From positions 62,001 to 126,000 of the forward strand of contig JAJYLQ010000001.1 in the NCBI GenBank assembly GCA_021787595.1: 64,000 nt of DNA. Direction: 5' to 3'. A program made the position numbers and the translations under genes. The notes under the pieces are model-generated. The model saw only the letters and a list, made by a program, of their open reading frames with translations, searched no databases and was not told where the DNA came from. This document shows positions 1 to 64,000 of the stretch, in pieces (position 1 is the first letter of the stretch; each line of letters starts with the position of its first letter). The stretch comes from Chloroflexota bacterium (GTDB lineage Bacteria > Chloroflexota > Anaerolineae > Anaerolineales > Villigracilaceae).

Positions 1-508
1 CGCCTGCGATGCGCAGAGCGATTACAAAAAGCAGGAACAACGCGTAGGATAACGCGGTCAGCCCGGCGGAGGCAATTGTATAAGAAGGCGCGCCTGGATC
101 CACGGCAATGTATTCTGCAAGAATGACCAGCACGAGGATTGCGGCGCCAAACCCAAAACCAATCCACCAAACGGAACCGGAGGGGAGAATGTCGAGCAGC
201 ACGCCAATGATAAATGCCGTTAACGTTGGCAATAGCCAATGCTCGATGGTCGGCTTCGATTGGACTGCCTGTATGGAGGGATGCTCGCGCAGCAGCCAGT
301 CCATGCCGCTGGCCGTCAAACCGGCAGCCATGAGAGTCATTGCCGTGCCCATCGAAATCGGATAGGAAAAATAGAAACCGGGTAATTGCAGGGTCAGGGT
401 AAAACCCGGTGCGTTGATCAGACGCGTGAGCGCATAGGTCAGGAGCACGACAGCCGTCACGACGCTGACACGGTTTGCATCCGGTAGATAACGTTCTCTG
501 TTTTGCAT
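1..508 (-). CDS. Multi-pass membrane protein, partial (C-terminus outside window)
   Basis: The frame is open from an ATG at 508 down to the window edge, so at least 169 residues are present and the C-terminus is missing. The product starts MQNRERYLPDANRVSVV. It shows about five hydrophobic segments (roughly residues 14-32, 48-68, 86-106, 110-132 and 142-165), consistent with an integral membrane protein. I recognise no catalytic motif or named family. The start at 508 was preferred over a second ATG at 512, which is in another frame and gives a non-hydrophobic product. There is no good Shine-Dalgarno. A 34-codon ORF ends three bases upstream, so the two could be co-transcribed. The function is unknown. 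Confidence 0.7.
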   Translation of the reverse strand, partial: MQNRERYLPDANRVSVVTAVVLLTYALTRLINAPGFTLTLQLPGFYFSYPISMGTAMTLMAAGLTASGMDWLLREHPSIQAVQSKPTIEHWLLPTLTAFIIGVLLDILPSGSVWWIGFGFGAAILVLVILAEYIAVDPGAPSYTIASAGLTALSYALFLLFVIALRIAG

Positions 509-511
509 CCA

Positions 512-616
512 TTAAATTCTACCCAAATTTTGAGCATTCGTCCGGACTTCTTTCCCTGCTCTCATAAAATCGAGGTTTTTTCGGGCCTGCGCCAGCTGCT
601 TCTTCAACTCGGCCAT
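512..616 (-). CDS. Possible 34-residue ORF upstream of membrane protein gene
   Basis: An ATG at 616 opens a 34-codon ORF (starting MAELKKQLAQARKN) that ends three bases before the membrane protein gene at 508. It is rich in Lys, Arg, Leu and Ala and could form a short amphipathic helix. It lies directly downstream, on the minus strand, of the palindromic LexA-type box at 629-642. There is only a weak purine run before the ATG. It may be a real small protein, a leader, or chance. I have no homology support. Confidence 0.2.
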   Translation of the reverse strand: MAELKKQLAQARKNLDFMRAGKEVRTNAQNLGRI

Positions 617-619
617 CTC

Positions 620-647
620 TTGACTTTTAGAACAATTGTTCTATAAT
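620..647 (+). promoter_or_regulatory. Promoter with embedded LexA-type (SOS) operator
   Basis: A near-consensus promoter has -35 TTGACT at 620-625, a 16-base spacer, and -10 TATAAT at 642-647. The spacer holds a perfect 14-base palindrome, AGAACAATTGTTCT at 629-642. It fits GAAC-N4-GTTC, the LexA operator known from Gram-positive bacteria. LexA bound there would cover both promoter elements. The target is the membrane protein gene at 728, with a predicted leader of about 75 bases. The box is symmetric, so it could also affect minus-strand transcription toward 616 and 508. The promoter is read directly; LexA control is inferred. Confidence 0.65.
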
Positions 648-727
648 ATGTTCATCCTTCGCCTTGTCGTTTATATTTGACCTCTTGCATAAGTATTCGC
701 AAGGGATCTATTGAAGGAGAGGTTGCT

Positions 728-1438
728 ATGAACGGTTCCTTCCCAATAAAAGTGATCCCATTCCTGCGCGGCACTGCGCTCAAACGCGGCGCCATCTTCG
801 GAGCAATTCTCATCACGGCGTTGCTGGCTTTCGAGGTTTTTAACTTTTCCACAACCGCCTTTGCCCTCACCGACATTCTCGGCGGTCTGAAATCCGGCGG
901 CCTCCAATGGTCAACGATTCTTGCCATTGCATTTTGCGGCATTGACTTTGCCGGGATCGCGCGCATCTTCACTCCCCAACAGGGACGCGACGAACCGACG
1001 GAAGTCTGGTACCTGTTCGGTGCGTGGCTGTTGGCGGCCGGCTTCAACGCCGCGCTGACGTGGTGGGGCGTGTCGGTTGCCATCCTCCATCACACATCGG
1101 AAGGCAGTGTGCTGATCGGGGAATCCACGCTGGTTAAGGTCGTCCCGGTCTTCGTGGCGATCATGGTTTGGATGATCCGCGTGCTGATCATCGGGACGTT
1201 TTCGCTGGCCGGCGAAAATATGTTTACATTGGCCGGCGCGCGGCCCGCATCAAGTCAAAGCATGAGGCCGAATCTGCGGCCGACTGCATCGCTTTCGGGT
1301 ACGCCTGCCGTTCGGCCCGCGCCCAAACCGGCTCCCATCTACGGAACGACGCGCGCCATCAACACTGCCGAGCCGACGTATCATCCCATCGGGATGAGCG
1401 CGGAGTCTTACCAGGAAAATCCATCCCTGCGGAGGTAA
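728..1438 (+). CDS. Predicted SOS-regulated membrane protein of unknown function
   Basis: This encodes a 236-residue protein. The ATG at 728 is chosen because AAGGAGAGG lies just upstream at 713-721. A longer frame from 677 lacks such a site and would start inside the leader. Hydrophobic segments are visible at about residues 20-48, 60-78, 93-118 and 133-160. They are followed by a Pro/Ala/Ser-rich cytoplasmic-looking tail of about 75 residues. A conserved-looking block, GIDFAGIARIFTP and EVWYLFGAWLLAAGFNA, sits between membrane segments. I do not recognise the family. The upstream promoter carries a LexA-type box, so DNA-damage induction is the inference that follows from the sequence. Confidence 0.8.
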   Translation: MNGSFPIKVIPFLRGTALKRGAIFGAILITALLAFEVFNFSTTAFALTDILGGLKSGGLQWSTILAIAFCGIDFAGIARIFTPQQGRDEPTEVWYLFGAWLLAAGFNAALTWWGVSVAILHHTSEGSVLIGESTLVKVVPVFVAIMVWMIRVLIIGTFSLAGENMFTLAGARPASSQSMRPNLRPTASLSGTPAVRPAPKPAPIYGTTRAINTAEPTYHPIGMSAESYQENPSLRR

Positions 1439-1468
1439 CCGCCGCTTTTTCTCTCCACATCCAACCGC

Positions 1469-1492
1469 TGAGACGACCGCATGGCCGTCTCA
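1469..1492. terminator. Stem-loop between convergent genes
   Basis: TGAGACG at 1469-1475 pairs with CGTCTCA at 1486-1492, with two further GC pairs inside after one mismatch. It lies between the convergent genes ending at 1438 and 1526. There is no U-run, so termination is only a possibility. Confidence 0.25.
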
Positions 1493-1525
1493 TGCGTTAA
1501 ACGGATAAAGTTGGAACTCCCCCTG

Positions 1526-2407
1526 CTATTTCCGTCTTCTGATAATTGCATCAATGACAGTTAAGTTGCCTGCCTGATTGAACGTGTGGGTGGCGATTAT
1601 TTTCCCGCCGCGCGGCAGGAAGCTCGTTTCGAGCACTTCTTCATATTCATTTTCGTTCAGCTTCGCAATGCGGTTGAACTTCAGCGCGTGCCCGTATCGG
1701 CGCCACGAATCCTGCGAAGGGCGGATCAACTTTCCATCCCGCGCAATGATGCGTCCCGCGGGCCGCGCCGAACGAATATCTTTGACAATTGGATTGCGCG
1801 GATGCGGCGTCCATTTATCCGCCAATGGATTGTCCGCATAAAACAAATGCAGGGCATCGAGGCTTGAACCGCCGGCTTCTTTTATGTTCGCAAACATCCA
1901 CCATTTTTTGTTATGTTCGAATAATGTGGCGTCCGCGGCGCAGATGCCGGTCATCAAATTTTTGACGAATTGCCATTCGTTCGGAAATCTTTTGCAGCGA
2001 TATAACTCGACGTTCAGGTTTTGCGCCGACTCGGGCAGCATGTACATTTCACCTTTGTATTCGAACACGAACGGATACGAAAGATGATACGGCTGTTCGA
2101 GCGCAACCTGATTCGATGACACGTTTCCCCGCCGATCCAACGCGATGCAGATGATCCGTCCGCGCCGGGTGGCGTAGATTTTTTCTTCGGCGAAGATGTA
2201 ATAGAGATCATCTTTTTGCATCACGAAAGGATCAGCCCAATAGCGGTCTTTTTCCGGGATGATGGGCCGGAGCGCTGGCCATTGGAGCGAATCGTAATCC
2301 GCGCCTTGCGTGGTCAGGATGACCCATTGATCGAGAAAAAAGAAGGAGGAAAGAGTCTTGTTGAATTTGCGAAGGGCGCGTTGGAAAAAGGAGGGGCGCG
2401 TCATCAC
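1526..2407 (-). CDS. GINT1_N-like five-bladed beta-propeller protein
   Basis: This encodes a 293-residue soluble protein. Motifs include KDRYWADPFVM, YYIFAEE, HLSYPFVFEYKGEMYMLPES and the blade signature ADATLFEHNKKWWMFAN. They match the N-terminal beta-propeller domain of glucosamine inositolphosphorylceramide transferase 1 (GINT1_N), which resembles the GH43-type propeller fold. In bacteria these domains sit in sugar-modification and glycolipid loci. The start overlaps the stop of the upstream GNAT gene by four bases (ATGA type), so it is the last gene of a four-gene operon. The exact substrate is unknown; a carbohydrate-handling role is inferred from the fold. Confidence 0.75.
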   Translation of the reverse strand: MMTRPSFFQRALRKFNKTLSSFFFLDQWVILTTQGADYDSLQWPALRPIIPEKDRYWADPFVMQKDDLYYIFAEEKIYATRRGRIICIALDRRGNVSSNQVALEQPYHLSYPFVFEYKGEMYMLPESAQNLNVELYRCKRFPNEWQFVKNLMTGICAADATLFEHNKKWWMFANIKEAGGSSLDALHLFYADNPLADKWTPHPRNPIVKDIRSARPAGRIIARDGKLIRPSQDSWRRYGHALKFNRIAKLNENEYEEVLETSFLPRGGKIIATHTFNQAGNLTVIDAIIRRRK

Positions 2408-3159
2408 TCTTTGTCCCGCGGGCGAAAGGCGGTGAAATATGCCAGCGGGCGATACCCCAGCCGGCGATACATTTGCAGCGCCATGTCAGATGGAATCAGG
2501 ACCATGTGCTCAAGATTTATTCTCATGCAATGAAGATGCGCGCGTTCCACCAGGGCGCGTCCGATGCCGCGATTGCGGAAGGCATTCATGACGTAAACCT
2601 GATTCAAATACCCAACGCCCGGATATACCGTCACGAGCTGCGCCCAGCCAACCGCCTGTCCGTCCGCCTCCGCGTAAAAGTTGTGGATGTGTTTGCCGCA
2701 CAATCCCCGCAGCGGCAAATGTTCATTTTCAGCGGAGAGCGTTTCATTGGCATGTTCCGCTTCGCGAACTTTTACGGCTTTGTGAATGGATGAAAGATTG
2801 GATCGAATCCGCACCGGGAATTGCAGGCCGAGAATCGGGCCAGTTCGGACAAATTCATAACCCGCAAGGATATAGTCGGCTTTCAAGCCGCGCACCGATG
2901 GCTTTTCATGGAAGATATCGAGCGCGTAGCCCTGCCCGTGCATCGGATAAGCGCGGATGGCCTCGACCACATCCTTCGGGCTGGATGTCAGTGCAAGGAA
3001 TTCGTACGGATATGGCGCAATCGGCGCGTCACCGTAGATGGATACGCCGATGATGCCGCGCGTTTCATAAGCCGTTTGGTATACGACCTGATACACATGA
3101 TTATATGATGCGATTATGGCCTGCACGGCCCACCAGTTTTCGAGATCGGGATGATTCAT
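2404..3159 (-). CDS. GNAT family N-acetyltransferase (C-terminal GNAT domain)
   Basis: This encodes a 251-residue protein. The C-terminal half carries the GNAT fold signature. AVGWAQLVTVYPGVGYLNQVYV forms the beta-4 region, and RNRGIGRALVERA is the acetyl-CoA pyrophosphate loop (R/Q-x-x-G-x-G/A) at about residues 190-205. It is followed by the typical LGYRP ending. The N-terminal 130 residues are divergent and probably form a second, degenerate GNAT-like lobe. The start overlaps the preceding gene by four bases and the stop overlaps the next, indicating translational coupling. The acceptor substrate cannot be read from the sequence. Confidence 0.8.
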   Translation of the reverse strand: MNHPDLENWWAVQAIIASYNHVYQVVYQTAYETRGIIGVSIYGDAPIAPYPYEFLALTSSPKDVVEAIRAYPMHGQGYALDIFHEKPSVRGLKADYILAGYEFVRTGPILGLQFPVRIRSNLSSIHKAVKVREAEHANETLSAENEHLPLRGLCGKHIHNFYAEADGQAVGWAQLVTVYPGVGYLNQVYVMNAFRNRGIGRALVERAHLHCMRINLEHMVLIPSDMALQMYRRLGYRPLAYFTAFRPRDKE

Positions 3160-4100
3160 CCTGAAGCGTCCAGCGTGCTTTCACCATCGGTGAGGATATA
3201 GAAACTGCGCGGCCCGTTTTCACTTTTATCGAAGACAAAGTCGGTCACGATATAACCTTTCGCAAAAGCCATCTCGAAGAATTCGCGCGAGAAGAAACGC
3301 CAGTCGCGCGCCAGCGGGAAATCAACGGACTTCAAAGCCATGAAATCAGGCGGGATCTCGGCGGCGATTAGCTGCGCCTCCAGCGGAGGAACATGCTCGG
3401 GAGGACGCGGCAGGACCGCGCTGAACGAAGTCGAAGCGTCACCGGGCTCGCCCCGCGAAGTCCTCGCAGAGGGAGCGAAGTCGAAGGGGCCGGGTCGAAG
3501 CGCGTAGAGCGGATGGACGCCGACGCGCAAAAGATGGCTGAGACTCAGCATCGGGCGCGCCCGCCTGCCCAGCCGTCGTTCGACGCGCCTGGTATTGATC
3601 CACCAATCCGCCTGGAAGCGGTCAGAGGGCAGACCTGCGTTCAGTTCATCGCGCATGTTGCCGTATTCCGAACGGCGATACGTGGAACACACCGCGCCGA
3701 GCCGCGCAATATTGAAATAGGCATTACGGCTTAACAGCGGGTCGTACGTCCACGTGATGTGATCGAGTCCCTGATGGCGGACCATCTGCCACTGCGCCCG
3801 TTTGAGCGCAAAGCCAATGCCGCTGTCGCGATAATCCGGGCGGACGCCTGCCATGTGCGAGCAATGTTTTGGGCGCGGCCCATCAGGCGTGAACTCGAGG
3901 CCGGGAAATCCAAATACAAAGCCGACGATTTCTTCATTTGCCATCGCGCCCAGTACCACGCCGCCATTGTGAACCGCGGTGATCAACAGATGCGCGGGCA
4001 CAACGTCGGTTTCACTGCCGGGCCAAACCTGGCGCTGCAATTCTTCCACTGCCGACATCTCTTCGGGCGCTTCCAAAAGACGAATGCTCCAGGATGGCAT
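3156..4100 (-). CDS. GNAT acetyltransferase of the COG3375 type, with repeat-derived insertion
   Basis: An ATG at 4100 (MPSWSIRLLEAPEEM) follows the upstream epimerase stop by two bases, giving 314 residues. The frame stays open to 4193, but that start would lie inside the epimerase gene. GNAT features include HMAGVRPDYRDSGIGFALKRAQ, the acetyl-CoA loop at about residues 105-120, and the WTYDPLLSRNAYFNIARLGA block typical of predicted acetyltransferases of COG3375. Around residues 200-230 there is an in-frame low-similarity segment encoded by an interspersed repeat (3415-3500). The conserved C-terminus (ALKSVDFPLARDWRFFSREFF) follows intact, so the insertion is tolerated. Confidence 0.8.
   Translation of the reverse strand: MPSWSIRLLEAPEEMSAVEELQRQVWPGSETDVVPAHLLITAVHNGGVVLGAMANEEIVGFVFGFPGLEFTPDGPRPKHCSHMAGVRPDYRDSGIGFALKRAQWQMVRHQGLDHITWTYDPLLSRNAYFNIARLGAVCSTYRRSEYGNMRDELNAGLPSDRFQADWWINTRRVERRLGRRARPMLSLSHLLRVGVHPLYALRPGPFDFAPSARTSRGEPGDASTSFSAVLPRPPEHVPPLEAQLIAAEIPPDFMALKSVDFPLARDWRFFSREFFEMAFAKGYIVTDFVFDKSENGPRSFYILTDGESTLDASG
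3415..3500. repeat. Interspersed palindromic repeat (GAAGTCGAAG family) inside a coding region
   Basis: Two copies of the core GAACGAAGTCGAAG / GAGCGAAGTCGAAG lie at about 3423-3436 and 3473-3486. The same core appears at 13769, 29318, 36822 and 56254. Here it is translated in frame within the GNAT gene. Confidence 0.75.
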
Positions 4101-4102
4101 GG

Positions 4103-5086
4103 CTATAGCCGAAAGGTCCGCACCGATTCCAAGACCCGGTCGGTGGCCTGGGAGACTCGTTTCGCCGCGCGCTGCCACGCGGCGGAATACCACGGCGTCC
4201 GCTTGAGATAATCGAGGCGGTATGCGAAGCGCGCCGGCATCAGACCGAAGGCGCGCGGCATGTTGTCCACCGGACAGGTGCGGCTGATGGAAATGTAATC
4301 GAGCCAGAACGAAGAGATCGGGTAATGCGGGATGAAGGCCTCGAATGTCACAACCAGGGCGCGCAGGATCACAGGATGCAGTTCGTACAGGATGTGAGGC
4401 CGCTGTGTCACTTGCATGATGATCTCGATGACCTGCCGGACGGTGAAGTATTCGCTTCCGCCAATCTCGTATGTTTGATTGACCGTTTCATCGTTACCGA
4501 GCGACCACAATATCGCGGTTACCAAATCTTCCACCCACAACGGCTGGATCACCGTCCGCGTGCTGCCGGGGAGCGGGAAAAAGAACGGCGTGATCTGCAA
4601 AAGCCGCGACAGGCTCGCGGTGAAATGATCTTCTGGACCGAACACGATCGAGGTCCGCAGGATCGTATGCGGGACGCCGGAGCGGCGGATGTGTTCCTCG
4701 GCAATTCCTTTGGCCTTGAAGGCCGGGTAACCCGATGACCGGCTGGCTCCAATGTGGCTGACATAGATCATGCGCTTCACGCCGGCGTCCGCTGCGACGC
4801 GCGCCAGGTTCTCGGTGCCTTTTATATCCACGCCCAGCAGGTTGGCGCTGCTCCCCTGTGACTCTGCGCCGGCCAGATGGATGATCACATCCACATCTTT
4901 GAGCGCGGCGCGGATGGCGCGTTCGTCCGACAGGCTGACCACGGCCACTTCCATCGGGACTCCCTTCGGGAGCCGCGGCGAGCGGCGCGAGGGCCGGATC
5001 AAAACCCGGACCTCGCGCCCGGCCTCGGACAACTGACGGATCAACACGCGGCCGATAAAACCGGTCGCACCAGTAACCAGGATCAT
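4103..5086 (-). CDS. NAD-dependent epimerase/dehydratase-like protein (atypical SDR)
   Basis: This encodes a 327-residue protein. The Rossmann motif GATGFIG is at residues 6-12, and YPAFK supplies the SDR Tyr-x3-Lys pair at about residue 136. The layout, including VSHIGASRSSGYPAFKAKGIAEE and LRTSIVFGPEDHF, resembles the atypical SDRs related to the complex I 39-kDa subunit (NDUFA9-like), which bind NAD(P)H. The ATG at 5086 is chosen because it starts the Rossmann strand (MILVTGATGF) and a promoter -10 ends seven bases before it, predicting a leaderless transcript. A longer frame to 5251 would cross that promoter. It is the first gene of the operon running to 1526. Confidence 0.85.
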   Translation of the reverse strand: MILVTGATGFIGRVLIRQLSEAGREVRVLIRPSRRSPRLPKGVPMEVAVVSLSDERAIRAALKDVDVIIHLAGAESQGSSANLLGVDIKGTENLARVAADAGVKRMIYVSHIGASRSSGYPAFKAKGIAEEHIRRSGVPHTILRTSIVFGPEDHFTASLSRLLQITPFFFPLPGSTRTVIQPLWVEDLVTAILWSLGNDETVNQTYEIGGSEYFTVRQVIEIIMQVTQRPHILYELHPVILRALVVTFEAFIPHYPISSFWLDYISISRTCPVDNMPRAFGLMPARFAYRLDYLKRTPWYSAAWQRAAKRVSQATDRVLESVRTFRL

Positions 5087-5093
5087 GCAATTG

Positions 5094-5121
5094 ATTATAG
5101 CAGAGTCAAAAAAGCTGTCAT
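5094..5121 (-). promoter_or_regulatory. Extended -10 promoter for the epimerase operon (leaderless)
   Basis: On the minus strand, -35 ATGACA is at 5116-5121, the spacer is 16 bases, and the extended -10 TGCTATAAT has its hexamer at 5094-5099. Transcription should start at or next to the ATG at 5086. Confidence 0.65.
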
Positions 5122-5205
5122 TTTTGGCATGAAATTGAAAGCCTATGCAAGCAAGCCGCCTGTTTGTCGCGAGGTAGAATAATTTTGTCTGGAGGTGCGC
5201 AGGTA

Positions 5206-8200
5206 TTGTCTCCGGCGAATCAACAAAGAATGAAAATACATTCGCAACCACGGAGAAGTAAAAAAGCCGAGGAATTCGAGCTGCTCTTTCGAAACAACCC
5301 GCTTTCCATGTGGGTCTACGACGCCGAGACGTTGTACTTTCTGGACGTCAACAAGGCAGCCGTCGGGCAGTACGGATACTCGCGTCGGGAATTTCTCTCG
5401 ATGCATCTTTCGGACATCCTCGCGGAGACGGACGCCTCGCCTCAAGGCAGGCAGGCGCCTCCTGCCCGACGAGGCCTGAAGATTTCGGGGGCTATGCTGC
5501 ATCGCAAGAAAGATGGTTCCAGAATTACCGTTGAAGTGACAAATCAAAAATGGACGTTCGATGGCCGCAGGGCCGTGCTGGCTGTGATGAGGGAAGCGAA
5601 TGGCCGCGTGAGCGCACAAGACATCCAGGAGGAAATCCCGGATGAATTTCGTCTGCTGATCGCCAATGCCATGGACGCGGTCGTCATGGTGGATGAGAAC
5701 CAGCACATCGCCGTTTTCAATCCAGTCGCCGAAACGATGTTCCAGCGGGCAGCCTTCGAAGTGATGGGCAGGCCGCTGAATCTTTTGATCTCAAAGCGTT
5801 TTCGCCGCGATCACGAAAAATATGTGGACGCTTTCATCCAGCACGGCACAACCACGCGTTCGCCAGGTCACTTGAGGAGAGTCCTTGCGTTGCGTGCGGA
5901 TGGCACCGAATTCCCGGCTGAGGTTGCACTTTCATCCACACAGAGCCGCGGAAAACAATACTCCGTAGCGATTTTGCGGGACATTACGGAACAACAGCGC
6001 GCAGAAGATGAACTGCGCCGGGCGGAAGAGCGTTATCGAACGCTGGTCGAGCAATTGCCGATGATCGTTTACAGGAATTCGGCCAGCGATATAAATGTCA
6101 CCACGTACGTCAGCCCGCAAGTCGAGGCCATTCTCGGTTACACGCGCGAGGACTGGCTGGCGGATCCGGGATTCTGGAGGAAGGCTCTGCATCCTGAGGA
6201 TCACGACCGCGTGATGGCAGAGGTTCAGCAGGTGCATCGAACGGGCAAGCCGTTCGACGTTGAATATCGCATGTTAGCGCGCGATGGACAGGTGCTTTGC
6301 TTCCGGGATCAGGCCGTTCTCATCCACGATGCGGAGGGGCATCCGTTATTTTGGCAGGGCCTGATGGTTGACATTACCAAAAGCAAAGCCGCGCAAGAGG
6401 AACTGCGCGCCAGCGAGAATCGTTATCGCCAGCTTTTCGACGAATCTCCCATCTGTATCATGGAGGAGGATTTTACAGAGGTCCGACAATATCTCGAAAA
6501 ATTGCGCGCCCGCGGTGCCGCCGATTTCGACAAGTATTTTGACCTGCATCCCGAAGAGATTCTTCGCTGCGCTTCCTTGATTAAAGTGCTGGATGTCAAC
6601 CAGGCATCACTTTCCGTGTTCGAGGCGGAGACGAAAGAGGAGTTGCTGAAAAAAGTCAGTGTCCTGTTCGGTGAGGAGGCGCAGCCTTATCTCAAACAGG
6701 AGCTGATCGCGATTTCCAATGGCAATAGAACGTATCAGGGAGAAACGGCCGGCCGCACCCTCAAGGGCAAAAAGAATGCCTTTTTCATGCGATGGACGGA
6801 AGTCCCGGCCGGGCAGGCATCCCATTCAAAGGTGCTGGCTTCACTCGTTGATATTAGCGAAAGGAAGCAGGCAGAGGAGGCGCTGCAATACTCCGAAGTC
6901 ATGTACCGCGGCTTGTTCGATACCGTGCTGGATGGGATCTTTCGCACATCGCCGGATGGCTGGATACTCTCCGCGAATCCGGCCTTGATCCGTATGCTCG
7001 GCTATCAAATGCAGGAACAGATTCTGGCGCTCAATATGCGGGACCTCTATCTGCATCCTGAAATCCGGGAACGCGACCTCGCCCGATTGAGCGAAGACGG
7101 CGAAGTCCGTAACCAGGAGCTTGAATTGAGGCGCGCGGATGGAAGCCTCCTTGTGGTTCTGGAAAATTCCCAGGCGATCCGGGATTCGAACAACGAACTT
7201 CTTTTTTATGAAGGCACGTTTACAGATATTACCGAACGCAAGCGCGCCGAAGAAGCTCTACGCGTCTCGGAAAATGAATTGCAGGCATTGCTCGACGCGA
7301 TCCCGGACGTCATCCTTGTGCTGGACAAATATGGCCGCTATCTAAAGATCGCGCCGACCGATTCCAATTTATCTCATCTGCCAAATGAAAACCTGCTTGG
7401 CAAACGGCTGCACGATGTTTTTTCAAGGCAGAAGGCGGATGAATTTGTCAAATACATTCAGCAGGCGCTGCAAACACACAAGCCGGTGCAGTTCGAATAT
7501 GCCATGCTCATCCGTGACAGCATTGCCTGGTTCTCCGGCGCAACGGCGCCGCTCACCGAAGATTCGGTCGTTTGGGTGGCGCGCGACATCACCTCCCAAA
7601 AAGAGGCCGAACGACAGGTCCAGCGCCGCCTCGATGAGCTGGAAGCGTTATATGAAAGCGGCCTGGCTCTCAGCCAGATTCTCGATCCAAAAGAGATCGG
7701 CGGGAAGATCATTCAAATCCTGTCGGACCGGCTCAACTGGCATCACGCCGCCGTCCGCATCCGGCGCGAAGACAAGGATGAAGTGGAATTACTGGCTTTC
7801 AGCCAGAGCGACCACCAGCACGAGCAGGCCGAAAACGGTTATGAGGTCGCCGACCACGCCATTTCACATACAGGCGAAGGTATATCAGGCTGGGTGATCA
7901 AAAATGGCCGGATCGTCAATAGCAGAGATCTGGAGCAGGATCCACGTTATCTTGCTACGTTTCCTGGCATGCGTTCGGGATTATATGTTCCCATTTGGGC
8001 GGGCGGACGCGTTCTGGGCTGCATCAGCGTCGAGAGCAATCAACGCGAAGCCTTCTTCGATGCAGATGAACGTTTCCTGACCACATTGGCCTCGCAGGCC
8101 GCCTCGGCTCTCGAAAACGCCCGGCTGTTCGAATCCGAACGGCAGCGCCGTCTCGACGCGGAAACGCTTCGGAATGCGGCGGTCGTTCTCACATCCAGTT

Positions 8201-11200
8201 TGAACAAGGAACAGATCCTGGATTCATTGCTGGATGGGCTGGCACAGATCATCCCGTTCGGCATTGCAGTGGTCTTCATCGCAGAGGGCGATCAAATCAC
8301 CGCGGTGGCAGAAAGGGGCTCGCTCTTTGCGAAAAAGATCGTCGGGCGTTCATTTCCGCTCGAAGGCTCGATGCAAAAATATTTGTTCGAGACGCGCCAG
8401 CCGGCCATCCTGGCAGACGCGCAGGCGGAGCCGCGTTTCCATCAATGGGAATGGGATGATTCTGCGATCATTCACGGCTGGATGGGCGTGCCATTGATCG
8501 TACGTGCGGAGGTGATCGGCTACCTCACGATGGGCAGCAGCGAGAGCAATATCTTTACAGCATCCCATGCTGAAATGGCACTGGCATTCGCCAATCATGC
8601 GGCCGCGGCCCTCGAAAATGCGCGCCTGTTCGATGCCGAACAGCGGCGCCGTCTCGACGCGGAAACGCTGAGGCAGGCCGCATCCGCCTTGTCATCCAGC
8701 CTCGACCTCGGGAAGATCCTGAATGAATTGCTGGACGCACTGGCCAATGTGATCTCGTATAGCAGCGCCACGGTCTTTATAAAAGAGCATGGATACCTGC
8801 GGGCAATGGCGGCCAAAGGGCTGGCTGCTCCCGAAGATGTCATTGGGCGCACGTTCCCCAGTAATGACGAAATATTCGGATTGATCCTCGAAAACCGAAA
8901 TCCGGTCATCCTGCCGGATGCTTCTGCGGACCAGCACTTCAAGAATTGGGGCAACGACAAACCTGTCCTGGGTTGGATGGGCGTGCCGTTGATCGCGCGC
9001 GGCGAGGTTATTGGCTGCATCACCTTTGACAGCCTCGCAACCAACGCATACACGGAAGCCGACAGCAGCATGGCAATGACAATTGCCAGTCACGCGGCCA
9101 TTGCGATAGAGAACTCGCGCCTGTATAACGACGCGCTTCTGGCGGCGGAACGCCGCGCGGTTTTACACGAAGTCAGCCAGGAGCTTTCCCGCCTCGGCCA
9201 GGACCTCGAACAGGTTTACAGTTCGATCCATAATGCCGCCTCCCGCCTGATACCAAGCGAGGCCTTTGCCATTGCGCTCCTGGATAAGGAACATAACGAG
9301 GTGGAAGGAGTCTATTTATTCGACCGTCAGGGACGAAGCCCTTCGATCCGCCTTCCATTCGGCAAAGGTTTTTCCAGCCGGGTCATTAACAGCGGTGAAA
9401 CAATTTTGATCGCCGATGATTTCGATGCGGATGTGGATGCCGTCCATTTTGGTTCCAAAGAAAGGGTGCGTTCGATCCTGGCGGTGCCGATGCGCGTCGG
9501 CGGAAAGATCATCGGCGTCATCTCCGCGCAGAGTTATGCGCCGAATGTTTATGATCACGAAGACCGCCTCCTGCTGGAGATGCTGGCCTCGCAGGCGGCG
9601 GTGGCAATCGAGAATGCCCGTTTGTACGTTCAGGTGAATCAGCGCATCAAGCAGCTCGAATCCCTGAATCAAGCCAGTCAGGCCCTGAATGGGACGCTGG
9701 AATTGCGTCCCCTCCTGGAAAATATTTTGCAGGTCGCCGCCCAGGCGATTTCAGGCGCTGAAAAGGGGACGATCCTGCTGCAGGAAAAGGGTCAAAACCA
9801 TCTGCATGTGCGCGCCCAAATTGGTTATGAAGACAAGCTCCTGACCGAATTGCCGTTCGACGATGGCAAAGGTTATTCGGGGCGTGCCTTTCACGAGAAA
9901 CACCCGATCTTGATTCGTGATTCCAAGGCTGAATATGCGATTCCGTTTGGTGAGCAGATCCAGGAGGTCAACGCGATCCAAAGTGCGATCGTCGCACCTT
10001 TGATCGCAAGGAACGAAGCGATCGGCGTCATCGCGCTCGACAACGCGACGAAAAAGAATGCGTTTACTGAGCAAGATCTCAATCTGCTGACCATCTTTGC
10101 ATCTTCGGCCGCGCAGGTGATCGAAAACTCACGCCTCTTCGAGCAGACCCGGCGCCGCGCAAACGAGTTCGAAGCCCTCTACCAGACGGCTGCTGACCTT
10201 GCTTCACCAGCCGATTTGCAGACTCTGCTGAATTCGATCATCGAGCGGGCCTGGACTTTGGCCGGCGCTGCGGGAGCAGGTCTTTACCTGTTCGATCAGG
10301 AACGCGGCGATCTCGAACTGGTGGCCATTCATGATCCCGATATCCGGCCGGGAGTCCGCATTGCGCTGGGCGAAGGACTCTCTGGCCGCGTGGCGCAGAC
10401 CAAGAAACCATTGGTTGTAAATAATTATCAAACCTGGGAGCATCGCTCTCCAAAATATGAAGGGATTCCTCATACCTCGGTCATGGCCGTGCCGATGCTT
10501 TACAGCGGCGAGTTGATCGGCGTTCTGGATATTTTTTATCGCGCCGAAAAAGGCGGGACTGAACCAACGGCCGAGTTCAGCGAGCAGGCCACAGACCTCA
10601 TCTATTTATTTGCCAACGCAGTGGCTGGCGCTGTCTATAGCGCACGGCTGATGGATCAAACCCGCCGCCGCCTGAATGAATTGGATGCGTTGTCGCGCGT
10701 TTCTTCCGCCCTGCGCATTGCTTCGTCACGGGCGGAAATGGCCCCGATCATCCTCGCACAATTGCGCGAAATCCTGCATGCCGACGGCGCCATCTTCATC
10801 ACATTCAATCCAATTACCAATGAACTTGTGGACGAGCTGGCGGAGGGCAGCCTCGACTTTTTCACCGGCCTGGTTATTCCCGCAGGGCAGGGAGTGACCG
10901 CGCAAGTGATCCAATCCCGTCAGGTTTATAACATAGCTAACTTGCAGGATGACCCGCGCGTGTTTGCAAAGGAAAGAATGCCCTTTGTCCGCAGCGCGGC
11001 CATTGTCCCGCTCGTTTCGCAGGAAACTCCATTGGGGGCATTGTGGATTACGCGCGATGAAAAGGATGGAATACAACCAGAGCCGTTTGCTGCTAATGAG
11101 ATCAGCCTGCTGGTTGCGATCGCGGATATGACAGCGAACGCCATCCAGCGCGCCCGGCTTCATGAGGAAACTACCGCCTACAACGAGCAGTTGATCGTTG

Positions 11201-12792
11201 TCAACCGGCTCGGACGCACATTGGCAGAGACACTTGATTTGCCGGTCATTTATCAGCGCCTGGCTCAATTTGCCCTCGATCTCCTCCCCGACACCGCCGT
11301 CATTTGTATCGCCGAGTTCGACGAACACAGCCGGCGGCTCCGCGCGGCTCACGCGATCCAGGAAAATGAAACTCTCGATGTTTCGCAGATCGCAGAGATC
11401 GCATTGTCGAAAGATGGGCGTGGAACATTGAGCCGGGTCGTCATGACCGGCGAGCCGATGATCGTCAATGACCTGGGCGATTTTTTTGCGGCTTCGCAGG
11501 CGGATGCCGTTCTGATTGGGAAATCCAGCCGCCCGGCAGCATCGGCGCTCTATGTCCCAATGGTCTCTGAAGGAAAAGTGATCGGCGTTTTGCAGGCACA
11601 AAGTTACCGGAGGAATCGCTATACACCTTCCGATGCGAAGCTGTTGAGCCTGGTCGCCAACACGGCCGCAGTTGCGATTCAGAACAGCCGCCTGTTCTCC
11701 CAGTTGAAGAGCCGCGTGGATCAGCTTTCGGCCCTGCACACGATTGACACGGCCATCAACTCGACGACCGATTTGCGACTCAGCTTGCAGGCCGTGCTCG
11801 AGAGCGTTACCCGCCAATTGAGAGTGGATGCAGCCTGCATTCTTTTGCTCAATCCATCCACGCTTGTCCTGCAATATGCGGCTGGGGTTGGTTTCTTTAC
11901 CCTGGAAGCGGCTGGCACATCGCTGGCGCTGGGGAGAGGCGCTGCGGGCAGGGCCGCACTGGAGCGGCAGATGGTCAATATACCTGACCTGGCGGAGGAA
12001 GGCGCTGGATTTGCCCATCAAAGCCTGGAGGCGGCGGAGAAGTTCGTCGGCTATGCCGCTGTGCCCCTGATGGCCAAAGGCGAGGTCAAAGGTGTGATGG
12101 AATTGTTCCATCGCGCCCGGCTCGATCTCGATAATGAGCGTATTTCATTCCTGGATATGCTGGCGGGCCAGGCCGCGTTGGCAATTGATAATGCGCTCCT
12201 CTTCGAGAATCTGGAGAAGGCCAACATCGAGTTGACCTTGGCTTATGATGCGACCATCGAGGGCTGGTCGCAGGCGCTCGAGCTGCGCGACCAGGAAACA
12301 CAGGGGCATTCCATCCGTGTCCTGGATTTGACTCTGCGCCTCGGCAGCGTCCTAGGACTTTCCGACAGGGATCTGCATGACATCCGCCGCGGCGTGCTTT
12401 TGCACGATATCGGCAAGATGGGCATTCCCGATTCCATCCTTCATAAAGCCGGGCCGTTGACCGATGAGGAATGGACGATCATGCGCAGGCACCCTCAATA
12501 TGCTTATGATATGTTGTCGTCCATTGCCTATCTCCGCAGCGCGTTGGACATCCCTTATTGTCACCACGAAAAATGGGACGGCACGGGTTATCCGCGCGGA
12601 CTCAAGGGCGCGACCATTCCCTTATCGGCGCGCTTGTTTGCCGTCGTGGATGTTTACGATGCGTTGACGAATGACCGTTCTTATCGAAAAGCGTGGTCGA
12701 AGGAAAAGGCCCTCGAATATATAACCGCCGAGTCTGGCGGACATTTCGATCCGGCGATCGTCGCTGCTTTTCTGGAATTGATCCGGGAATAA
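5206..12792 (+). CDS. Giant multi-PAS, multi-GAF sensor with HD-GYP c-di-GMP phosphodiesterase
   Basis: This protein of about 2,528 residues has no membrane segment and is probably cytoplasmic. Domain borders are counted from the TTG at 5164. There are six PAS modules (about 30-150, 160-280, 288-410, 419-565, 577-695 and 702-815). Nine GAF modules follow, starting near 823, 996, 1163, 1331, 1496, 1667, 1838, 2010 and 2186, each joined by coiled-coil-like linkers such as RRRLDAETLR. A C-terminal HD-GYP domain starts at about 2358. The HD-GYP metal and signature residues are intact: HDIGK at 2414-2418, PYCHHEKWDGTGYPRGL with GYP at 2475-2477, and VVDVYDALTNDRSY. Active cleavage of cyclic di-GMP is therefore expected. 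The TTG at 5206 is preferred because GGAGGT lies nine bases upstream; an ATG at 5230 is the alternative. The ligands of the sensor domains are unknown. The near-duplicate GAF linkers suggest internal duplication. Confidence 0.9.
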   Translation: MSPANQQRMKIHSQPRRSKKAEEFELLFRNNPLSMWVYDAETLYFLDVNKAAVGQYGYSRREFLSMHLSDILAETDASPQGRQAPPARRGLKISGAMLHRKKDGSRITVEVTNQKWTFDGRRAVLAVMREANGRVSAQDIQEEIPDEFRLLIANAMDAVVMVDENQHIAVFNPVAETMFQRAAFEVMGRPLNLLISKRFRRDHEKYVDAFIQHGTTTRSPGHLRRVLALRADGTEFPAEVALSSTQSRGKQYSVAILRDITEQQRAEDELRRAEERYRTLVEQLPMIVYRNSASDINVTTYVSPQVEAILGYTREDWLADPGFWRKALHPEDHDRVMAEVQQVHRTGKPFDVEYRMLARDGQVLCFRDQAVLIHDAEGHPLFWQGLMVDITKSKAAQEELRASENRYRQLFDESPICIMEEDFTEVRQYLEKLRARGAADFDKYFDLHPEEILRCASLIKVLDVNQASLSVFEAETKEELLKKVSVLFGEEAQPYLKQELIAISNGNRTYQGETAGRTLKGKKNAFFMRWTEVPAGQASHSKVLASLVDISERKQAEEALQYSEVMYRGLFDTVLDGIFRTSPDGWILSANPALIRMLGYQMQEQILALNMRDLYLHPEIRERDLARLSEDGEVRNQELELRRADGSLLVVLENSQAIRDSNNELLFYEGTFTDITERKRAEEALRVSENELQALLDAIPDVILVLDKYGRYLKIAPTDSNLSHLPNENLLGKRLHDVFSRQKADEFVKYIQQALQTHKPVQFEYAMLIRDSIAWFSGATAPLTEDSVVWVARDITSQKEAERQVQRRLDELEALYESGLALSQILDPKEIGGKIIQILSDRLNWHHAAVRIRREDKDEVELLAFSQSDHQHEQAENGYEVADHAISHTGEGISGWVIKNGRIVNSRDLEQDPRYLATFPGMRSGLYVPIWAGGRVLGCISVESNQREAFFDADERFLTTLASQAASALENARLFESERQRRLDAETLRNAAVVLTSSLNKEQILDSLLDGLAQIIPFGIAVVFIAEGDQITAVAERGSLFAKKIVGRSFPLEGSMQKYLFETRQPAILADAQAEPRFHQWEWDDSAIIHGWMGVPLIVRAEVIGYLTMGSSESNIFTASHAEMALAFANHAAAALENARLFDAEQRRRLDAETLRQAASALSSSLDLGKILNELLDALANVISYSSATVFIKEHGYLRAMAAKGLAAPEDVIGRTFPSNDEIFGLILENRNPVILPDASADQHFKNWGNDKPVLGWMGVPLIARGEVIGCITFDSLATNAYTEADSSMAMTIASHAAIAIENSRLYNDALLAAERRAVLHEVSQELSRLGQDLEQVYSSIHNAASRLIPSEAFAIALLDKEHNEVEGVYLFDRQGRSPSIRLPFGKGFSSRVINSGETILIADDFDADVDAVHFGSKERVRSILAVPMRVGGKIIGVISAQSYAPNVYDHEDRLLLEMLASQAAVAIENARLYVQVNQRIKQLESLNQASQALNGTLELRPLLENILQVAAQAISGAEKGTILLQEKGQNHLHVRAQIGYEDKLLTELPFDDGKGYSGRAFHEKHPILIRDSKAEYAIPFGEQIQEVNAIQSAIVAPLIARNEAIGVIALDNATKKNAFTEQDLNLLTIFASSAAQVIENSRLFEQTRRRANEFEALYQTAADLASPADLQTLLNSIIERAWTLAGAAGAGLYLFDQERGDLELVAIHDPDIRPGVRIALGEGLSGRVAQTKKPLVVNNYQTWEHRSPKYEGIPHTSVMAVPMLYSGELIGVLDIFYRAEKGGTEPTAEFSEQATDLIYLFANAVAGAVYSARLMDQTRRRLNELDALSRVSSALRIASSRAEMAPIILAQLREILHADGAIFITFNPITNELVDELAEGSLDFFTGLVIPAGQGVTAQVIQSRQVYNIANLQDDPRVFAKERMPFVRSAAIVPLVSQETPLGALWITRDEKDGIQPEPFAANEISLLVAIADMTANAIQRARLHEETTAYNEQLIVVNRLGRTLAETLDLPVIYQRLAQFALDLLPDTAVICIAEFDEHSRRLRAAHAIQENETLDVSQIAEIALSKDGRGTLSRVVMTGEPMIVNDLGDFFAASQADAVLIGKSSRPAASALYVPMVSEGKVIGVLQAQSYRRNRYTPSDAKLLSLVANTAAVAIQNSRLFSQLKSRVDQLSALHTIDTAINSTTDLRLSLQAVLESVTRQLRVDAACILLLNPSTLVLQYAAGVGFFTLEAAGTSLALGRGAAGRAALERQMVNIPDLAEEGAGFAHQSLEAAEKFVGYAAVPLMAKGEVKGVMELFHRARLDLDNERISFLDMLAGQAALAIDNALLFENLEKANIELTLAYDATIEGWSQALELRDQETQGHSIRVLDLTLRLGSVLGLSDRDLHDIRRGVLLHDIGKMGIPDSILHKAGPLTDEEWTIMRRHPQYAYDMLSSIAYLRSALDIPYCHHEKWDGTGYPRGLKGATIPLSARLFAVVDVYDALTNDRSYRKAWSKEKALEYITAESGGHFDPAIVAAFLELIRE

Positions 12793-12812
12793 ACGTCTTG
12801 CAGGCCCTTTGG

Positions 12813-12855
12813 CAGGTCACGCTTTGCCCCTCGGGGACTTCGCAGGCGTGACCTG
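12813..12855. repeat. Inverted repeat at the era 3' end
   Basis: CAGGTCACGC at 12813-12822 pairs perfectly with GCGTGACCTG at 12846-12855 across a 23-base loop. The era stop codon lies in the left arm, so the last Era residues (VTPAKSPRGKA) are encoded by this element. It sits between convergent genes and may also act as a terminator. Confidence 0.6.
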
Positions 12856-13758
12856 CTGCTTTATCTTATATCCCAATCTTTTCAGGACATTTTCGTTGCT
12901 GCGCCAGTCCTTTTCCACCTTCACGCGCAATTCCAGAAACACCTTATGGCCGCCCATCTCTTCGATCTGTTTTCGTGCGGCTGTGCCAATCTGCTTCAAC
13001 ATTTTTCCGCCCTCGCCGATGACAATTCCCTTTTGCGATTCGCGCTCGACGAAAATCGTGGCAGCAATGTAAACCATGCCGTTGCCGCGCTCCTTGAATT
13101 CATCCACGCGGACGGCGATGCCGTGCGGGACTTCATCCCGCAATTTTAGCAAAGCCGCTTCGCGGACCAAATCCGCGGCGATCTCACGCTCGTATAAATC
13201 CGTGATTTGTTCCCCATCAAATTCCGGTGGGCGAACGGGACAATGTCCGATCAGCAGATTGACCAATTCGTCGAGACCGTCGCCGCGCGCGGCCGAGATA
13301 GCGGCCACTTCCGCCTCCCGGTGGACCAGGGCCTGATACGCTTCGAGGCGCAGGGTCAAAGCCTCAGCCTGAACCAGATCAATTTTGTTCGCGGCCAGCA
13401 CGAGCGGAGTCCGGCGCGGGGCTCGTTCGAGGAGGGCCGCGATTCGAATATCATCTTCCGCCGGTTCAGCGGAGGCGTCCGCGAGAAAGAGGATCACATC
13501 CGCGCCTTCGAGCGCTTCCTCCGCTTCCTGATTCAGGAATTCGCCAAGTTTATGCCGCGGGCTGTGAACGCCGGGCGTGTCCACGAAAATCAACTGCGCG
13601 TCTCCGTGCGTCAAGATCCCGAGCTGACGGCGGCGCGTGGTCTGCGGCCGCGGCGAAACGGCCGCGATCTTTTGTCCAAGCAGCGCATTGATCAGTGTGG
13701 ACTTGCCAGCGTTGGGCCGCCCGATGACGGCAATGAAACCCGAACGAAAATCAGTCAT
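12817..13758 (-). CDS. era: GTPase Era
   Basis: Era is an essential Ras-like GTPase that binds the 3' end of 16S rRNA through a KH domain and promotes 30S subunit assembly. The 313-residue product has G1 GRPNAGKS at 13-20, the G2 region TTRRRQLGI, G3 DTPG at 60-63 and G4 NKID at about 122. A C-terminal KH type II domain contains ESQKGIVIGEGGKMLKQIG. Length fits the family (about 300). The extreme C-terminus appears to be encoded by an inverted repeat. The gene is transcribed convergently with the HD-GYP gene and has a palindromic repeat upstream of its start. Confidence 0.96.
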   Translation of the reverse strand: MTDFRSGFIAVIGRPNAGKSTLINALLGQKIAAVSPRPQTTRRRQLGILTHGDAQLIFVDTPGVHSPRHKLGEFLNQEAEEALEGADVILFLADASAEPAEDDIRIAALLERAPRRTPLVLAANKIDLVQAEALTLRLEAYQALVHREAEVAAISAARGDGLDELVNLLIGHCPVRPPEFDGEQITDLYEREIAADLVREAALLKLRDEVPHGIAVRVDEFKERGNGMVYIAATIFVERESQKGIVIGEGGKMLKQIGTAARKQIEEMGGHKVFLELRVKVEKDWRSNENVLKRLGYKIKQQVTPAKSPRGKA

Positions 13759-13768
13759 TGTTATTGTG

Positions 13769-13850
13769 TGTCACCCTGAGCGAAGCGCAGCGAAGTCGAG
13801 TGCCTCGTAATGCGAGATTCTTCGCGGCGCCTGGCGCGCTCAGAATGACA
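13769..13850. repeat. Palindromic repeat between era and the DMT transporter gene
   Basis: The element has outer arms TGTCACCCTGAGCG and CGCTCAGAATGACA (near-complementary) and contains the GCGAAGTCGAG core shared with repeats at 3415, 29318 and 56254. Its right end includes the stop codon of the DMT transporter gene. Confidence 0.7.
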
Positions 13851-14736
13851 TGGAGGTTACTTTTCTGGGCTGCATGTTTGCAACAGCCAAACTCGCAACG
13901 ATCAGCACCGCGCCTGCCAGCAATTGCCAGCTCAGTTGTTCGCCGAGGAAAGCCACACCGAGGATGACGCCGCCGAGAGGAAAAATGTAAGTGACCATGG
14001 TGGTGCGCGTCGGGCCGATCTCATGGATCAAATAATAATTCAAAATGAAGGCAAAGCCCGAACCGAGGATGCCGAGCCACAGCAATGCGACCCACGTGAT
14101 GGGGAGATGAGGAATGACGATCGGCCTTTCGATTGTAAAGCTTGCCAGCCACATCACCGCCGTGGACGAAACCAGCGGCCCCGCGCCGCGAACGAGTCCG
14201 GGCGCGTCCTCCGTTGATTTGCGTGCGTACACCGAACTGCCTGCGTAGAACATCGAAGCCAGCACAACGGCAAATTGTCCAAGCACGGAACCCGTCGAGG
14301 CGCCGATGCTTTTGCTCATCAGAACGATCACGCCGAAGAATCCCATCAACAGGCCGGCCACTTTCGGCCAGGTCATTTTATCGTCGTGAAGAAGGAAATG
14401 GGCGATGACGATTGTAAATAGCGGAACGGTCGCGTCCAAAATGGCGGCCACCGCCGAATCGATTGCCTGCTCGCCCCACGAGATCAGGAAGAAAGGAATG
14501 GCAACGTTGCTGATGCCGAGGATGAGAAATGGCAGCCAGCCTTTGAAGGTGCGCGGCAGCGGGACGCGTTGAACAAGAATCACCGCGGCGCTGAACAGGA
14601 GTCCGAACAGAACGCGAAAAGCGACCAGCGTAATCGGTCCGACTTCTGTCACGGCAATTTTTATCCATAAAAACGACGAGCTCCAGATGGAGCCGAGCAG
14701 GATGAATACAAACCAGTGTTTGGGTTTCAACGACAC
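13840..14736 (-). CDS. EamA/DMT family transporter
   Basis: This encodes a 298-residue integral membrane protein with about ten hydrophobic helices in two similar halves, the hallmark of the EamA (DUF6) drug/metabolite transporter superfamily. Typical sequences are SSFLWIKIAV at the start and LNYYLIHEIGPTRTTMVTYIFPLGGVILGVAFLGEQLS in the second repeat. Such carriers export small metabolites; the substrate cannot be predicted. The stop lies inside an interspersed repeat. It is distinct from the second EamA gene at 37414. Confidence 0.88.
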   Translation of the reverse strand: MSLKPKHWFVFILLGSIWSSSFLWIKIAVTEVGPITLVAFRVLFGLLFSAAVILVQRVPLPRTFKGWLPFLILGISNVAIPFFLISWGEQAIDSAVAAILDATVPLFTIVIAHFLLHDDKMTWPKVAGLLMGFFGVIVLMSKSIGASTGSVLGQFAVVLASMFYAGSSVYARKSTEDAPGLVRGAGPLVSSTAVMWLASFTIERPIVIPHLPITWVALLWLGILGSGFAFILNYYLIHEIGPTRTTMVTYIFPLGGVILGVAFLGEQLSWQLLAGAVLIVASLAVANMQPRKVTSMSF

Positions 14737-14786
14737 CTCCGGGAAAATACGAACCTTGCTAGCACTTCACATAGATGATGCGTACT

Positions 14787-15308
14787 TCATTTATTTTCCT
14801 TCTCGAATTTCAACAGCCGCGCCTTTGTTTTGATTCCGCCTTTGCCGCCGTAGCCGTGAAGTTTGCCGTCGGTTCCGATCACTCGATGACATGGAATCAC
14901 CAGCGGCATCGGATTGGCGGCATTGGCGCGTCCAACCGCGCGCGGCGCGTTCGCATGCCCGATCTGCGCGGCGATGTCTGCGTAGGTGCGCGTCTCGCCG
15001 TAGGGGATGGCAAAGACTTTTCGAAGCGCAGCCTGTTGAAAATCCGAAGAAAGAAGCGACCAGTCAATTTCCAGATCGAACGTTTGGCGCCTGCCTTCGA
15101 GATATTCCTTGATCTGACGCGTGATCGCCTCCACGCGCGCCGGTTCGCGCCGGACCTCGCGGCGGGTCTGCCTGCGGACGGTTGATTCGAACTCCGCGCG
15201 TGAGACGCCGTATTCGACGCAGACGAGGCCGCGCTCGGAAACAGCCGCCCAGACTTCTCCAAGCGGAGTCGCTTTGATGCTGCCGATAAAAAGTGGGGAT
15301 CGATTCAT
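14787..15308 (-). CDS. ogt: Methylated-DNA--protein-cysteine S-methyltransferase
   Basis: This suicide repair protein transfers alkyl groups from O6-alkylguanine to its own cysteine. The 173-residue product has the active-site motif IPCHRV with the acceptor at Cys140. It also carries the helix-turn-helix region RAVGRANAANPMPLVIPCHRV and the downstream GYGGKGGIKTKARLL, where most relatives have GYxGGLxRKxxLL. The N-terminal domain is present. Length is normal for Ogt. It appears monocistronic, with a perfect inverted repeat just upstream of its start. Confidence 0.92.
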   Translation of the reverse strand: MNRSPLFIGSIKATPLGEVWAAVSERGLVCVEYGVSRAEFESTVRRQTRREVRREPARVEAITRQIKEYLEGRRQTFDLEIDWSLLSSDFQQAALRKVFAIPYGETRTYADIAAQIGHANAPRAVGRANAANPMPLVIPCHRVIGTDGKLHGYGGKGGIKTKARLLKFEKENK

Positions 15309-15323
15309 AATCGCTTTTGATGT

Positions 15324-15367
15324 GTCGTTGCGAGGCGTGGCGCCTTGGTGCCACGCCTCGCAACGAC
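15324..15367. repeat. Perfect 18-bp inverted repeat (GTCGTTGCGAGG family)
   Basis: Arms at 15324-15341 and 15350-15367 are exact complements, both ending in GTCGTTGCGAGG, with an eight-base loop. The same family occurs at 31838, 44680 and 54127. Confidence 0.85.
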
Positions 15368-15375
15368 ATAAAGTA

Positions 15376-16230
15376 TCAATAATTCGTCACGCGGTCAATC
15401 AATCCCTCTTCGCGGGCGCGGAAATCGCACCAGCGAAAGAGGAAGTATGCGATGACCGCGAAAACAACCGTCAGGCCAACCAGGATGCCGGCCAGTTGAA
15501 GATCGCTGAAACGCTGCAGAGTCGGGAAGGCTTGCGACACGCTGCTGACCATCGAACGGCGCATGAGTTCGAGCCAGTAGGTGATCGGCATGACAAAGCC
15601 GACTGGCCGTATCCATGCGGGCAGAACGTCCAGTGGAAAGATCGCGCCGCTGAACAAATACAGCGCGCCGGCCACCGCCTCGCCAATGAGGAAGAAGTGG
15701 TGTGCGACCAGCAGCGTGATGCTGGCGAGGATCAAACCCATCATGCACAACATGGCGACGCCGAGGATCAACGAGAGAATAAAGAGCGGCCAATTGACCG
15801 TCGCGAGGTCGAGCGGAACGTGCAGGAAGATCACGCCGAACGCGATGGTGATGATGACCGAGAAGGAACCGGTCAAAAAGCGCGCAACGCCGCGTCCGAG
15901 CCAGTAGGCCGGGATGTGAATCGGCGCGATGTACATGTATTTGAGCGTCTTATAATGTTCGCGGTCGTCAATTACGGCCCATGAAACGCCGGTCATGATC
16001 GCGCCAACGTAAATATAGAAGGCATTTCCGAAATAGAGATAGGGAAAGATCGGCGTGTCGAAATTGCCTTTGGTGATGACGCTGTACATCACGACCAAAA
16101 TGGCTGCGCCCGCCAGCGGCTTGATGATCGAATAGACTGCGAAAAGGAAGGGATCGGTCCAGTTCGATTCGATCTGCCATCCAAGCCAGGTGGCCGTTCT
16201 AAATGATCGTAGTGTTTCAGAGTTGTTCAT
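15376..16230 (-). CDS. ABC-2 type transporter permease
   Basis: This 284-residue membrane protein has about six helices of the ABC-2 permease type. The conserved block PLDVLPAWIRPVGFVMPITYWLELMR is in the last third. It is the third gene of a minus-strand set: ATPase (17154-18179), permease (16265-17167), then this permease. The two permeases are dissimilar and probably form a heterodimeric channel. The family exports drugs, lipids or polysaccharides; the substrate cannot be read from the sequence. Confidence 0.88.
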   Translation of the reverse strand: MNNSETLRSFRTATWLGWQIESNWTDPFLFAVYSIIKPLAGAAILVVMYSVITKGNFDTPIFPYLYFGNAFYIYVGAIMTGVSWAVIDDREHYKTLKYMYIAPIHIPAYWLGRGVARFLTGSFSVIITIAFGVIFLHVPLDLATVNWPLFILSLILGVAMLCMMGLILASITLLVAHHFFLIGEAVAGALYLFSGAIFPLDVLPAWIRPVGFVMPITYWLELMRRSMVSSVSQAFPTLQRFSDLQLAGILVGLTVVFAVIAYFLFRWCDFRAREEGLIDRVTNY

Positions 16231-16264
16231 GTTTCTCCGGTCATTACATGCTGCGTAAAAAGAT

Positions 16265-17167
16265 TCATCGCCGGCTTTCGGTCAATCGTCCTTCGCGGAT
16301 TGCCAGCCGCTCCATGTAGCCAAGCAAAGCCCTGGCTCCGAATAGAAATGCCACACACAAAATGAGCAGAATGGTCAATTCAACGGTGACATTCAGGAAT
16401 CCGAGCGAGGCGCCAGTAGCGAAGATCAATTGCCGCATGGCGTCGAGGCCGAGCGTCAACGGGATGATCGAAGCGATGGCCGCGACCCAGAAATTGAACG
16501 ATTTGATCGGGAAATAAAATCCCGACACCAGATAGACCGGTTCCTGCGCCAGTTGAGCAAAGTGGTCGGCCTCGCGGCTCAGGAGCAGGAACAATGAAGC
16601 GCTCATCATGCCCATGCCGTACAACGCCGTCATCGCGGCAAAGAAGACCGCGATCAACTGCCAGAAGCTGATGATGGTGTACTGGACGTGAAAGAGCAGG
16701 CTGCCGATCAGGATGATCGCCAGCGCGCGCAGGAAGGTCGCCAGCATCCCGCCGATGGCCATGCCGAGCAGGACCGCCATCATCGAATTCGGAGCCATGA
16801 TGTACAAAGCCAGATTGCCCTGCTCCTTTTCCCAATAAAGCTGACTCGACATGCTCCACATGATATTCATCCAGAAGGCGGTCATCGCGCCGCCGATGAC
16901 CACGAAGCCCACATATTCCTCCGGCGCACCGATGGCGCGGTACACGAATACATAAGCCGAAACGGCCAGCATCGGCAGGAAGATATCGAAGAAGATCCAC
17001 GATTTCTCGCGCTGCTGTCCAACGATGCGCGGATAGGCGCGGGCGACCACAGTTTTGAAGAATAACTTCCACCCCGCGGCTCTTTCATGAGGCATGACGG
17101 CCAGCGGGTTATTTTTTACATTGCTCCCGGCGGCTGGAGCATCTTTAAATGGATTATTCTTTTGCAT
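16265..17167 (-). CDS. ABC-2 type transporter permease
   Basis: This encodes a 300-residue membrane protein with about six hydrophobic helices and the ABC-2 pattern (EQGNLALYIMAPNSMMAVLLGMAIGG and PVYLVSGFYFPIKSFNFW). The ATG at 17167 is chosen over 17224 because GAGGAGG lies about nine bases upstream, inside the end of the ATPase gene. That gives a 14-base overlap with the ATPase, so translation is probably coupled. It likely pairs with the permease at 15376. Confidence 0.88.
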   Translation of the reverse strand: MQKNNPFKDAPAAGSNVKNNPLAVMPHERAAGWKLFFKTVVARAYPRIVGQQREKSWIFFDIFLPMLAVSAYVFVYRAIGAPEEYVGFVVIGGAMTAFWMNIMWSMSSQLYWEKEQGNLALYIMAPNSMMAVLLGMAIGGMLATFLRALAIILIGSLLFHVQYTIISFWQLIAVFFAAMTALYGMGMMSASLFLLLSREADHFAQLAQEPVYLVSGFYFPIKSFNFWVAAIASIIPLTLGLDAMRQLIFATGASLGFLNVTVELTILLILCVAFLFGARALLGYMERLAIREGRLTESRR

Positions 17168-18179
17168 CCGGTTCTGCCTCCTCGACTTCGTCAATGCTTC
17201 GGCCAACGAGTTCGACGAAGACATCCTCGAGCGTCGGTTCGTGCTTGTCGAATTTGACGACTTTCACATCGGCGCTCGTCAGCTGATTGATGACGCCCGA
17301 GAGCGCGGCCTCTTCCACAAGTTCGAATTCAAGCGCAGCGAATCCGCCATCCTCGCGGCGCGTCACTTTGCGGACGCCCGGCAGATTCTCCAGCGCTGAA
17401 GTCGCCAGGCCGTTCATGGATGCGACCGTGATCTCGAACAACGCGTCGTGTTGAATGCGCTGCTTGAGCGCGGACGGTGTGTCACATGCGAGCACGCGTC
17501 CCTGATTGATAATTGCGACGCGGTCGCATAACTCATCCGCTTCGGCCATGTAGTGCGTGGTCAACAAAAGCGTTCGAGTTTTATCCTGTTCCAGCCAGCC
17601 GCGGATCAGCCTGCGGACATCGCGCGAAGCGCCAACGTCGAGGCCCAGCGTCGGCTCATCGAGGAACAACACATTCGGGTCAGTCATAAAGCCGCGTACG
17701 ATGTTCATCTTTTGCCGCAGGCCGGTCGAAAGGTCGGACGATTTCGTGTGCATCCGGTCTTCCAGTCCAACCAATCCAAGAAGCGCGTCAATGCGCTCAT
17801 AAGATTCTTTGGAGGGCATTCCATAAAACTGGGAGAACATCCATAGATTTTCGCGGACGGTGAGCAGGCCGTAGCCGGAGGACTCGCCGCCGGAGACCAT
17901 GTTGATGCGCGGGCGCACTTTGCCCGGCTCCTTCGCCACGTCAAAGCCGGCGACGCGCGCCCAGCCCGAAGTCGGCGCGAGAAGCGTGGTGAGGATCTTG
18001 ATCAGCGTGGTTTTACCCGCGCCGTTCGGTCCGAGCAATCCAAATAATTCGCCCTGTCGCACTTCCAGGTTCACATCCTGCAAGGCAACCAGTTCCTTGC
18101 GGGTTTTCTTTTCATTTTTGCTGCCGCGTATTTTGTAAATGCGGCCAACTCCGTGAATCTCCACGGCAGGATTATTCAT
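17154..18179 (-). CDS. ABC transporter ATP-binding protein (DrrA/NatA type)
   Basis: This encodes a 341-residue ATPase energising the two downstream ABC-2 permeases. Walker A is GPNGAGKTT at about residues 50-58, the signature is LSTGLRQKMNI, and Walker B is VLFLDEPTLGLD, followed by the switch histidine in LLTTHYMAEADELCDR. A C-terminal domain of about 85 residues resembles the extension of daunorubicin-resistance type exporters. The very C-terminus is acidic. Substrate is unknown; export is expected. Confidence 0.92.
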   Translation of the reverse strand: MNNPAVEIHGVGRIYKIRGSKNEKKTRKELVALQDVNLEVRQGELFGLLGPNGAGKTTLIKILTTLLAPTSGWARVAGFDVAKEPGKVRPRINMVSGGESSGYGLLTVRENLWMFSQFYGMPSKESYERIDALLGLVGLEDRMHTKSSDLSTGLRQKMNIVRGFMTDPNVLFLDEPTLGLDVGASRDVRRLIRGWLEQDKTRTLLLTTHYMAEADELCDRVAIINQGRVLACDTPSALKQRIQHDALFEITVASMNGLATSALENLPGVRKVTRREDGGFAALEFELVEEAALSGVINQLTSADVKVVKFDKHEPTLEDVFVELVGRSIDEVEEAEPDAKE

Positions 18180-18241
18180 TCATTCTCCTTGAAAGCGGTC
18201 ACTGCGTTAAAAATGATTACAAGTTCATTAGATGTCGGACA

Positions 18242-18271
18242 ATCGTAGAGGAAGCGTAGGTTTTGCGTCAA
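18242..18271 (-). promoter_or_regulatory. Probable promoter for the ABC exporter operon
   Basis: On the minus strand, TTGACG at 18266-18271 is followed by an 18-base spacer and TACGAT at 18242-18247. The predicted leader is about 60 bases, ending in AAGGAGAATGA before the ATG at 18179. Confidence 0.45.
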
Positions 18272-18337
18272 GTATGTTTTGAGTGTGGGTGATAGGATGG
18301 GTGGCGTAAGGTGATTTCTCTTCTCCTCCTTTCAATT

Positions 18338-18366
18338 GAGAGCCGCGGTCGGCGTCCGCGGCTCTC
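18338..18366. repeat. Perfect 11-bp inverted repeat in a 309-bp gap
   Basis: GAGAGCCGCGG at 18338-18348 pairs with CCGCGGCTCTC at 18356-18366. It lies in the divergent gap 18180-18488 and has no adjacent U-run. The gap also holds an extended -10 (TGTTATAAT, hexamer 18410-18415) on the minus strand and a TATAAT at 18443-18448 on the plus strand, 40 bases before the gene at 18489. Neither has a convincing -35. I see no ORF in the gap. Confidence 0.55.
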
Positions 18367-18488
18367 ACACTTTAACAGAGAAGTGGTGGCTGCCTAGAAT
18401 ATGCGTTCTATTATAACACAGGCTTGTGACATGCTCGAGCAGTATAATCGAATCGTTTAGAGGCTGCTGAAACCGAAAGGAAATCGTT

Positions 18489-19487
18489 ATGGCTGTTCAA
18501 CTTACCATTATTGGATTGGGACAGATTGGCGCATCGGTTGGCATGGCGCTGAAGGACAAAAAGGATTCGATCCGGCGCGTGGGATATGAAAAAGACGCGG
18601 CCGTCGCCAAAGCCGCGGAAAGTCTCGAGGTTGTTGACGAGGTCAGAAGTCTGAAGGATGCGGTCAGGGATGCAGGCATTGTTTTGCTTGCCCTGCCGCT
18701 TTCTGAAATCCGCGAAACGCTGAAACAGATGGGCCCTGAACTTCAGGAGAATACGGTGGTGCTGGATACTGCGCCGGTCAAGGGCGCCGTTTTAGGATGG
18801 GCGAAGGAGTTTCTTCCCGCGGGCCGCTTCTATCTTGGACTTGTGCCGGCTCCCCATCCCGAATCTTTTACCTCCACTGAAAGCGGACTCAACGCTGCCA
18901 GCCCTGACCTGTTCAAACGCACGGTCATGATCGTGGACGCGCCTCCCGGCACGCCGCGTGAAGCCGAACAACTGGCGTTCGATCTGGTTCGATTATTAGG
19001 CGCCAAGCCGATGCTGACTGATCTGGCCGAGTCGGACGGCTTGATGACATCCGTGCATTTGCTCCCGCAATTGGCCGCCGCGGCCCTGCTCGATGCGACG
19101 GTGGGCCAGGCGGGCTGGGCCGAAGCGCGCAAACTGGCAGGCCGCCCGTATGCCGGTGTGACGGGCGGACTCGCCTATTACGATGATGTGGCTTCCTTGA
19201 GATCTGCCATACTTGCGAATCGAATCAACGTGGTCAATGCGTTGGATATGCTGATCGCTTCGCTCCATGGTTTGCGCGGCGATATTCAGAACGGCGATGA
19301 AGAAAGCGTGGATGAACGATTACAGCAGGCTTTTGATTCGCGCGAGCGCTGGCTCGACGAACGTTCTGCCGCGGAATGGCTGAAAGAAGGCGGCGATCAG
19401 GCTGAGCTTCCCGGCTTCGGCGAGCAGGTGCTGCAAACGTTATTCGGCCAGCGGATCATTGACCGCGCTAGGAAGAAAAACAATTGA
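18489..19487 (+). CDS. Prephenate/arogenate dehydrogenase-like protein
   Basis: This encodes 332 residues. The N-terminal Rossmann motif is GLGQIGASVGMAL at about 9-21, followed by a TyrA-type helical domain. The product resembles prephenate or arogenate dehydrogenases, which make tyrosine precursors. The usual catalytic segment GxHPMxG is replaced by PAPHPES at about residue 120, so the His-Pro pair is kept but the flanking residues differ. Later stretches (LAESDGLMTSVHLLPQLAAAALLD) match the family. It could be a diverged dehydrogenase with another substrate. A Shine-Dalgarno AAAGGAAA precedes the ATG. A GIY-YIG gene overlaps its stop. Confidence 0.75.
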   Translation: MAVQLTIIGLGQIGASVGMALKDKKDSIRRVGYEKDAAVAKAAESLEVVDEVRSLKDAVRDAGIVLLALPLSEIRETLKQMGPELQENTVVLDTAPVKGAVLGWAKEFLPAGRFYLGLVPAPHPESFTSTESGLNAASPDLFKRTVMIVDAPPGTPREAEQLAFDLVRLLGAKPMLTDLAESDGLMTSVHLLPQLAAAALLDATVGQAGWAEARKLAGRPYAGVTGGLAYYDDVASLRSAILANRINVVNALDMLIASLHGLRGDIQNGDEESVDERLQQAFDSRERWLDERSAAEWLKEGGDQAELPGFGEQVLQTLFGQRIIDRARKKNN

Positions 19488-19729
19488 TGTCCTGCTATTG
19501 TTATATCGTCGAATGCTCGGATGGCACGTTCTATACCGGCTGGACGACCGACCCGGAACGCCGCGTCAAAACACATAATGCCGGGCGCGGCGCGCATTAC
19601 ACGCGCATGCGCCGTCCCGTAAGACTGGTTTATCTTGAGCCTCAGCCGGACAAGGTCAGCGCGCTGCAACGGGAACACGCCATCAAAACGATGACGCGCC
19701 GGCAAAAACAAAATTTGATTGACGGGTAG
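19487..19729 (+). CDS. GIY-YIG nuclease domain protein
   Basis: This encodes an 80-residue protein consisting of a single GIY-YIG catalytic domain (COG2827, YhbQ/Slx1-like). It shows CYIVECSDGTFYTGWT, where CYI and YTG correspond to the GIY-YIG pair, then the conserved Arg in RRVKTHN, and HYTRMRRPVRLVY. These small proteins act on branched or damaged DNA in some species. The ATG at 19487 overlaps the preceding stop by one base (TGATG), indicating coupling. The stop lies inside a palindromic repeat. Confidence 0.85.
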   Translation: MSCYCYIVECSDGTFYTGWTTDPERRVKTHNAGRGAHYTRMRRPVRLVYLEPQPDKVSALQREHAIKTMTRRQKQNLIDG

Positions 19730-19754
19730 GGGCAGGGCGTCGCCCTGCCCCTAC
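19726..19754. repeat. GTAGGGGC-family palindrome
   Basis: A 13-base arm GTAGGGGCAGGGC pairs exactly with GCCCTGCCCCTAC around a three-base loop. It belongs to the same family as 24157-24183 and 41251-41278. It covers the GIY-YIG stop codon and lies between convergent genes. Confidence 0.8.
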
Positions 19755-19767
19755 AATAATTAAAAAA

Positions 19768-20319
19768 TTAATCGGTAAAGAGCGGCAAATGCCCGAGTGA
19801 AACAATCTCTTCCCACTTGGACCGTTCGCCTTCGGTCAGGATCGCTGCCTCCTTGACGACTTTCGCCCCCGCCTTTTCGATCACCATTCTCATCCCCTGC
19901 AGCGTCGAGCCGGTGCTGATCACATCGTCCACGATCACGACCTTCTTGCCTTTCATCATTTCGCGGTCTTTTTCGTCCATGATGAGAACCTGAGGCTGGC
20001 CGGTTGTGATGGAAAGTGTCTCGGCCTTGATCGCATCGCCCATGTAAGGTTTGTATGTTTTTCGCAAAATGACATAGGGCTTTTTCATCTCGACCGAAAG
20101 CGCGTATGCCAGCGGAATGGATTTGGCCTCCGCTGTGACCAGCGCGTCGAATTTCACATCTTTGAGCTGTTTTCCCAGCTCGCGCGCGCAAGCCTGGACC
20201 AGTTCTGTATCGCCGAGGATATTGAGAATCGCGATTCTCAATCCCGGTTTGATCTGGAACAAGCGCAGGTCGCGTTTCAATCCGGCAATTTCAATGGAAT
20301 ACGTATCGCGGGCGGACAT
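19768..20319 (-). CDS. Phosphoribosyltransferase (adenine phosphoribosyltransferase-like)
   Basis: This encodes 183 residues starting MSARDTYSIEI. The PRPP-binding motif VVIVDDVISTGST is at 127-139, with the paired acidic residues at 131-132. The fold and ALVTAEAKSIPLAYALS resemble Apt-type purine salvage enzymes (COG0503). It may instead recycle another base or regulate transcription as XRE-less Apt relatives do. The ATG at 20319 has GGAGAAAAATC upstream. The frame runs on to 20433, but that N-terminus is unlike the family. Confidence 0.82.
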   Translation of the reverse strand: MSARDTYSIEIAGLKRDLRLFQIKPGLRIAILNILGDTELVQACARELGKQLKDVKFDALVTAEAKSIPLAYALSVEMKKPYVILRKTYKPYMGDAIKAETLSITTGQPQVLIMDEKDREMMKGKKVVIVDDVISTGSTLQGMRMVIEKAGAKVVKEAAILTEGERSKWEEIVSLGHLPLFTD

Positions 20320-20728
20320 GATTTTTCTCCGAAAAAATTTCGTCAAACGGCACAAGTTTATCACAAGAAATCTTTTTGAGTTCTCAAGGTATAATTTCGT
20401 CAAGCGATTCGATAAAAGCCTCCGGCAAAACAAAAAATGACCTTATTGAAAGGATATTCAAACACAACACTGGAAGAACGCAGTGCTGAGGACACCAAAG
20501 TACACAAGGAGAAAAAGCTTTTTCTTCGTGTTTAATATTACAGCGCAAGGTCGAGCAATCGTTCCCTGCCAATTCTCCCTCACCCTTTCCCTCTCCCAAA
20601 GGGAGAGGAGACTCCCTTCCCCATTCGGGGGAAGGGTTGGGGATGAGGGCGAAAACGGTAGAAAAGCCATGAGCAGAACCCTCAATGCTCTAACTCTGCG
20701 CTGTAATGTTAAAGCTCTTTATAAAATT
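20320..20728. other. 409-bp gap: repeats and a short ORF, no clear gene
   Basis: The gap holds a plus-strand TATAAT at 20390-20395 without a clear -35. It also holds a 32-codon ORF (20437-20535) whose second half is repeat-like, the palindromic repeat at 20573-20654, and an AT-rich stretch before the DUF951 gene. A frame from 20483 runs into DUF951, but its first 82 residues are encoded by repeat and have no family resemblance. Confidence 0.6.
20573..20654. repeat. CCTCTCCC/GGGAGAGG-family compound palindrome
   Basis: CCCTCTCCC pairs with GGGAGAGG, followed by a second hairpin CCCTTCCCC / GGGGAAGGG. Outer CTCCCTCACCC and GGGATGAGGGCG frame the element. Related copies are at 22374, 32761, 34418 and 54444. 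Confidence 0.85.
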
Positions 20729-20938
20729 ATGCTTCCCGATCTTCGACTAAACGATCTCCTCCGCTTGCGCAAGCCGCATCCCTGCGGTTCGTACGAATGG
20801 GTCGTTGTCCGCCTCGGCGCGGACATCGGCCTCGAATGCAAAGGCTGCGGGCATCGAGTGATGTTGACACGCCGCGAACTGGCAAAAAGAATGAAAACCA
20901 ATCTTACGAGAAAAGATGAACAACAATCATCATCATAA
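20729..20938 (+). CDS. DUF951 family protein
   Basis: This encodes 69 residues. The sequence LRLRKPHPCGSYEW, VRLGADIGLECKGCGHRVML and RELAKRMK is the full DUF951 pattern, including the HPCG and C-x2-CG cysteines that suggest a metal-bound or nucleic-acid-binding OB-like fold. The family is a widespread small protein, often near DNA-segregation genes, with no established biochemical role. The ATG at 20729 gives the normal family length; there is no Shine-Dalgarno and a TATAAA sits a few bases upstream. The last 23 bases overlap the next gene, a different frame. Confidence 0.82.
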   Translation: MLPDLRLNDLLRLRKPHPCGSYEWVVVRLGADIGLECKGCGHRVMLTRRELAKRMKTNLTRKDEQQSSS

Positions 20939-22049
20939 ACCCCACATCGTTTTTTATTTTTCCGATACCGGCGGCGGGCATCGCTCCGCAGCGGAAGCCG
21001 TCATCGAAGCGCTGCAGAACGAATATGGCGATTCGTTTACGTGCGAAATGGTGGATTTCTTCAAACAATACGCGCCGCCGCCGTTCCGCAAAATGCCGGA
21101 GATTTATCCTGAGCTGGTGAAGGCCCCGGCCTTGTGGCAGGCCTCTTTTGTCGCCACGAACGGACGCCCGCAGGCGCGCGTGATCACAGCCTCGCTCTGG
21201 CCGGTGGCGCGGACGGCGGCTCGCAAACTGGTGCGCGATCATCCGGCGGATTTGATCGTGAGCGTCCACGCGATTGCAACCACTTTTGCGCTCCGCGCCC
21301 TGGGGCATGAGCGCCCGCCCTTTTACACGGTCGTCACCGATATGGTCACGACCCACGCATTGTGGTTCGATGCGCGCGCTGACCACATCTTTGTCCCGAC
21401 CGAAACCGCGCGCCAGCGTGCGATTGCGTATCACATGCCTGCCGAAAAATTGGAGGTTGTCGGCATGCCGATTGCGGATCGCTATTGCGCGCCGGCCGGG
21501 AATAGACGCGCCCTGCGAAAAAAACTCGGCTGGCCGTTGGATAAGCCGATTGTCCTGATGGTTGGCGGAGGCGATGGAATGGGCCCGCTCGGCAGGACAG
21601 CCCGCGCCATTGACGATTCGGGGCTGAACGTTGGGCTGGTCATCGTTTGCGGACGCAACGAAAAGCTCAGGGCGAATCTCGAAAAGCAGGCGTGGGAGAA
21701 TCCCGCTTTCATCTATGGCTTCACGCGTGAGATGCCAGACTTCATGCGCGCCGCGGATTTCATCGTCACCAAAGCCGGGCCGGGGACGATTGCCGAAGCG
21801 CTGAATGCCGACCTGCCGATCATTTTGTATTCCAAGATTCCCGGCCAGGAAGATGGCAACGTGACCTTTGTGGAATCGGAAAGCGTGGGCGTCTGGGCGC
21901 CAAAGCCGTTATTGGTTGTCCGGGCACTGACGCGTTGGATCACGAATCCAAAAGCGCGCGATAAGGTTATTGAAAACGCGCGCCGCGTCGCGCGGCCGGA
22001 TGCGGCGCGTCACATCGCACATGTATTGGGCGAACGGCTTGGATTGTAG
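20916..22049 (+). CDS. MGDG synthase-like glycosyltransferase (GT28 type)
   Basis: This encodes 377 residues of GT-B fold. The N-terminal SDTGGGHRSAAEAV motif at about 17-30 is characteristic of monogalactosyldiacylglycerol synthases and processive diglucosyl-diacylglycerol synthases. The C-terminal half carries the nucleotide-sugar binding region, VGGGDGMGPLG and TKAGPGTIAEALNADLPIILY (GT28/MurG-like). It probably glycosylates diacylglycerol at the inner membrane face, making membrane glycolipids. It overlaps the DUF951 gene by 23 bases. The sugar donor cannot be read. Confidence 0.88.
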   Translation: MNNNHHHKPHIVFYFSDTGGGHRSAAEAVIEALQNEYGDSFTCEMVDFFKQYAPPPFRKMPEIYPELVKAPALWQASFVATNGRPQARVITASLWPVARTAARKLVRDHPADLIVSVHAIATTFALRALGHERPPFYTVVTDMVTTHALWFDARADHIFVPTETARQRAIAYHMPAEKLEVVGMPIADRYCAPAGNRRALRKKLGWPLDKPIVLMVGGGDGMGPLGRTARAIDDSGLNVGLVIVCGRNEKLRANLEKQAWENPAFIYGFTREMPDFMRAADFIVTKAGPGTIAEALNADLPIILYSKIPGQEDGNVTFVESESVGVWAPKPLLVVRALTRWITNPKARDKVIENARRVARPDAARHIAHVLGERLGL

Positions 22050-22099
22050 GAAGAATCTCATCGCACACGTTCGAACCACCTTTTCGCCGTTCGATTCTC

Positions 22100-22148
22100 T
22101 TTGCCTGCCCGTTTGTATTTTTACTTATGATCGAAACAGGCAGGCAAA
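22100..22148. terminator. Long hairpin downstream of the glycolipid synthase gene
   Basis: TTTGCCTGCC at 22100-22109 pairs with GGCAGGCAAA at 22139-22148, extended inward by GTTT/AAAC after one mismatch. It lies 50 bases after the stop and may act as a terminator or be a repeat. There is no U-run. Confidence 0.4.
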
Positions 22149-22191
22149 ATACAGCGGGGAAAATTGATTCGGAAACAAACGAATCAAGAGA

Positions 22192-22219
22192 TTGACACGC
22201 CGTAAGTTTGGGGTATAGT
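22192..22219 (+). promoter_or_regulatory. Promoter of the thiamine operon
   Basis: -35 TTGACA is at 22192-22197, the spacer is 16 bases, and -10 TATAGT is at 22214-22219. It lies immediately upstream of the TPP riboswitch. Confidence 0.7.
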
Positions 22220-22240
22220 TACAGCCGTAACAAAATTAGA

Positions 22241-22329
22241 CGAACGGGGAGTCCCGCGAAGCGGGACTGAGAGGAGCGAGCCGCGCTCGACCCGCATTAC
22301 CTGATCCGGATTATGCCGGCGGAGGGAAT
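22241..22329 (+). promoter_or_regulatory. TPP riboswitch (THI element)
   Basis: The aptamer shows the conserved thi-box features in order: ACGGGGAGTCC, CTGAGAGGAG, CGACCCGC, ATTACCTGATCCGGATTATGCC (read as separate conserved blocks) and GGCGGAGGGA. It senses thiamine pyrophosphate. CGGCGGAGG at 22317-22325 is complementary over nine bases to CCTCCGCCG at 22351-22359 in the terminator, so the 3' strand of the aptamer can serve as antiterminator when TPP is absent. The downstream genes thiN, thiB, thiP and thiQ fit this ligand. Confidence 0.95.
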
Positions 22330-22345
22330 ATAAGATTTAATTTCA

Positions 22346-22373
22346 ACCATCCTCCGCCGAGGATGGTTTTTTT
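22346..22373 (+). terminator. Riboswitch-controlled intrinsic terminator
   Basis: ACCATCCTC and GAGGATGGT form a perfect nine-pair stem with a CGCC loop, followed by six Ts at 22368-22373. It is the expression platform of the TPP riboswitch. The left arm and loop overlap the antiterminator pairing. Confidence 0.92.
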
Positions 22374-22420
22374 CATTCTCCCCTCTCCCATTTTGGGAGA
22401 GGGGCAGGGTGAGGGCGAAT
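22374..22420. repeat. CCTCTCCC/GGGAGAGG-family palindrome in the thiN leader
   Basis: CCCCTCTCCC pairs with GGGAGAGGGG around ATTTT, and GGTGAGGGCG follows. It sits between the riboswitch terminator and the thiN start and may affect readthrough or ribosome loading. Confidence 0.8.
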
Positions 22421-22427
22421 ACTGTTT

Positions 22428-23093
22428 ATGTCTCGCATCGTTATCTTCGCCAACGGCGAACTGCCTGATCTTGAAAAAGCCCGCGCTCTTCTGCGCGCGG
22501 ACGATACCATCCTTTGCGCCGACGGCGGGACGCATCACGCGCTCGCGCTGGGGCTCCAGCCGAATCTGGTTGTCGGCGATATGGACTCGTTATCAAAAGG
22601 CGCGTGGAAAAAACTCGAACAAGCCAATGTCCCAATCGAACTGCATCCGCGCGACAAGGACGAAACGGATTTGGAACTTGCCATCCGCCGCGCCATCGAA
22701 ATGGATCCGGATTCGATTCTTGTCGTCGGCGCGCTGGGCGGGCGTCTCGATCAAACTCTGGGCAATATCGCTTTGCTCTCCGACTCTCTGCTCTCTACTC
22801 TCGACTCCCGCTTTGATGATGGGGCGGAGGAAATCTTTTTTTGCCGGAAGCAGGCTGAAGCGCCGTCCCGAGCGACCCGTCGAGGGATCGAGGGAAGAAG
22901 CGGCGATATCGTCTCGTTGATCCCGTGGAACGGCGCGGTGTATGGCGTCCGCGCTGAAGGACTCAAGTGGTCATTGCATGGCGGAACGTTGTATCCCGAA
23001 AAGACGCGCGGCATCAGCAATGAAATGACCGCTCAAACAGCATCCGTTTCGATTGAGTCCGGATTGCTGCTTGTCGTTCACCAGCGAAAATAA
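22428..23093 (+). CDS. thiN: Thiamine pyrophosphokinase
   Basis: This enzyme converts thiamine to thiamine pyrophosphate with ATP. The 221-residue product has the family motifs CADGGTHHA at about 30-38, GDMDS at 50-54, DKDETDLEL at 75-83 and GALGGRLDQTLGN at 101-113. Between about 115 and 165 there is a repeat-like in-frame stretch (SDSLLSTLDSRF, then SRATRRGIEGRSG) where relatives are shorter. It is the first gene behind the TPP riboswitch. The best Shine-Dalgarno candidate (GAGGG) is 13 bases away, unusually far. Confidence 0.93.
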   Translation: MSRIVIFANGELPDLEKARALLRADDTILCADGGTHHALALGLQPNLVVGDMDSLSKGAWKKLEQANVPIELHPRDKDETDLELAIRRAIEMDPDSILVVGALGGRLDQTLGNIALLSDSLLSTLDSRFDDGAEEIFFCRKQAEAPSRATRRGIEGRSGDIVSLIPWNGAVYGVRAEGLKWSLHGGTLYPEKTRGISNEMTAQTASVSIESGLLLVVHQRK

Positions 23094-23109
23094 TTTTCAA
23101 AGGAGAAAA

Positions 23110-24144
23110 ATGAAACGTCTTTTGCTTTTTATATCCATCGTATTGCTTCTCGCTGCCTGCGGCCCGCAGCAGCCCGCCGCTTTGACAGTGATGACGCACG
23201 ATTCGTTCGCCGCGGGCGACTCGGTCATCAAGGCATTCGAACAAACCAACAATGCCAAGGTCACATTCGTCAAAAGCGGCGATGCCGGCGCGGCGCTGAA
23301 CAAGGCCATCCTGTCGAAGGATGCGCCGCTGGCGGATGTCTTCTACGGCGTGGATAACACGTTCCTCTCTCGCGCGCTTGCCGCGGGAATTTATCAGCCG
23401 TACGATTCGCCCGCGCTCAAAAACATCCCCGCCGAGTTCCAGCTCGATCCGACTCATCAGGCTTTGCCGGTGGATCAAAGTTATGTGTGCGTCGTTTACG
23501 ACAAGGCTTATTTTGCGTCGCATAATCTGGCCGTGCCGCAAACACTCGAAGATTTGGTCAAGCCCGAATACAAAGGTTTGCTCGTGATGGAGAATCCCGC
23601 CACGTCGTCGCCGGGGCTGGTCTTCCTGCTCGCCACTGTCAAACATTTTGGCGATCCGAATTATCTTGGCTTCTGGAAGAATCTGCGCCAGAATGGTTTA
23701 ACGGTTGTGGATGGATGGGAGACCGCGTATTACACCAATTTCAGCGGATCGTCCGGCAAGGGACCTCAGCCGCTGGTGGTTTCATACGCGACGGACCCGG
23801 CCGCGGAAGTGATGGGTGCGCAGACGCCTCCACCTGATTCTCCGGTTGGCGTCGTCCTCGGACCCGATACCTGCTTCCGTCAAATCGAGTTTGTCGGCAT
23901 CCTCAAAGGGACCAAGCAACTCGCGCTCGCCCAAAAATTTGTGGACTTTATGTTGAGCGCGCAGTTCCAGGCCGACATGCCCGGACAAATGTATGTGTAT
24001 CCTGTGGTTCCCAATATCACGCTGCCCGACGCTTTCACGAAGTACGCGCAAATTCCAACCCAACCCGCGACGCTTTCGCCTGATGAAATCGCCAAGGGCC
24101 GCGATGGCTGGATCCAAGCCTGGACGGACGCGGTATTGCATTGA
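23110..24144 (+). CDS. thiB: Thiamine ABC transporter substrate-binding lipoprotein
   Basis: This encodes a 344-residue lipoprotein. The signal MKRLLLFISIVLLLAAC ends in the lipobox LAAC, with Cys17 as lipidation site. The mature part (LTVMTHDSFAAGDSVIKAFEQ, DVFYGVDNTFLSRALAAGIY) matches the ThiB/TbpA group of periplasmic thiamine binders. The ATG at 23110 follows AGGAGAAAA, whereas the longer frame overlaps thiN. The gene sits 16 bases after thiN in the riboswitch operon and supplies substrate to ThiP and ThiQ. Confidence 0.93.
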   Translation: MKRLLLFISIVLLLAACGPQQPAALTVMTHDSFAAGDSVIKAFEQTNNAKVTFVKSGDAGAALNKAILSKDAPLADVFYGVDNTFLSRALAAGIYQPYDSPALKNIPAEFQLDPTHQALPVDQSYVCVVYDKAYFASHNLAVPQTLEDLVKPEYKGLLVMENPATSSPGLVFLLATVKHFGDPNYLGFWKNLRQNGLTVVDGWETAYYTNFSGSSGKGPQPLVVSYATDPAAEVMGAQTPPPDSPVGVVLGPDTCFRQIEFVGILKGTKQLALAQKFVDFMLSAQFQADMPGQMYVYPVVPNITLPDAFTKYAQIPTQPATLSPDEIAKGRDGWIQAWTDAVLH

Positions 24145-24156
24145 TAATTGGTAAAT

Positions 24157-24183
24157 GTAGGGGCGACGTAACGTCGCCCCTAC
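24157..24183. repeat. GTAGGGGC-family palindrome between thiB and thiP
   Basis: Thirteen-base arms GTAGGGGCGACGT and ACGTCGCCCCTAC flank a single A. The element ends eight bases before the thiP start and replaces any Shine-Dalgarno there. Confidence 0.85.
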
Positions 24184-24190
24184 AAATAAA

Positions 24191-25921
24191 ATGAATTCGA
24201 TGATTTCTCATCACGATGGCACAAAGACGCAAAGAAGATCAAATCTTCGCGCCCTTGTGCCATCATGGTTGAATCGTCCGCTGCTCTGGTTCTTTCCTCT
24301 TTCCTTTCTTCTCGTTCTTTTCTTCTATCCGTTTTTTCGCATTCTCGCCTATAGCTTTAACGTCAGCACTTTAACGACAGATAATCTTAACTTTGCAATT
24401 TCTGTTTTGTTTTTTACTTTTTACCAGGCAGTTCTCTCGACTCTTCTCACGCTTCTCATCGGCCTGCCGTCCGCGTATCTTTTTGCGCGATTTGATTTTC
24501 CCGGCAAATCATTATTGCGCGCGCTGACGGCCGTCCCGTTCATGCTGCCGACGGTGGTTGTGGCTGCGGGTTTCAGCGCGCTGCTCGGAGCGCGCGGCTG
24601 GATCAATCTGACGCTGATGAATTCATTCGGATTATCCGCGCCGCCGATTCAATTCGTCGGGACGCTCGGCGCGATTCTGCTGGCGCACGTTTTTTACAAC
24701 ACAACGATTGTGACGCGCGTGGTCGGCAACGCGCTGTATCATCTCGACCCGAAACTGGAGCAGGCCGCGCGTTCGCTCGGCGCGAGCAGTCGGCGCGTGT
24801 GGTGGAACGTCACTCTGCCTTTGCTTCGTCCTTCCATACTGGCGGCCTCATTATTGGTTTTTTTGTTCGACTTCACCAGCTTTGGCGTGATCCTTTTGCT
24901 GGGCGGACCGAGGTTTTCGACATTGGAAGTCGCGATCTATACCCAGGCTTTGCAATTTTTGAATTTGCCGCTGGCGGCGCTGCTTGCATTCATTCAATTG
25001 TTTTGCACGCTGGTCTTTTCGATTCTGTACACGCGTGTCGTCGAACGTTCTGCTGTCCAGACCGCGCCGCGTTCTGCGGAAAGCAATGTTCGTAAAGCAA
25101 AAACGCCGAATGAAAAATTTTTTATCATCGCGCTTTGCCTTTTGCTCTTTGCGCTTTTTATCTTGCCCATGTTTGCGCTGCCGCTTCGATCCGTCTCGCG
25201 CCTCGACGCGGACCGCGCCCAGCTTGGCCCCATCCAAACCGGCCTCACGATGGACTATTACAGCGCGTTGTTCGTCAATGTGCGCGGCTCGATCTTTTAT
25301 GTCCCGCCGTTCGATGCCGCGCTCAATTCGCTGCTCTATGCAAGTGCGACCATCGTTCTTTCGCTCCTGCTTGGATTTCCCGCCGCGTCGGCGCTGGCAA
25401 GGCCGGGCCGCCTCGAAAAGATTCTCGATCCGATTCTGATTCTTCCATTGGGCGCGTCGGCGGTTACGCTCGGACTCGGCTTCATTATTTCTTTTGGCCG
25501 CTTGCTGACGGTTCCATGGTTGGTTCCATTGGCTCATACGCTGGTAGCCTTGCCGTTTGTGATTCGCACGCTTCAACCCGCGCTCGCTTCCATCCCAGAC
25601 CGGTTGCGTCAAGCCGCGGCCTCGCTGGGCGCGTCGCCTTTTCGCGTGTGGCGAAATGTGGATTGGCCCATTCTTCGCCGCGCCACGCTTTCCGCCGCGA
25701 CGTTCGCGTTCACGATTTCGCTCGGCGAATTCGGCGCAACGTCGTTGCTCACACGCCCCGACGATCCAACCATCCCGATTGCGATCTATCGTTTTCTGTC
25801 CCAGCCCGGCGGTTTGAATTATGGTCAGGCGATGGCGATGGCGACGATCTTGATGGCGCTCACGACCGCCGGAATTTTTGTCATAGAGAAAATGCGTTTG
25901 CCCGGCGCGGGAGAATTCTAA
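24191..25921 (+). CDS. thiP: Thiamine ABC transporter permease
   Basis: This 576-residue membrane protein has two fused permease domains of six helices each, the ThiP/iron-type (AfuB) architecture. Each carries an EAA-type loop: EQAARSLGASSRRVWWNV at about 190 and RQAAASLGASPFRVWRNV at about 477. The first 24 residues (SHHDGTKTQRR and following) are encoded by a repeat resembling the 37245 element, and no Shine-Dalgarno is seen. The native start may therefore be a later codon such as the TTG before NRPLLWFFPL. It works with ThiB and ThiQ in thiamine import. Confidence 0.92.
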   Translation: MNSMISHHDGTKTQRRSNLRALVPSWLNRPLLWFFPLSFLLVLFFYPFFRILAYSFNVSTLTTDNLNFAISVLFFTFYQAVLSTLLTLLIGLPSAYLFARFDFPGKSLLRALTAVPFMLPTVVVAAGFSALLGARGWINLTLMNSFGLSAPPIQFVGTLGAILLAHVFYNTTIVTRVVGNALYHLDPKLEQAARSLGASSRRVWWNVTLPLLRPSILAASLLVFLFDFTSFGVILLLGGPRFSTLEVAIYTQALQFLNLPLAALLAFIQLFCTLVFSILYTRVVERSAVQTAPRSAESNVRKAKTPNEKFFIIALCLLLFALFILPMFALPLRSVSRLDADRAQLGPIQTGLTMDYYSALFVNVRGSIFYVPPFDAALNSLLYASATIVLSLLLGFPAASALARPGRLEKILDPILILPLGASAVTLGLGFIISFGRLLTVPWLVPLAHTLVALPFVIRTLQPALASIPDRLRQAAASLGASPFRVWRNVDWPILRRATLSAATFAFTISLGEFGATSLLTRPDDPTIPIAIYRFLSQPGGLNYGQAMAMATILMALTTAGIFVIEKMRLPGAGEF

Positions 25922-25980
25922 AATTGCGCTTTGCGAGTTGCGTTTTCTCGAACGAAACGCAAAACGCAATGGAATATATC

Positions 25981-26976
25981 ATGCTTGAACTATCCAATGT
26001 ATCGAAAACTTATGACGGCCAGCCATTGCTGCGCGGCATTTCGTTTACCGTTGATAAAGCCGAGACGATTTGTTTGCTGGGCGCGTCGGGAAGCGGCAAA
26101 TCCACTTTGCTTCGGATGATCGCCGGACTCGAATCTCCCGACGCGGGAGGAATCCTGTGGGACGGAAATGATCTCGCTTCCGTTCCGCCTCATCTCCGGG
26201 ACTTTGGGCTGGTCTTCCAGGACTACGCGCTTTTTCCGCACCTGAATGTTTTTGACAACGTCGCCTTTGGTTTGAAGATGCAGAATCAATCAAAGGAAAA
26301 AATCAACAGCCGCGTCGCCGAAGTTTTGGAAATTGTCAATCTTGGCGAATTCGAGAATCGTAAAGTGACCGATCTATCCGGCGGCGAGCAGCAGCGCGTG
26401 GCATTGGCGCGTGCGCTCGCGCCGCGTCCGCGGTTGCTGATGTTCGACGAGCCGCTCGGCGCGTTGGACCGCGCCTTGCGCGAAGATTTGCTGAATGAAT
26501 TGCGCGGCATCCTCCGTCGAACCGGCATTCCTGCAATTTATGTTACGCACGATCAGGAGGAAGCCTTCACAATCGCTGACCGCGTTTTGTTGCTGCATGA
26601 TGGATTGATCGTCCGCGAGGGGAGTCCCGCAGATGTATGGGCGAATCCGGAGTCTGTTTGGGTGGCAGAATTTTTGGGGTTGGGGAATGTGTTCGAGGGT
26701 TTGAAGGTTGAAAGTTTGAAAGTTAAAACCAAGTTTGGCGTCTTCGCGATGAAGTGCGGACACAAACATCAGGCTGGAGAAAAAGTCCATTTGCTGGCGC
26801 GCCCGCTGGCGGTCGAGAAAGAAGCGAACATGATTCGAGGAAGAGTCAGAGATGTCACCTTTCAATCGGATCGTTTCAAAGTCACGCTCGATAACGGCCT
26901 GTTCGTTTATCTCGATGAAGCGCCGAAGATCGGCCAAAAGATCGAAGTCGAAGTTAAGATAGAATGTTTGGGATGA
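25981..26976 (+). CDS. thiQ: Thiamine ABC transporter ATP-binding protein
   Basis: This encodes 331 residues from MLELSNVSKTY; an in-frame ATG four codons earlier (25969) is possible. Walker A is GASGSGKST at about 35-43, the signature LSGGEQQRVALARAL at about 134, and Walker B LLMFDEPLGALD. A C-terminal TOBE-like regulatory domain follows. Residues about 239-251 (GLKVESLKVKTK) are encoded by a GGTTTGAAGGTTGAAAG repeat in the linker before that domain. The frame stays open far upstream inside thiP, but those residues are not ABC-like. It is the last transporter gene of the operon. Confidence 0.93.
   Translation: MLELSNVSKTYDGQPLLRGISFTVDKAETICLLGASGSGKSTLLRMIAGLESPDAGGILWDGNDLASVPPHLRDFGLVFQDYALFPHLNVFDNVAFGLKMQNQSKEKINSRVAEVLEIVNLGEFENRKVTDLSGGEQQRVALARALAPRPRLLMFDEPLGALDRALREDLLNELRGILRRTGIPAIYVTHDQEEAFTIADRVLLLHDGLIVREGSPADVWANPESVWVAEFLGLGNVFEGLKVESLKVKTKFGVFAMKCGHKHQAGEKVHLLARPLAVEKEANMIRGRVRDVTFQSDRFKVTLDNGLFVYLDEAPKIGQKIEVEVKIECLG
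26697..26731. repeat. GGTTGAAAGTTTGAAAG-type short repeat inside thiQ
   Basis: The stretch consists of near-tandem TTGAAGGTTGAAAG and TTGAAAGTT units. It belongs to the same family as 47607, 50652 and 53764. It is translated in frame in the ThiQ linker. Confidence 0.65.
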
Positions 26977-27434
26977 ATGAGCCAATCATCGTTCTCAAGA
27001 AAAATATAGCTGGCGAGGTGACATGGCAATATGATGGCCGCGTGTTGCGCCGCGAACCAAACTCGGTGACGCTGGAAGCATTCTTCAATCGCCCCGATTT
27101 GCCTTTTATGGATGTTGCGTTGAAGCAGAACGATCGCTTCGTCGAAACGTTTTACAACGACCGCTGGTACAACATCTTCGAAATTCATGACCGTGATGAC
27201 GACAAACTCAAAGGCTGGTACTGCAATGTTGGCCGTCCGGCGGTGATCGAAGATGGAACTGTATCGTATGTGGATCTGGCTCTCGATTTGTGGGTCTCTG
27301 TAAATGGTCAACAAACAGTTTTGGATGAAGATGAATTTGAAGAATTAAAACTCGAAGCAAAAGAACGCGATAATGCTCTTGGCGCTTTGTCCGAACTTCA
27401 AAGAGTTTTTAAGGCAAAACGGCCTCCGTTGTAA
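26973..27434 (+). CDS. DUF402 domain protein
   Basis: This encodes 153 residues. DRFVETFYNDRWYNIFEIHD, KGWYCNVGRP and DLALDLWV are the DUF402 (FomD/RNase-adjacent) signature. Members include phosphatase-like hydrolases acting on nucleoside diphosphates or nucleotidyl esters. The Trp/Tyr and acidic metal-site residues look present. The ATG at 26973 overlaps the thiQ stop by four bases; an ATG three codons upstream is also in frame. Co-transcription with the thiamine operon suggests, but does not prove, a nucleotide-related housekeeping role. Its stop lies in the loop of a terminator. Confidence 0.82.
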   Translation: MNEPIIVLKKNIAGEVTWQYDGRVLRREPNSVTLEAFFNRPDLPFMDVALKQNDRFVETFYNDRWYNIFEIHDRDDDKLKGWYCNVGRPAVIEDGTVSYVDLALDLWVSVNGQQTVLDEDEFEELKLEAKERDNALGALSELQRVFKAKRPPL

Positions 27435-27450
27435 CGAAGGCCGTTTTGTT
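27416..27450. terminator. Bidirectional intrinsic terminator
   Basis: AAAACGGCCT and AGGCCGTTTT form a ten-pair stem, extended by CGTT/AACG after one mismatch. T-runs on both strands serve the thiamine operon and the convergent gene at 27463. Confidence 0.88.
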
Positions 27451-27462
27451 TGAAAAAGACTT

Positions 27463-27705
27463 TTATAGTAACTGTGCGAGCAAGAAGCCGGTGCTGTTGA
27501 GACCAAAAATCTTGTCACCGTTCACGTAGAAATAATAGATACCGCCGGCCGCCGCGCAGCAGCAGCATAATACAACGAGGACAACGATGACGATGATGAG
27601 CGTCGTATTGTTTTTCTTCGGTTCACCCGGCATCTGCGATGGCATGGGAGTACCTGTGCCCATATTCGGCTCGCCTGGCGTTTGGGATGAAAAATCTTGA
27701 TTCAT
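27463..27705 (-). CDS. Small single-pass membrane protein with a cysteine cluster
   Basis: This encodes 80 residues. A Pro/Gly/Met-rich N-terminus of about 33 residues (TPGEPNMGTGTPMPSQMPGE) precedes one hydrophobic helix. LIIVIVVLVVLCCCCAAAGG places four consecutive cysteines within or at the end of the membrane segment. The ATG at 27705 has GAAGGAGCGAGAC upstream, so the longer frame to 27801 is rejected. The four cysteines may be lipidated or simply membrane-buried. I do not recognise a family. Confidence 0.75.
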   Translation of the reverse strand: MNQDFSSQTPGEPNMGTGTPMPSQMPGEPKKNNTTLIIVIVVLVVLCCCCAAAGGIYYFYVNGDKIFGLNSTGFLLAQLL

Positions 27706-27752
27706 GTCTCGCTCCTTCTTGAAAATGGAATATGAAACGTCTGCAATGAGAC

Positions 27753-28331
27753 CTATTGTTGCTGGGCAGCTTGCTTCTTGCTCGTGCGATGCGCCCACCA
27801 CCAGAGCAGGAACAAGATAAGGATTCCGACTAGGACGGCGATTGCAATCGGCACGATGACGGACAATAACGATACCGCGGTGGACGTGGCATCTTCTGCG
27901 AGACTAACCGGGATGTTTCCGGCTCCGGCGGTTGCGGCTGTGACCAGCGGGCGGACGGCCGCCGATTTGACCACGTGGACACTCCCGGCCACCAGCAATC
28001 CGCAGGCCAGCGCGAGAACCGGATTGACGTTCCCAATCACGTTCGTGCTGGCGGCAAAGACGATTGCGCCAGCGACGGGCCGCACAAACGTTTGAATTCC
28101 ATCATTGATGTGATTCACGACCGGGAATTTATCCGCCAGCATTTCGATGATGAGCAGGATGCCGATCAAAATCAGAATCCACGGATTCGCCAACGCATCC
28201 CACGGCGGATTGAGCTTGATCAGATTCGTGTAATGCGCCAGCACGCCGACCACCAGCAGCGGAATGTACGCGTTGAGTCCGGCGCTGGCTGAAAGCCCAA
28301 AAGCAGAGAAGATGCTGAGCAGTGTTTCCAT
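27753..28331 (-). CDS. DUF4126 domain membrane protein
   Basis: This encodes a 192-residue membrane protein with about five hydrophobic segments. The N-terminal pattern SAFGLSASAGLNAYIPLLVVG, then LLIIEMLADKFPVVNHINDG and RPVAGAIVFAA, matches DUF4126. Its function is not established. The gene lies four bases downstream of the DUF2085 gene, indicating an operon. Confidence 0.85.
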   Translation of the reverse strand: METLLSIFSAFGLSASAGLNAYIPLLVVGVLAHYTNLIKLNPPWDALANPWILILIGILLIIEMLADKFPVVNHINDGIQTFVRPVAGAIVFAASTNVIGNVNPVLALACGLLVAGSVHVVKSAAVRPLVTAATAGAGNIPVSLAEDATSTAVSLLSVIVPIAIAVLVGILILFLLWWWAHRTSKKQAAQQQ

Positions 28332-28335
28332 TTTT

Positions 28336-29178
28336 TTAGCCTGTTAAACCGGGGAAGCCGGTCCAGGTATGTGTGAGATTGAATCGGAACAAGTCAATAC
28401 TCAGGATCAGGATAAAAGCCAAAGTCAGACCTGCAATGGCGGGAAGCCAAAGCTGGTGCGGATGATCGAAGGCGTTATCCTGTTTCATCGTCATCACCCA
28501 CACAATGCTGAAGACCATGCTTAGCAGGGCAAGCACTCCGAGCGTGCTGAGCAGGGCGATGAAATAAAGAAAAATATCCACGCTGCTGATGGCGGCCAGA
28601 TCGAACAGAAATACGATGCCAACCAGAATTCCAAATTGACGCCAATTGAGCGCGGGCTTTTCATCAGGGACGCGCCAGATACTTTGGTTATACATCGGGA
28701 ACAGTACGCCTGCCATTGCAATTCCCATGCCGCTTCCGGTAAAGACTCTCGTGATGTTATTAGTGACGTATAAATTTGGAATGTTTGCGAACGCGCCCGC
28801 GTAGCTTTGTTTCAGCAGAGCCAGGTACGAATTCGAACCGTCAAAGCCAAAGGCGAGGAAGAAAATGACCAGGATGGCGAGGATGCCGCGATTGGGAAGT
28901 TTGCTTTTCTTGCGGCTGATGAATCCCTGAAAGATCAAAGCGATGGCCGCCGCATTGAATTCACCCGTGCAGCGCGCACATAACGGAAGTTGCGTATCGC
29001 CGACGAAAAACGAATGCGACGGAAGCCGGTGGCAGACCGCGTAACCGACCGCATCCAGTTTCCCCATCAAGCCTGGCGGCGCAATGTAAATCCATGCTGC
29101 TAAAGCGATGATGGCCGCAATAGGAACCAGCCATTTGATCCATGTTCGTGTGCGTGAGGCTGATGTTAATTCTGACAT
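28336..29178 (-). CDS. DUF2085 domain membrane protein
   Basis: This encodes a 280-residue protein with about seven hydrophobic segments. The conserved YAVCHRLPSHSFFVGDTQLPLCARCTGEF block at about 47-76 (His, paired Cys-x2-Cys) is the DUF2085 hallmark and could bind a metal. The ATG at 29178 follows a -10 box by six bases, so the transcript is predicted to be leaderless. It is first in an operon with DUF4126 and probably the small Cys-cluster protein. The function is unknown. Confidence 0.86.
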   Translation of the reverse strand: MSELTSASRTRTWIKWLVPIAAIIALAAWIYIAPPGLMGKLDAVGYAVCHRLPSHSFFVGDTQLPLCARCTGEFNAAAIALIFQGFISRKKSKLPNRGILAILVIFFLAFGFDGSNSYLALLKQSYAGAFANIPNLYVTNNITRVFTGSGMGIAMAGVLFPMYNQSIWRVPDEKPALNWRQFGILVGIVFLFDLAAISSVDIFLYFIALLSTLGVLALLSMVFSIVWVMTMKQDNAFDHPHQLWLPAIAGLTLAFILILSIDLFRFNLTHTWTGFPGLTG

Positions 29179-29184
29179 GAGTTG

Positions 29185-29213
29185 ATTATATGGGCATTGT
29201 CGGCGAAACGCAA
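29185..29213 (-). promoter_or_regulatory. Leaderless promoter of the DUF2085 operon
   Basis: On the minus strand, -35 TTGCGT is at 29208-29213, the spacer is 17 bases, and -10 TATAAT is at 29185-29190, six bases before the ATG at 29178. Confidence 0.6.
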
Positions 29214-29317
29214 GAAACGCAGGTAGTAAGTATGTACTTGTTTGTTACTTTCAGAGATTCGAGACGATGTAATTCTATTTGGGAGAACAGTTATGAATGT
29301 CAGTTCGGGATAAATGC

Positions 29318-29432
29318 GTTATCGCCCTGAGCGGAGTGGCACTGAAGGCGCCACGAAGTCGAAGGGCAGATTCGATGCGGAACTCTACGCTTCGACTGTG
29401 GCCCCATGGCCTCCGCTCAGCGCGAAGATAAC
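29318..29432. repeat. Compound palindromic repeat (CCCTGAGCGGAG / GTCGAAGGGC)
   Basis: Outer arms GTTATC and GATAAC frame an inner repeat CCCTGAGCGGAGTGGC ... GCCACGAAGTCGAAGGG and its partner GCTTCGACTGTGGCC ... CCGCTCAG. It is nearly identical in core to 56254-56295. Confidence 0.85.
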
Positions 29433-29469
29433 ATTTCTTTTATCCCTACTTGAGTCATGAGTTAAACCA

Positions 29470-29495
29470 GGGTGCCGTCCAAATGGACGGCACCC
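29470..29495 (-). terminator. Perfect 11-bp hairpin downstream of the 18-codon ORF
   Basis: GGGTGCCGTCC at 29470-29480 pairs with GGACGGCACCC at 29485-29495 around a four-base loop. On the minus strand it is followed by CTGGTTTAAC, a weak U-run, and lies 22 bases after the stop of the small ORF. Confidence 0.55.
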
Positions 29496-29517
29496 GTAGC
29501 GCGCTGCGGCAATCCGC

Positions 29518-29574
29518 TTACTTGAGGAGGGATGCCGCAGCGCTGAGTCTGATACTACTATCCATGTTGGACAT
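29518..29574 (-). CDS. Probable 18-residue small protein or leader peptide
   Basis: The ORF encodes MSNMDSSIRLSAAASLLK. The support is its setting: a consensus promoter 62 bases upstream (29636-29664), the strong Shine-Dalgarno AAAGGAGGAGGTG directly before the ATG at 29574, and a hairpin after the stop. GAGGAGGTGATG over the ribosome site can pair with CATCCCTCCTC at the ORF's 3' end (29524-29534): seven pairs, one bulged base, four pairs. That would hide both the Shine-Dalgarno and the start codon, so translation may be self-limiting or regulated. I know no homologue. It could equally be the coding part of a regulatory RNA of about 160 bases. Confidence 0.5.
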   Translation of the reverse strand: MSNMDSSIRLSAAASLLK

Positions 29575-29635
29575 CACCTCCTCCTTTCTATAGGATGGCG
29601 ATTCAAATTGTGATCCCCGCTCGAATGATGGCAGG

Positions 29636-29664
29636 AGTATCGCATACCTTTAATCGGATGTCAA
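29636..29664 (-). promoter_or_regulatory. Consensus promoter of the small ORF transcript
   Basis: On the minus strand, -35 TTGACA is at 29659-29664, the spacer is exactly 17 bases, and -10 GATACT is at 29636-29641. Transcription is predicted to start near 29629, leaving a leader of about 55 bases. Confidence 0.65.
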
Positions 29665-29778
29665 TAGGCCGAATTACTTTCTAAAGAAATTGTAATTGAT
29701 AAAAAATGATGATAGGATTTGATAAACTTTGCAAGGGACGCAATGCTATCCTGCGGTAAACCCATTTGGGAGACAATC

Positions 29779-31350
29779 ATGAAGAAAAAACTGAACCTGC
29801 TCTGGATCACTGTCATTGTGTTAGGCTGGCTGTTCGATTTCCTTTTCTGGCGTCAATCTTTCGGGATCAACTTTGCGATCTTTACCGTGCTTTGCCTTGT
29901 CGGCGGATTTCTTCTTTTGTGGATGGATCAAAAGCACGCGGCGCGCGGGACGTTGTGGCTGATTCCGTTGATTTTATTTTTTGCGGCCATCACCTTCGTC
30001 CGCGCCGAACCGATGACTGTTTTCTTCGGCGTCGTGTTCACGCTTTTCCTGATGGGCGTGCTTGCCGTCACCTTCCTCGGCGGACGCTGGTTTCGATATG
30101 GCATGGCCGATTATTTCACTGGCTTTCTCAAACTCATCGGGAGCATGGTCGCACGTCCAGTCATTTTTAACTCCGAAGTTCGAAGTGAACAAAAGGAAAG
30201 CGGCGTGACGCGTTCGAGGATCAATCCCTGGCCCATCGTGCGCGGCATCCTGATCGCGCTTCCCATCGTGGCAATCTTCGCCGCCTTGCTCGCTTCAGCG
30301 GACACCATCTTCAGTAATGAACTCAATTCGTTTCTAAAACTGTTCTTCAATCTCGAAAAACTTCCCGAATACATTTTCCGTTTCTGTTACATCCTGTTCA
30401 TTGCGTATCTGCTGGCTGGGACTTTTCTCCACGCCGCGTCACAGAGCATGGATGAAAAGCTGGTTGGCGAGGAGAAACCGTTCCTTTCTCCATTCCTTGG
30501 TTTTACAGAAACGACGATTGTGCTTGGCAGTGTGATCATTTTGTTCGCCGCATTCGTTATTGTGCAGTTCCGATATTTCTTCGGCGGACAGGCGAATATC
30601 AATATCCAAGGTTTTACATATTCAGAATATGCGCGCCGCGGTTTTGGCGAATTGGTGACAGTTGCCTTTTTCAGCTTGCTCATGATCCTTGGACTGGGCG
30701 CCATTACTCGTCGGGAAAATGAGACGCAGCACCGCATTTATTCCGGGCTGAGTGCGGTTGTCGTTGCGCTGGTGATCGTCATGCTTGTGTCTGCCTATCA
30801 GCGTTTATATCTTTATGAAACTGCCTATGGCTTTTCCCGATTGCGGACTTATACCCACGTGGCATTGATCTGGATTGGCTTGTTGCTGGGCGCGGCCGTT
30901 GTGTTGGAAGTTCTGCGACGCGAACGCTTCATGGCTTTTGCCATCTTGATGGCATCTCTTGGATTTGCAATTTCTCTCAGCCTCCTCAACGTGGACGGAT
31001 TTATTGTGAGGCAAAACGTCTGGCGTGCGACGCAGGGCAAGGGATTGGATGTGCCTTATTTGGTTTCGCTCTCGACTGATTCGGTTCCTGTGTTGGTGGA
31101 TATCTATCAATCCTCATCCTACCCTGGCTTGACGCGTGACGCGGTTGGCGCTGTCCTTTTTTGTCGTTTGCAATCCGATTCGAGTCGGTCAAGTACAGAC
31201 TGGCGCTCTTTCACTTTCATTCAATGGCAGGCAGAAACAGCTTTGGAGAAAGTACAGGGTCAATTGACGCAGTATCGTATCGTAAACGATCAACCGGAAT
31301 TTCTCACGCCTGGAAACGTTTTGTACGGATGTTATCGTGGTAATGATTAG
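29779..31350 (+). CDS. DUF4173/DUF4153-type membrane protein
   Basis: This encodes a 523-residue integral membrane protein with about 12 hydrophobic segments in the first 420 residues. The motif FTYSEYARRGFGELVTVAFF at about 285-305 is typical of the DUF4173 group. The C-terminal 100 residues are soluble (LSTDSVPVLVDIYQ and beyond) and probably extracytoplasmic. The ATG at 29779 has GGGAGAC upstream; the longer frame to 29719 has none. It ends at a strong terminator. The function is unknown. Confidence 0.82.
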   Translation: MKKKLNLLWITVIVLGWLFDFLFWRQSFGINFAIFTVLCLVGGFLLLWMDQKHAARGTLWLIPLILFFAAITFVRAEPMTVFFGVVFTLFLMGVLAVTFLGGRWFRYGMADYFTGFLKLIGSMVARPVIFNSEVRSEQKESGVTRSRINPWPIVRGILIALPIVAIFAALLASADTIFSNELNSFLKLFFNLEKLPEYIFRFCYILFIAYLLAGTFLHAASQSMDEKLVGEEKPFLSPFLGFTETTIVLGSVIILFAAFVIVQFRYFFGGQANINIQGFTYSEYARRGFGELVTVAFFSLLMILGLGAITRRENETQHRIYSGLSAVVVALVIVMLVSAYQRLYLYETAYGFSRLRTYTHVALIWIGLLLGAAVVLEVLRRERFMAFAILMASLGFAISLSLLNVDGFIVRQNVWRATQGKGLDVPYLVSLSTDSVPVLVDIYQSSSYPGLTRDAVGAVLFCRLQSDSSRSSTDWRSFTFIQWQAETALEKVQGQLTQYRIVNDQPEFLTPGNVLYGCYRGND

Positions 31351-31354
31351 CAAA

Positions 31355-31384
31355 GAAGTGCGCCTCTCGGCGCACTTCCCTTTT
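31355..31384 (+). terminator. Intrinsic terminator after the DUF4173 gene
   Basis: GAAGTGCGCC and GGCGCACTTC form a perfect ten-pair stem with a TCTC loop, followed by CCTTTT. A TATAAT at 31384-31389 directly after it may start the next transcript. Confidence 0.85.
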
Positions 31385-31405
31385 ATAATTTTGTAGGAGA
31401 CGATT

Positions 31406-31804
31406 ATGCTGACTTATACTTTTCGCTCGAAACCCGGCCAGGACTTGTTCAGTGAGATCGAACGCCTTGTTTCCGAGAAAAAGATCGAAGCCGGTTGTGT
31501 GCTTTGTTCGGTCGGAAGCCTGACGCACGCCACATTACGTCTCGCTGATCGCGATTTTTATAATGATTACGAAGGCTACTTTGAGATCGTCTCATTGACC
31601 GGGACGGTCTCGACCAACGGTTCACATTTACATATTTCCATTTCAGATGAAGATGGCAAGACCACCGGCGGACATCTCGTGCCGGGCTGCAAGATTTACA
31701 CAACCGCGGAGATTGTCCTGGCCGTGTTTGAAGATGTGATTTATAAACGTGAAGTATCGGAAAACGATTCGGGCTATGAGGAGTTGGTTGTATACAAGAA
31801 GTAG
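31406..31804 (+). CDS. PPC (DUF296) domain DNA-binding-like protein
   Basis: This encodes 132 residues forming a single PPC/DUF296 domain, a trimeric fold found alone in prokaryotes and with AT-hooks in plants. GSHLHISISDEDGKTTGGHLVPGC at about 73-96 is the family core, including the conserved His residues that form a metal or ligand site. AGUAGGAGACG-like spacing (TAGGAGACG) supports the ATG at 31406. The biological role of bacterial members is unsettled. Confidence 0.9.
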   Translation: MLTYTFRSKPGQDLFSEIERLVSEKKIEAGCVLCSVGSLTHATLRLADRDFYNDYEGYFEIVSLTGTVSTNGSHLHISISDEDGKTTGGHLVPGCKIYTTAEIVLAVFEDVIYKREVSENDSGYEELVVYKK

Positions 31805-31837
31805 CAGAGTTTCTGTGTTCGAAATAATACATCAGGT

Positions 31838-31928
31838 GTCGTTGCGAGGAGGAGCATGGCGACGACGAAGCAATCTCCCTCTTTGAAAAGGAGATTGCTT
31901 CAGCGGGAGAACACCGCTTCGCAACGAC
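31838..31928. repeat. GTCGTTGCGAGG-family palindromic repeat
   Basis: Outer arms GTCGTTGCGAGG and CGCAACGAC flank an inner hairpin AAGCAATCTCC / GGAGATTGCTT. It lies between convergent genes. Confidence 0.85.
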
Positions 31929-31955
31929 ATCTGATTTTTGAATTTGGATGCAGCC

Positions 31956-32753
31956 TTAGCTCTTCAACGCCGATAAAAACTCTTCCTGATTTCGCACTGT
32001 CTTTTTGAGTCCCAGCCGCTTGCCAAGGCGTGTCAGTTGCGGCGGGTCAACGTACGTTTGGGCGAGAATCTCTCCCTGCCCGAGCACGGAACCAGCGGGG
32101 CCGTCCAGCAAAATTTTTCCCTGCGACAACGCGATCACGCGCTCGAAATTCTCGGCGCAAAAGTCAATATCGTGTGTGATGGTAATGACCGTCTTGCCGC
32201 GCTTGCGCAGTTCCGCGACCACATGCGCGATGCGCGCCACATTGACCGCGTCCTGGCCGGTGGTCGGCTCATCGAGGATCACAATGGATGTGTCCATTGA
32301 AATGATGGATGCCAGCGCGACCATCTTACGCCAGGTGGGTGAGAGGTCGTAAGGATTGGTTTCTTTCCTGCTGCTTAGCTCAACCAGATTCAGCGCATCG
32401 GCAACCAGACTTTCAATTTTCGACGCATCAAATCCCAGATTGCGCGGCCCGAATGCGACTTCTTCGTGAATCGTCCGGCAGAATAATTGTTCATCCGGGT
32501 TTTGAAAAACATAACCAACGTGAACGGCCAGTTTTGCAACGGGAACTTTCTTCGTGTCCAAATCGCCGATCAACACGGACCCGGACGTGGGCTGCAGTAA
32601 ACCATTCAAATGTTTGACGAGTGTTGTCTTGCCCGATCCGTTTTGTCCAACCATGGCAACTTGTTCGCCTGAATCAATCGTCAGCGAAACGCCGCGCAAT
32701 GCTTCCACACCAGCCGGATAGGTGTAATGCAGGTCTTTGATCTCGATCTTCAT
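31956..32753 (-). CDS. ecfA2: ECF transporter ATPase, second subunit (atypical signature motif)
   Basis: This encodes 265 residues. Walker A is GQNGSGKTT at about 35-43, the Q-loop is VFQNPDEQLF, and Walker B is IVILDEPTTGQD with the following switch His in ITITHD. The ABC signature, normally LSGGQ, reads LSPTWRKMVALAS, so one of the two composite ATP sites of the EcfA1/EcfA2 pair would lack the standard signature. Everything else is intact. It is the last gene of the rbsK-iunH-ecfS-T-A1-A2 operon and overlaps ecfA1 by four bases. Confidence 0.9.
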   Translation of the reverse strand: MKIEIKDLHYTYPAGVEALRGVSLTIDSGEQVAMVGQNGSGKTTLVKHLNGLLQPTSGSVLIGDLDTKKVPVAKLAVHVGYVFQNPDEQLFCRTIHEEVAFGPRNLGFDASKIESLVADALNLVELSSRKETNPYDLSPTWRKMVALASIISMDTSIVILDEPTTGQDAVNVARIAHVVAELRKRGKTVITITHDIDFCAENFERVIALSQGKILLDGPAGSVLGQGEILAQTYVDPPQLTRLGKRLGLKKTVRNQEEFLSALKS

Positions 32754-33643
32754 TTGCGACCTTTTCCCCTCACCCCTTGCCCCTCTCCCCGCGGGAGGGG
32801 GAAACCGCCAAATCCCATGACCGCTTCATCGAGCGTGACGGGCAATTCTCGATTCCTGGGCCATAGACCGCGCCTTGATGCTTCACGCGCCGCGGACGTA
32901 TAACGCGAGATGCCGTATCCTTTTCCAACGAGACGTTCGGACGTCAGCACGTCGCCCGGCCTACCGTCCATCATCAGCTTGCCTTCGTACAACGCGATCA
33001 CGCGGTCGGCGAACTGGGCGACCCATTCGACTTTATGTTCGGCCATGATCACGGTCATGCCGCGTTCGGCCAGTGAGCGGATCACACCGAAAACCTCGCG
33101 CGTGCCGATCGGGTCCATTTGTGAAGTCGGCTCATCGAGCACGAGAACCTTCGGCTGCATGACCAGGATCGAGGTCAGCGCAACGCGCTGCTGTTGTCCG
33201 CCGGAAAGTGAATAGGGCGAGCGGTCGGCTAAATCGCGGATGCCGGTCAACGTCAGGGCCTGATCGACGCGCTCTTTCATTTCGCCGCGCGGGATGCCAA
33301 GATTCTCCAGTCCAAAAGCAATCTCTTCGTAGACGGTATATTTCGCGCCGGAGATCTGGTTGAACGGGTTTTGAAAAGCAAGCCCAACGTTCAACACCCA
33401 ATCGCTGAGCGTGGACGTTTTTGTCTCAACGCCCGCCACTTCGACGCTTCCCTGCAAATCGCCTTTGAAAAAGTGCGGAACGAATCCGGCTAATGTATAA
33501 CACAGCGTAGACTTTCCCGCGCCGTTCGGACCGATCACGGCGACGAACTCGCCCTCGTTAATTTTCAGGTTGATATTCGAAAGCGCCGGCGTTTCCGTCA
33601 GCGGATATTTATAGGTAACGCCTTTGAGATTTACGATAGCCAT
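32750..33643 (-). CDS. ecfA1: ECF transporter ATPase, first subunit
   Basis: This encodes 297 residues with Walker A GPNGAGKST, the Q-loop AFQNPFNQISGAKYTVYEE, a canonical signature LSGGQQQRVALTS and Walker B LVLDEPTSQMDP. The ATG at 33643 begins the ABC domain; the open frame to 34297 lies over ecfT in another frame. The last 20 residues (GFPLPRGEGQGVRGKG) are encoded by an interspersed palindrome, and the gene overlaps ecfA2 by four bases. It pairs with EcfA2 to power the ECF importer. Confidence 0.92.
   Translation of the reverse strand: MAIVNLKGVTYKYPLTETPALSNINLKINEGEFVAVIGPNGAGKSTLCYTLAGFVPHFFKGDLQGSVEVAGVETKTSTLSDWVLNVGLAFQNPFNQISGAKYTVYEEIAFGLENLGIPRGEMKERVDQALTLTGIRDLADRSPYSLSGGQQQRVALTSILVMQPKVLVLDEPTSQMDPIGTREVFGVIRSLAERGMTVIMAEHKVEWVAQFADRVIALYEGKLMMDGRPGDVLTSERLVGKGYGISRYTSAAREASRRGLWPRNRELPVTLDEAVMGFGGFPLPRGEGQGVRGKGRK
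32761..32806. repeat. CCTCTCCC-family palindrome at the ecfA1 3' end
   Basis: CCCCTCACCCC, CCCCTCTCCCC and GGGAGGGGG mark this as the same family as 20573 and 34418. It is translated as the C-terminal tail of EcfA1. Confidence 0.8.
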
Positions 33644-34410
33644 ATTTTGACCGCGATGATTGCGACGACGAGAAGCAGAAGAATCCAGCGGAGGGCCTTG
33701 TCGAAGCTGCTGTCGGGGATTTCGCGCAGGGAAGTTTTTGTATGCCTGGAAGTGAAGCCGCGCGCTTCGATGGCGATGGCGCGCTCCTCCACTTCGACCA
33801 GGGAGCCAAAGACCAGCGGGCTGACCAGCGGCACCAGCGCGCCGGCGCGTTTGAAAAGACTGCTCTCGGTGTCGAGTCCGCGCGAACGCTGTGCGGCGAT
33901 GATCGTCTGCGCCTTGGCTTGCATCTGTGGGATGATTTGAATCGTGGAAATAATGACGTAGGCAAACTGGCTCGGCAGGCCGCGATGCGTGAGATCGCTC
34001 ATCAATTCGCTGGGATGAGTCGTCAGCAGAAAAATCGTGAACGAGGAAACCATCGCAAAGATGCGCGTGGCATTTTCGAAAGCATAAGCCAGACTCTCGC
34101 GCGTCACATGCAGGAACCAGATGCTGAACAGTTCCGTTTTCCCAACCGGCTGGAAGAGCGCTTGCATGATGAAAAGAAATCCGGTTGCAGGGAGAATGAG
34201 GCGAAAGGCTGCATTCAAAAAATCGCGTTGAACTTTTCCGACAAAACTTAGCGGGGCGATGATAAAAAAGATAATGGCAAGCGGCGTCCAATACCACGGA
34301 CTCAAAAAGCCGATCAACGTCAAGCCAAGGGCCAGGACCAACTTGGTCAGCGGGTTGAGATTATGGAGGAAGCTTTCGCGTTTGACGTAAAAAGAAAGAC
34401 GTTCGCGCAT
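33631..34410 (-). CDS. ecfT: ECF transporter transmembrane (T) subunit
   Basis: This encodes a 259-residue membrane protein with about five hydrophobic segments. It has two cytoplasmic coupling motifs of the Ala-Arg-Gly type, AQRSRGLDTE at about 190 and AIEARGFTSRHT at about 226. These contact the two ATPases in energy-coupling-factor importers. The stop overlaps the ecfA1 start by 13 bases. It couples EcfA1/EcfA2 to the S component at 34478. Confidence 0.9.
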   Translation of the reverse strand: MRERLSFYVKRESFLHNLNPLTKLVLALGLTLIGFLSPWYWTPLAIIFFIIAPLSFVGKVQRDFLNAAFRLILPATGFLFIMQALFQPVGKTELFSIWFLHVTRESLAYAFENATRIFAMVSSFTIFLLTTHPSELMSDLTHRGLPSQFAYVIISTIQIIPQMQAKAQTIIAAQRSRGLDTESSLFKRAGALVPLVSPLVFGSLVEVEERAIAIEARGFTSRHTKTSLREIPDSSFDKALRWILLLLVVAIIAVKIWLS

Positions 34411-34417
34411 GTTTTAA

Positions 34418-34476
34418 TTTTCCCTCACCTCCGTCCCCTCTCCCAGCGGGAGAGGGGTGAAGGGGTGAGGGCAAAA
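34418..34476. repeat. CCTCTCCC/GGGAGAGG-family palindrome between ecfS and ecfT
   Basis: TTTTCCCTCACC ... GGTGAGGGCAAAA form the outer arms; CCCCTCTCCC and GGGAGAGGGG form the inner stem. It sits inside the operon and could attenuate or stabilise the mRNA. Confidence 0.88.
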
Positions 34477-34477
34477 A

Positions 34478-35173
34478 TTATTGTGTCAAAATCCTGGTAA
34501 GTATGAAAGCCGCGATCAGGACCAGCACAACGACAATGCCAATCGCGTAGAACAATTGGTTGCGGGTCGCGCCTTGTTCGATCTCAACATTCTCCGGGCG
34601 CGGGAAGCGCGCCAGGAAACGCGTCGAAAGTCCCTGGATGATGGCGAACGCCAACAAAGAAGTCGAAATTTTGTCCACCGGCTCGACGAGGAAGTTGGTG
34701 CTGAAAACGGCGGGGATCAGTCCCTGTCCGGTTTGCAGCAGATAAGCTGTGATGAAGGATGACCCGCTGGCCGTGATGCCGCCATAAATGTAAACGGCAA
34801 TCGGCGTCGAGGCAATCGCAGCAGTCAACGCCACGAGGAAGCCGGTAATGACGACCTTCCACCAGTTCTTGAACAGGCCGAATTTCGCGCACCACCCGGC
34901 GACGAAACCGATGAACAAGGCGACGGGCCACCAGGGCAGCGCGTTCGGATCAATCAGCAGGCCCCAGATCGTGTTCGAAAGCGCGCCGGTCAGCGCGCCG
35001 GCCCACGGCCCGCACACAGCCGCAACCAGCACCGTGCCGATCGAGTCGAGATAGATCGGCAGTTTGAGCAGGACAACAATCTCGCCCATGACCACGTTGA
35101 TGGCGATGGCGACGGGAATCAAAACCCATGTGACGGTATTGAAATCTTTCTTGATTGAATCGACTAACTTCAT
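34478..35173 (-). CDS. ECF transporter substrate-binding (S) subunit, probably for nucleosides
   Basis: This encodes a 231-residue membrane protein with about six hydrophobic segments in the S-component arrangement. The signature LPIYLDSIGTVLVAAVCGPWAGALTGALSN is at about 37-66. Its place directly after a nucleoside hydrolase and ribokinase, and before dedicated EcfT, EcfA1 and EcfA2 genes, argues for a group I ECF importer taking up nucleosides or ribose-containing compounds. The substrate is inferred from context only. Confidence 0.85.
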   Translation of the reverse strand: MKLVDSIKKDFNTVTWVLIPVAIAINVVMGEIVVLLKLPIYLDSIGTVLVAAVCGPWAGALTGALSNTIWGLLIDPNALPWWPVALFIGFVAGWCAKFGLFKNWWKVVITGFLVALTAAIASTPIAVYIYGGITASGSSFITAYLLQTGQGLIPAVFSTNFLVEPVDKISTSLLAFAIIQGLSTRFLARFPRPENVEIEQGATRNQLFYAIGIVVVLVLIAAFILTRILTQ

Positions 35174-35255
35174 TTTGCATTCTCCTTTTTATGAGTTGGA
35201 TGAAATAATGCGTTTCAATCTGGATGGAAAGTGTCTGCCGTTTTCGAGGCACCTC

Positions 35256-36209
35256 CTACTCTGAAATCTTTTTGCTCAACTGCTCCATGCGTTCCAGGAA
35301 TAATTCGACAAAGTCCCTGGCGCGGACGCCCAATGCGACTTTCATGTTGGCGGCGTTCTTCGTCATCTTGTAAAAGTCGGCGTACGTGTTGCCCATCGAG
35401 ACGCCGCCGGAAATGTCCACGTCCACGTAATGTTCCTCATAATCGCACAACTCAGGGGCAAATGTCAAGGCTAACGCGAGCGGATCGTTAATAACGCAGC
35501 CCTCGATTTTCTGGAATTCATCGTGGAACTCCATGTAGAAACGAGTCGAGTCGGCGACGAATTGCGGAATGGGCGATTTGATTTTTTGCAGGCGTCGGAC
35601 GTCATCCGGCGTCAAAATACATTGGTACGTTACATCCAGCGGAACGAGCGTGATCGGCATCCCGCTGTGATAGACCATGTGTGCGGCGTGCGGATCAACG
35701 TAGACATTGAACTCGGCCACCGGCGTCGTGTTGCCCTGATGCCGGATCGCGCCGCCCATGATGATGACGTCCTTCACGGCCTGGACGATGCGCGGCTCTT
35801 TGCGAATCGCGACCGCGACATTGGTCAGCGGGCCGATGCAGACCAGCGTGATCTCGCCCGGCGCGGATAAAATCTTTTCGGCAAGAAAGTCAACACTATG
35901 TTGTGCCACTGGTTTCGTTTTTGGCGCGGGGAGTTTGGCGTAACCGAGTCCGGTATTGCCGTGTGTTTCCGGTGCAAGCAACGAAGGCTGGACCAAAGGC
36001 AAATCAAAACCGCGCGCAACGGGGATGTGATTTGCTTTGGCAAGTTCAAGGACCGCGAGCGCGTTGGCTGCTCCGTTATCCACGGAACAATTTCCGTTGA
36101 TCACGCTGATGCCATCCACTTCGAGTTCGGGCGAAGCCAGCGCAAGCAGGATGGCGAGCGCGTCGTCAATGCCGGGATCGGTGTCGAAGAGAATTCGTTT
36201 TAGATTCAT
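35256..36209 (-). CDS. Inosine/uridine-preferring nucleoside hydrolase
   Basis: This encodes 317 residues. The calcium-binding DTDPGIDDA motif is at 9-17, and CIGPLTNVAVAIRKEPRIV, MGGAIRHQGNTTPVAEFNVYVDPHAA and the C-terminal region are all typical of the IunH family. These enzymes split nucleosides into base and free ribose. Upstream is ribokinase, which phosphorylates that ribose; downstream is the ECF importer. Start ATG is at 36209. Confidence 0.94.
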   Translation of the reverse strand: MNLKRILFDTDPGIDDALAILLALASPELEVDGISVINGNCSVDNGAANALAVLELAKANHIPVARGFDLPLVQPSLLAPETHGNTGLGYAKLPAPKTKPVAQHSVDFLAEKILSAPGEITLVCIGPLTNVAVAIRKEPRIVQAVKDVIIMGGAIRHQGNTTPVAEFNVYVDPHAAHMVYHSGMPITLVPLDVTYQCILTPDDVRRLQKIKSPIPQFVADSTRFYMEFHDEFQKIEGCVINDPLALALTFAPELCDYEEHYVDVDISGGVSMGNTYADFYKMTKNAANMKVALGVRARDFVELFLERMEQLSKKISE

Positions 36210-36254
36210 ATTTTGTTTTACGCAGGGGCACAGCGGGTCAAAATCAAAGCCGAG

Positions 36255-37226
36255 TCATTGTGCGTTTCGCGGTGCCCTTACAAATTGTTCGACTTCTTCT
36301 TTCGTTGGCAGCGAAGGCTGCGCGCCGAATTGGGTCACAGCCAGCGCCCCGCAGGCGCAGGCATATTGTATGGCATCTTCCAGCGGTTTGTTGTTCAATA
36401 ATGCGGCTGCAAACCCGCCGATGAACGCGTCGCCTGCGGCAGTCGTATCAACCACGTTGACCTTGAAGGACGGAATATGTTTTGCGCCATTTTGATTGAC
36501 GATCAACGCGCCGTCCGCGCCAAGTGTGACGATGACCGTCTGCGCTTCGCGCGTGACCAGTGAGCGGGCCGCCGTTTCGACGGATGCAAGATCGCTGATG
36601 GTTTGATTCGCCGAAGGTGCAGGCGTTCTTCCTGCCAACAGACTCAATTCCGTTTCGTTGGGCAGGATGAAATCTGATAACGCGACCAATTCATCTGGCA
36701 GTTGGCGCGCCGGCGCGGGATTCAACAGGACGCGCAATCCGTTTTGTCTGGCGAGCCGGGCGGAGTGTAAAACCGTCTCGGTGGGAATCTCCAATTGAAG
36801 CAGGAGCAGGCTGAAGCGTTGCCCTGAGCTTGTCGAAGGGTCCCGGAAAGAAGCGGGTTCCACATCCGAAGATGAAACTTTGCCATTGGCTCCCGGCGAA
36901 AGCACGATGCTGTTTTGTCCATTCGAATCCACGACGATGATCGCCGTGCCGGTCGAGGCGGATTCATCGCGCAGCACGCGGCTTGTGTCCACACGATTCT
37001 GTTTCAGGTTGTCAATCAAATTGGAACCGAACGGATCGTTTCCCACGCGTCCGATCATCGCAACATCCGCGCCGAGGCGCGCCGCGGCGACAGCCTGGTT
37101 GGCTCCCTTGCCGCCCGGAAAGATTTGCAGATCATTTCCGCTGATGGTTTCGCCCGGCGCAGGGAAGCGCGGCGCACGCACGACCAAATCTGCGTTGAGA
37201 CTTCCGATGACGAGGATACCTGCCAT
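36255..37226 (-). CDS. rbsK: Ribokinase, with repeat-encoded DPSTSSGQ insertion
   Basis: This encodes 323 residues of PfkB fold. GSLNADLVVRAPRFPAPGET and GGKGANQAVAAARLGA mark the sugar site, and DTTAAGDAFIGGFAAAL carries the catalytic base Asp near residue 257. It makes ribose 5-phosphate from the ribose released by the adjacent nucleoside hydrolase. Residues about 129-136 read RDPSTSSGQRF and are encoded by an interspersed palindrome (36822-36840) in a surface loop. The flanking enzyme sequence is normal. It is the first gene of the six-gene operon. Confidence 0.94.
   Translation of the reverse strand: MAGILVIGSLNADLVVRAPRFPAPGETISGNDLQIFPGGKGANQAVAAARLGADVAMIGRVGNDPFGSNLIDNLKQNRVDTSRVLRDESASTGTAIIVVDSNGQNSIVLSPGANGKVSSSDVEPASFRDPSTSSGQRFSLLLLQLEIPTETVLHSARLARQNGLRVLLNPAPARQLPDELVALSDFILPNETELSLLAGRTPAPSANQTISDLASVETAARSLVTREAQTVIVTLGADGALIVNQNGAKHIPSFKVNVVDTTAAGDAFIGGFAAALLNNKPLEDAIQYACACGALAVTQFGAQPSLPTKEEVEQFVRAPRNAQ
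36822..36840. repeat. CCCTGAGCTTGTCGAAGGG palindrome inside rbsK
   Basis: This 19-base element is the minimal form of the GTCGAAGGG family and is translated in frame as DPSTSSGQ. Confidence 0.88.
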
Positions 37227-37244
37227 GTTTGTTACGATTCGAAA

Positions 37245-37320
37245 ATTTCAAACACAAAGGCCGCAAAGATGCACAACGGAAAAGCGCTTCTTTTTTGATA
37301 TTGATCTTTGCGCCTTTCGC
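37245..37320. repeat. Inverted repeat with AAAGGCGCAAAGATC-type arms in the rbsK leader
   Basis: ACAAAGGCCGCAAAGATGCA on one side and TTGATCTTTGCGCCTTTCGC on the other form an imperfect inverted repeat. A related segment encodes the ThiP N-terminus at about 24212-24260. It lies in the 5' leader of the nucleoside operon. Confidence 0.6.
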
Positions 37321-37353
37321 GCTTGCGATCTTCTTGCAGCATGCTCTTCTGTA

Positions 37354-37381
37354 GTTTTACACGATGAGTCGCGGCAGTCAA
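37354..37381 (-). promoter_or_regulatory. Promoter of the nucleoside salvage operon
   Basis: On the minus strand, -35 TTGACT is at 37376-37381, the spacer is 16 bases, and -10 TAAAAC is at 37354-37359. The leader to rbsK is about 120 bases and contains the inverted repeat at 37245. Confidence 0.6.
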
Positions 37382-37413
37382 GAGCTGCAGGCAATTTGTT
37401 ATTCGTTGGAGCC

Positions 37414-38367
37414 CTAATCGGCTGCTTGAACGATATCGGGGCCTGGGACTCGACTTTCCCCGAGGCGCAGCAGGATCACGCTGGTAAACACCAAAAGACT
37501 GCCAATGATTTGAACGAATGTGAGCTGCTCACCCAGGAGGAAATAAGCCCAAATGGCGGTGAAGGCCGGTTCGAGCGCGCCGATCAGGTTGGCGACAGTG
37601 GCAGGCAGATAGTTGAGACTCACCAAATAAAGCCCGAAACCGCCGAGCGTCGGGCCGGCGCCGAGGAAGAATAGAATCGTCCATCCGCTAACGGATGTTC
37701 CAAGCCACATGAAATTCGAGAACAGAGATTGTCCGCCAAAGATGTTCATCGCGAGATTGAAAAGAAAGAGAAAAATGATCGCGCTGCCAAAACCATACAG
37801 CATGGTCGTCCACGGATCAATGGATTTGTTTGCGGCGGTCTTGCCCACCATGTTGTAGCAGGCGAAGAAGAAGCCAGTCAGCAGGCCGAACAGGATTCCC
37901 GCCGCGTTGACCTTCCATGCCGAGGGATCCACCGCGCCGGAAACCAGCGCCGTGCCGAGCAAACTCAGAACAATCGAAATCGTTTTGATTCTGTTGATCT
38001 GTTCCTTGAGAATGAAATGCGCCAGGATGGCTGTCATGGCTGGCGAACTGAATGCCAGCACGGTCGCGACCGCCGCGCCGTTGAATTGAACAGAGAACGT
38101 CCACATCGAATTGAACAATGAAAGCGTCAGTCCATATAAAACAAAGAAAGACAAATGTACGCGGTCGAGTCGGAAACGATTGCGGCTGAACAAGGCGAAG
38201 GCAACGATGAGTCCGAAGACGACAAAACAATCCCGCCAAAAGGCGAGCACCAGCGATGGAAGATTGTAAGCTGTGTTCAAATAACTGATCAGAATGCCGG
38301 TGAACGACAAAAGCACCGTCGCGCTGACACCGATCAAATATCCCCGCGAATTCCTGCCGTCCGTCAT
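37414..38367 (-). CDS. EamA/DMT family transporter
   Basis: This encodes a 317-residue membrane protein with ten hydrophobic helices in two halves. FSSPAMTAILAHFILKEQINRIKTISIVLSLLGTALV in the first half and ALEPAFTAIWAYFLLGEQLTFVQIIGSLLVFTSVILL in the second are the two EamA repeats. It is probably an exporter of small metabolites or amino acids; the substrate is unknown. SD-like GAGGAAG precedes the ATG at 38367. The 154-base gap upstream to 38521 shows no gene. Confidence 0.9.
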   Translation of the reverse strand: MTDGRNSRGYLIGVSATVLLSFTGILISYLNTAYNLPSLVLAFWRDCFVVFGLIVAFALFSRNRFRLDRVHLSFFVLYGLTLSLFNSMWTFSVQFNGAAVATVLAFSSPAMTAILAHFILKEQINRIKTISIVLSLLGTALVSGAVDPSAWKVNAAGILFGLLTGFFFACYNMVGKTAANKSIDPWTTMLYGFGSAIIFLFLFNLAMNIFGGQSLFSNFMWLGTSVSGWTILFFLGAGPTLGGFGLYLVSLNYLPATVANLIGALEPAFTAIWAYFLLGEQLTFVQIIGSLLVFTSVILLRLGESRVPGPDIVQAAD

Positions 38368-38521
38368 GCTTCCTCCTCAAAAGTAGATCTCAGACACAAT
38401 GAACCTTGTGTTTTTTACAATATTCGGTGATGATCTCGAATTGTTGTTTTATGGGAATGTCCTGCGTGATGCCGCTGCTGTCGCGAAGATGAGCGTCAAG
38501 CCTGGGCCGATGGGGAATGGG

Positions 38522-39277
38522 TCATGGACAGGCACAGCCTGGCGCTTTGTGGCACGTATCGGTTTTTGGGATGCAACTATCGCCGCAAGGCTGGCTATTG
38601 GTGCAATATCTACAGCATCCACCGCCTGACCCGCCACCTGTCGATGATTGTGTTGGATACATGAATGCCGTGGGAAATGGAACAAGTGTGTTTGTAGCCG
38701 TCGGTGCGCTAGTGCTAATCGTGGTAGGGGTGGATGTAAGTGTTGGCAAAGTAGTTGCTGTGTATGAAGGAGTGAGCGTTTCAGTGCAAGTGGCAGTTGA
38801 TAATGGAACAGATGCAGCAGTAAGAGTGACCGGCGCCCATGCAGTCTTGGCAGCTGATGTGTTTATTACACTCATATCAAATGTTGGTTGGGGCGTTGGA
38901 TTGATAACGCTGACTATGGCTGAAGTGCAAGTTATTCCAATGCAAATCAGCAGCACGATTCCCGCCCCAATGAGAACGCCTATTGGCAATTTGAAACGAG
39001 GGCGGGAAGATTGATCTAATGACCCAATCGTTGGCGGTTCTGATTCTAAATTCAGTGAAGCATGAGATGTCGTTGATTTTGAAGCGCTCGGTGTTTTGAG
39101 GACAGTTTGTGTATATGAAATTCCTGTACCAGGAACGCCAACTGTCGAACGAATGCCGCGCTTTCCAAGGTTCAACGAGTGGCCTCGGCCGCCAACTGAT
39201 GCGCTGACTCCACCTTTACTTAAGTTGATTTTCAACCCCCGAAATAGTTTGAACGAACGACGAAAGCGCCACGGCAT
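38522..39277 (-). CDS. DUF4236 protein with Cys-rich C-terminal module
   Basis: This encodes 251 residues. The N-terminal DUF4236 domain (RFRRSFKLFRGLKINLSKGG and SVGVPGTGISY) covers about 3-55. One membrane helix lies at about 100-122, then a Thr/Ser/Pro-rich extracytoplasmic stretch. The tail (about 220-251) has eight cysteines in the order CC-x2-C-x5-C-x3-C-x6-C-x5-C-x-C and ends in GCACP. The gene is AT-richer than its neighbours. The tail looks like an autonomous disulfide or metal-binding module. The function is unknown. Confidence 0.82.
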   Translation of the reverse strand: MPWRFRRSFKLFRGLKINLSKGGVSASVGGRGHSLNLGKRGIRSTVGVPGTGISYTQTVLKTPSASKSTTSHASLNLESEPPTIGSLDQSSRPRFKLPIGVLIGAGIVLLICIGITCTSAIVSVINPTPQPTFDMSVINTSAAKTAWAPVTLTAASVPLSTATCTETLTPSYTATTLPTLTSTPTTISTSAPTATNTLVPFPTAFMYPTQSSTGGGSGGGCCRYCTNSQPCGDSCIPKTDTCHKAPGCACP

Positions 39278-39351
39278 ATAAACCCCTTTCTAATCTATTC
39301 AATCTACCGAAATGACGGCAAGTTCGGACACAAAATGTGCCTATATCAAGA

Positions 39352-39424
39352 TGCCCCCATGGAGATTCGAACTCCAGTTTAAGCCTTGAGAGGGCTTCGT
39401 CCTGGGCCACTAGACGATGGGGGC
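39352..39424 (-). tRNA. tRNA-Glu (anticodon CTC)
   Basis: The minus strand folds as a 73-base tRNA. Acceptor arms GCCCCCA and TGGGGGC are perfectly paired, the anticodon stem AAGCC/GGCTT has loop CTCTCAA (anticodon CTC, reading GAG), and the T-arm TGGAG-TTCGAAT-CTCCA is canonical. Discriminator base A at 39352. The CCA end is not encoded. Confidence 0.95.
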
Positions 39425-39430
39425 TTACTG

Positions 39431-39457
39431 CCTCGCCGACTCATGTCGGCGTGAGGC
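39431..39457. repeat. Hairpin just upstream of tRNA-Glu
   Basis: GCCTC-GCCGAC pairs with GTCGGC-GAGGC (two-base bulge) around TCAT. It lies between the tRNA promoter and the mature 5' end and would be in the leader of the precursor. Confidence 0.5.
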
Positions 39458-39478
39458 ACTTATGCCGAAGCGGGCAAG

Positions 39479-39507
39479 ATTGTAACATCCCCATAATCAA
39501 CCGTCAA
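39479..39507 (-). promoter_or_regulatory. Promoter of tRNA-Glu
   Basis: On the minus strand, -35 TTGACG is at 39502-39507, the spacer is 17 bases, and -10 TACAAT is at 39479-39484. It overlaps the end of lutC. Confidence 0.7.
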
Positions 39508-40072
39508 CGACGAACACATGAACTTCCTTCGGGCCGTGAACGCCGATGGTCAGCGTCATTTCGATATCGGCGGTGCGCGATGGCCCGGTCACGAGCGCGA
39601 CCGCTGATGCTTCTCGTACTTCATTTCTTTGTAGAGCTTCTTCAAGCGACAAAACAATTTGTGATGACTTGATCACCGCGATATGGATTTCTGATAACAA
39701 GGACGCGCTCAACAGCTGCCCTTTGCCGGATGGAACGACCAATGTTCCTGTTTCTGCGATCGCGGACAGCGCGCCTGTAATACCAGCTTTTAAATTCGGG
39801 TCAACGCTTCGGACGGCCCTCACGCCGGCTTCTGTTAAACGGGCTTCATCCACGCTCTCGACTGGATCCCACATCAATGCCGCCTCGACGTTTCTTTCTT
39901 TCAAAAATTCAATCAGCTTGTCATTCAATTCGGCTTCCGACACGCGAGAAACGCTTCCGCCAAGGGCGGTCAACTCCTCTGCGAATCTTTCAACCAATTT
40001 TGCGCTTTGCGTTTTCGGCGACTCGGCCTCTCTTCTTTCTTCTTTCTTCCTACTTAAAACTTCTTTGCTCAT
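39497..40072 (-). CDS. lutC: LUD domain protein, lactate utilisation subunit C
   Basis: This encodes 191 residues. The LUD domain includes AETGTLVVPSGKGQLLSASLLSEIHIAVIKSSQIV and LVTGPSRTADIEMTLTIGVHGPKEVHVF, matching LutC/YkgG. With LutA and LutB it forms the iron-sulfur L-lactate oxidation complex that feeds electrons to the respiratory chain. The first 30 residues are highly charged and encoded by a GAAGAAAG-type simple repeat. The gap to lutB is 69 bases. Confidence 0.88.
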   Translation of the reverse strand: MSKEVLSRKKEERREAESPKTQSAKLVERFAEELTALGGSVSRVSEAELNDKLIEFLKERNVEAALMWDPVESVDEARLTEAGVRAVRSVDPNLKAGITGALSAIAETGTLVVPSGKGQLLSASLLSEIHIAVIKSSQIVLSLEEALQRNEVREASAVALVTGPSRTADIEMTLTIGVHGPKEVHVFVVDG

Positions 40073-40141
40073 TATTTCTTCATTATGAAATCTTTCCCGA
40101 AATGTCTTTGTCGTGAAGCGCGGAAAATCCTTGCCATAACC

Positions 40142-41563
40142 TCAGCCCGTGAACGATGGAATCCACATCCACTGTGAAAACGGCGAAACGATTCTCGATC
40201 CAATCCCAGCCAGTTTTTGAGAAAGTGCAAATAATCGCGGCGACAAAGCAATTACGCCATAAACCTTCAATCCTATTCCGCTCGTCAATGAAAGCCCAAC
40301 GCCACTGCCTCCTGCCTTCTGCTTACTGCTTTCTGCCTTCTGCTCACCGCTTACTGCCTCCTGCTTTCTGCCTTCTGATATATTCCCTGCTCTGACTCTC
40401 GTCAACAACTTTGGTAAATCAATATCAACCGGACACGCGTCCTTGCACGCACCGCATAATGAAGAAGCTTGCGCTAAGTGTCCAAATCGGTCCAAGCCTA
40501 ATAAGCCCGGCGAGACGATGGAACCAATCGGTCCCGGATACGGCGCAATCGAGCCGTCATCGCCGACGTAAGCGTGCCCGCCCAATTCGCGGAAGACAGG
40601 ACAGGCGTTCAAACACGCGCCGCAGCGAATGCAATACAAAGCTTCCTGCAACGCGGAATGCTGCAGGCGCGAGCGGCCGTTGTCCACGAGGATGAGATGT
40701 CTTTCACGCGCACCATCCACTTCGTCCGCGCGGCGAGGTGAATGAATCAGCTGGGTATAAACACTGAGCTTTTGTCCCGTCGCGGATCGCGGCAGAAGCG
40801 AAAGCATCAGCGCGAGGTCGTCCAGCGTTGGAACGATCCGTTCCATACCCATCAACGCAATATGAATGGGCGGCATGGTCGTGACCATGCGCCCGTTGCC
40901 TTCGTTCGTGACGATGCACAGCGTCCCCGTTTCTGCCACACCAAAGTTGACGCCGCTCACGCCGACATCTGCAGTTAAAAATATTTCGCGCAAAACCTTG
41001 CGCGCCGTGTTCGTCAGTGTGGGAATATCTTCGGTATACGGAATGCCAAGTTTTTCTTGAAAAAGTTTTCCAACCTCGCGACGACGCAGATGCACCGCAG
41101 GCGTGATGATGTGCGCGGGTTTTTCGCCGCGCAACTGGACGATGTATTCGCCCAAATCCGTTTCGACGACGCGATGCCCCGCGGCTTCGAGCGCATGATT
41201 GAAATTGATTTCCTCGCTCACCATGGATTTTGATTTGGCGATCAATTTTGGTAGGGGCGGATGGCCATCCGCCCCTACAATTTTTGAAATAATATTTATT
41301 GCTTCCGCCGCGTCTTTGGCGCGATGGACCGTGATGCCATTCTCTAAAACCTTTGCAATGAATTGGTCGAGATATTCATCCAGGTGTGAAATAACATCCG
41401 CGCGGACGGCGTGTGCGCGCTGGCGACGCTCGCGCCAATCGGGCAGCGACGCGAACGCGGCGATTCGCCCCTGCACGCGGCGTTGGGCATTCGCATCCAG
41501 CGCGGCTTGCAGGGATTCATTTGCAATGGATTGGCGAATTTTCGCCCTGAAGGCAGTGGACAT
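40142..41563 (-). CDS. lutB: LUD/ferredoxin-type protein, lactate utilisation subunit B
   Basis: This encodes 473 residues. The LUD domain (AETGTLCIVTNEGNGRM) occupies about 60-300. Two [4Fe-4S] motifs follow: CIRCGACLNACPVF at about 308 and CGACKDACPVDIDLP at about 368. Two in-frame repeat-derived segments are visible. Residues 96-105 (VGADGHPPLP) come from a perfect 28-base palindrome, and residues about 395-418 (QEAVSGEQKAESSKQKAGG) from a simple repeat near the C-terminus. The functional residues flank these and are intact. Confidence 0.9.
   Translation of the reverse strand: MSTAFRAKIRQSIANESLQAALDANAQRRVQGRIAAFASLPDWRERRQRAHAVRADVISHLDEYLDQFIAKVLENGITVHRAKDAAEAINIISKIVGADGHPPLPKLIAKSKSMVSEEINFNHALEAAGHRVVETDLGEYIVQLRGEKPAHIITPAVHLRRREVGKLFQEKLGIPYTEDIPTLTNTARKVLREIFLTADVGVSGVNFGVAETGTLCIVTNEGNGRMVTTMPPIHIALMGMERIVPTLDDLALMLSLLPRSATGQKLSVYTQLIHSPRRADEVDGARERHLILVDNGRSRLQHSALQEALYCIRCGACLNACPVFRELGGHAYVGDDGSIAPYPGPIGSIVSPGLLGLDRFGHLAQASSLCGACKDACPVDIDLPKLLTRVRAGNISEGRKQEAVSGEQKAESSKQKAGGSGVGLSLTSGIGLKVYGVIALSPRLFALSQKLAGIGSRIVSPFSQWMWIPSFTG
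40309..40380. repeat. CTGCCTTCTGCTTACTG-type near-tandem repeat inside lutB
   Basis: Degenerate units of CTGCCTTCTG, CTTACTG and CTTTCTG are arranged head to tail over about 70 bases. Translated in frame in LutB. It is not CRISPR-like: there are no spacers. Confidence 0.75.
41251..41278. repeat. Perfect 28-bp palindrome (GTAGGGGC family) inside lutB
   Basis: The arms GTAGGGGCGGATGG and CCATCCGCCCCTAC are exact complements without a loop. Same family as 19726 and 24157, but here translated. Confidence 0.92.
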
Positions 41564-41581
41564 TTATATCGAAGATGATTC

Positions 41582-42562
41582 TCAAACTGTAAGCGGAGCG
41601 GCGGATTGTTCTCCAAGCACGCGCTGGTTTACTTTTCGCGATGCCAGCCATAACAATATCAAAAATAACGGGCTGCTGAAGTACGAGATAGGATATTTGC
41701 CATTGGATGTGAGCGGAAGAAAGATGAGGAAAAAACATAATGCGCCGCTCAAAAGCGCGAGACGATGACGGTCATCCCATGATGCGCCGTTGCCATTCCA
41801 ACGCAAAAGGAGCCACAGCACGAACGCGTCGAAGAGCAGGATCAGCGACATCAGAATCGGAAACGGAAGACCTCCGCTCGATGAAATGCTGTAAATGAGG
41901 AAGAACTGGATGAGGTATCCGAGAAAGCCTGCCCACCAAAAACGCGCGGGACGTGGCGCAGTTTTATTTAACGGCGGCAGGATTCGGTCGGGAAAGAGGC
42001 GGGCAAATGTCGCGAGGAGCAGAATGGTCAAGGTTGAAACAATCTGCCAGATGCCTGAGTTGTACTTGATGAGCATCTTCCACAAAAACAATACAGCGAT
42101 GAATGCCGCCCAATTGACGATCCACCAGACACGGCTCTTGACCCAAGAGTCAAAGCGCTGCCCGGGATAGAGAATCTCGACGAAGGTGATGCTGGCTGAA
42201 ATGCTGATGAGCGCGTGGAAGATGATGAGATGCTCCGTCCAGACCCAGTTGACGCCTGCCGCCCGGCCGTATGTGGCGAGAACCCCGAGGTCCTTCCATG
42301 TGGGGTCGAAGAAAGATTGGACCAGCAATCCCTCTTCATAGATGCCGTAAGCCATGCCAAGCAACAGCATCGCCAGCCAGCCTTTCTTCCAACGAACGAC
42401 AAGCTCACGCACGATGATCGCGCCGCATCCGTATAGCATGACTTCAGTGATGAAGGTGACTGGATTGAAAAATTCGTTGAGGCGCGTGGAGCCCGAAACG
42501 ACTTCGCCGAAAACGGGCGCGACGATCAGGAGAGCAAGAGCGGGAGGAATTCGAAGTTTCAT
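41582..42562 (-). CDS. Multi-pass membrane protein of unknown function
   Basis: This encodes 326 residues with about nine hydrophobic segments. GMAYGIYEEGLLVQSFFDP at about 69-87, with a Glu-Glu pair in a helix, faintly recalls CPBP-type intramembrane proteases, but the following conserved His residues of that family are not clear. I do not assign it. It lies between lutB and a lipoprotein gene in a run of minus-strand genes and is likely co-transcribed. Confidence 0.75.
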   Translation of the reverse strand: MKLRIPPALALLIVAPVFGEVVSGSTRLNEFFNPVTFITEVMLYGCGAIIVRELVVRWKKGWLAMLLLGMAYGIYEEGLLVQSFFDPTWKDLGVLATYGRAAGVNWVWTEHLIIFHALISISASITFVEILYPGQRFDSWVKSRVWWIVNWAAFIAVLFLWKMLIKYNSGIWQIVSTLTILLLATFARLFPDRILPPLNKTAPRPARFWWAGFLGYLIQFFLIYSISSSGGLPFPILMSLILLFDAFVLWLLLRWNGNGASWDDRHRLALLSGALCFFLIFLPLTSNGKYPISYFSSPLFLILLWLASRKVNQRVLGEQSAAPLTV

Positions 42563-42654
42563 ACTATTATGTACCAGCGCGTGATTGCAAAAGTTGCGCG
42601 CGCCATTGGCCGAGCGGACTGCGGGCTGAGGACAAAAACATCATCGGGATGGAT

Positions 42655-43890
42655 TCATCTCGATTGTTCTGCGATCCAGTTTTGGAAGAATACACCCAAT
42701 GGGCTGAGCGTGTTGCTCTCGGTGTTGGCAATAGAGACCTGAGTGGCCTGGTGATTGATCTGTTGTGGTGGGAGATTGTGGTATTGGTCGTAGTCGAGAT
42801 AGGCAAAGAAATAGCGCGTCCAATAGAATGAGGCGAATTCGATGCCGCTGGCTTGCGAAAGCTTTGTCACAGCGCGGATGAACGACTCATCCACAGGCTC
42901 CCAGAACGAGAAGGGGTCCCGCATATAGACTTGTTCGAAGTTCCCGCCCAGGGTTGTCATCTCGCTGGAACTGATTTTGTATAACCATGTTTCGCTGATC
43001 ACCGCGCACTTGCCGTTGGCGCGGGCCTTGAGAGCGGTATCGTACGCGCGCTGCAACAGGACGGCATTCCTGCCAAGCGGGTAGACATGAATATCAATGC
43101 AGTCGAGTCCTTGTATGTTCATGAGATCGTCCATATACGCGGGATCTTCCCACGTGCCGGATCCCGCCCCAAGCTTCATGCCGCTCCGATGGCCGATCTT
43201 TTGCACGCTGGATTGGACGAAAGCGGCATAATCTGCGGGCGTGAATTTGACTCCGCTCAACGTGGCGATCGTGCTGGGCTCGTCGGCGATCTGCAAGTAA
43301 TCGGGCTGGATTTCGTTGGCAATCGTGACGAGTTCGTTTTGCTGGTCCGCGATGAATGTGTCTTTGTTGTATTTGGACCAGTCCACTCGAACCGAGGAAA
43401 AGATCGTTCCCGAGAAAACGGGTCCGGCTTCGACCAGGAATTTCATCCCGCGCTTGTGAATTTCTGCCGCGACCTGTTTATAGAACTGTAAATAATCTGC
43501 TGAATGAGGAAAGTCTGGCTCGAGCATCGGGAATTTGATCGCGACGACGACGCCCTTGACTCCCATGGCATGGAGGTCATCGAGCTGCTTTTCGACGATG
43601 GGCAGGACAGCCGGCTGGAGCAGGGCTTCACCCGCGTTGCTGTTCGCATACAGCAATTCCGTTCCCAACATCAGCGGTTCGCCTTTATTGGACGGAATAG
43701 TGTTGATGAACGAATCGAGCGTCGAGCTGAGATCATTATAAGTAGCTTGGTACTCTGCAGGAACTGGCGATGCCGCGGCAAGCGTTGGCGATTCAGAGGC
43801 TGACGTTGGATTGCCGTTTGCGCGATTGGTGCCTGCGCAAGCAATGCTGACGACGATTAGCAAGAGAAAAAAGCCAACCAGACGTTTCAT
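42655..43890 (-). CDS. Lipoprotein with a glycoside-hydrolase-like TIM barrel
   Basis: This encodes a 411-residue lipoprotein: signal MKRLVGFFLLLIVVSIAC with lipobox SIAC (Cys18), then a Ser/Thr/Ala/Pro linker. The body reads like a clan GH-A barrel. LHAMGVKGVVVAIKFPML forms an early strand, QIADEPSTI supplies a candidate acid/base Glu, and CAVISETWLYK supplies a candidate nucleophile Glu late in the chain. This suggests a surface-anchored glycosidase, but the family number cannot be set. The start overlaps the lutA stop by four bases, so it is translationally coupled to lutA. Confidence 0.75.
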   Translation of the reverse strand: MKRLVGFFLLLIVVSIACAGTNRANGNPTSASESPTLAAASPVPAEYQATYNDLSSTLDSFINTIPSNKGEPLMLGTELLYANSNAGEALLQPAVLPIVEKQLDDLHAMGVKGVVVAIKFPMLEPDFPHSADYLQFYKQVAAEIHKRGMKFLVEAGPVFSGTIFSSVRVDWSKYNKDTFIADQQNELVTIANEIQPDYLQIADEPSTIATLSGVKFTPADYAAFVQSSVQKIGHRSGMKLGAGSGTWEDPAYMDDLMNIQGLDCIDIHVYPLGRNAVLLQRAYDTALKARANGKCAVISETWLYKISSSEMTTLGGNFEQVYMRDPFSFWEPVDESFIRAVTKLSQASGIEFASFYWTRYFFAYLDYDQYHNLPPQQINHQATQVSIANTESNTLSPLGVFFQNWIAEQSR

Positions 43891-44645
43891 GAATTTTCAC
43901 TCTTCGAAAGAATTTGTGCGATGTGCATTACTTTTTGATTCATCTTTTGACGATGCAGCCCGCCCTGGATGTGCATCAAGCAGCCCGCGTCGCAGACCAC
44001 CAACGTTGGAGATTGAGTCGCTTCGAGATTTTTGATCTTGCGCTTCAACATCTCCGCAGATAATTCTGGATGCTCGACCGAAAAGATTCCGCCAAAGCCG
44101 CAGCAATCCTCGGCTTCGGGCAGTTCGCGGATTTCCGCGCCGCGGACATTCGCCAGCAATTCGCGAGGCTGGCGGTCAATGCCGAGGCCGCGATGCAGAT
44201 GACAGGTTGGATGATACGTCAGCGGGCCGTCCCAGCGCACGCCAACGTCCGTAATGCCTAAAACATCAACAAGATATTCTGTGAATTCATAAGTCCGTGC
44301 CGCCAATGCTTTTGCGCGCGGCAGCCAAACTGGATCGTCCGCGAATAATTCTTCGTAATTATGTCGGATCATGTGCGCGCATGAACCGGAGGGAATCACA
44401 ACATCGCAGACTTCCGAAGTCTTAAGAGACTTCGGGAGTCTCTCGAAAGCTCGGATGGTAGGTTCCGCGATGTGACGCGCCTCCGCTCGAAGTCCCGCGT
44501 TGAACGTCGGTTGTCCGCAGCAGGTTTGATCGCGCGGAAAGTCCACCTCCACGCCGGCGCGATTCAAAACGTTCACCATCGCTTCGCCGACTTCGGGAAA
44601 GAAACTGTCAACAAGGCAGGTGATGAAGAGTTGAACGGTTCGCAT
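43887..44645 (-). CDS. lutA: Cysteine-rich (CCG) protein, lactate utilisation subunit A
   Basis: This encodes 252 residues starting MRTVQLFITCLVDSFFPEVG. Two CCG domains carry the non-cubane Fe-S/heterodisulfide-reductase-like motifs: TCCGQPTFNAG at about 39 and DCCGFGGIFSVEHPELS at about 186. It matches LutA/YkgE. The ATG at 44645 follows a -10 box by six bases; the open frame to 44810 runs through a repeat. It is the first gene of a minus-strand run, with lutB and lutC lying two genes further on. Confidence 0.92.
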   Translation of the reverse strand: MRTVQLFITCLVDSFFPEVGEAMVNVLNRAGVEVDFPRDQTCCGQPTFNAGLRAEARHIAEPTIRAFERLPKSLKTSEVCDVVIPSGSCAHMIRHNYEELFADDPVWLPRAKALAARTYEFTEYLVDVLGITDVGVRWDGPLTYHPTCHLHRGLGIDRQPRELLANVRGAEIRELPEAEDCCGFGGIFSVEHPELSAEMLKRKIKNLEATQSPTLVVCDAGCLMHIQGGLHRQKMNQKVMHIAQILSKSENS

Positions 44646-44651
44646 GGGCTT

Positions 44652-44657
44652 ATTGTA
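44652..44657 (-). promoter_or_regulatory. -10 box of a probable leaderless lutA transcript
   Basis: TACAAT on the minus strand ends six bases before the lutA ATG. No clear -35 was found. Confidence 0.35.
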
Positions 44658-44679
44658 TTCCAAAAGCCGACGGTACGCC

Positions 44680-44782
44680 GTTGCGAGGGCGTTTGGCGCC
44701 TTGGCGTCACAATCTCCATGAACAATCAGTTGTTTGTTATTTGGGATTGCGAGACCCGCTGCGCGGGTCTCGCAATGACGTA
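44680..44782. repeat. GTTGCGAGG-family repeat between lutA and glgP
   Basis: The element includes a perfect 14-pair hairpin, ATTGCGAGACCCGC at 44746-44759 with GCGGGTCTCGCAAT at 44763-44776, and a GTTGCGAGG end. It forms the divergent regulatory gap between two operons. Confidence 0.82.
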
Positions 44783-44793
44783 ATGCTGTATGG

Positions 44794-44799
44794 TATGAT
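44794..44799 (+). promoter_or_regulatory. Extended -10 of a probable leaderless glgP transcript
   Basis: TGGTATGAT (hexamer 44794-44799) ends nine bases before the glgP ATG, and no Shine-Dalgarno is present. Confidence 0.4.
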
Positions 44800-44808
44800 T
44801 CCGCCGCC

Positions 44809-46950
44809 ATGAATAATTTTCGTTCTAAATTGCCCGATCATTTCGATTTGCCAAAGCGCGTCCATCGGCTTGGTGAGCTTGCCTACAATTTGTGGTGGAC
44901 GTGGCAGCCCGAAGCGGCGCGCGTGTTTGGCCGTCTCGATTATGACTTGTGGGAACGCCTCGGCCACAACCCGATCCGGCTTTTGCGCGAGATTGGACGG
45001 CCGCGTCTCAACCAGGCGGCGGACGACAAGGACTATCTCGCGTTGTACGACCGCGTCTTCGAAGGCTTCGATGCTTACATGTCAGAGACTGAAACATGGG
45101 CATTGATCGCTCATCCTGAATTGGTCAATCGCCCCATCGCGTATTTCTCGATGGAGTTTGGTTTGCACGAAACGCTGCCAATCTATTCGGGCGGCCTCGG
45201 AGTTTTGGCGGGCGACCACTTAAAGGAAGCCTCCGATCTTGGCTTGCCGCTGGTCGGCGTCGGCTTTATGTACACACAGGGTTTCTTTACACAGCGCATC
45301 AGCGAAGATGGCTGGCAGGATGCGCTCAACAATGAGCTCGACTTTGTTGATTTGCCTGCGTTACAGGTCTATGCGGAGGATGGCAATCGCATGACGGTGG
45401 ATGTGGAATTTCCTGACCGGAATGTGTCGCTCGCGCTGTGGGAAATCCGCGTTGGGCGCGTGCCGCTTTATCTGCTCGATTCGAACGTCGAGTCCAATTC
45501 GGATTTTGACAAAAGCCTGACGGCGCGTTTATACTGGTCCGACCTCGATCATCGCGTCATGCAGGAAGTGCTGCTGGGAGTGGGCGGCGTCCGCATGTTG
45601 CGCGCGCTTGGATACAATCCGTCGGTCTGGCACATGAACGAAGGTCACGCAGCCTTCCTGACTTTGGAGCGAGCGCGCGAACTCGTGGCTTCGGGCCGCA
45701 CCTTTGAGGAGTCCCTCGAAAAGACGCGCGGACAAAATATCTTTACCACGCACACGCCGGTCCCCGCGGGCAACGACGAATTCCCGCTTTGGTTGATTGA
45801 CAAATATCTTGCGGCTTTATGGCCCGAATTAAAAGTGCCTCGCGAGAAATTCTTTGATATTGCGCGGCATCATATTCCGTCGGGTGAAACGTTCAGCATG
45901 GGCGTGCTGGCTCTGCGTAACGCGCAGGGGCGCAACGCCGTCTCCGAATTGCATGGACGCGTGGCGCGGCGCATGTGGCATTTTCTGTGGCCGGACCGCG
46001 CCGAAGACGATGTGCCGATCACGTACGTCACCAACGGTGTCCACACCGCGAATTGGATGGCGCGCCGCCTGCGAATTTTGATCGGCCTGCATCTCGGCGA
46101 AGACTGGATGGATCGCCTCGACGATCCCGATCTGTGGTCGAAGCTGGATAAGATTCCCGACCCCGCTTTGTGGGACGTGCGGATGCATCTCAAGCGCAAA
46201 CTGGCTTTCTACATGCGCGAGCGCGTCCGTGACCGCTGGAAGGCGGGCGGCTATCATCCGGTCCAGGTTGTTTCTTCCGGTGTGATGATCAATCCCTACG
46301 CGCTGACCATTGGCTTTGCGCGCCGCTTCGCAACCTACAAACGCGCCGGGCTTGTTTTATCCGACGTGGACCGATTATTGAACATCATCAATCGTCCGAA
46401 CATGCCGGTGCAGATCATCTTCGCGGGCAAGGCGCATCCCGCCGATGAAGCGGGCAAACAATTGATCCAGCAGGTCTATCGTCAGGTGAAGCGCGCCGAA
46501 ACGAGCGGACGCCTGGTCTTCCTCGAAGATTACGATATGAATCTGGCGCGTTATCTTGTTCAGGGTGTGGATGTTTGGATGAACACACCGCGCCGTCCCA
46601 TGGAAGCCAGCGGGACATCCGGGATGAAAGCCGCGCTCAACGGCGCCTTGAACTTTTCCGTGCTGGACGGCTGGTGGCGCGAAGCATTCAACGGTCAAAA
46701 CGGCTGGGCCATCGGCGAGGACAGGGATATTGACTCGCCTGAAGTTCAGGACGGGGAGGATGCTGAGAGCTTGTACGACACGCTGGAGAACGAAATCATC
46801 CCGATGTATTATGACCGCGATGTGAAAGAGATTCCGCATGATTGGATTGCCCGCGTAAAAGATTCCATGAAGACGGTCATTCCGCAATTCGGCACGCGGC
46901 GCATGGTCAAGGAATATGTGGAAAGATTGTACGTGCCTGCAGTGAAATGA
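44809..46950 (+). CDS. glgP: Alpha-glucan (glycogen) phosphorylase
   Basis: This enzyme releases glucose 1-phosphate from glycogen or maltodextrin. The 713-residue product has the N-terminal DUF3417 region (RVHRLGELAYNLWWTWQPEA) of the short bacterial/archaeal phosphorylase type, then the catalytic body (NEGHAAFLTLER, TTHTPVPAGNDEFP). The pyridoxal phosphate Lys is expected at 607 in EASGTSGMKAALNGALNFS. Length fits this subgroup. It begins nine bases after an extended -10 box with no ribosome site. Confidence 0.95.
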   Translation: MNNFRSKLPDHFDLPKRVHRLGELAYNLWWTWQPEAARVFGRLDYDLWERLGHNPIRLLREIGRPRLNQAADDKDYLALYDRVFEGFDAYMSETETWALIAHPELVNRPIAYFSMEFGLHETLPIYSGGLGVLAGDHLKEASDLGLPLVGVGFMYTQGFFTQRISEDGWQDALNNELDFVDLPALQVYAEDGNRMTVDVEFPDRNVSLALWEIRVGRVPLYLLDSNVESNSDFDKSLTARLYWSDLDHRVMQEVLLGVGGVRMLRALGYNPSVWHMNEGHAAFLTLERARELVASGRTFEESLEKTRGQNIFTTHTPVPAGNDEFPLWLIDKYLAALWPELKVPREKFFDIARHHIPSGETFSMGVLALRNAQGRNAVSELHGRVARRMWHFLWPDRAEDDVPITYVTNGVHTANWMARRLRILIGLHLGEDWMDRLDDPDLWSKLDKIPDPALWDVRMHLKRKLAFYMRERVRDRWKAGGYHPVQVVSSGVMINPYALTIGFARRFATYKRAGLVLSDVDRLLNIINRPNMPVQIIFAGKAHPADEAGKQLIQQVYRQVKRAETSGRLVFLEDYDMNLARYLVQGVDVWMNTPRRPMEASGTSGMKAALNGALNFSVLDGWWREAFNGQNGWAIGEDRDIDSPEVQDGEDAESLYDTLENEIIPMYYDRDVKEIPHDWIARVKDSMKTVIPQFGTRRMVKEYVERLYVPAVK

Positions 46951-46956
46951 TACATT

Positions 46957-47046
46957 TGTCGGGGCGATCCGATGTTGGAGCGATCCTGTGTGATCGCCCT
47001 GATCCTATATGATCGCCCAGGGCAGACACGCAGGTCTGCCCCGACA
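46957..47046. repeat. TGTCGGGGC/GCCCCGACA inverted repeat
   Basis: The outer arms TGTCGGGGC and GCCCCGACA enclose shorter repeats of GGGCGATC and GCAGACACGCAGGTCTGC. It lies between glgP and the next gene. Confidence 0.8.
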
Positions 47047-47057
47047 GAGATCCAATT

Positions 47058-47588
47058 ATGTTCTCATTTCTTTTTACTCCTCTTGATTGGCTGATTGCGC
47101 TGATGGTCTTTGGATTGCGCGTCACCGACATGTCGCTGGATACGCTGCGAATGTTGTTTGTGGTGCGCGGCCGCAAGGGAATCGCGTGGACGCTGGGCTT
47201 TTTTGAATCTGCGGTTTACATTGTCGCCATCTCACGCGTATTATCCAATTTGAATAATCCGCTGACGATCCTCGGCTACGCGGCGGGATTCGCGACCGGC
47301 AATGTCGTTGGGATGTTGATCGAAGAACGACTCGCGATTGGACATATTCATTTGAGCATCGTCAGTTCGGCGCGCGGCGTGGCGCTGGCGCAGGCTTTGC
47401 GCGAAGCAGGTTTCGCGGTAACGGAAATTCCGGCGCGCGGCAAGGATGGCATGGTGCATCTTTTGAGTGTCAGCGTTTTGCGAAAAGATGTGGCTCATGC
47501 CGAGGAAATTGTCCATCAAACAGATGAGCACGCGTTCATGACCTCGGAAGATGTCCGACCGATCCGGCGCGGATATTGGCGCGCGTAA
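47058..47588 (+). CDS. DUF5698/DUF2179 (UPF0316) membrane protein
   Basis: This encodes 176 residues. Three hydrophobic segments in the first 90 residues belong to DUF5698 (GLRVTDMSLDTLRMLFVVRGRK and GFFESAVYIVAISRVL). The C-terminal soluble DUF2179 domain follows (GFAVTEIPARGKDGMVHLLSVSVLRKD). The UPF0316 family is conserved in Firmicutes and Chloroflexota without a proven role. It may be co-transcribed with glgP, though a repeat separates them. Confidence 0.88.
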   Translation: MFSFLFTPLDWLIALMVFGLRVTDMSLDTLRMLFVVRGRKGIAWTLGFFESAVYIVAISRVLSNLNNPLTILGYAAGFATGNVVGMLIEERLAIGHIHLSIVSSARGVALAQALREAGFAVTEIPARGKDGMVHLLSVSVLRKDVAHAEEIVHQTDEHAFMTSEDVRPIRRGYWRA

Positions 47589-47606
47589 TTTTATAGATCG
47601 TTGTCA

Positions 47607-47727
47607 GGTTGGAAAGTTAAACGAAGAAGGTTGAGAACGCATCAAGCGGCTCTCAACCTTCAAACTTTTAAACCTTGAACTTTGACAATACCTTCGCCAT
47701 TTGCGGGACAATTTGGCAAATTGTCCC
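47607..47727. repeat. GGTTGGAAAGTT repeat and GGGACAATTT hairpin
   Basis: GGTTGGAAAGTTAA and its partner TTAAACCTTGAACTTT face each other, with a central GAGAACGC/GCTCTCAACC inverted repeat. A second hairpin GGGACAATTT/AAATTGTCCC lies at 47705-47727. They fill the gap between convergent genes, which has no ORF. Confidence 0.7.
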
Positions 47728-47773
47728 TACGTTCGCCGCTCCCGATACCGCATTGGCGAAGATATTGTTTGAA

Positions 47774-48898
47774 CTAACTCTTGAAAACGAATTGCCCGTT
47801 CTTGTAGAAAAGCTGGCCGTCGGCTGTGATCTCTGCGTCTTTTCGCATGTCGCAGATCATGTCCCAGTGAATGGCGCTGTGATTCTTTGACCCGGTTTCA
47901 GGGTAGCCCGCGCCGAGCGCCATGTGGAAGGAGCCGCCAATCTTTTCATCGAAGAGAATATTACCAGTGAAGCGATTGATATCGAAGTTGGTGCCGATGG
48001 CGAACTCACCAAGATAACGCGAGCCTGCGTCGGTTTCGAGCATCTTGAGCAAATAGGATTCGTTCTTCTCCGCTTTCGCCTGGCTGACGCGTCCATTGCT
48101 GAAGGTCAGCTCCGCGCCTTCGACGGCCACGCCGCCATAGATCGCGGGATATGTGAACTTCACCCAACCGTTGACAGATTCCTCCACCGGGCCGGTATAG
48201 ATTTCGCCGTCCGGCATGTTGAACACGCCGATGGAATTCATAAATTTGCGGCCCTTGATGGAAAGAGTCAAATCCACGTTGGGGCCGCGCAGAACGACCT
48301 GGCTTTTTGTCGAAAGAAAATCAATCGCCTTTTGCTGCGAAGCCGCCGTGCTGTTCCAATACGCAATCGGATCGGCCTCCTGCGCGTGTACCGCGCCGAA
48401 GACGAAATCCTCATATTCTTTCAGACTCATGCCCGCGTCCTGGGCATAACCGTCGGTGGGGTAGAGCGTGGTGACCCACTTGAATTTGCCCTCCGCACCG
48501 CGCCGCATTTGGGACTCGGTGATGGAACCGAGCGCTTTGCCGCGCCGCTGGGCCTTCGCCGAGTCAATGTTTGTCGTCCCGCGTGTATTCGTCGCGGAAT
48601 GGACGCGGATGCGTCCCTCGAACTGGTCGTAGGCCAGTTTATAGAAAGTCGGCACGAAATCGAGCTGCGTATCTTTGGCGTAGGTGAGATACATCTCGTC
48701 CTGGCTGAACGGCATCATGCCCGGCAGGGCAATCATCGGATGCGGTATCCCGCCCTTTTCCAAAATCTGGATGTAGAGTTCACGGATAAGCGGCTCGGCG
48801 GCGGTCGTTGCCTCGATCAAGATGCGGTCGCCGGGAGCGACGCGGGTGGAATGTTCCACCAGGATTTTTGCGAATTTCTGAACGCGTAGATCGGACAC
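47774..48898 (-). CDS. M29 family aminopeptidase (AmpS/thermophilic metalloprotease)
   Basis: This encodes 374 residues from a GTG at 48898 preceded by GGGAGAC. M29 signatures include NMPDGEIYTGPVEESVNG, GEFAIGTNFDINRFTGNILFDEKIGGSFHMALGAGYPETG and SAIHWDMICDM. These provide the Glu, His and Asp ligands of the two-metal site. Such enzymes release N-terminal residues from peptides in the cytoplasm. It appears monocistronic and convergent with the DUF5698 gene. Confidence 0.93.
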   Translation of the reverse strand: MSDLRVQKFAKILVEHSTRVAPGDRILIEATTAAEPLIRELYIQILEKGGIPHPMIALPGMMPFSQDEMYLTYAKDTQLDFVPTFYKLAYDQFEGRIRVHSATNTRGTTNIDSAKAQRRGKALGSITESQMRRGAEGKFKWVTTLYPTDGYAQDAGMSLKEYEDFVFGAVHAQEADPIAYWNSTAASQQKAIDFLSTKSQVVLRGPNVDLTLSIKGRKFMNSIGVFNMPDGEIYTGPVEESVNGWVKFTYPAIYGGVAVEGAELTFSNGRVSQAKAEKNESYLLKMLETDAGSRYLGEFAIGTNFDINRFTGNILFDEKIGGSFHMALGAGYPETGSKNHSAIHWDMICDMRKDAEITADGQLFYKNGQFVFKS

Positions 48899-49012
48899 TG
48901 GAGTCTCCCAAAATGGAATAAAACCTTGCGGATTATATCACTGGTAAGTAGGGTATACTCTTTTGCGGGCAGATAAATAGAGAGAAGAGAATAGAGATCA
49001 GTTGGAGTTCCG

Positions 49013-49486
49013 ATGAGTATAGATGGGCTAAAAAGATTGAACGTATGGGTTCGAGCGAAGGATTTTGCTCTGCAAATTTATGAGAAAATCCTGCCTTCAT
49101 TGCCTCCTGAAGAAAAGTGGAATTTGGCCTCCCAACGTAGGCGCTCTTCTCTCAGCATCTCAGCTAATATTGCGGAAGGGTATGGACGATTTTATTTTCA
49201 AGATAATGTTCGGTTTTGTTATCTGGCTCGCGGCTCGTTCGAAGAAACTTTGAGCCATTTGGTTTTTGCGTTTGAAGCGAAATTCATTCCCGACGCTATT
49301 TATAAGCAATTTGAATCGGAAGGCGAAGAAATAGATAAAATGCTCAATGGCTATATTACATATCTCAAGAAAAGCAAACAAGGCGCTAATGAACCTGGAT
49401 CCAATTATTCTGTTCACGACGATCCATTGCCTTACATTGTCGAGTCTTTAGAAGATTCCACTGACCTCGAAAACACTGCTCTCTAA
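49013..49486 (+). CDS. Four-helix-bundle protein (23S rRNA IVS-type family)
   Basis: This encodes 157 residues. LNVWVRAKDFALQIYEKI, SQRRRSSLSISANIAEGYGR and FCYLARGSFEETLSHLVFA are the conserved helices of the small four-helix-bundle family first described from 23S rRNA intervening sequences. Members often sit in polysaccharide or repeat-rich loci. The 45-residue tail after the bundle is acidic and longer than usual. The end of the gene runs into a CTCTCTACTCTC simple repeat. The function is not established. Confidence 0.85.
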   Translation: MSIDGLKRLNVWVRAKDFALQIYEKILPSLPPEEKWNLASQRRRSSLSISANIAEGYGRFYFQDNVRFCYLARGSFEETLSHLVFAFEAKFIPDAIYKQFESEGEEIDKMLNGYITYLKKSKQGANEPGSNYSVHDDPLPYIVESLEDSTDLENTAL

Positions 49487-49509
49487 TTATCCTCTCTACT
49501 CTCTGACAC

Positions 49510-51681
49510 ATGAAACAGCTTCTTCAAAACATGAAAAATGGCAAAACAGTCGTCGAGGATGTTCCGATCCCAACGCCGCGGACGGGGATGGCGCTCGTCA
49601 AAACGGCGGCCAGCCTCGTGTCCGCGGGAACCGAGCGGATGGTCGTCGAGTTCGCGGAAAAAAGTTTGGTTGGCAAAGCGCGCTCACGCCCCGATCTCGT
49701 AAAGCAGGTCCTCGATAAAGCGCGCCGCGAAGGAATTGCGCCAACGGTTCAAGCCGCGTTCAATCGCCTCGACCAGCCGATGGCGCTCGGTTATTCCTCG
49801 GCGGGGACGATCGCGACGCTCGGCGCGAATATGTCCGGCTTCAAGGTTGGGCAGCGTGTGGCGTGCGCGGGCGGCGGCTATGCGGTTCACGCGGAATATG
49901 CGGTTGTGCCGCGCAATCTTTTGACGCCGCTTCCAAAAAATGTTGACTTTGAATCTGCAGCCTTCGCCACGCTCGGCGCGATTGCCATGCACGGATTTCG
50001 ACTCGCCGAGCCGCAAGTGGGCGAGCGCGTTGCTATCGTTGGTTTGGGTTTATTGGGATTGTTGGCGATTCAGATCGCGTCCGCGGCGGGATGCAGCGTT
50101 CTGGGCATTGACATTGACCCGAAGCGCGTTGCCCTCGCTTCGTCACTTGGACGCTTCGACAGCGCTCAGCGCGGGCTTGAAGCAGTCCGCCGCTCAAAGG
50201 CCGTTGACTCGTCTGCGGCTTTCACCGCCAACCGCGGCTTCGACGTTGTTCTCATCTGCGCTGATACTTCATCCAACGATCCGGTTGAACTCGCAGCAGT
50301 CATCGCGCGTGACCGTGCGCGCATCGTCGCCACCGGCGCAGTTGGACTCAACATTCCGCGCAAGATTTATTACGAAAAAGAATTGTCATTCATCAACTCG
50401 CGTTCGTATGGACCCGGTCGTTACGACTCAAGTTATGAAGAAAGCGGCAACGATTATCCCCTCGGCTACGTGCGCTGGACGGAAGGCCGCAACATCGAAT
50501 CCGTTGTTGAACTGATGTCGGATGGCAAGCTGAAAGTCGAGCCGCTCATCACGCATCGCTTTCCGATAGATCAAGCCGCGACTGCGTATGAAATAATTAC
50601 TGGAAAGAAGAAAGAACCGTTTCTTGGCGTCTTGCTGGCTTATTCTGAATCAGTTGGAAAGCTGGAAAGTTCAAAGGTTGTCAGGTTCAACGTGCCAACG
50701 TTCAAACCTGCAACCTGCAAACTCGGTGTCCTCGGTGCTGGACTTTACGCCAATGCGACTTTATTGCCAGCCATCAAAGACATCGAAGATATTGAATTGG
50801 TTGGTATCGCCTCTTCCGGCGGACTCCACGCGCAGCATTCCGCAAAGAAATTTGGCTTTGCGTATGCTACTTCATCCGACGACGAAATCATCAATGATCC
50901 GAACATCAACACCGCTGCCATTCTAACTCGTCACGACACGCACGCGGATTTGGTTATCAAAGCCTTGAAGGCAGGAAAGCACGTTTTCGTTGAAAAACCG
51001 CTGGCGATCAACAGTGATCAGTTATCAGCGATCAGTAAGCAGTTAGTGAAAAATGAAAACTGTTTGCTAACGGTTGGTTTTAATCGCAGGTTTGCTCCGC
51101 TTGCTCAACTACTTTCTACTTTTTACCAGGATCGCAAAGAACCACTTTACGCGCATTACCGTGTCAACGCTGGTTACATTCCCTTGAATCACTGGACTCA
51201 AAACCCCGAGCAGGGCGGCGGACGAATCATCGGCGAAGCCTGTCACTTCATTGATTTCATTACATTTCTCGTCGGTGCGCCGCCTGTCAGCGTGACGGCT
51301 CATGCGTTGCCTGATAACGGCAAATATCGCGAAGACAATGTCTCGATGACCTTCACATTCCCCGACGGCTCGATGGGCGTTGTGGACTATCTCGCCAACG
51401 GCGACAAGTCTTTCCCAAAGGAGCGCGTCGAAGTTTTTTGCGGCGGCAAGATCGCGGTGCTGGATGATTTCCGTGCGTTGGAATTGATAGAAGATGGAAA
51501 GAAGAAAGAAATAAGAGGCGCGCAGGATAAAGGCTGGAAGAATGAAATGCTCGCCTTTGCCAAAGCCATCCGCGAAGGCAGCCAGCCGCCAATTCCTTAT
51601 GAGCAACTGATCGGCGTGACAAAGGCGACGTTCGCGGCGGTGGAGTCGCTGCGAAGCAGGAATGCAATTGATATTCAATAA
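49510..51681 (+). CDS. Bi-domain oxidoreductase (zinc-type dehydrogenase fused to Gfo/Idh/MocA)
   Basis: This encodes 723 residues. The N-terminal medium-chain dehydrogenase domain (about 1-375) has the nucleotide motif GLGLLGLLAIQIA. The C-terminal Gfo/Idh/MocA domain (about 405-723) starts GVLGAGLYANATLLPAI and has the EKPLA motif. This fusion is well known next to heparinase-like and glycosyltransferase genes in exopolysaccharide loci, which is the case here. Two in-frame repeat-derived stretches are seen: one forms the interdomain linker (about 381-404), the other sits after the EKPLA motif (about 501-513, NSDQLSAISKQLV). No Shine-Dalgarno is evident. Confidence 0.92.
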   Translation: MKQLLQNMKNGKTVVEDVPIPTPRTGMALVKTAASLVSAGTERMVVEFAEKSLVGKARSRPDLVKQVLDKARREGIAPTVQAAFNRLDQPMALGYSSAGTIATLGANMSGFKVGQRVACAGGGYAVHAEYAVVPRNLLTPLPKNVDFESAAFATLGAIAMHGFRLAEPQVGERVAIVGLGLLGLLAIQIASAAGCSVLGIDIDPKRVALASSLGRFDSAQRGLEAVRRSKAVDSSAAFTANRGFDVVLICADTSSNDPVELAAVIARDRARIVATGAVGLNIPRKIYYEKELSFINSRSYGPGRYDSSYEESGNDYPLGYVRWTEGRNIESVVELMSDGKLKVEPLITHRFPIDQAATAYEIITGKKKEPFLGVLLAYSESVGKLESSKVVRFNVPTFKPATCKLGVLGAGLYANATLLPAIKDIEDIELVGIASSGGLHAQHSAKKFGFAYATSSDDEIINDPNINTAAILTRHDTHADLVIKALKAGKHVFVEKPLAINSDQLSAISKQLVKNENCLLTVGFNRRFAPLAQLLSTFYQDRKEPLYAHYRVNAGYIPLNHWTQNPEQGGGRIIGEACHFIDFITFLVGAPPVSVTAHALPDNGKYREDNVSMTFTFPDGSMGVVDYLANGDKSFPKERVEVFCGGKIAVLDDFRALELIEDGKKKEIRGAQDKGWKNEMLAFAKAIREGSQPPIPYEQLIGVTKATFAAVESLRSRNAIDIQ
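50652..50722. repeat. GTTGGAAAGCTGGAAAGTTC repeat in the interdomain linker
   Basis: GTTGGAAAG and GGTTCAA units face CCAACGTTCAAACC and AACCTGC. It is translated in frame between the two enzyme domains. Confidence 0.72.
51010..51048. repeat. CAGTGATCAGTTATCAG near-tandem repeat in a coding region
   Basis: Units of CAGTGAT, CAGTTAT, CAGCGAT and CAGTAAG form a heptamer-type tandem repeat like the short tandem repeats of cyanobacteria, translated in frame. Confidence 0.78.
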
Positions 51682-51687
51682 TCCTTT

Positions 51688-52140
51688 ATGGAATACATCA
51701 AAGGGCTACGAAAATATGTCGGCCATAAACCGCTCTTGATGGTTGGAGCGACTGTCCTCATCTTAGATTCCAAAAACCGATTGCTGATGTTGAAGCGCTC
51801 CGACAATAGCGCTTGGGGCGTCCCTGGCGGCGCGATGGAATTAGGTGAGACTTTTGAAGAAACCGCCAAGCGAGAAACCCTCGAAGAAACAGGACTTGAA
51901 GTTGGCGCGATGGCTTTGTTCGGAATGTTTTCTGGACCAGAACTTTATTATCGTTATCCCAATGGCGATGAAGTCTATAATGTCTCTGTCGTTTATCTGA
52001 CTCATGACATGCGCGGCGAAATAAAATTGAAAGATGGGGAACACAGGAAGTTTCGATATTTTGAACTTTCGAGTTTGCCAGAACAAATTAGTCCGCCTCT
52101 CAAACCGATTCTTAGAAAGTTGGTTGAGACATTTAAATAA
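51688..52140 (+). CDS. Nudix hydrolase
   Basis: This encodes 150 residues. The Nudix box runs from GAMELGETFEETAKRE to TLEETGLE at about 50-72, fitting GX5EX7REUXEEXGU with all catalytic Glu residues present. The upstream WGVPGG is typical. Substrates of such enzymes are nucleoside diphosphates linked to another group; in this locus a nucleotide sugar is possible. It starts six bases after the oxidoreductase stop, so it is part of the same transcript. Confidence 0.93.
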   Translation: MEYIKGLRKYVGHKPLLMVGATVLILDSKNRLLMLKRSDNSAWGVPGGAMELGETFEETAKRETLEETGLEVGAMALFGMFSGPELYYRYPNGDEVYNVSVVYLTHDMRGEIKLKDGEHRKFRYFELSSLPEQISPPLKPILRKLVETFK

Positions 52141-52152
52141 CAGGAATTATCT

Positions 52153-54117
52153 GTGCCTCGTCTCTCGCGTTTCAACATTGCTCTTAAATTTCTTTTCCAG
52201 CTTGGCATTGAACCACTGGCGTTGAACGCGTTATACAAATTTGGATTGTGGACGGGATATTATCGAAGGACGATACACGATAATCGAAATTCGAATATCG
52301 AATCATCGAATATCGCTTTGCTATTCTCTTTACCTGATCGTAATCACCTCTTCCAAACCTTCGGCGACGATGGTAAAGCCGCGCTCATTAAAGAAGCGGA
52401 TGAGATCATCAATGGAAAGTTCCGCATGTTCGGCGGCGAATCTGTTCCGCTTCAATTGACGTTCGATCAGCCTCTTCGTCATTGGACGGAATACGAAACA
52501 AATCACTCGCTTCTTTCTTCTTTCCTCTTTCCTCATAACGATATTAAGTTTGCATGGGAACCTGCTCGCTTCGGTTGGGCTTTCACGTTGGGTCGCGCCT
52601 ATCACATCACTCAAGATGAAAAATACGCCGGGGCCTTCTGGAAATATTTTGAAACATTCAACGAATCGAATCCTCCATACCTTGGCCCACATTGGATGAA
52701 CGGCCAGGAAGTCGCGATTCGGATGATGGCGTTAGTTTGGTGCGCGCATATCTTTGCCAACACGCAGCACGCAACACGCAACACGCAGCTCATAACTTCC
52801 ATCGCCCATCACGCATCCCGCATTCCACCGACCCTCATCTATGCGCGTTCGCAAAACAATAATCATCTCGTCATCGAAGCCGCCGCGCTTTATACCGCGG
52901 GAATCCTTTTCAACGAATCGAAATGGCGCGCGCTCGGATGGCGCTGGCTCAACTGGTCGTTCCAAAATCAGATCAGCGGCTACGGCGAATACATCCAGCA
53001 TTCGACCAACTATCATCGTGTGATGCTGCAGGTTGCGTTGTGGGTGAACGCGATTCGGAGCGCGGACCGGAGCGCGGACTTCAGTCCGCAATGGCCGCAC
53101 GCGACAACGCAGGCACTGACGCGTGCCGCGCATTGGCTGTTCTCGATGATTGATCCCGCTTCGGGCCGGACGCCGAACCTGGGTGCGAACGATGGGGCTT
53201 TGATCCTGCCCTTGAGTTCGACTCCGCTCAACGATTTCCGTCCGACGGTTCAAGCCGCGGCCCGCGCTTTTTTGCGTACAGGGCTGCCCGCCGGCACTTG
53301 GGATGAATTGTCTTTGTGGCTTGGTTTGCCTGCATCCGAACGGACTTCTGATTCCGACGCGTATTTGACTGATCATGTGCGCGGAAAAAATTCGTGGGCG
53401 TATCTGCGCGCATCGCAATTCAAATCGCGTTTATCGCACATGGATCAGTTGCATTTTGATTTGTGGTGGCGCGGACTCAACGTCGCGCAGGACGCGGGGA
53501 CGTATCTCTATAATGCCGAGCCGCCCTGGGACAATCCGCTGGTGACGACGCGCGTGCATAATACTGTGACGGTTGACGGCCGCGACCAGATGACGCGTGC
53601 CGGAAAATTCCTGACGCTGGATTGGGTCAATGCTTATTCAAAGTCAGAAATTTCGACAGATGAAAATGTTGTCGGCCAAATCAAAGCCTATCACAACGGT
53701 TATCGCGGCGTCCGCCATGAACGGACAGTCACGGTTTATCGTGATGAAAGATGGGTCATTGAAGATGGTTTGAAGGTTACAGGTTTGAACGTTGGAAAGT
53801 TGAGGAAGTTTCGGCTTCATTGGCTTCTATTAGATGGGGAATGGAAAATAGGGAATGGAGAATGGGGAGTGGGGATTCACGTAAAGTCTTCTTTTGGCTG
53901 GATTACCCTGAGAGTCGGTCTTGAACCTTCCAACCTGCAACTTGTAACTTCTCTCGTCCGTGCTGGCGAATTGATTTACGGTCAGCGAGATGTTTTGCCT
54001 TTTGAAGGCTGGGCCTCGCCGGCTTACGGAGTGAAAGTCCCTGCGTTATCATTGGCGGTCGAAGTGACTCCTTCGAAATCCGTCACGTTCACAAGTGAAT
54101 TTATCTTTCCGAAGTAA
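52153..54117 (+). CDS. Heparinase II/III (alginate lyase) family protein
   Basis: This encodes 654 residues from a GTG at 52153, 12 bases after the Nudix stop. The N-terminal alpha/alpha-toroid (NDIKFAWEPARFGWAFTLGRAY, LGPHWMNGQEVAIRMMALVWC, SNNHLVIEAAALYTAGIL-like) is followed by a beta-sandwich (LSHMDQLHFDLWWRGLNVAQDAGTYLYN, ARNTVTVDG-like). This is the pattern of polysaccharide lyases of uronic-acid polymers. Several in-frame repeats are present at 52261, 52758 and in the last 180 residues. Its partners are the bi-domain oxidoreductase and a GT4 enzyme, a common exopolysaccharide set. Confidence 0.9.
   Translation: MPRLSRFNIALKFLFQLGIEPLALNALYKFGLWTGYYRRTIHDNRNSNIESSNIALLFSLPDRNHLFQTFGDDGKAALIKEADEIINGKFRMFGGESVPLQLTFDQPLRHWTEYETNHSLLSSFLFPHNDIKFAWEPARFGWAFTLGRAYHITQDEKYAGAFWKYFETFNESNPPYLGPHWMNGQEVAIRMMALVWCAHIFANTQHATRNTQLITSIAHHASRIPPTLIYARSQNNNHLVIEAAALYTAGILFNESKWRALGWRWLNWSFQNQISGYGEYIQHSTNYHRVMLQVALWVNAIRSADRSADFSPQWPHATTQALTRAAHWLFSMIDPASGRTPNLGANDGALILPLSSTPLNDFRPTVQAAARAFLRTGLPAGTWDELSLWLGLPASERTSDSDAYLTDHVRGKNSWAYLRASQFKSRLSHMDQLHFDLWWRGLNVAQDAGTYLYNAEPPWDNPLVTTRVHNTVTVDGRDQMTRAGKFLTLDWVNAYSKSEISTDENVVGQIKAYHNGYRGVRHERTVTVYRDERWVIEDGLKVTGLNVGKLRKFRLHWLLLDGEWKIGNGEWGVGIHVKSSFGWITLRVGLEPSNLQLVTSLVRAGELIYGQRDVLPFEGWASPAYGVKVPALSLAVEVTPSKSVTFTSEFIFPK
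52261..52315. repeat. CGAATATCGAATC near-tandem repeat inside the heparinase-like gene
   Basis: Units such as ATCGAAATTCGAATATCG and AATCATCGAATATCG occur head to tail. They encode RRTIHDNRNSNIESSNI in frame near the N-terminus. Confidence 0.72.
52758..52789. repeat. CGCAACACGCAACACG near-tandem repeat inside the heparinase-like gene
   Basis: About four units of CAACACG/CAGCACG occur in tandem. They encode NTQHATRNTQ in frame. Confidence 0.78.
53764..53955. repeat. Cluster of GGTTTGAAGGTT and GGGAATGGAGAATGG repeats
   Basis: Three adjacent repeat patches lie in the C-terminal beta domain: GGTTTGAAGGTTACAGG near 53767, AATGGAAAATAGGGAATGG near 53840, and CTTCCAACCTGCAACTTG near 53930. All are translated in frame. 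Confidence 0.65.
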
Positions 54118-54126
54118 TATTCGAAT

Positions 54127-54289
54127 GTCATTGCGAGTGGCGCTTTAACGTCATGCGGCAATCTCAAATAACATTCAAATGATCGTTCAAGGAGATTGCC
54201 ACACTGAAAGAGCGCAGTGCTTCGTCGTGGCGCCAAGTCGAAGATCCCGCACACGCGGGGGCGTTACTCCTCATAGTATTCGCAATGAC
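54127..54289. repeat. Long GTCATTGCGAG-family palindromic repeat
   Basis: Outer arms GTCATTGCGAG and CGCAATGAC are 140 bases apart and enclose GCGGCAATCTC and GGAGATTGCC arms. It is the largest copy of the 15324/31838/44680 family and fills most of the 185-base gap. Confidence 0.85.
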
Positions 54290-54302
54290 ATAATACAAAA
54301 TT

Positions 54303-55529
54303 ATGCACATCCTCATCATTCATCAAGCCTTTGCATCGCTCGACGAACCCGGCGGGACGCGTCATCATGAGTTCGCGCGCCTGCTTGCGGCTCGTGGACA
54401 TCAAGTGACGGTGATCGCAAGCCCGGTGAGCTATATAACAGGGAGCCCCTCACCCCTGCACCCCTCTCCCAATGTTGGGAGAGGGGACGGGAGTGAGGGC
54501 ATAACCATCCTTCGCGCTTCGGTCTATGAAGCTCATCACAAATCTTTCTTTCATCGCATCATCGCGTTTTTCTCTTTCATGCTTTCATCATTCTTTATTG
54601 GATTGAAGGTAAAAAATGTTGACCTCGTTTGGGGCACATCGCCGCCGATCTTTCAAGGTGTGACGGCCTGGCTGTTGGCGCGGCTCAAAGGGGCGAAGTT
54701 TTTATTCGAAGTGCGCGACTTGTGGCCGCAGTTCGCAGTCGCAGTAGGTGTGCTGAAGAATCCTGTCATCATTCGCATGTCCGAATGGCTGGAGCGATTC
54801 CTGTACCGCCGCGCGGACCGGTTGATGGTCAACAGCCCGGGGTTCATCGCGCACGTAGCCCGTCGAGGGGCGAGCCGAGTCGAATTGATTCCGAATGGTG
54901 CAGACCCGTCCATGTTCGATCCGTCGAACAAAGGCGTGGACTTTCGTCAAGCACATCATCTCGAAGATAAATTCGTCGCACTCTACGCGGGCGCGCACGG
55001 GGTGTCGAACGATTTGGATGTCGTGCTTGATGCGGCGAAGCTGCTGATGGACGAAAAGAAAATCCAAATCGTTTTGCTCGGCAGCGGAAAAGAAAAACCT
55101 GCGCTGCAAAAGCGAACCGAAGAGATGAAACTTACGAATGTAACCTTCATTCCGCCTGTGCCAAAATCAGAAATGTCGAACGCGCTTGCCGCCTCGGACG
55201 CGTGCATCGCAATTTTGAAGCCGCTCGAAGAATACAAAACAACGTATCCGAACAAGGTTTTCGATTACATGGCAGCTGGACGCGCGGTGGTGCTGGCGAT
55301 TGACGGCGTGATCCGCGAAGTGATCGAAACCGCGGGGTGTGGATTGTTTGTTGAGCCGGGAAATCCATCCGCAATGGCAGACGCGATTCGCAAGCTGGCG
55401 AATGATCCGCGGAAAAGGCGCGCGATGGGATTGAACGGCCGAAAATATCTGGAGGAAAATTTCAGCCGCGTCGCGATCGGCGAGAAACTGGTTGAATTAT
55501 TGGAGGAAATGGTCAAGAAGAAAAAATGA
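54303..55529 (+). CDS. Glycosyltransferase family 4 with repeat-encoded insertion
   Basis: This encodes 408 residues of GT-B fold. The N-terminus has LIIHQAFASLDEPGGTRHHEFARLLAARGH (WbuB-like), and the C-terminal nucleotide-sugar region has IAILKPLEEYKTTYPNKVFDYMAAGRAVV with the E-x7-E type arrangement. Residues about 49-67 (SPSPLHPSPNVGRGDGSEG) are encoded by a palindromic repeat and interrupt a loop where relatives go straight on to the next strand. It probably adds a sugar to a lipid-linked repeat unit. Confidence 0.92.
   Translation: MHILIIHQAFASLDEPGGTRHHEFARLLAARGHQVTVIASPVSYITGSPSPLHPSPNVGRGDGSEGITILRASVYEAHHKSFFHRIIAFFSFMLSSFFIGLKVKNVDLVWGTSPPIFQGVTAWLLARLKGAKFLFEVRDLWPQFAVAVGVLKNPVIIRMSEWLERFLYRRADRLMVNSPGFIAHVARRGASRVELIPNGADPSMFDPSNKGVDFRQAHHLEDKFVALYAGAHGVSNDLDVVLDAAKLLMDEKKIQIVLLGSGKEKPALQKRTEEMKLTNVTFIPPVPKSEMSNALAASDACIAILKPLEEYKTTYPNKVFDYMAAGRAVVLAIDGVIREVIETAGCGLFVEPGNPSAMADAIRKLANDPRKRRAMGLNGRKYLEENFSRVAIGEKLVELLEEMVKKKK
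54444..54502. repeat. CCTCTCCC/GGGAGAGG-family palindrome inside the GT4 gene
   Basis: CCCCTCTCCC and GGGAGAGGGG flank AATGTT, with outer GCCCCTCACCC and GAGTGAGGGC. It is translated in frame. Confidence 0.9.
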
Positions 55530-55539
55530 TGCGCGTAAA

Positions 55540-55569
55540 CTGACTACAAAGCCTTTGGCGGTGTATACT
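55540..55569 (+). promoter_or_regulatory. Possible promoter of the nucleotidyltransferase gene
   Basis: -35 CTGACT is at 55540-55545, the spacer is 18 bases, and -10 TATACT is at 55564-55569. An ATG at 55581 lies 12 bases downstream. Confidence 0.45.
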
Positions 55570-55664
55570 TAGTAAAGGCTATGACGATCCACAGCGTATC
55601 TCAAATTGGCGGCGTATTACGCAACGCGGTCGCGTTGAATTTTAAGAATCCTCCTGAGGTCATA

Positions 55665-56234
55665 ATGAATGCAGATTCCCTTTTGGCTCAGGTTGAGCAA
55701 CTATTCAATTTGCTCGACTCCCGCAAAGTGGATTACGTTCTCGTCGGCGGTGTCGCATTGCTGACGTATGTTAAGGGTCGCAATACGCAGGATATTGACC
55801 TCATCATGGCTTTGTCTTCGTTGACGAAATTGCCTGAAATCAAAATTTTGAGTCAGGATATGTATTTCGCCCGCGGACAATTCGGTGAACTGCAAATCGA
55901 TATTCTGCTTACCAAGAATCCTTTATTCGATAAAGTAGCGAAGAAATACAGCACAGAAAAGCAGTTCATGGATCGCAAGATTACCTGTGCCACGGTGGAA
56001 GGATTGCTGCTGTTGAAATTATTTGCCCTGCCTTCGCTGTATCGCCAGGGAAGTTTCGAACGCGTGGGAATTTACGAGAACGATATAGCCACGTTGTTGA
56101 ACGCCTATCAACCCAAACGCGAACCGCTCATGGCGGAATTGCAAAAACACTTGAACGAGACGGATATGAGCGAGTTGCAAAACATTTTGACCGATATCGA
56201 AGCGCGCATCCAACGGTTTAGCAAGAAGAAATGA
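55665..56234 (+). CDS. Nucleotidyltransferase-fold protein (MNT/AbiEii-like)
   Basis: This encodes 189 residues from MNADSLLAQVEQLF; GAGGT lies six bases before the ATG. An in-frame ATG at 55581, just after a promoter, is possible and would add 28 residues. The nucleotidyltransferase core reads VLVGGVALLTYVKGRNTQDIDLIMA, with the Gly-Gly and Asp-x-Asp metal-site pattern. Such proteins include AbiEii-type toxins and tRNA-modifying nucleotidyltransferases. No antitoxin-like gene lies beside it, so I call it only by fold. A repeat follows the stop. Confidence 0.75.
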   Translation: MNADSLLAQVEQLFNLLDSRKVDYVLVGGVALLTYVKGRNTQDIDLIMALSSLTKLPEIKILSQDMYFARGQFGELQIDILLTKNPLFDKVAKKYSTEKQFMDRKITCATVEGLLLLKLFALPSLYRQGSFERVGIYENDIATLLNAYQPKREPLMAELQKHLNETDMSELQNILTDIEARIQRFSKKK

Positions 56235-56253
56235 CCATGTCTCCTCTTCCGTC

Positions 56254-56295
56254 GCCCTGAGCGGAGTGGCGCTTTTTGCCACGAAGTCGAAGGGC
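56254..56295. repeat. CCCTGAGCGGAG / GTCGAAGGGC palindrome
   Basis: GCCCTGAGCGGAGTGGC pairs imperfectly with GCCACGAAGTCGAAGGGC around GCTTTTT. It is nearly identical to the core of 29318-29432. The rest of the gap to 56441 shows no gene. Confidence 0.88.
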
Positions 56296-56441
56296 AAGAG
56301 AAGGTTAGGCTTACTGAGCAAGGTCGAAGTGGTGAGGGCTTGCACGCGCCGCAGTTGGAATGATTCGTCGAACGCCAATGTGTATATCGGGCTGCGGTAC
56401 ACGAAGAATCCATAAGGCAAAATTACATTGAGGAGAATGGG

Positions 56442-56684
56442 ATGGACAAATATTTGCTTCCAGAAGATGATGGCTTATCAATCAGGGTCTTTCACAAGTG
56501 GACGAGACAAAAGCTTGACTATCTTGAAAGATACATTATTAACATGTTTGAGACATCTATGCGGCAAAAGAAATGGTGCGCCAGGTGTTATGTTGACTTG
56601 TTCGTTGGGAAAGGGGCCCTGGTCATCAAGATTGGATTAATCAGGAATGGCACTTTCTTTGCCTTGGCGATTAATCTGCCATAA
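56442..56684 (+). pseudogene. Truncated three-Cys-motif partner (TcmP-like) fragment
   Basis: This 80-codon ORF has the Shine-Dalgarno GAGGAGAATGG. Residues 17-65 (HKWTRQKLDYLERYI and YVDLFVGKGALVIK) resemble the N-terminus of TcmP proteins, where the WTxxKLDxxxxYL helix is followed by a methyltransferase-like YIDxFAGxG loop. Relatives continue for another 200 or more residues. Here the similarity stops at about 56636, exactly where the convergent flippase gene ends, so the remainder has been deleted. Similarity is from memory of the family and would need a search. Confidence 0.5.
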
Positions 56685-57674
56685 ACCAATCAGTCCCCAG
56701 AATGTGATTATCAAATAGTTTAGTATTTGGCTAATGAGAATATATGCCAGTGCATCTGAGCGCGAAAAACCAAATGGAACCAGCACGGTAACAGCCACGA
56801 ATTGATATACGCCAATATAACCCGGTGTGGACGGAATGGCACTTGACAGTCCTAGAGCAGCAAGTAGAATCAGCGCCTGACCTATATTCAGATTTTGTCC
56901 AATAATGCGCACGCCAATAACGTTAGTAATTGCATCTACAAACCAGATGACAATGGTTAGCATGGCGAAAGAAATCGCCCGTTTGGGATTTTGCAGTGAC
57001 CGCATTCCAATCATGAAACGAGAAATCTGTTCACCGAGCGCTGTTTTGAACTTTTCGGGCAATGGAAAGACATGCAAGACTTTGAAGAACAGTTTTTGCT
57101 GATAAGGCATAATAAGAATGAAAATGAGCCCGATTATTCCAGCACCTGTCATGACCCGGACCGCATTTTGAAATTGGGAGGGAAGCGAACTTTGGTCAAG
57201 AATCGCAATTGAACCAATGATAACCAAAGCAACTACATCCAACGCACGTTCGGTCAGGGCAGTGGCTAATACGAAGCTGGTGCCCAATCCCTTTTCCCGT
57301 CCAAGGAAGGCCGAACGCAGGATTTCGCCAGCTCTGGCCGGTAAGTAGGCATTCCCCATATAGCCAACCATATTGGCCCAGAAAACAGAAATCACCGGGA
57401 CCTTTTTCTCGGAATGGATAAAGACACTCCACCGCGTGGCTCTAATAAAATAATTCAAACTTGCAATTGGAACGACGATTAACAGAAACTCATAGCGCCC
57501 GTTTCTGATTGTGTTCCAAAATGATCCCCAATCGAGACCGCGCAACGTCAAATATAGCAGAACGATTGCAAGTACAGTGGCAAATAGAAATACCCAAGAG
57601 GCGCGTCTACTTTTCGCAGAATTGTTCTTAGGCGCGGCATCGCTTGATTCGATAGGTGGAGTGTGGGTTGACAA
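56637..57674 (-). CDS. Flippase-like membrane protein (LPG synthase TM / UPF0104)
   Basis: This encodes 345 residues with eight or nine hydrophobic segments. NYFIRATRWSVFI, GNAYLPARAGEILRSAFLGRE and SSAIPSTPGYIGVYQFVAV match the lysylphosphatidylglycerol-synthase transmembrane region family (AglD-like). In polysaccharide loci such proteins are thought to move lipid-linked sugars. The start lies two bases after the GT2 stop, so the two are co-transcribed. The ATG is followed by a Ser/Asn/Lys-rich N-terminus of about 25 residues. Confidence 0.9.
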   Translation of the reverse strand: MSTHTPPIESSDAAPKNNSAKSRRASWVFLFATVLAIVLLYLTLRGLDWGSFWNTIRNGRYEFLLIVVPIASLNYFIRATRWSVFIHSEKKVPVISVFWANMVGYMGNAYLPARAGEILRSAFLGREKGLGTSFVLATALTERALDVVALVIIGSIAILDQSSLPSQFQNAVRVMTGAGIIGLIFILIMPYQQKLFFKVLHVFPLPEKFKTALGEQISRFMIGMRSLQNPKRAISFAMLTIVIWFVDAITNVIGVRIIGQNLNIGQALILLAALGLSSAIPSTPGYIGVYQFVAVTVLVPFGFSRSDALAYILISQILNYLIITFWGLIGLWQINRQGKESAIPD

Positions 57675-57676
57675 GG

Positions 57677-58603
57677 TTAAAAATTAATACGCTCCTTTTC
57701 GATCACCAGCGGACGGTGGATGACCTGGGTGTAGATTGCGCCAACATATTCACCTATGATTCCAAGGAAGATCAATTGTACAGATCCTAGAAAGAACAGA
57801 CCGATGACCACCGGAGCCAGACCGACTGAAAAACTTGCCCAAAAGATCAGTTTATAAATAAGATATGCCAACCCAACCAAAAAGCTGATCCCTGCTGTCA
57901 TAAAGCCGAGCATGGCGGCAAGTCTCAATGGAATTTTTGTATAACTGGTGAGGCCGAGCATGGCCATATCGTACAGTGTGTAAAAATTGTTCTTGGTGAT
58001 TCCATGCTGCCGTCGCGGTTGTAAAAATTCGATATGTGCGATGGGAAGGCCTATATCTGCAATTAAGCCGCGAAAATAAGGATAAGGATCATCGAAGTCG
58101 CGCAGGATCTTGATCACCTGTTGATCGTAAAGCCCAAATCCCGTGAAGTTTTCGATCAACTCAACATCGGAAAGTCCGCGTAGTATACGATAATACAGGG
58201 AACGCAGGAAATAAACCAGCCCCCATTCCTGGCTGCTGGTCTTAATCCCGATCACAACTTTATAGCCGTCCTCCCACTTGTGGATGAATTCGGTAATTTT
58301 TTCCGGCGGGTCCTGCAAATCAGAGGCCATAACAATTACGGCATCGCCACTGGCTTGTAACAGCGCATGGTATGGCGAGCGGATGTGGCCGAAGTTGCGG
58401 GTATTGAAAATCACCTTGACGCATTTATCCTGTTTTGCCAGCTCGCGCAAAAGCTCAACGGTGCGGTCGGCGGAGGCGTTGTCAATGAAGATATGTTCGT
58501 ATTCGTAATCAAACCCCGCCATCACTTTTCGAACGCGATCATATAATTCCCGAATATTTTCTTCTTCGTTGAAACATGGTGTCACGATGCTAACACGCTT
58601 CAT
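57677..58603 (-). CDS. Glycosyltransferase family 2 with two C-terminal membrane helices
   Basis: This encodes 308 residues. The GT2 domain (VTPCFNEEENIRELYDRV and VIVMASDLQDPPE, with the DxD-like SDLQD) is followed by two membrane helices and a GEYVGAIYTQV amphipathic end. This is the polyisoprenyl-phosphate sugar transferase (DPM1/GtrB) arrangement. It likely charges undecaprenyl phosphate with a sugar for later transfer outside the cell. It is adjacent to the flippase-like gene, which would suit moving that product. Confidence 0.93.
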   Translation of the reverse strand: MKRVSIVTPCFNEEENIRELYDRVRKVMAGFDYEYEHIFIDNASADRTVELLRELAKQDKCVKVIFNTRNFGHIRSPYHALLQASGDAVIVMASDLQDPPEKITEFIHKWEDGYKVVIGIKTSSQEWGLVYFLRSLYYRILRGLSDVELIENFTGFGLYDQQVIKILRDFDDPYPYFRGLIADIGLPIAHIEFLQPRRQHGITKNNFYTLYDMAMLGLTSYTKIPLRLAAMLGFMTAGISFLVGLAYLIYKLIFWASFSVGLAPVVIGLFFLGSVQLIFLGIIGEYVGAIYTQVIHRPLVIEKERINF

Positions 58604-58624
58604 GTCGCACCTCTTTTTGGCAAA

Positions 58625-59707
58625 TTACAAACCGCGCTCATATAATTGTTTCTTTAAAATTTCGTCGTGATTGTAGAGGCTGTCAACCATCTCTACCATT
58701 AGCGGAGCATCCTTCTTACATTCCATAGCTAGCACTTGATCATTCAGCAATTCGCGACAGGAAAGCTGACCTTTTTGTAACGGGATAGCGAGATAATAAT
58801 CGTCTGGTGTTAGAACGTGACCGGTCGGTAGATCATGCTTGGCATAAACACCGCGCACAAGAGTTATAAGATAATCAACTTCTTTCTGTGTGGATGGCGC
58901 CTTCTCAATTCCGGGCGCACCACACATTTCGCGGGCTTTATTGAAAGCCTGAAACCATTCCGCAATTTGTTCAGGAGTGGAGCAGTACAGCGAGAGCGGT
59001 TTATCTGCAGTTTTGATATCAATGTGACGCTCAAAGGTTCTTGCGCCTTTGGCATAGGCAATCATGATGGATGAGCGCCAGTCGTGATATTCATGTGTGG
59101 AAAGTCCGATCACATGGCCGGGGTAGCGGTTCTTCAGAAAATCAATCTGATTAAGCTGCAAATCCGCATCTTCGGACGGGTAGATGGAAACGCAATGATT
59201 GATTGCCAGTGGAATATTACGATGCTCGAAGAAAAGCACCATGTTATCAATATCATTGAGAGATGTGCCACCGGTTGAAACGAGCACCGGCTTGCGCGTC
59301 TTGGCAATCTTTTCCAGCAGAGGCCAGTCGGTGACATCGGAACTGGCGATTTTGATGATCTCGATGCCTAACTCCACACACAAGTCCACGGACTTCTCAT
59401 CGAATGGCGTAGCTACCCGAACACAGTTAGCGCGGCGAATGGCCTCGACCAAAGTGGTTATATCTTCACGACTCAGACGCGTGTCCAATGTTTTCTTAAT
59501 GTAGCGAATGTCATTTCGATTCATAAAATCTTTGTGAACGAATGTATCCACGTCGCGGAACTGCAGTTTGATTGCAGCTCGCACATCGTTGTAACGCGCG
59601 ACCGTCCCGAATTCCTTGATGATTCGCAGGCCGCGATTCACATCGCCCCAATGATTATTGGCTAGTTCTAGAACAAAAAGATCTTCAAAAACATCTCGAT
59701 TGATCAC
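58625..59707 (-). CDS. NeuB-like sialic/nonulosonic acid synthase family protein
   Basis: This encodes 360 residues. The NeuB TIM barrel includes ELANNHWGDV at about 14, ATPFDEKSVDLCVELGIEIIKIASSDVTDWPLL and VLVSTGGTS. A C-terminal SAF (antifreeze-like) domain starts at about 290 (LVRGVYAKHDLPTGHVLTPDDYY). Family members condense phosphoenolpyruvate with an aminosugar. The usual GLSDHT motif reads GLSTHEYHD, a departure near the active site. No CMP-sugar synthetase or epimerase accompanies it in view, so the exact sugar is open. Confidence 0.85.
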   Translation of the reverse strand: MINRDVFEDLFVLELANNHWGDVNRGLRIIKEFGTVARYNDVRAAIKLQFRDVDTFVHKDFMNRNDIRYIKKTLDTRLSREDITTLVEAIRRANCVRVATPFDEKSVDLCVELGIEIIKIASSDVTDWPLLEKIAKTRKPVLVSTGGTSLNDIDNMVLFFEHRNIPLAINHCVSIYPSEDADLQLNQIDFLKNRYPGHVIGLSTHEYHDWRSSIMIAYAKGARTFERHIDIKTADKPLSLYCSTPEQIAEWFQAFNKAREMCGAPGIEKAPSTQKEVDYLITLVRGVYAKHDLPTGHVLTPDDYYLAIPLQKGQLSCRELLNDQVLAMECKKDAPLMVEMVDSLYNHDEILKKQLYERGL

Positions 59708-59779
59708 AGGTCCTCCGGTTTCTTGCTTTTATTTTATCTCAGGATATATGCCTTGAACTCAGCAATTGAAAAGAAGCTA

Positions 59780-61585
59780 TTACTCCTCCCATGGTGGAAT
59801 CAGTAAATTACCGAGCAGTTCTTCGCGCTCAAGAAATGGGAACATATCTTCAAGAGGAGCAGAAACGATACGGCCGTCTGGCAATTGGCGCGAGCTTTGA
59901 CGCGGCTCGAAGCCCTGATCGGGATCGAGTACCACCTCACACAATACTGGCCCAGGCGTATCCAAGGCATTTTGTAATGGTAATGCAAAATCTTTCATGT
60001 CGAGTTTGGTAAAAGCCAGCCCATACGCGTTGGCAAGCTTCTCGAAATCCGGAAAGGAAACACCCGATGCGGGACTCTCTCCAACTGTTGAACCGAAGAA
60101 GCCTTTTTGGGATGTGCGGATGGATAGATAGCCATTGTTATTTAGAACAAAAAGTTTTACAGGGAGTTTATTTTTGATCAACGTTTGCAATTCCTGAATA
60201 TTGAGCTGCAAACTTCCATCACCAGCGAGACAAATAACGCGCTTATCTTCACGTGCAACCGCCGCGCCGATTGCGGCGGGCAAATCATATCCCATCGAAG
60301 CCGAACCAGAGTTGGAAAACAATCGCTGTCCAAATTTGATTTTGGCAACTTGGAATGGAACTATGCAAGCTGTTGCGTTGCCAGTAACAACAACATCGTC
60401 TGCATTGAGCTGATCGAACAACGTTTCCATGAAATGATAGGGATTTATTTTCCCATTGAAGATTCGATGCTTAGGTAAAACTGCTGGATAACGCGCTTGT
60501 CGTTCTTTGCACCACCTTAGCCAGTTTGCATATTTGGTTTGATCCCAATTGCAACTGTCAAGCTGATGATTCATCTCCAACAAAAATTCTTTTGCGTCTG
60601 CCACGATGGGCATGTCTGGTTGGACAGTAGGGCGGTGCAGTTCTGACGGGTCAATATCCACCCAAATTTTATATGCGGCACGCGCAAACGATTTGAATGT
60701 GTAGCCGGTCTGGCGGACGTTGAGGCGGCTTCCAATGATCAGCAACACATCTGAGTTTTGAACCGCAAAGTTACCGGGACGCGTGCCAATCGTGCCGGGG
60801 CGCCCACAGAAAACGGGGTCTTCCGAATCAATTAGATCATGTGTCCAGCCCGTGGTGACAGGAATTCCAAGTTTATGAATTACTTCATTGAAGATGTCCA
60901 CCGCGCCTGCAAGACGGACTCCAGTTCCCGCGAGGATAACCGGACGCTGTGCGTTTCTTAACCGGTCTAACGTTTGAGATACGGACTCAGCCAATTGAGC
61001 AGAATCCATCTCCGGTTTCGATTCTGAAGCGAAACCTTCCAGCGTTGATTCATCTACCTGACTCGATTGAACGTCAATTGGAATATCCAGCCAACACGGA
61101 CCGGGTCTTCCGCTCTGTGCGAGATGCCAAGCTTTCTCAAGCTGATAGCGAATCATTTTGGGATCGTCGACCGTGATTGCATATTTGGTGATGCCGCGTA
61201 CCATCGAAATGATATCCGCTTCCTGGTCGCCAAGCTGACGCAAATTGGGCAAATCGTAAGTGCGGACATAAGTTTCGCGCTTGACTTGTCCCGAAAGAAT
61301 GAGCATGGGAATCGAATCGGTCCACGCGCCGAACACCCCGTTGAGTGCATTGATGCCGCCCGGACCGGTAGTGACATTGATTACGCCGGGCGTGTTCGTG
61401 ATGCGCGCATACCCTTCTGCCGCCATGGCACAAGCCTGCTCGTGATGATTGAAAATGGTTTTGATTTTTGGATGTGTGCCGATGGAATAGTTGAGAAACA
61501 TCGCGCCGCCTCCGGTCAGCATAAAGACATGGCGGACACCGAAATTGGATAATTTGTTGGCAATGTAATCTGAAACGCGAATCAT
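59780..61585 (-). CDS. Acetolactate synthase-like thiamine pyrophosphate enzyme
   Basis: This encodes 601 residues with three domains. The catalytic Glu lies in NHHEQACAMAAEGYAR at about 48-63. The central domain has GTGVRLAGAVDIFNE, and the C-terminal TPP/Mg motif runs from AGDGSLQLNIQELQT to VLNNNGYLS. The overall pattern is IlvB/AHAS-like. No regulatory subunit or other branched-chain genes are nearby, and it lies among surface-sugar genes. A role like YerE, which adds a two-carbon acetyl branch to a nucleotide sugar, is therefore a reasonable alternative to amino-acid synthesis. Confidence 0.88.
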   Translation of the reverse strand: MIRVSDYIANKLSNFGVRHVFMLTGGGAMFLNYSIGTHPKIKTIFNHHEQACAMAAEGYARITNTPGVINVTTGPGGINALNGVFGAWTDSIPMLILSGQVKRETYVRTYDLPNLRQLGDQEADIISMVRGITKYAITVDDPKMIRYQLEKAWHLAQSGRPGPCWLDIPIDVQSSQVDESTLEGFASESKPEMDSAQLAESVSQTLDRLRNAQRPVILAGTGVRLAGAVDIFNEVIHKLGIPVTTGWTHDLIDSEDPVFCGRPGTIGTRPGNFAVQNSDVLLIIGSRLNVRQTGYTFKSFARAAYKIWVDIDPSELHRPTVQPDMPIVADAKEFLLEMNHQLDSCNWDQTKYANWLRWCKERQARYPAVLPKHRIFNGKINPYHFMETLFDQLNADDVVVTGNATACIVPFQVAKIKFGQRLFSNSGSASMGYDLPAAIGAAVAREDKRVICLAGDGSLQLNIQELQTLIKNKLPVKLFVLNNNGYLSIRTSQKGFFGSTVGESPASGVSFPDFEKLANAYGLAFTKLDMKDFALPLQNALDTPGPVLCEVVLDPDQGFEPRQSSRQLPDGRIVSAPLEDMFPFLEREELLGNLLIPPWEE

Positions 61586-61588
61586 AGC

Positions 61589-62653
61589 TTATTTTGGTAC
61601 AGCATATAATATGAGTTCGAAGCCATTGAAAGCGTGAGCGCGTAAGTAATAAGTATATTCATTGTTTGCCATCTGCTCGATTAGCAAAGGGATTTGCCAT
61701 AAATGTTCTGGACAATGATAAATGGCAATAGCCAATCCGGGACGATACCTGTTAATTAAATTCTTTGCGCCAAGTAACGCTTCGTATTCCGATCCCTCAA
61801 TATCCATCTTGATGAGGTTTGGGGCAAAGTTTGGAATGGCATCATCTAATGAAACGCATTGGAGTATATTCCCACCTGTACTGATTATTTTGCTTCCTTC
61901 GCCCTGACCGGTTGTAAATTTCAATTGCGTAGTTGAAGAATAAACCCCGTAGGGCCAGAGAGTTGTATTAGGTAAAAGCTTTTGGTTTTCCTTTGCAAAA
62001 TGAGCGAGTTTATGAAAGTTGTTTTCATCCGGTTCAAATGCGGCGACCGCCTCAAGAGGAATATCGGCGTTGATAAAGTTTCTTAGTGTGTCACCATCGA
62101 ATGCGCCGCAATCAACGAAGCGCAGTGGCATTTTCCATAGTGGAATATCAGGCGGAAAATATTGATGTTCCAAATCAGGTTGAGGCAGGATGGAATAATC
62201 ACCACTCAAACGAAATTGAATCAATTGGTTGTAAAGATCGCGGCTGGTCACATCTTCAAAAAGATTTGCCGTTGAATTTAATTCTTCTTTATAGCCGTCA
62301 TAAAATGTCCGCTTGGTCAGCCAGTAGCGTGTTCCAAGTTTGTCGGCAAATTCATCATATAAATCAATGGGAGTAATGATCTGCTTGAAGCCTAATGAAT
62401 TCAATCGCGAAATAATAGCGGCAATATTTGCATCGCGGTTGTGAATACCGATGACGACCGCGGAGTTGGGACGGATATCCATTGGGATTGTGTCAGGCTG
62501 TTGAATTTGCAATTCTTGTATTGTAATTTGACGAGGATAATGATTGAGAAAACCACTCACAGTTAAGTGGTGCCGCGTTAAAACATCTAGTACATCGCGG
62601 GCGAATGTGCCGGTGCCATAAATAAAAACTTTCTTGTTGCCGATGTCTCGCAT
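61589..62653 (-). CDS. FkbM family methyltransferase with N-terminal Rossmann-like domain
   Basis: This encodes 354 residues. The N-terminal 120 residues start KKVFIYGTGTFARDVLDVLTRHH and look like a nucleotide- or sugar-binding Rossmann domain. The C-terminal FkbM methyltransferase has VDCGAFDGDTLRNF (SAM motif I at about 188), AAFEPDENNF and LIKMDIEGSEYEALLGA. It probably O-methylates a sugar of the surface glycan. It starts 44 bases after the upstream stop and ends three bases before the TPP enzyme gene. Confidence 0.9.
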   Translation of the reverse strand: MRDIGNKKVFIYGTGTFARDVLDVLTRHHLTVSGFLNHYPRQITIQELQIQQPDTIPMDIRPNSAVVIGIHNRDANIAAIISRLNSLGFKQIITPIDLYDEFADKLGTRYWLTKRTFYDGYKEELNSTANLFEDVTSRDLYNQLIQFRLSGDYSILPQPDLEHQYFPPDIPLWKMPLRFVDCGAFDGDTLRNFINADIPLEAVAAFEPDENNFHKLAHFAKENQKLLPNTTLWPYGVYSSTTQLKFTTGQGEGSKIISTGGNILQCVSLDDAIPNFAPNLIKMDIEGSEYEALLGAKNLINRYRPGLAIAIYHCPEHLWQIPLLIEQMANNEYTYYLRAHAFNGFELILYAVPK

Positions 62654-62697
62654 ATCAGTACCGATCTTTAAACTTTCGATTCGTTTTAGAATTTTAG

Positions 62698-63885
62698 TCA
62701 GTCGGTTCTGCGTTGTGTCTTCAACGGGATTGAGACGATAATCAGCAAAATCGTCAAAAGCATGGGGTTTAGTATAATTCCAATGTTGACATCGGAATAA
62801 AACACATAATAAGCTTTTGGGATAAGGATTAAGCCCAGTAATATTGTGGTTACCTTATCTATGGAAGATTTTTCGTTTTGTGCGAGAAAGAGTAATAGCG
62901 GCGGATAAAGCATTAATAACCGATAATCTCCCGATGATTGGGGAAATAAGATCATCATGAGCGTTATGATCAACAGCCTGCGCCAGAAGGGATAGTTGTT
63001 TTTGTAGATTACGAATGTAATTATAAAAAAGAATGCGGTTACTAAGAGCACGTATGCGCGATTGAACCACGATGAGGTAATAAGAGATGGTTTAAGGAAT
63101 AGTAGAAGTGTGAAGAGAGAAGAATTAAAACGTACTAGACTTCCGCTTCCGAATGCAATTGAATAGGATGTGCCAAAAGAAGCTAACATTTTGCTAAATT
63201 CAATGGCTAATCCGCCTTTGAACACTGCAAGGCTGACAATTTCCAGGGCAAAAGTTAATCCGCCAGTTAGAAGAATATCCCGAATGCGCTTATCAAGCAG
63301 GGGAATGGTCAATAAAACTAATGGATATCCTTTCATCGCGATTGGAAATGCTAAAAGCAGGACGGCGAGTGTCAACCGGCCGCGTTGATAGAGGTAAACA
63401 AAAAGAGAAATAAAGATAAATACGATAATATCAAAATTGGCGCGGTCCAAAATAAACAAAATGGGATATGTCAGTAATACTAATGTGAGAGCATTTAATC
63501 TTTCGGCGAAATTTAGTTTCTTGTTTCTGTAAAGCGTGTTGATGATGTACCATATTAAATATGTAATGAAAAGTGTAATAAATATAGCAAGAGAAATTAT
63601 CCATGGTCGAGTAAGTGAGAAAAGAAATGAAACCAGATACCCAAACGGAAGATAACCGCCGATATAATTAATTCGCGCAGGGTTATAGGGATCAAGATCG
63701 GAGGAACCTCGAAGCGGATTGAAAAAATCCATGAAGCGGTCGTCTGAACGGAAGAGGAATGTGTCGTAGGGATAACCTCGTCCCATAAAATGGTTTGCCA
63801 AGTGAAAGACAACCGCACAGATAAATCCTGTGAAAATTACAAGCACAAGGAGTTCAATCTTTTTTTCTTTTTCCATTGGATTCAT
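62698..63885 (-). CDS. GT87/DUF2029-like multi-pass glycosyltransferase
   Basis: This encodes 395 residues with about ten hydrophobic segments. The first extracytoplasmic loop carries DTFLFRSDDRFMDFFNPLRGS with acidic residues typical of GT-C enzymes. AFPIAMKGYPLVLLTIPLL is characteristic of the DUF2029/GT87 group, which uses polyprenyl-phosphate mannose or similar donors. The gene is markedly AT-rich compared with the first 56 kb. Start ATG at 63885; one three codons later (63876) is possible. Confidence 0.82.
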   Translation of the reverse strand: MNPMEKEKKIELLVLVIFTGFICAVVFHLANHFMGRGYPYDTFLFRSDDRFMDFFNPLRGSSDLDPYNPARINYIGGYLPFGYLVSFLFSLTRPWIISLAIFITLFITYLIWYIINTLYRNKKLNFAERLNALTLVLLTYPILFILDRANFDIIVFIFISLFVYLYQRGRLTLAVLLLAFPIAMKGYPLVLLTIPLLDKRIRDILLTGGLTFALEIVSLAVFKGGLAIEFSKMLASFGTSYSIAFGSGSLVRFNSSLFTLLLFLKPSLITSSWFNRAYVLLVTAFFFIITFVIYKNNYPFWRRLLIITLMMILFPQSSGDYRLLMLYPPLLLFLAQNEKSSIDKVTTILLGLILIPKAYYVFYSDVNIGIILNPMLLTILLIIVSIPLKTQRRTD

Positions 63886-63886
63886 T

Positions 63887-64000
63887 TCAATTGTGAACGT
63901 AGAAAAGATAAAATAACCTGCGTGCTATTCCAAGAAATTTGCTTGTAAGAATCCCTTGTTGACGATCCTTCCACTGGATGTTGAAGCGCGGATCATTTGC
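63887..64000 (-). CDS. C-terminal fragment of a probable glycosyltransferase
   Basis: Thirty-seven codons are visible, ending at a TGA at 63887-63889, two bases before the GT87-like ATG. The ending (FNIQWKDRQQGILTSKF and FLGIARRLFYLF) resembles the tail of polyisoprenyl-phosphate glycosyltransferases of GT2, where a basic Arg and a Gly-x-Ser-Lys stretch precede the end. Most of the gene lies outside the window, so the call is tentative. Confidence 0.5.
   Translation of the reverse strand, partial: ANDPRFNIQWKDRQQGILTSKFLGIARRLFYLFYVHN

Follow-up and report, generated by a model that had tools for sequence, protein, structure and literature searches.

Features of the locus

The window, i.e., the whole 64,000-nucleotide stretch of DNA analysed, carries an apparently autonomous unit on the minus strand at 29464-29664, with a gene length of approximately 150 nt. 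Sequence reading and a promoter scan revealed a −35 hexamer TTGACA (29664-29659), followed after a spacer of 17 nt by an extended −10 element TG-C-GATACT (29636-29644, with GATACT at 29641-29636). The inferred start site lies about 7 nt past the −10 element, which places the Shine-Dalgarno (SD) sequence about 42 nt and the first ATG 55 nt downstream. The leader contains an element GCCATCCT (29592-29599), which, according to an RNAalifold helix, is able to pair with the SD and thus to form a hairpin, P1, as an alternative lock. The extended SD, AAAGGAGGAGGTG, was read at 29587-29575. Two ATG codons, both in frame, are found in this region. The longer form of the open reading frame starts with the first ATG at 29574 and has 18 codons (29518-29574), and the mini-ORF from the second ATG, which is the likely start, occupies 29518-29565 in a conserved frame, with TAA at 29520-29518 and MDSSIRLSAAASLLK as the predicted peptide.

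A 10–11-bp stem S2, GCGCTGCGGC(A)/(T)GCCGCAGCGC (29543-29534 with 29510-29501), straddles the stop codon. Its 5′ arm (29534-29543) lies within the ORF and its 3′ arm (29501-29510) past the stop codon; both were recognized by pair changes on both sides. The bases complementary to the SD sit in the S2 loop. This anti-SD, ATCCCTCCTC (29524-29533), is directly 3′ of the S2 5′ arm, and the pairing analysis assigned it to strand 2 of a putative pseudoknot helix S1, strand 1 being formed by the SD together with the first ATG (29572-29587). In the window, S1 would consist of GAGGAGG/CCTCCTC and GATG/CATC with one bulged U between them. The last feature of the unit is a terminator-like hairpin of 11 bp (29470-29495) with the loop ATTT followed by TGGTTT. 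The 170-nt RNA had a fold z-score of −6.0, and none of 200 shuffled sequences was equally stable.

All of the elements named in a preliminary description of this DNA were present in the minus-strand sequence: the promoter TTGACA-17-GATACT, the strong SD, the 18-codon ORF, the 11-pair hairpin, and the pairing between the SD and the ORF. Its leader of about 55 bases fits the distance from the inferred start site to the first ATG. The open frame of 18 codons does exist; its start, however, is probably the second ATG, which leaves 15 codons. The main stem S2 was absent from that description.

Just downstream of the unit, at 29300-29430 on the minus strand, an imperfect inverted repeat with the arms GCTGAGCGGAG and CTCCGCTCAG was noticed by eye; it may be a dispersed repeat of the source genome. 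Elsewhere, the window contains a TPP riboswitch (22235-22344, plus strand; Rfam RF00059), an ORF of an ABC-transporter-like permease, named from its sequence (24191-25921), and a tRNA-Glu (CTC) gene (39352-39424, minus strand).

Distribution in Chloroflexota and beyond

A BLAST-type search matched the element in 42 of 61 genomes; among those of good quality, the matches numbered 35 of 50. A covariance model built from 30 homologues (A1/R1) found it in 104 of the 120 source-family genomes, including 72 of the 78 good-quality genomes and 23 of the 26 genera. Since the fold z-score of −6.0 is accompanied by these matches in 42/61 and 104/120 genomes, the element stands above chance. At the class level, the same model matched 149 of 298 genomes (96 of 190 of good quality), with a single match in each of the 149. 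A second site was detected in 3 of the 104 matched genomes of the family (G003, G870, and, partially, G823), and four further genomes were matched on both strands at one site. The two copies in G870 (C79 and C71) are both strong.

A second covariance model, A2/R2, was built from 62 diverse members and applied to the phylum. It matched 72 of 400 genomes, 26 of them outside the class and more weakly, with E-values of 5e-6 to 9e-4, which are rough owing to a short calibration. Seventeen of the 26 outside-class loci were retrieved; all 17, as well as three class members, had an ORF of 14–23 codons beginning 8–9 nt after the SD. Judged by eye, L128, L137, and L140 were the least similar to the rest.

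Scanning named genomes for the pattern yielded 98 stretches. Among the 80 listed, 78 belonged to Chloroflexota by title; the matches included Anaerolinea thermolimosa, Pelolinea submarina, and Levilinea saccharolytica. The remaining two were one Bdellovibrionaceae MAG and Bacterium HR29. In the phylum of the genome with the Bdellovibrionaceae title (G704, locus L180), 8 of 97 genomes were matched at E ≤ 0.05 vs. approximately five that chance alone would give. On visual inspection, L240, L243, L244, L246, L248, and L249 resemble the element, and L245 and L247 do not. The six similar loci have mini-ORFs of the type AAGGAGGTG(A/G)TG, and L244 additionally carries the complement ATGCGCATCACC; by E-value, several of these matches are within the chance expectation. 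Tentatively, this kind of element may extend beyond Chloroflexota.

Against Rfam 15, no family reached the gathering score over the element in the window, and a search with the element alone at E ≤ 10 gave nothing credible; low-threshold matches, e.g., to SNORD124, were chance-like and were rejected. No family fell on the element in 18 homologous loci either: the hits to LSU rRNA (L133) and to the SAM riboswitch (L211) were both away from it. A phage origin was considered and dismissed, as the phage collection gave no match. No description of the element was found among the literature matches listed.

Conservation of the mini-ORF

Stem coordinates were obtained for 91 homologues from the class. 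Three of them were dropped before counting, namely L089 and L104, which have a different stem, and L096, which has an early stop inside the 5′ arm. According to the family codes, the 88 counted homologues span 33 families. In all 88, a frame that begins 7–11 nt downstream of GGAGG runs across the whole S2 5′ arm and reaches its stop codon no later than the 3′ arm, vs. 9/88 for frame +1 and 0/88 for frame +2. The last frame is an unfair control because the conserved TAGTAG (AGTAGT) itself closes it. The ORF start was taken as whichever gave the longest frame at the set spacing, which biases the count mildly, and the homologues are related to one another. Independently of the choice of start, a frame of 13–22 codons was present in 79 of the 80 listed pattern hits vs. 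17/80 in frame +1; these hits come partly from the same organisms as the 88 homologues, and the search pattern itself forces the TAG in frame +2.

The ORF has 15–20 codons across the 88 homologues, and 15 in the window if counted from the second ATG. The first ATG or GTG overlaps the SD and is unusable (out of frame or blocked) in 12/88, so the second ATG (29565) is probably the start. The 3′ arm follows the stop codon at a distance of 1–11 nt in 72/88. Judged by sequence only, in 88 of the 91 homologues the ORF extends over the 5′ arm of S2 as well as the anti-SD, and its translation would compete with the hairpins.

The motif ATGGATAGTAGT (29552-29565 in the window, and in homologues) contains tandem TAG stops in the +2 frame. 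They could serve as a catch for misframed ribosomes or could be a by-product of the conserved AGUAGU. In three homologues (L009:1562-1693, L011:1458-1590, and L015:204-335), an insertion of approximately 25 nt lies between the stop codon and the 3′ arm; an extra hairpin is possible there by eye, and the frame and both arms are intact.

The codons point to a constraint on the nucleotides. Serine codons before the stem were AGT in 146 of 175 cases (82/105 in the distant loci alone). The background for AGT was approximately 8%: 77 of 927 serine codons when the long ORFs of the window were counted, and 701 of 8272 for ORFs in the flanks. Both backgrounds may include shadow ORFs. Cysteine codons were TGT in 21/21 cases (18/18 in the distant loci alone). 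The nucleotides are therefore constrained beyond the peptide alone. In L081 and L120, the open frame is kept, but the stem and the anti-SD are read in another frame, giving different peptide ends, and outside-class loci often end in GEAR-like or other C-termini. The peptide pattern MDSSxxxSAVAS varies rather little among the Anaerolineae, and a peptide of this kind may matter in itself. We read these data as suggesting that selection acts on the translation of the stretch, with the peptide in second place. A type I toxin was also considered and rejected: by inspection, the peptides (for example, MDSSIRLSAAASLLK) are short, with a mostly polar composition, and not hydrophobic and membrane-spanning.

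Stem S2 and the proposed pseudoknot helix S1

Stem S2 showed changes on both sides at 3 of 10 pairs in alignment A1 and at 7 of 10 in A3. The latter comprises 45 of 56 distant loci, including six rows in which the 3′ arm was split by the aligner; the bulged type (L064, L065, L068, L076, and L108), near-copies (L074, L075, and L094), and odd loci (L089, L096, and L104) were left out. On A3, 97.3% and 100% of the cells were paired in the two halves of S2.

The corresponding value for S1 on A3 was 94.1%, with changes on both sides at one of nine pairs (6 cells); at this pair, A-U is replaced by G-C in 6 of 45 loci and a G-U pair is kept in 5 of 45. Such changes are few in S1 because its SD side hardly varies. 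For S1 and S2 together, 51 cells on A3 were changed on both sides vs. 10.5 in shuffles, and slid controls gave 7 or fewer. S1 adjoins the S2 arm in 86/88 homologues if one bulge is allowed and up to two arm bases are counted. Without arm bases, at least eight pairs can be formed in 87/88 vs. 27.6% of shuffled loops, the mean being 9.4 vs. 6.9 pairs. S1 and S2 can thus be arranged as a predicted spacerless H-type pseudoknot hiding the start region, of which S1 is the least firm part.

Outside the group of the window, the SD is typically AAGGAGGTGATGC or near it, and the bases directly 3′ of the 5′ arm are the SD complement or close to it, e.g., GCATCACCTCC. Over the 88 homologues, the loop starts with ATCACCTCC in 11, with ATCACCTC- in 30, and with ATCCCTCCT, as in the window, in 35. 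The 16S rRNA gene of the source genome ends with GGATCACCTCCTTTCTAGAG; the 16S tail, which reads GGATCACCTCCTTTC there, is identical to the first two loop forms. The group of the window is changed on both sides of S1, GAGGAGGTGATG being combined with CATCCCTCCTC. An SD with GTGGTG is matched by ACT or ACC loops in L069, L083, L113, and L119, and a G-U pair is retained in five more loci with GTGGTG. Pairing of the SD with the ORF was also found in other letters, i.e., GGAGGTGATGCGAC with GTCGCATCACCTCC in L139, from another family of the same class, and GGTGATGCCC with GGGCATCACT in L135, from outside the class. In the predicted fold of L122, the start region alone pairs with the ORF.

The mean energy of pairing between the SD and the loop of the same locus was −20.7 kcal/mol vs. 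−19.6 kcal/mol for swapped loops (89 loci), a difference reached in 0/5000 permutations and found likewise for the 54 distant loci; relatedness among the loci was left uncorrected in the permutation tests. In the median case, the SD of a locus is paired more strongly by 27 of the 88 loops taken from other loci than by the loop of that locus. A mini-hairpin within the loop, which looks conserved by eye and is of at least 4 bp in 49/88 vs. 27.8 expected by shuffling, is a weak feature and was kept out of the claim.

Hairpin P1, formed by GCCATCCT and the SD, was predicted as a helix by RNAalifold in both A1 and A2, and 94.6% of its cells were paired on A3. The SD side does not vary, which leaves no room for covariation, and the P1 helix is thus putative. 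The S1 duplex (loop part) had a mean energy of −15.4 kcal/mol vs. −8.2 kcal/mol for P1 and was the stronger of the two in 88/88, before the cost of closing the pseudoknot. On average, it was weaker than the duplex of the SD with the 16S tail (−20.1 kcal/mol). Minimum-energy folds calculated free of pseudoknots contained P1 and S2 in most of those run. P1 also hides the SD and fits nowhere in a simple two-state picture.

Promoter, terminator, and gene neighbourhood

A promoter score of at least 9 out of 12 was obtained upstream of 73 of the 87 homologues with enough upstream DNA vs. 6.6 expected from shuffles. The case for the promoter rests on this conservation because the scan of the window gave two sites vs. 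1.0 in shuffles, a count not above chance alone. A terminator-like hairpin was present in 52/87 homologues by a relaxed criterion applied without a shuffled control. The strict terminator scan of the window detected none, and the hairpin is trailed by TGGTTTAA only.

The cluster that includes the divergent DUF4153 gene of the window was found in 14 of 21 contexts within the family, and a phosphofructokinase-like cluster, named from its sequence, in 9 of 21. No near-universal neighbour cluster was detected among 111 loci, in some of which the flanks are short. A same-strand downstream AIR-synthase-like gene, also named from its sequence, occurs in 11 of the 111 loci, its ORF beginning, at the farthest start, 95–252 nt after the start of the element. 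These loci are L073, L076, L080, L083, L086, L088, L093, L098, L106, L110, and L114. Overall, the element looks like a stand-alone unit.

Proposed mechanism and alternative explanations

These data support a previously undescribed small gene with a structured RNA in Chloroflexota, for which we propose the name self-locking mini-gene RNA. The preliminary description had suspected an undescribed small gene at this position, which is supported. It had also looked to close relatives for a conserved frame and compensatory changes in the stem: both were found, and the relatives keep the ORF and the stem. The comparison of S1 and S2 also supports the suggestion that the ribosome site masks itself and would need to be opened by translation.

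We interpret the element as a translation-gated RNA switch, i.e., a mini-mRNA that would be at the same time a structured RNA with a lock made of S1 and S2; the probability of this reading is, in our estimate, about 0.48. The promoter of the unit would produce a mini-mRNA of approximately 150 nt, in which the SD/anti-SD helix S1 and the stem S2 would close the start region. We infer that the folded and the translated states are mutually exclusive. Once the SD is captured by a 30S subunit, translation would proceed across S2 and the anti-SD and terminate just short of the 3′ arm, so that the RNA would stay accessible to a following ribosome; with less frequent initiation, the RNA would shut. 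What is conserved would then be that this stretch is translated, and less so the peptide. Such an RNA would report the supply of ribosomes or the initiation capacity, or couple its own stability or activity to it, and its output might be the peptide, an anti-SD loop set free, or a change in RNA stability. A more speculative version, which we consider doubtful, is a gauge of free ribosomes distributed phylum-wide and possibly wider: a mini-mRNA whose near-perfect SD is accompanied by the 16S anti-SD, copied or in variant form, and in which a 30S subunit and the built-in anti-SD mimic would compete for the SD, the outcome would decide the fate of the RNA, and the peptide would be a by-product.

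If the 15–20-residue peptide MDSSxxxSAVASLLK were itself the functional product, the pseudoknot would merely set its dose. The frame and the stop kept in 88/91, the start-to-stem distance, which shifts in multiples of three in 86/88, and MDSS-like starts found outside the class as well would all agree with a micropeptide, but the AGT bias among serine codons (146/175) reveals constraint at the nucleotide level, the SAVAS part overlaps the stem and the anti-SD, and the C-termini are different in L081 and L120 and GEAR-like or otherwise different outside the class. We consider this explanation rather unlikely; the same codon bias, frame change, and differing C-termini weaken the peptide signal proposed in the preliminary description. 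Less probable still is a trans-acting sRNA, whose anti-SD loop, freed when P1 holds the SD, would block the SDs of other mRNAs while the ORF would act as a timer. A loop beginning with ATCACCTC, like the 16S tail, in 30/88, the frequent P1 and S2 folds with a largely free loop among the pseudoknot-free minima, and a structured RNA with its own promoter fit such a role. Against it, the loop tends to change together with its own SD (GAGGAGG/CCTCCTC; some GTGGTG with ACC or ACT), as pairing in cis predicts, and S1 has the more favourable energy compared with P1 when loop costs are left aside.

A ligand- or protein-gated switch of the orphan-riboswitch or ribosomal-protein-operator type, controlling the mini-ORF alone, would account for the AGTAGT kept at the nucleotide level in the linker between the SD and S2, and the Escherichia coli rpsO operator likewise takes the form of a pseudoknot where the ribosome binds (PMC8470358). 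No single metabolic or ribosomal gene is, however, associated with the element in the neighbourhoods examined, and we find this explanation improbable. A leader peptide, or attenuator, of a downstream operon is highly improbable. The same-strand AIR-synthase-like ORF downstream in 11/111 loci would suit it, but the examined flanks of the other loci have no such gene, and an attenuator leader is unlikely because no downstream gene is common to all. The leader peptide of the preliminary description is not supported on the same point, and a hairpin closes the unit.

The unit is kept by most of a large family (72 of 78 good-quality genomes) and in many families of the phylum, and because it is so widely kept, it is likely to be useful, yet it has no Rfam match and is too short for the usual gene finders. 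Joint conservation of frame and structure can reveal very short ORFs of this kind. A ribosome-binding site, a relative of the ribosomal anti-SD, and a mini-ORF are combined here in one predicted interlocking fold, which makes RNA-based sensing of ribosome supply directly testable.

Comparison with known systems

In attenuation leader peptides, translation of a mini-ORF competes with hairpin formation, and the same competition would take place here. Unlike them, the element has no downstream gene common to all loci and no antiterminator recognizable by eye; the neighbours differ, and a fixed downstream regulated operon was not found. SgrS/SgrT and RNAIII are dual-function (coding) bacterial sRNAs. 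Like these, the element appears as a short autonomous structured transcript carrying a small ORF, and the promoter (73/87) and 3′ hairpin (52/87, relaxed rule) of a dual-function sRNA are both present. The difference is that the ORF here holds a stem arm and an anti-SD that could lock its own SD; a relation in sequence was checked by Rfam alone, which gave no match.

The alpha-r14 sRNAs are linked to the 'cuckoo' family. In PMC10746234, they are described as having three hairpins, each with a CCUCCUCCC loop, and, as in the element, an anti-SD sequence is displayed in an unpaired hairpin region. Unlike in that description, there is one loop here, with CATCCCTCCTC or GCATCACCTC- and variants, its own SD is a strong partner, and three CCUCCUCCC hairpins are not found in the element.

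The downstream-peptide motif, or type 2 glutamine riboswitch, of cyanobacteria is a structure in the 5′ UTR (PMC2864571 and PMC6316151). Both that motif and the element tie a conserved RNA structure to a short conserved ORF; in the element, by contrast, the structure is built from the ORF itself. In PMC2864571, the Chloroflexi-1 motif is listed for Chloroflexus aggregans only.

For the rpsO operator of ribosomal protein S15, PMC8470358 describes a pseudoknot in the initiation region that blocks initiation. A candidate pseudoknot over the translation initiation region is predicted here, where S2 covaries clearly and S1 is consistent and above shuffled loops, with an SD side that is hardly variable. 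Unlike the rpsO operator, the element involves no ribosomal protein gene, and its pseudoknot would be made from a 15–20-codon ORF and span the stop codon of that ORF. The element thus resembles known SD-hiding pseudoknots and coding sRNAs, and differs from them in a lock that would be built from its own ORF.
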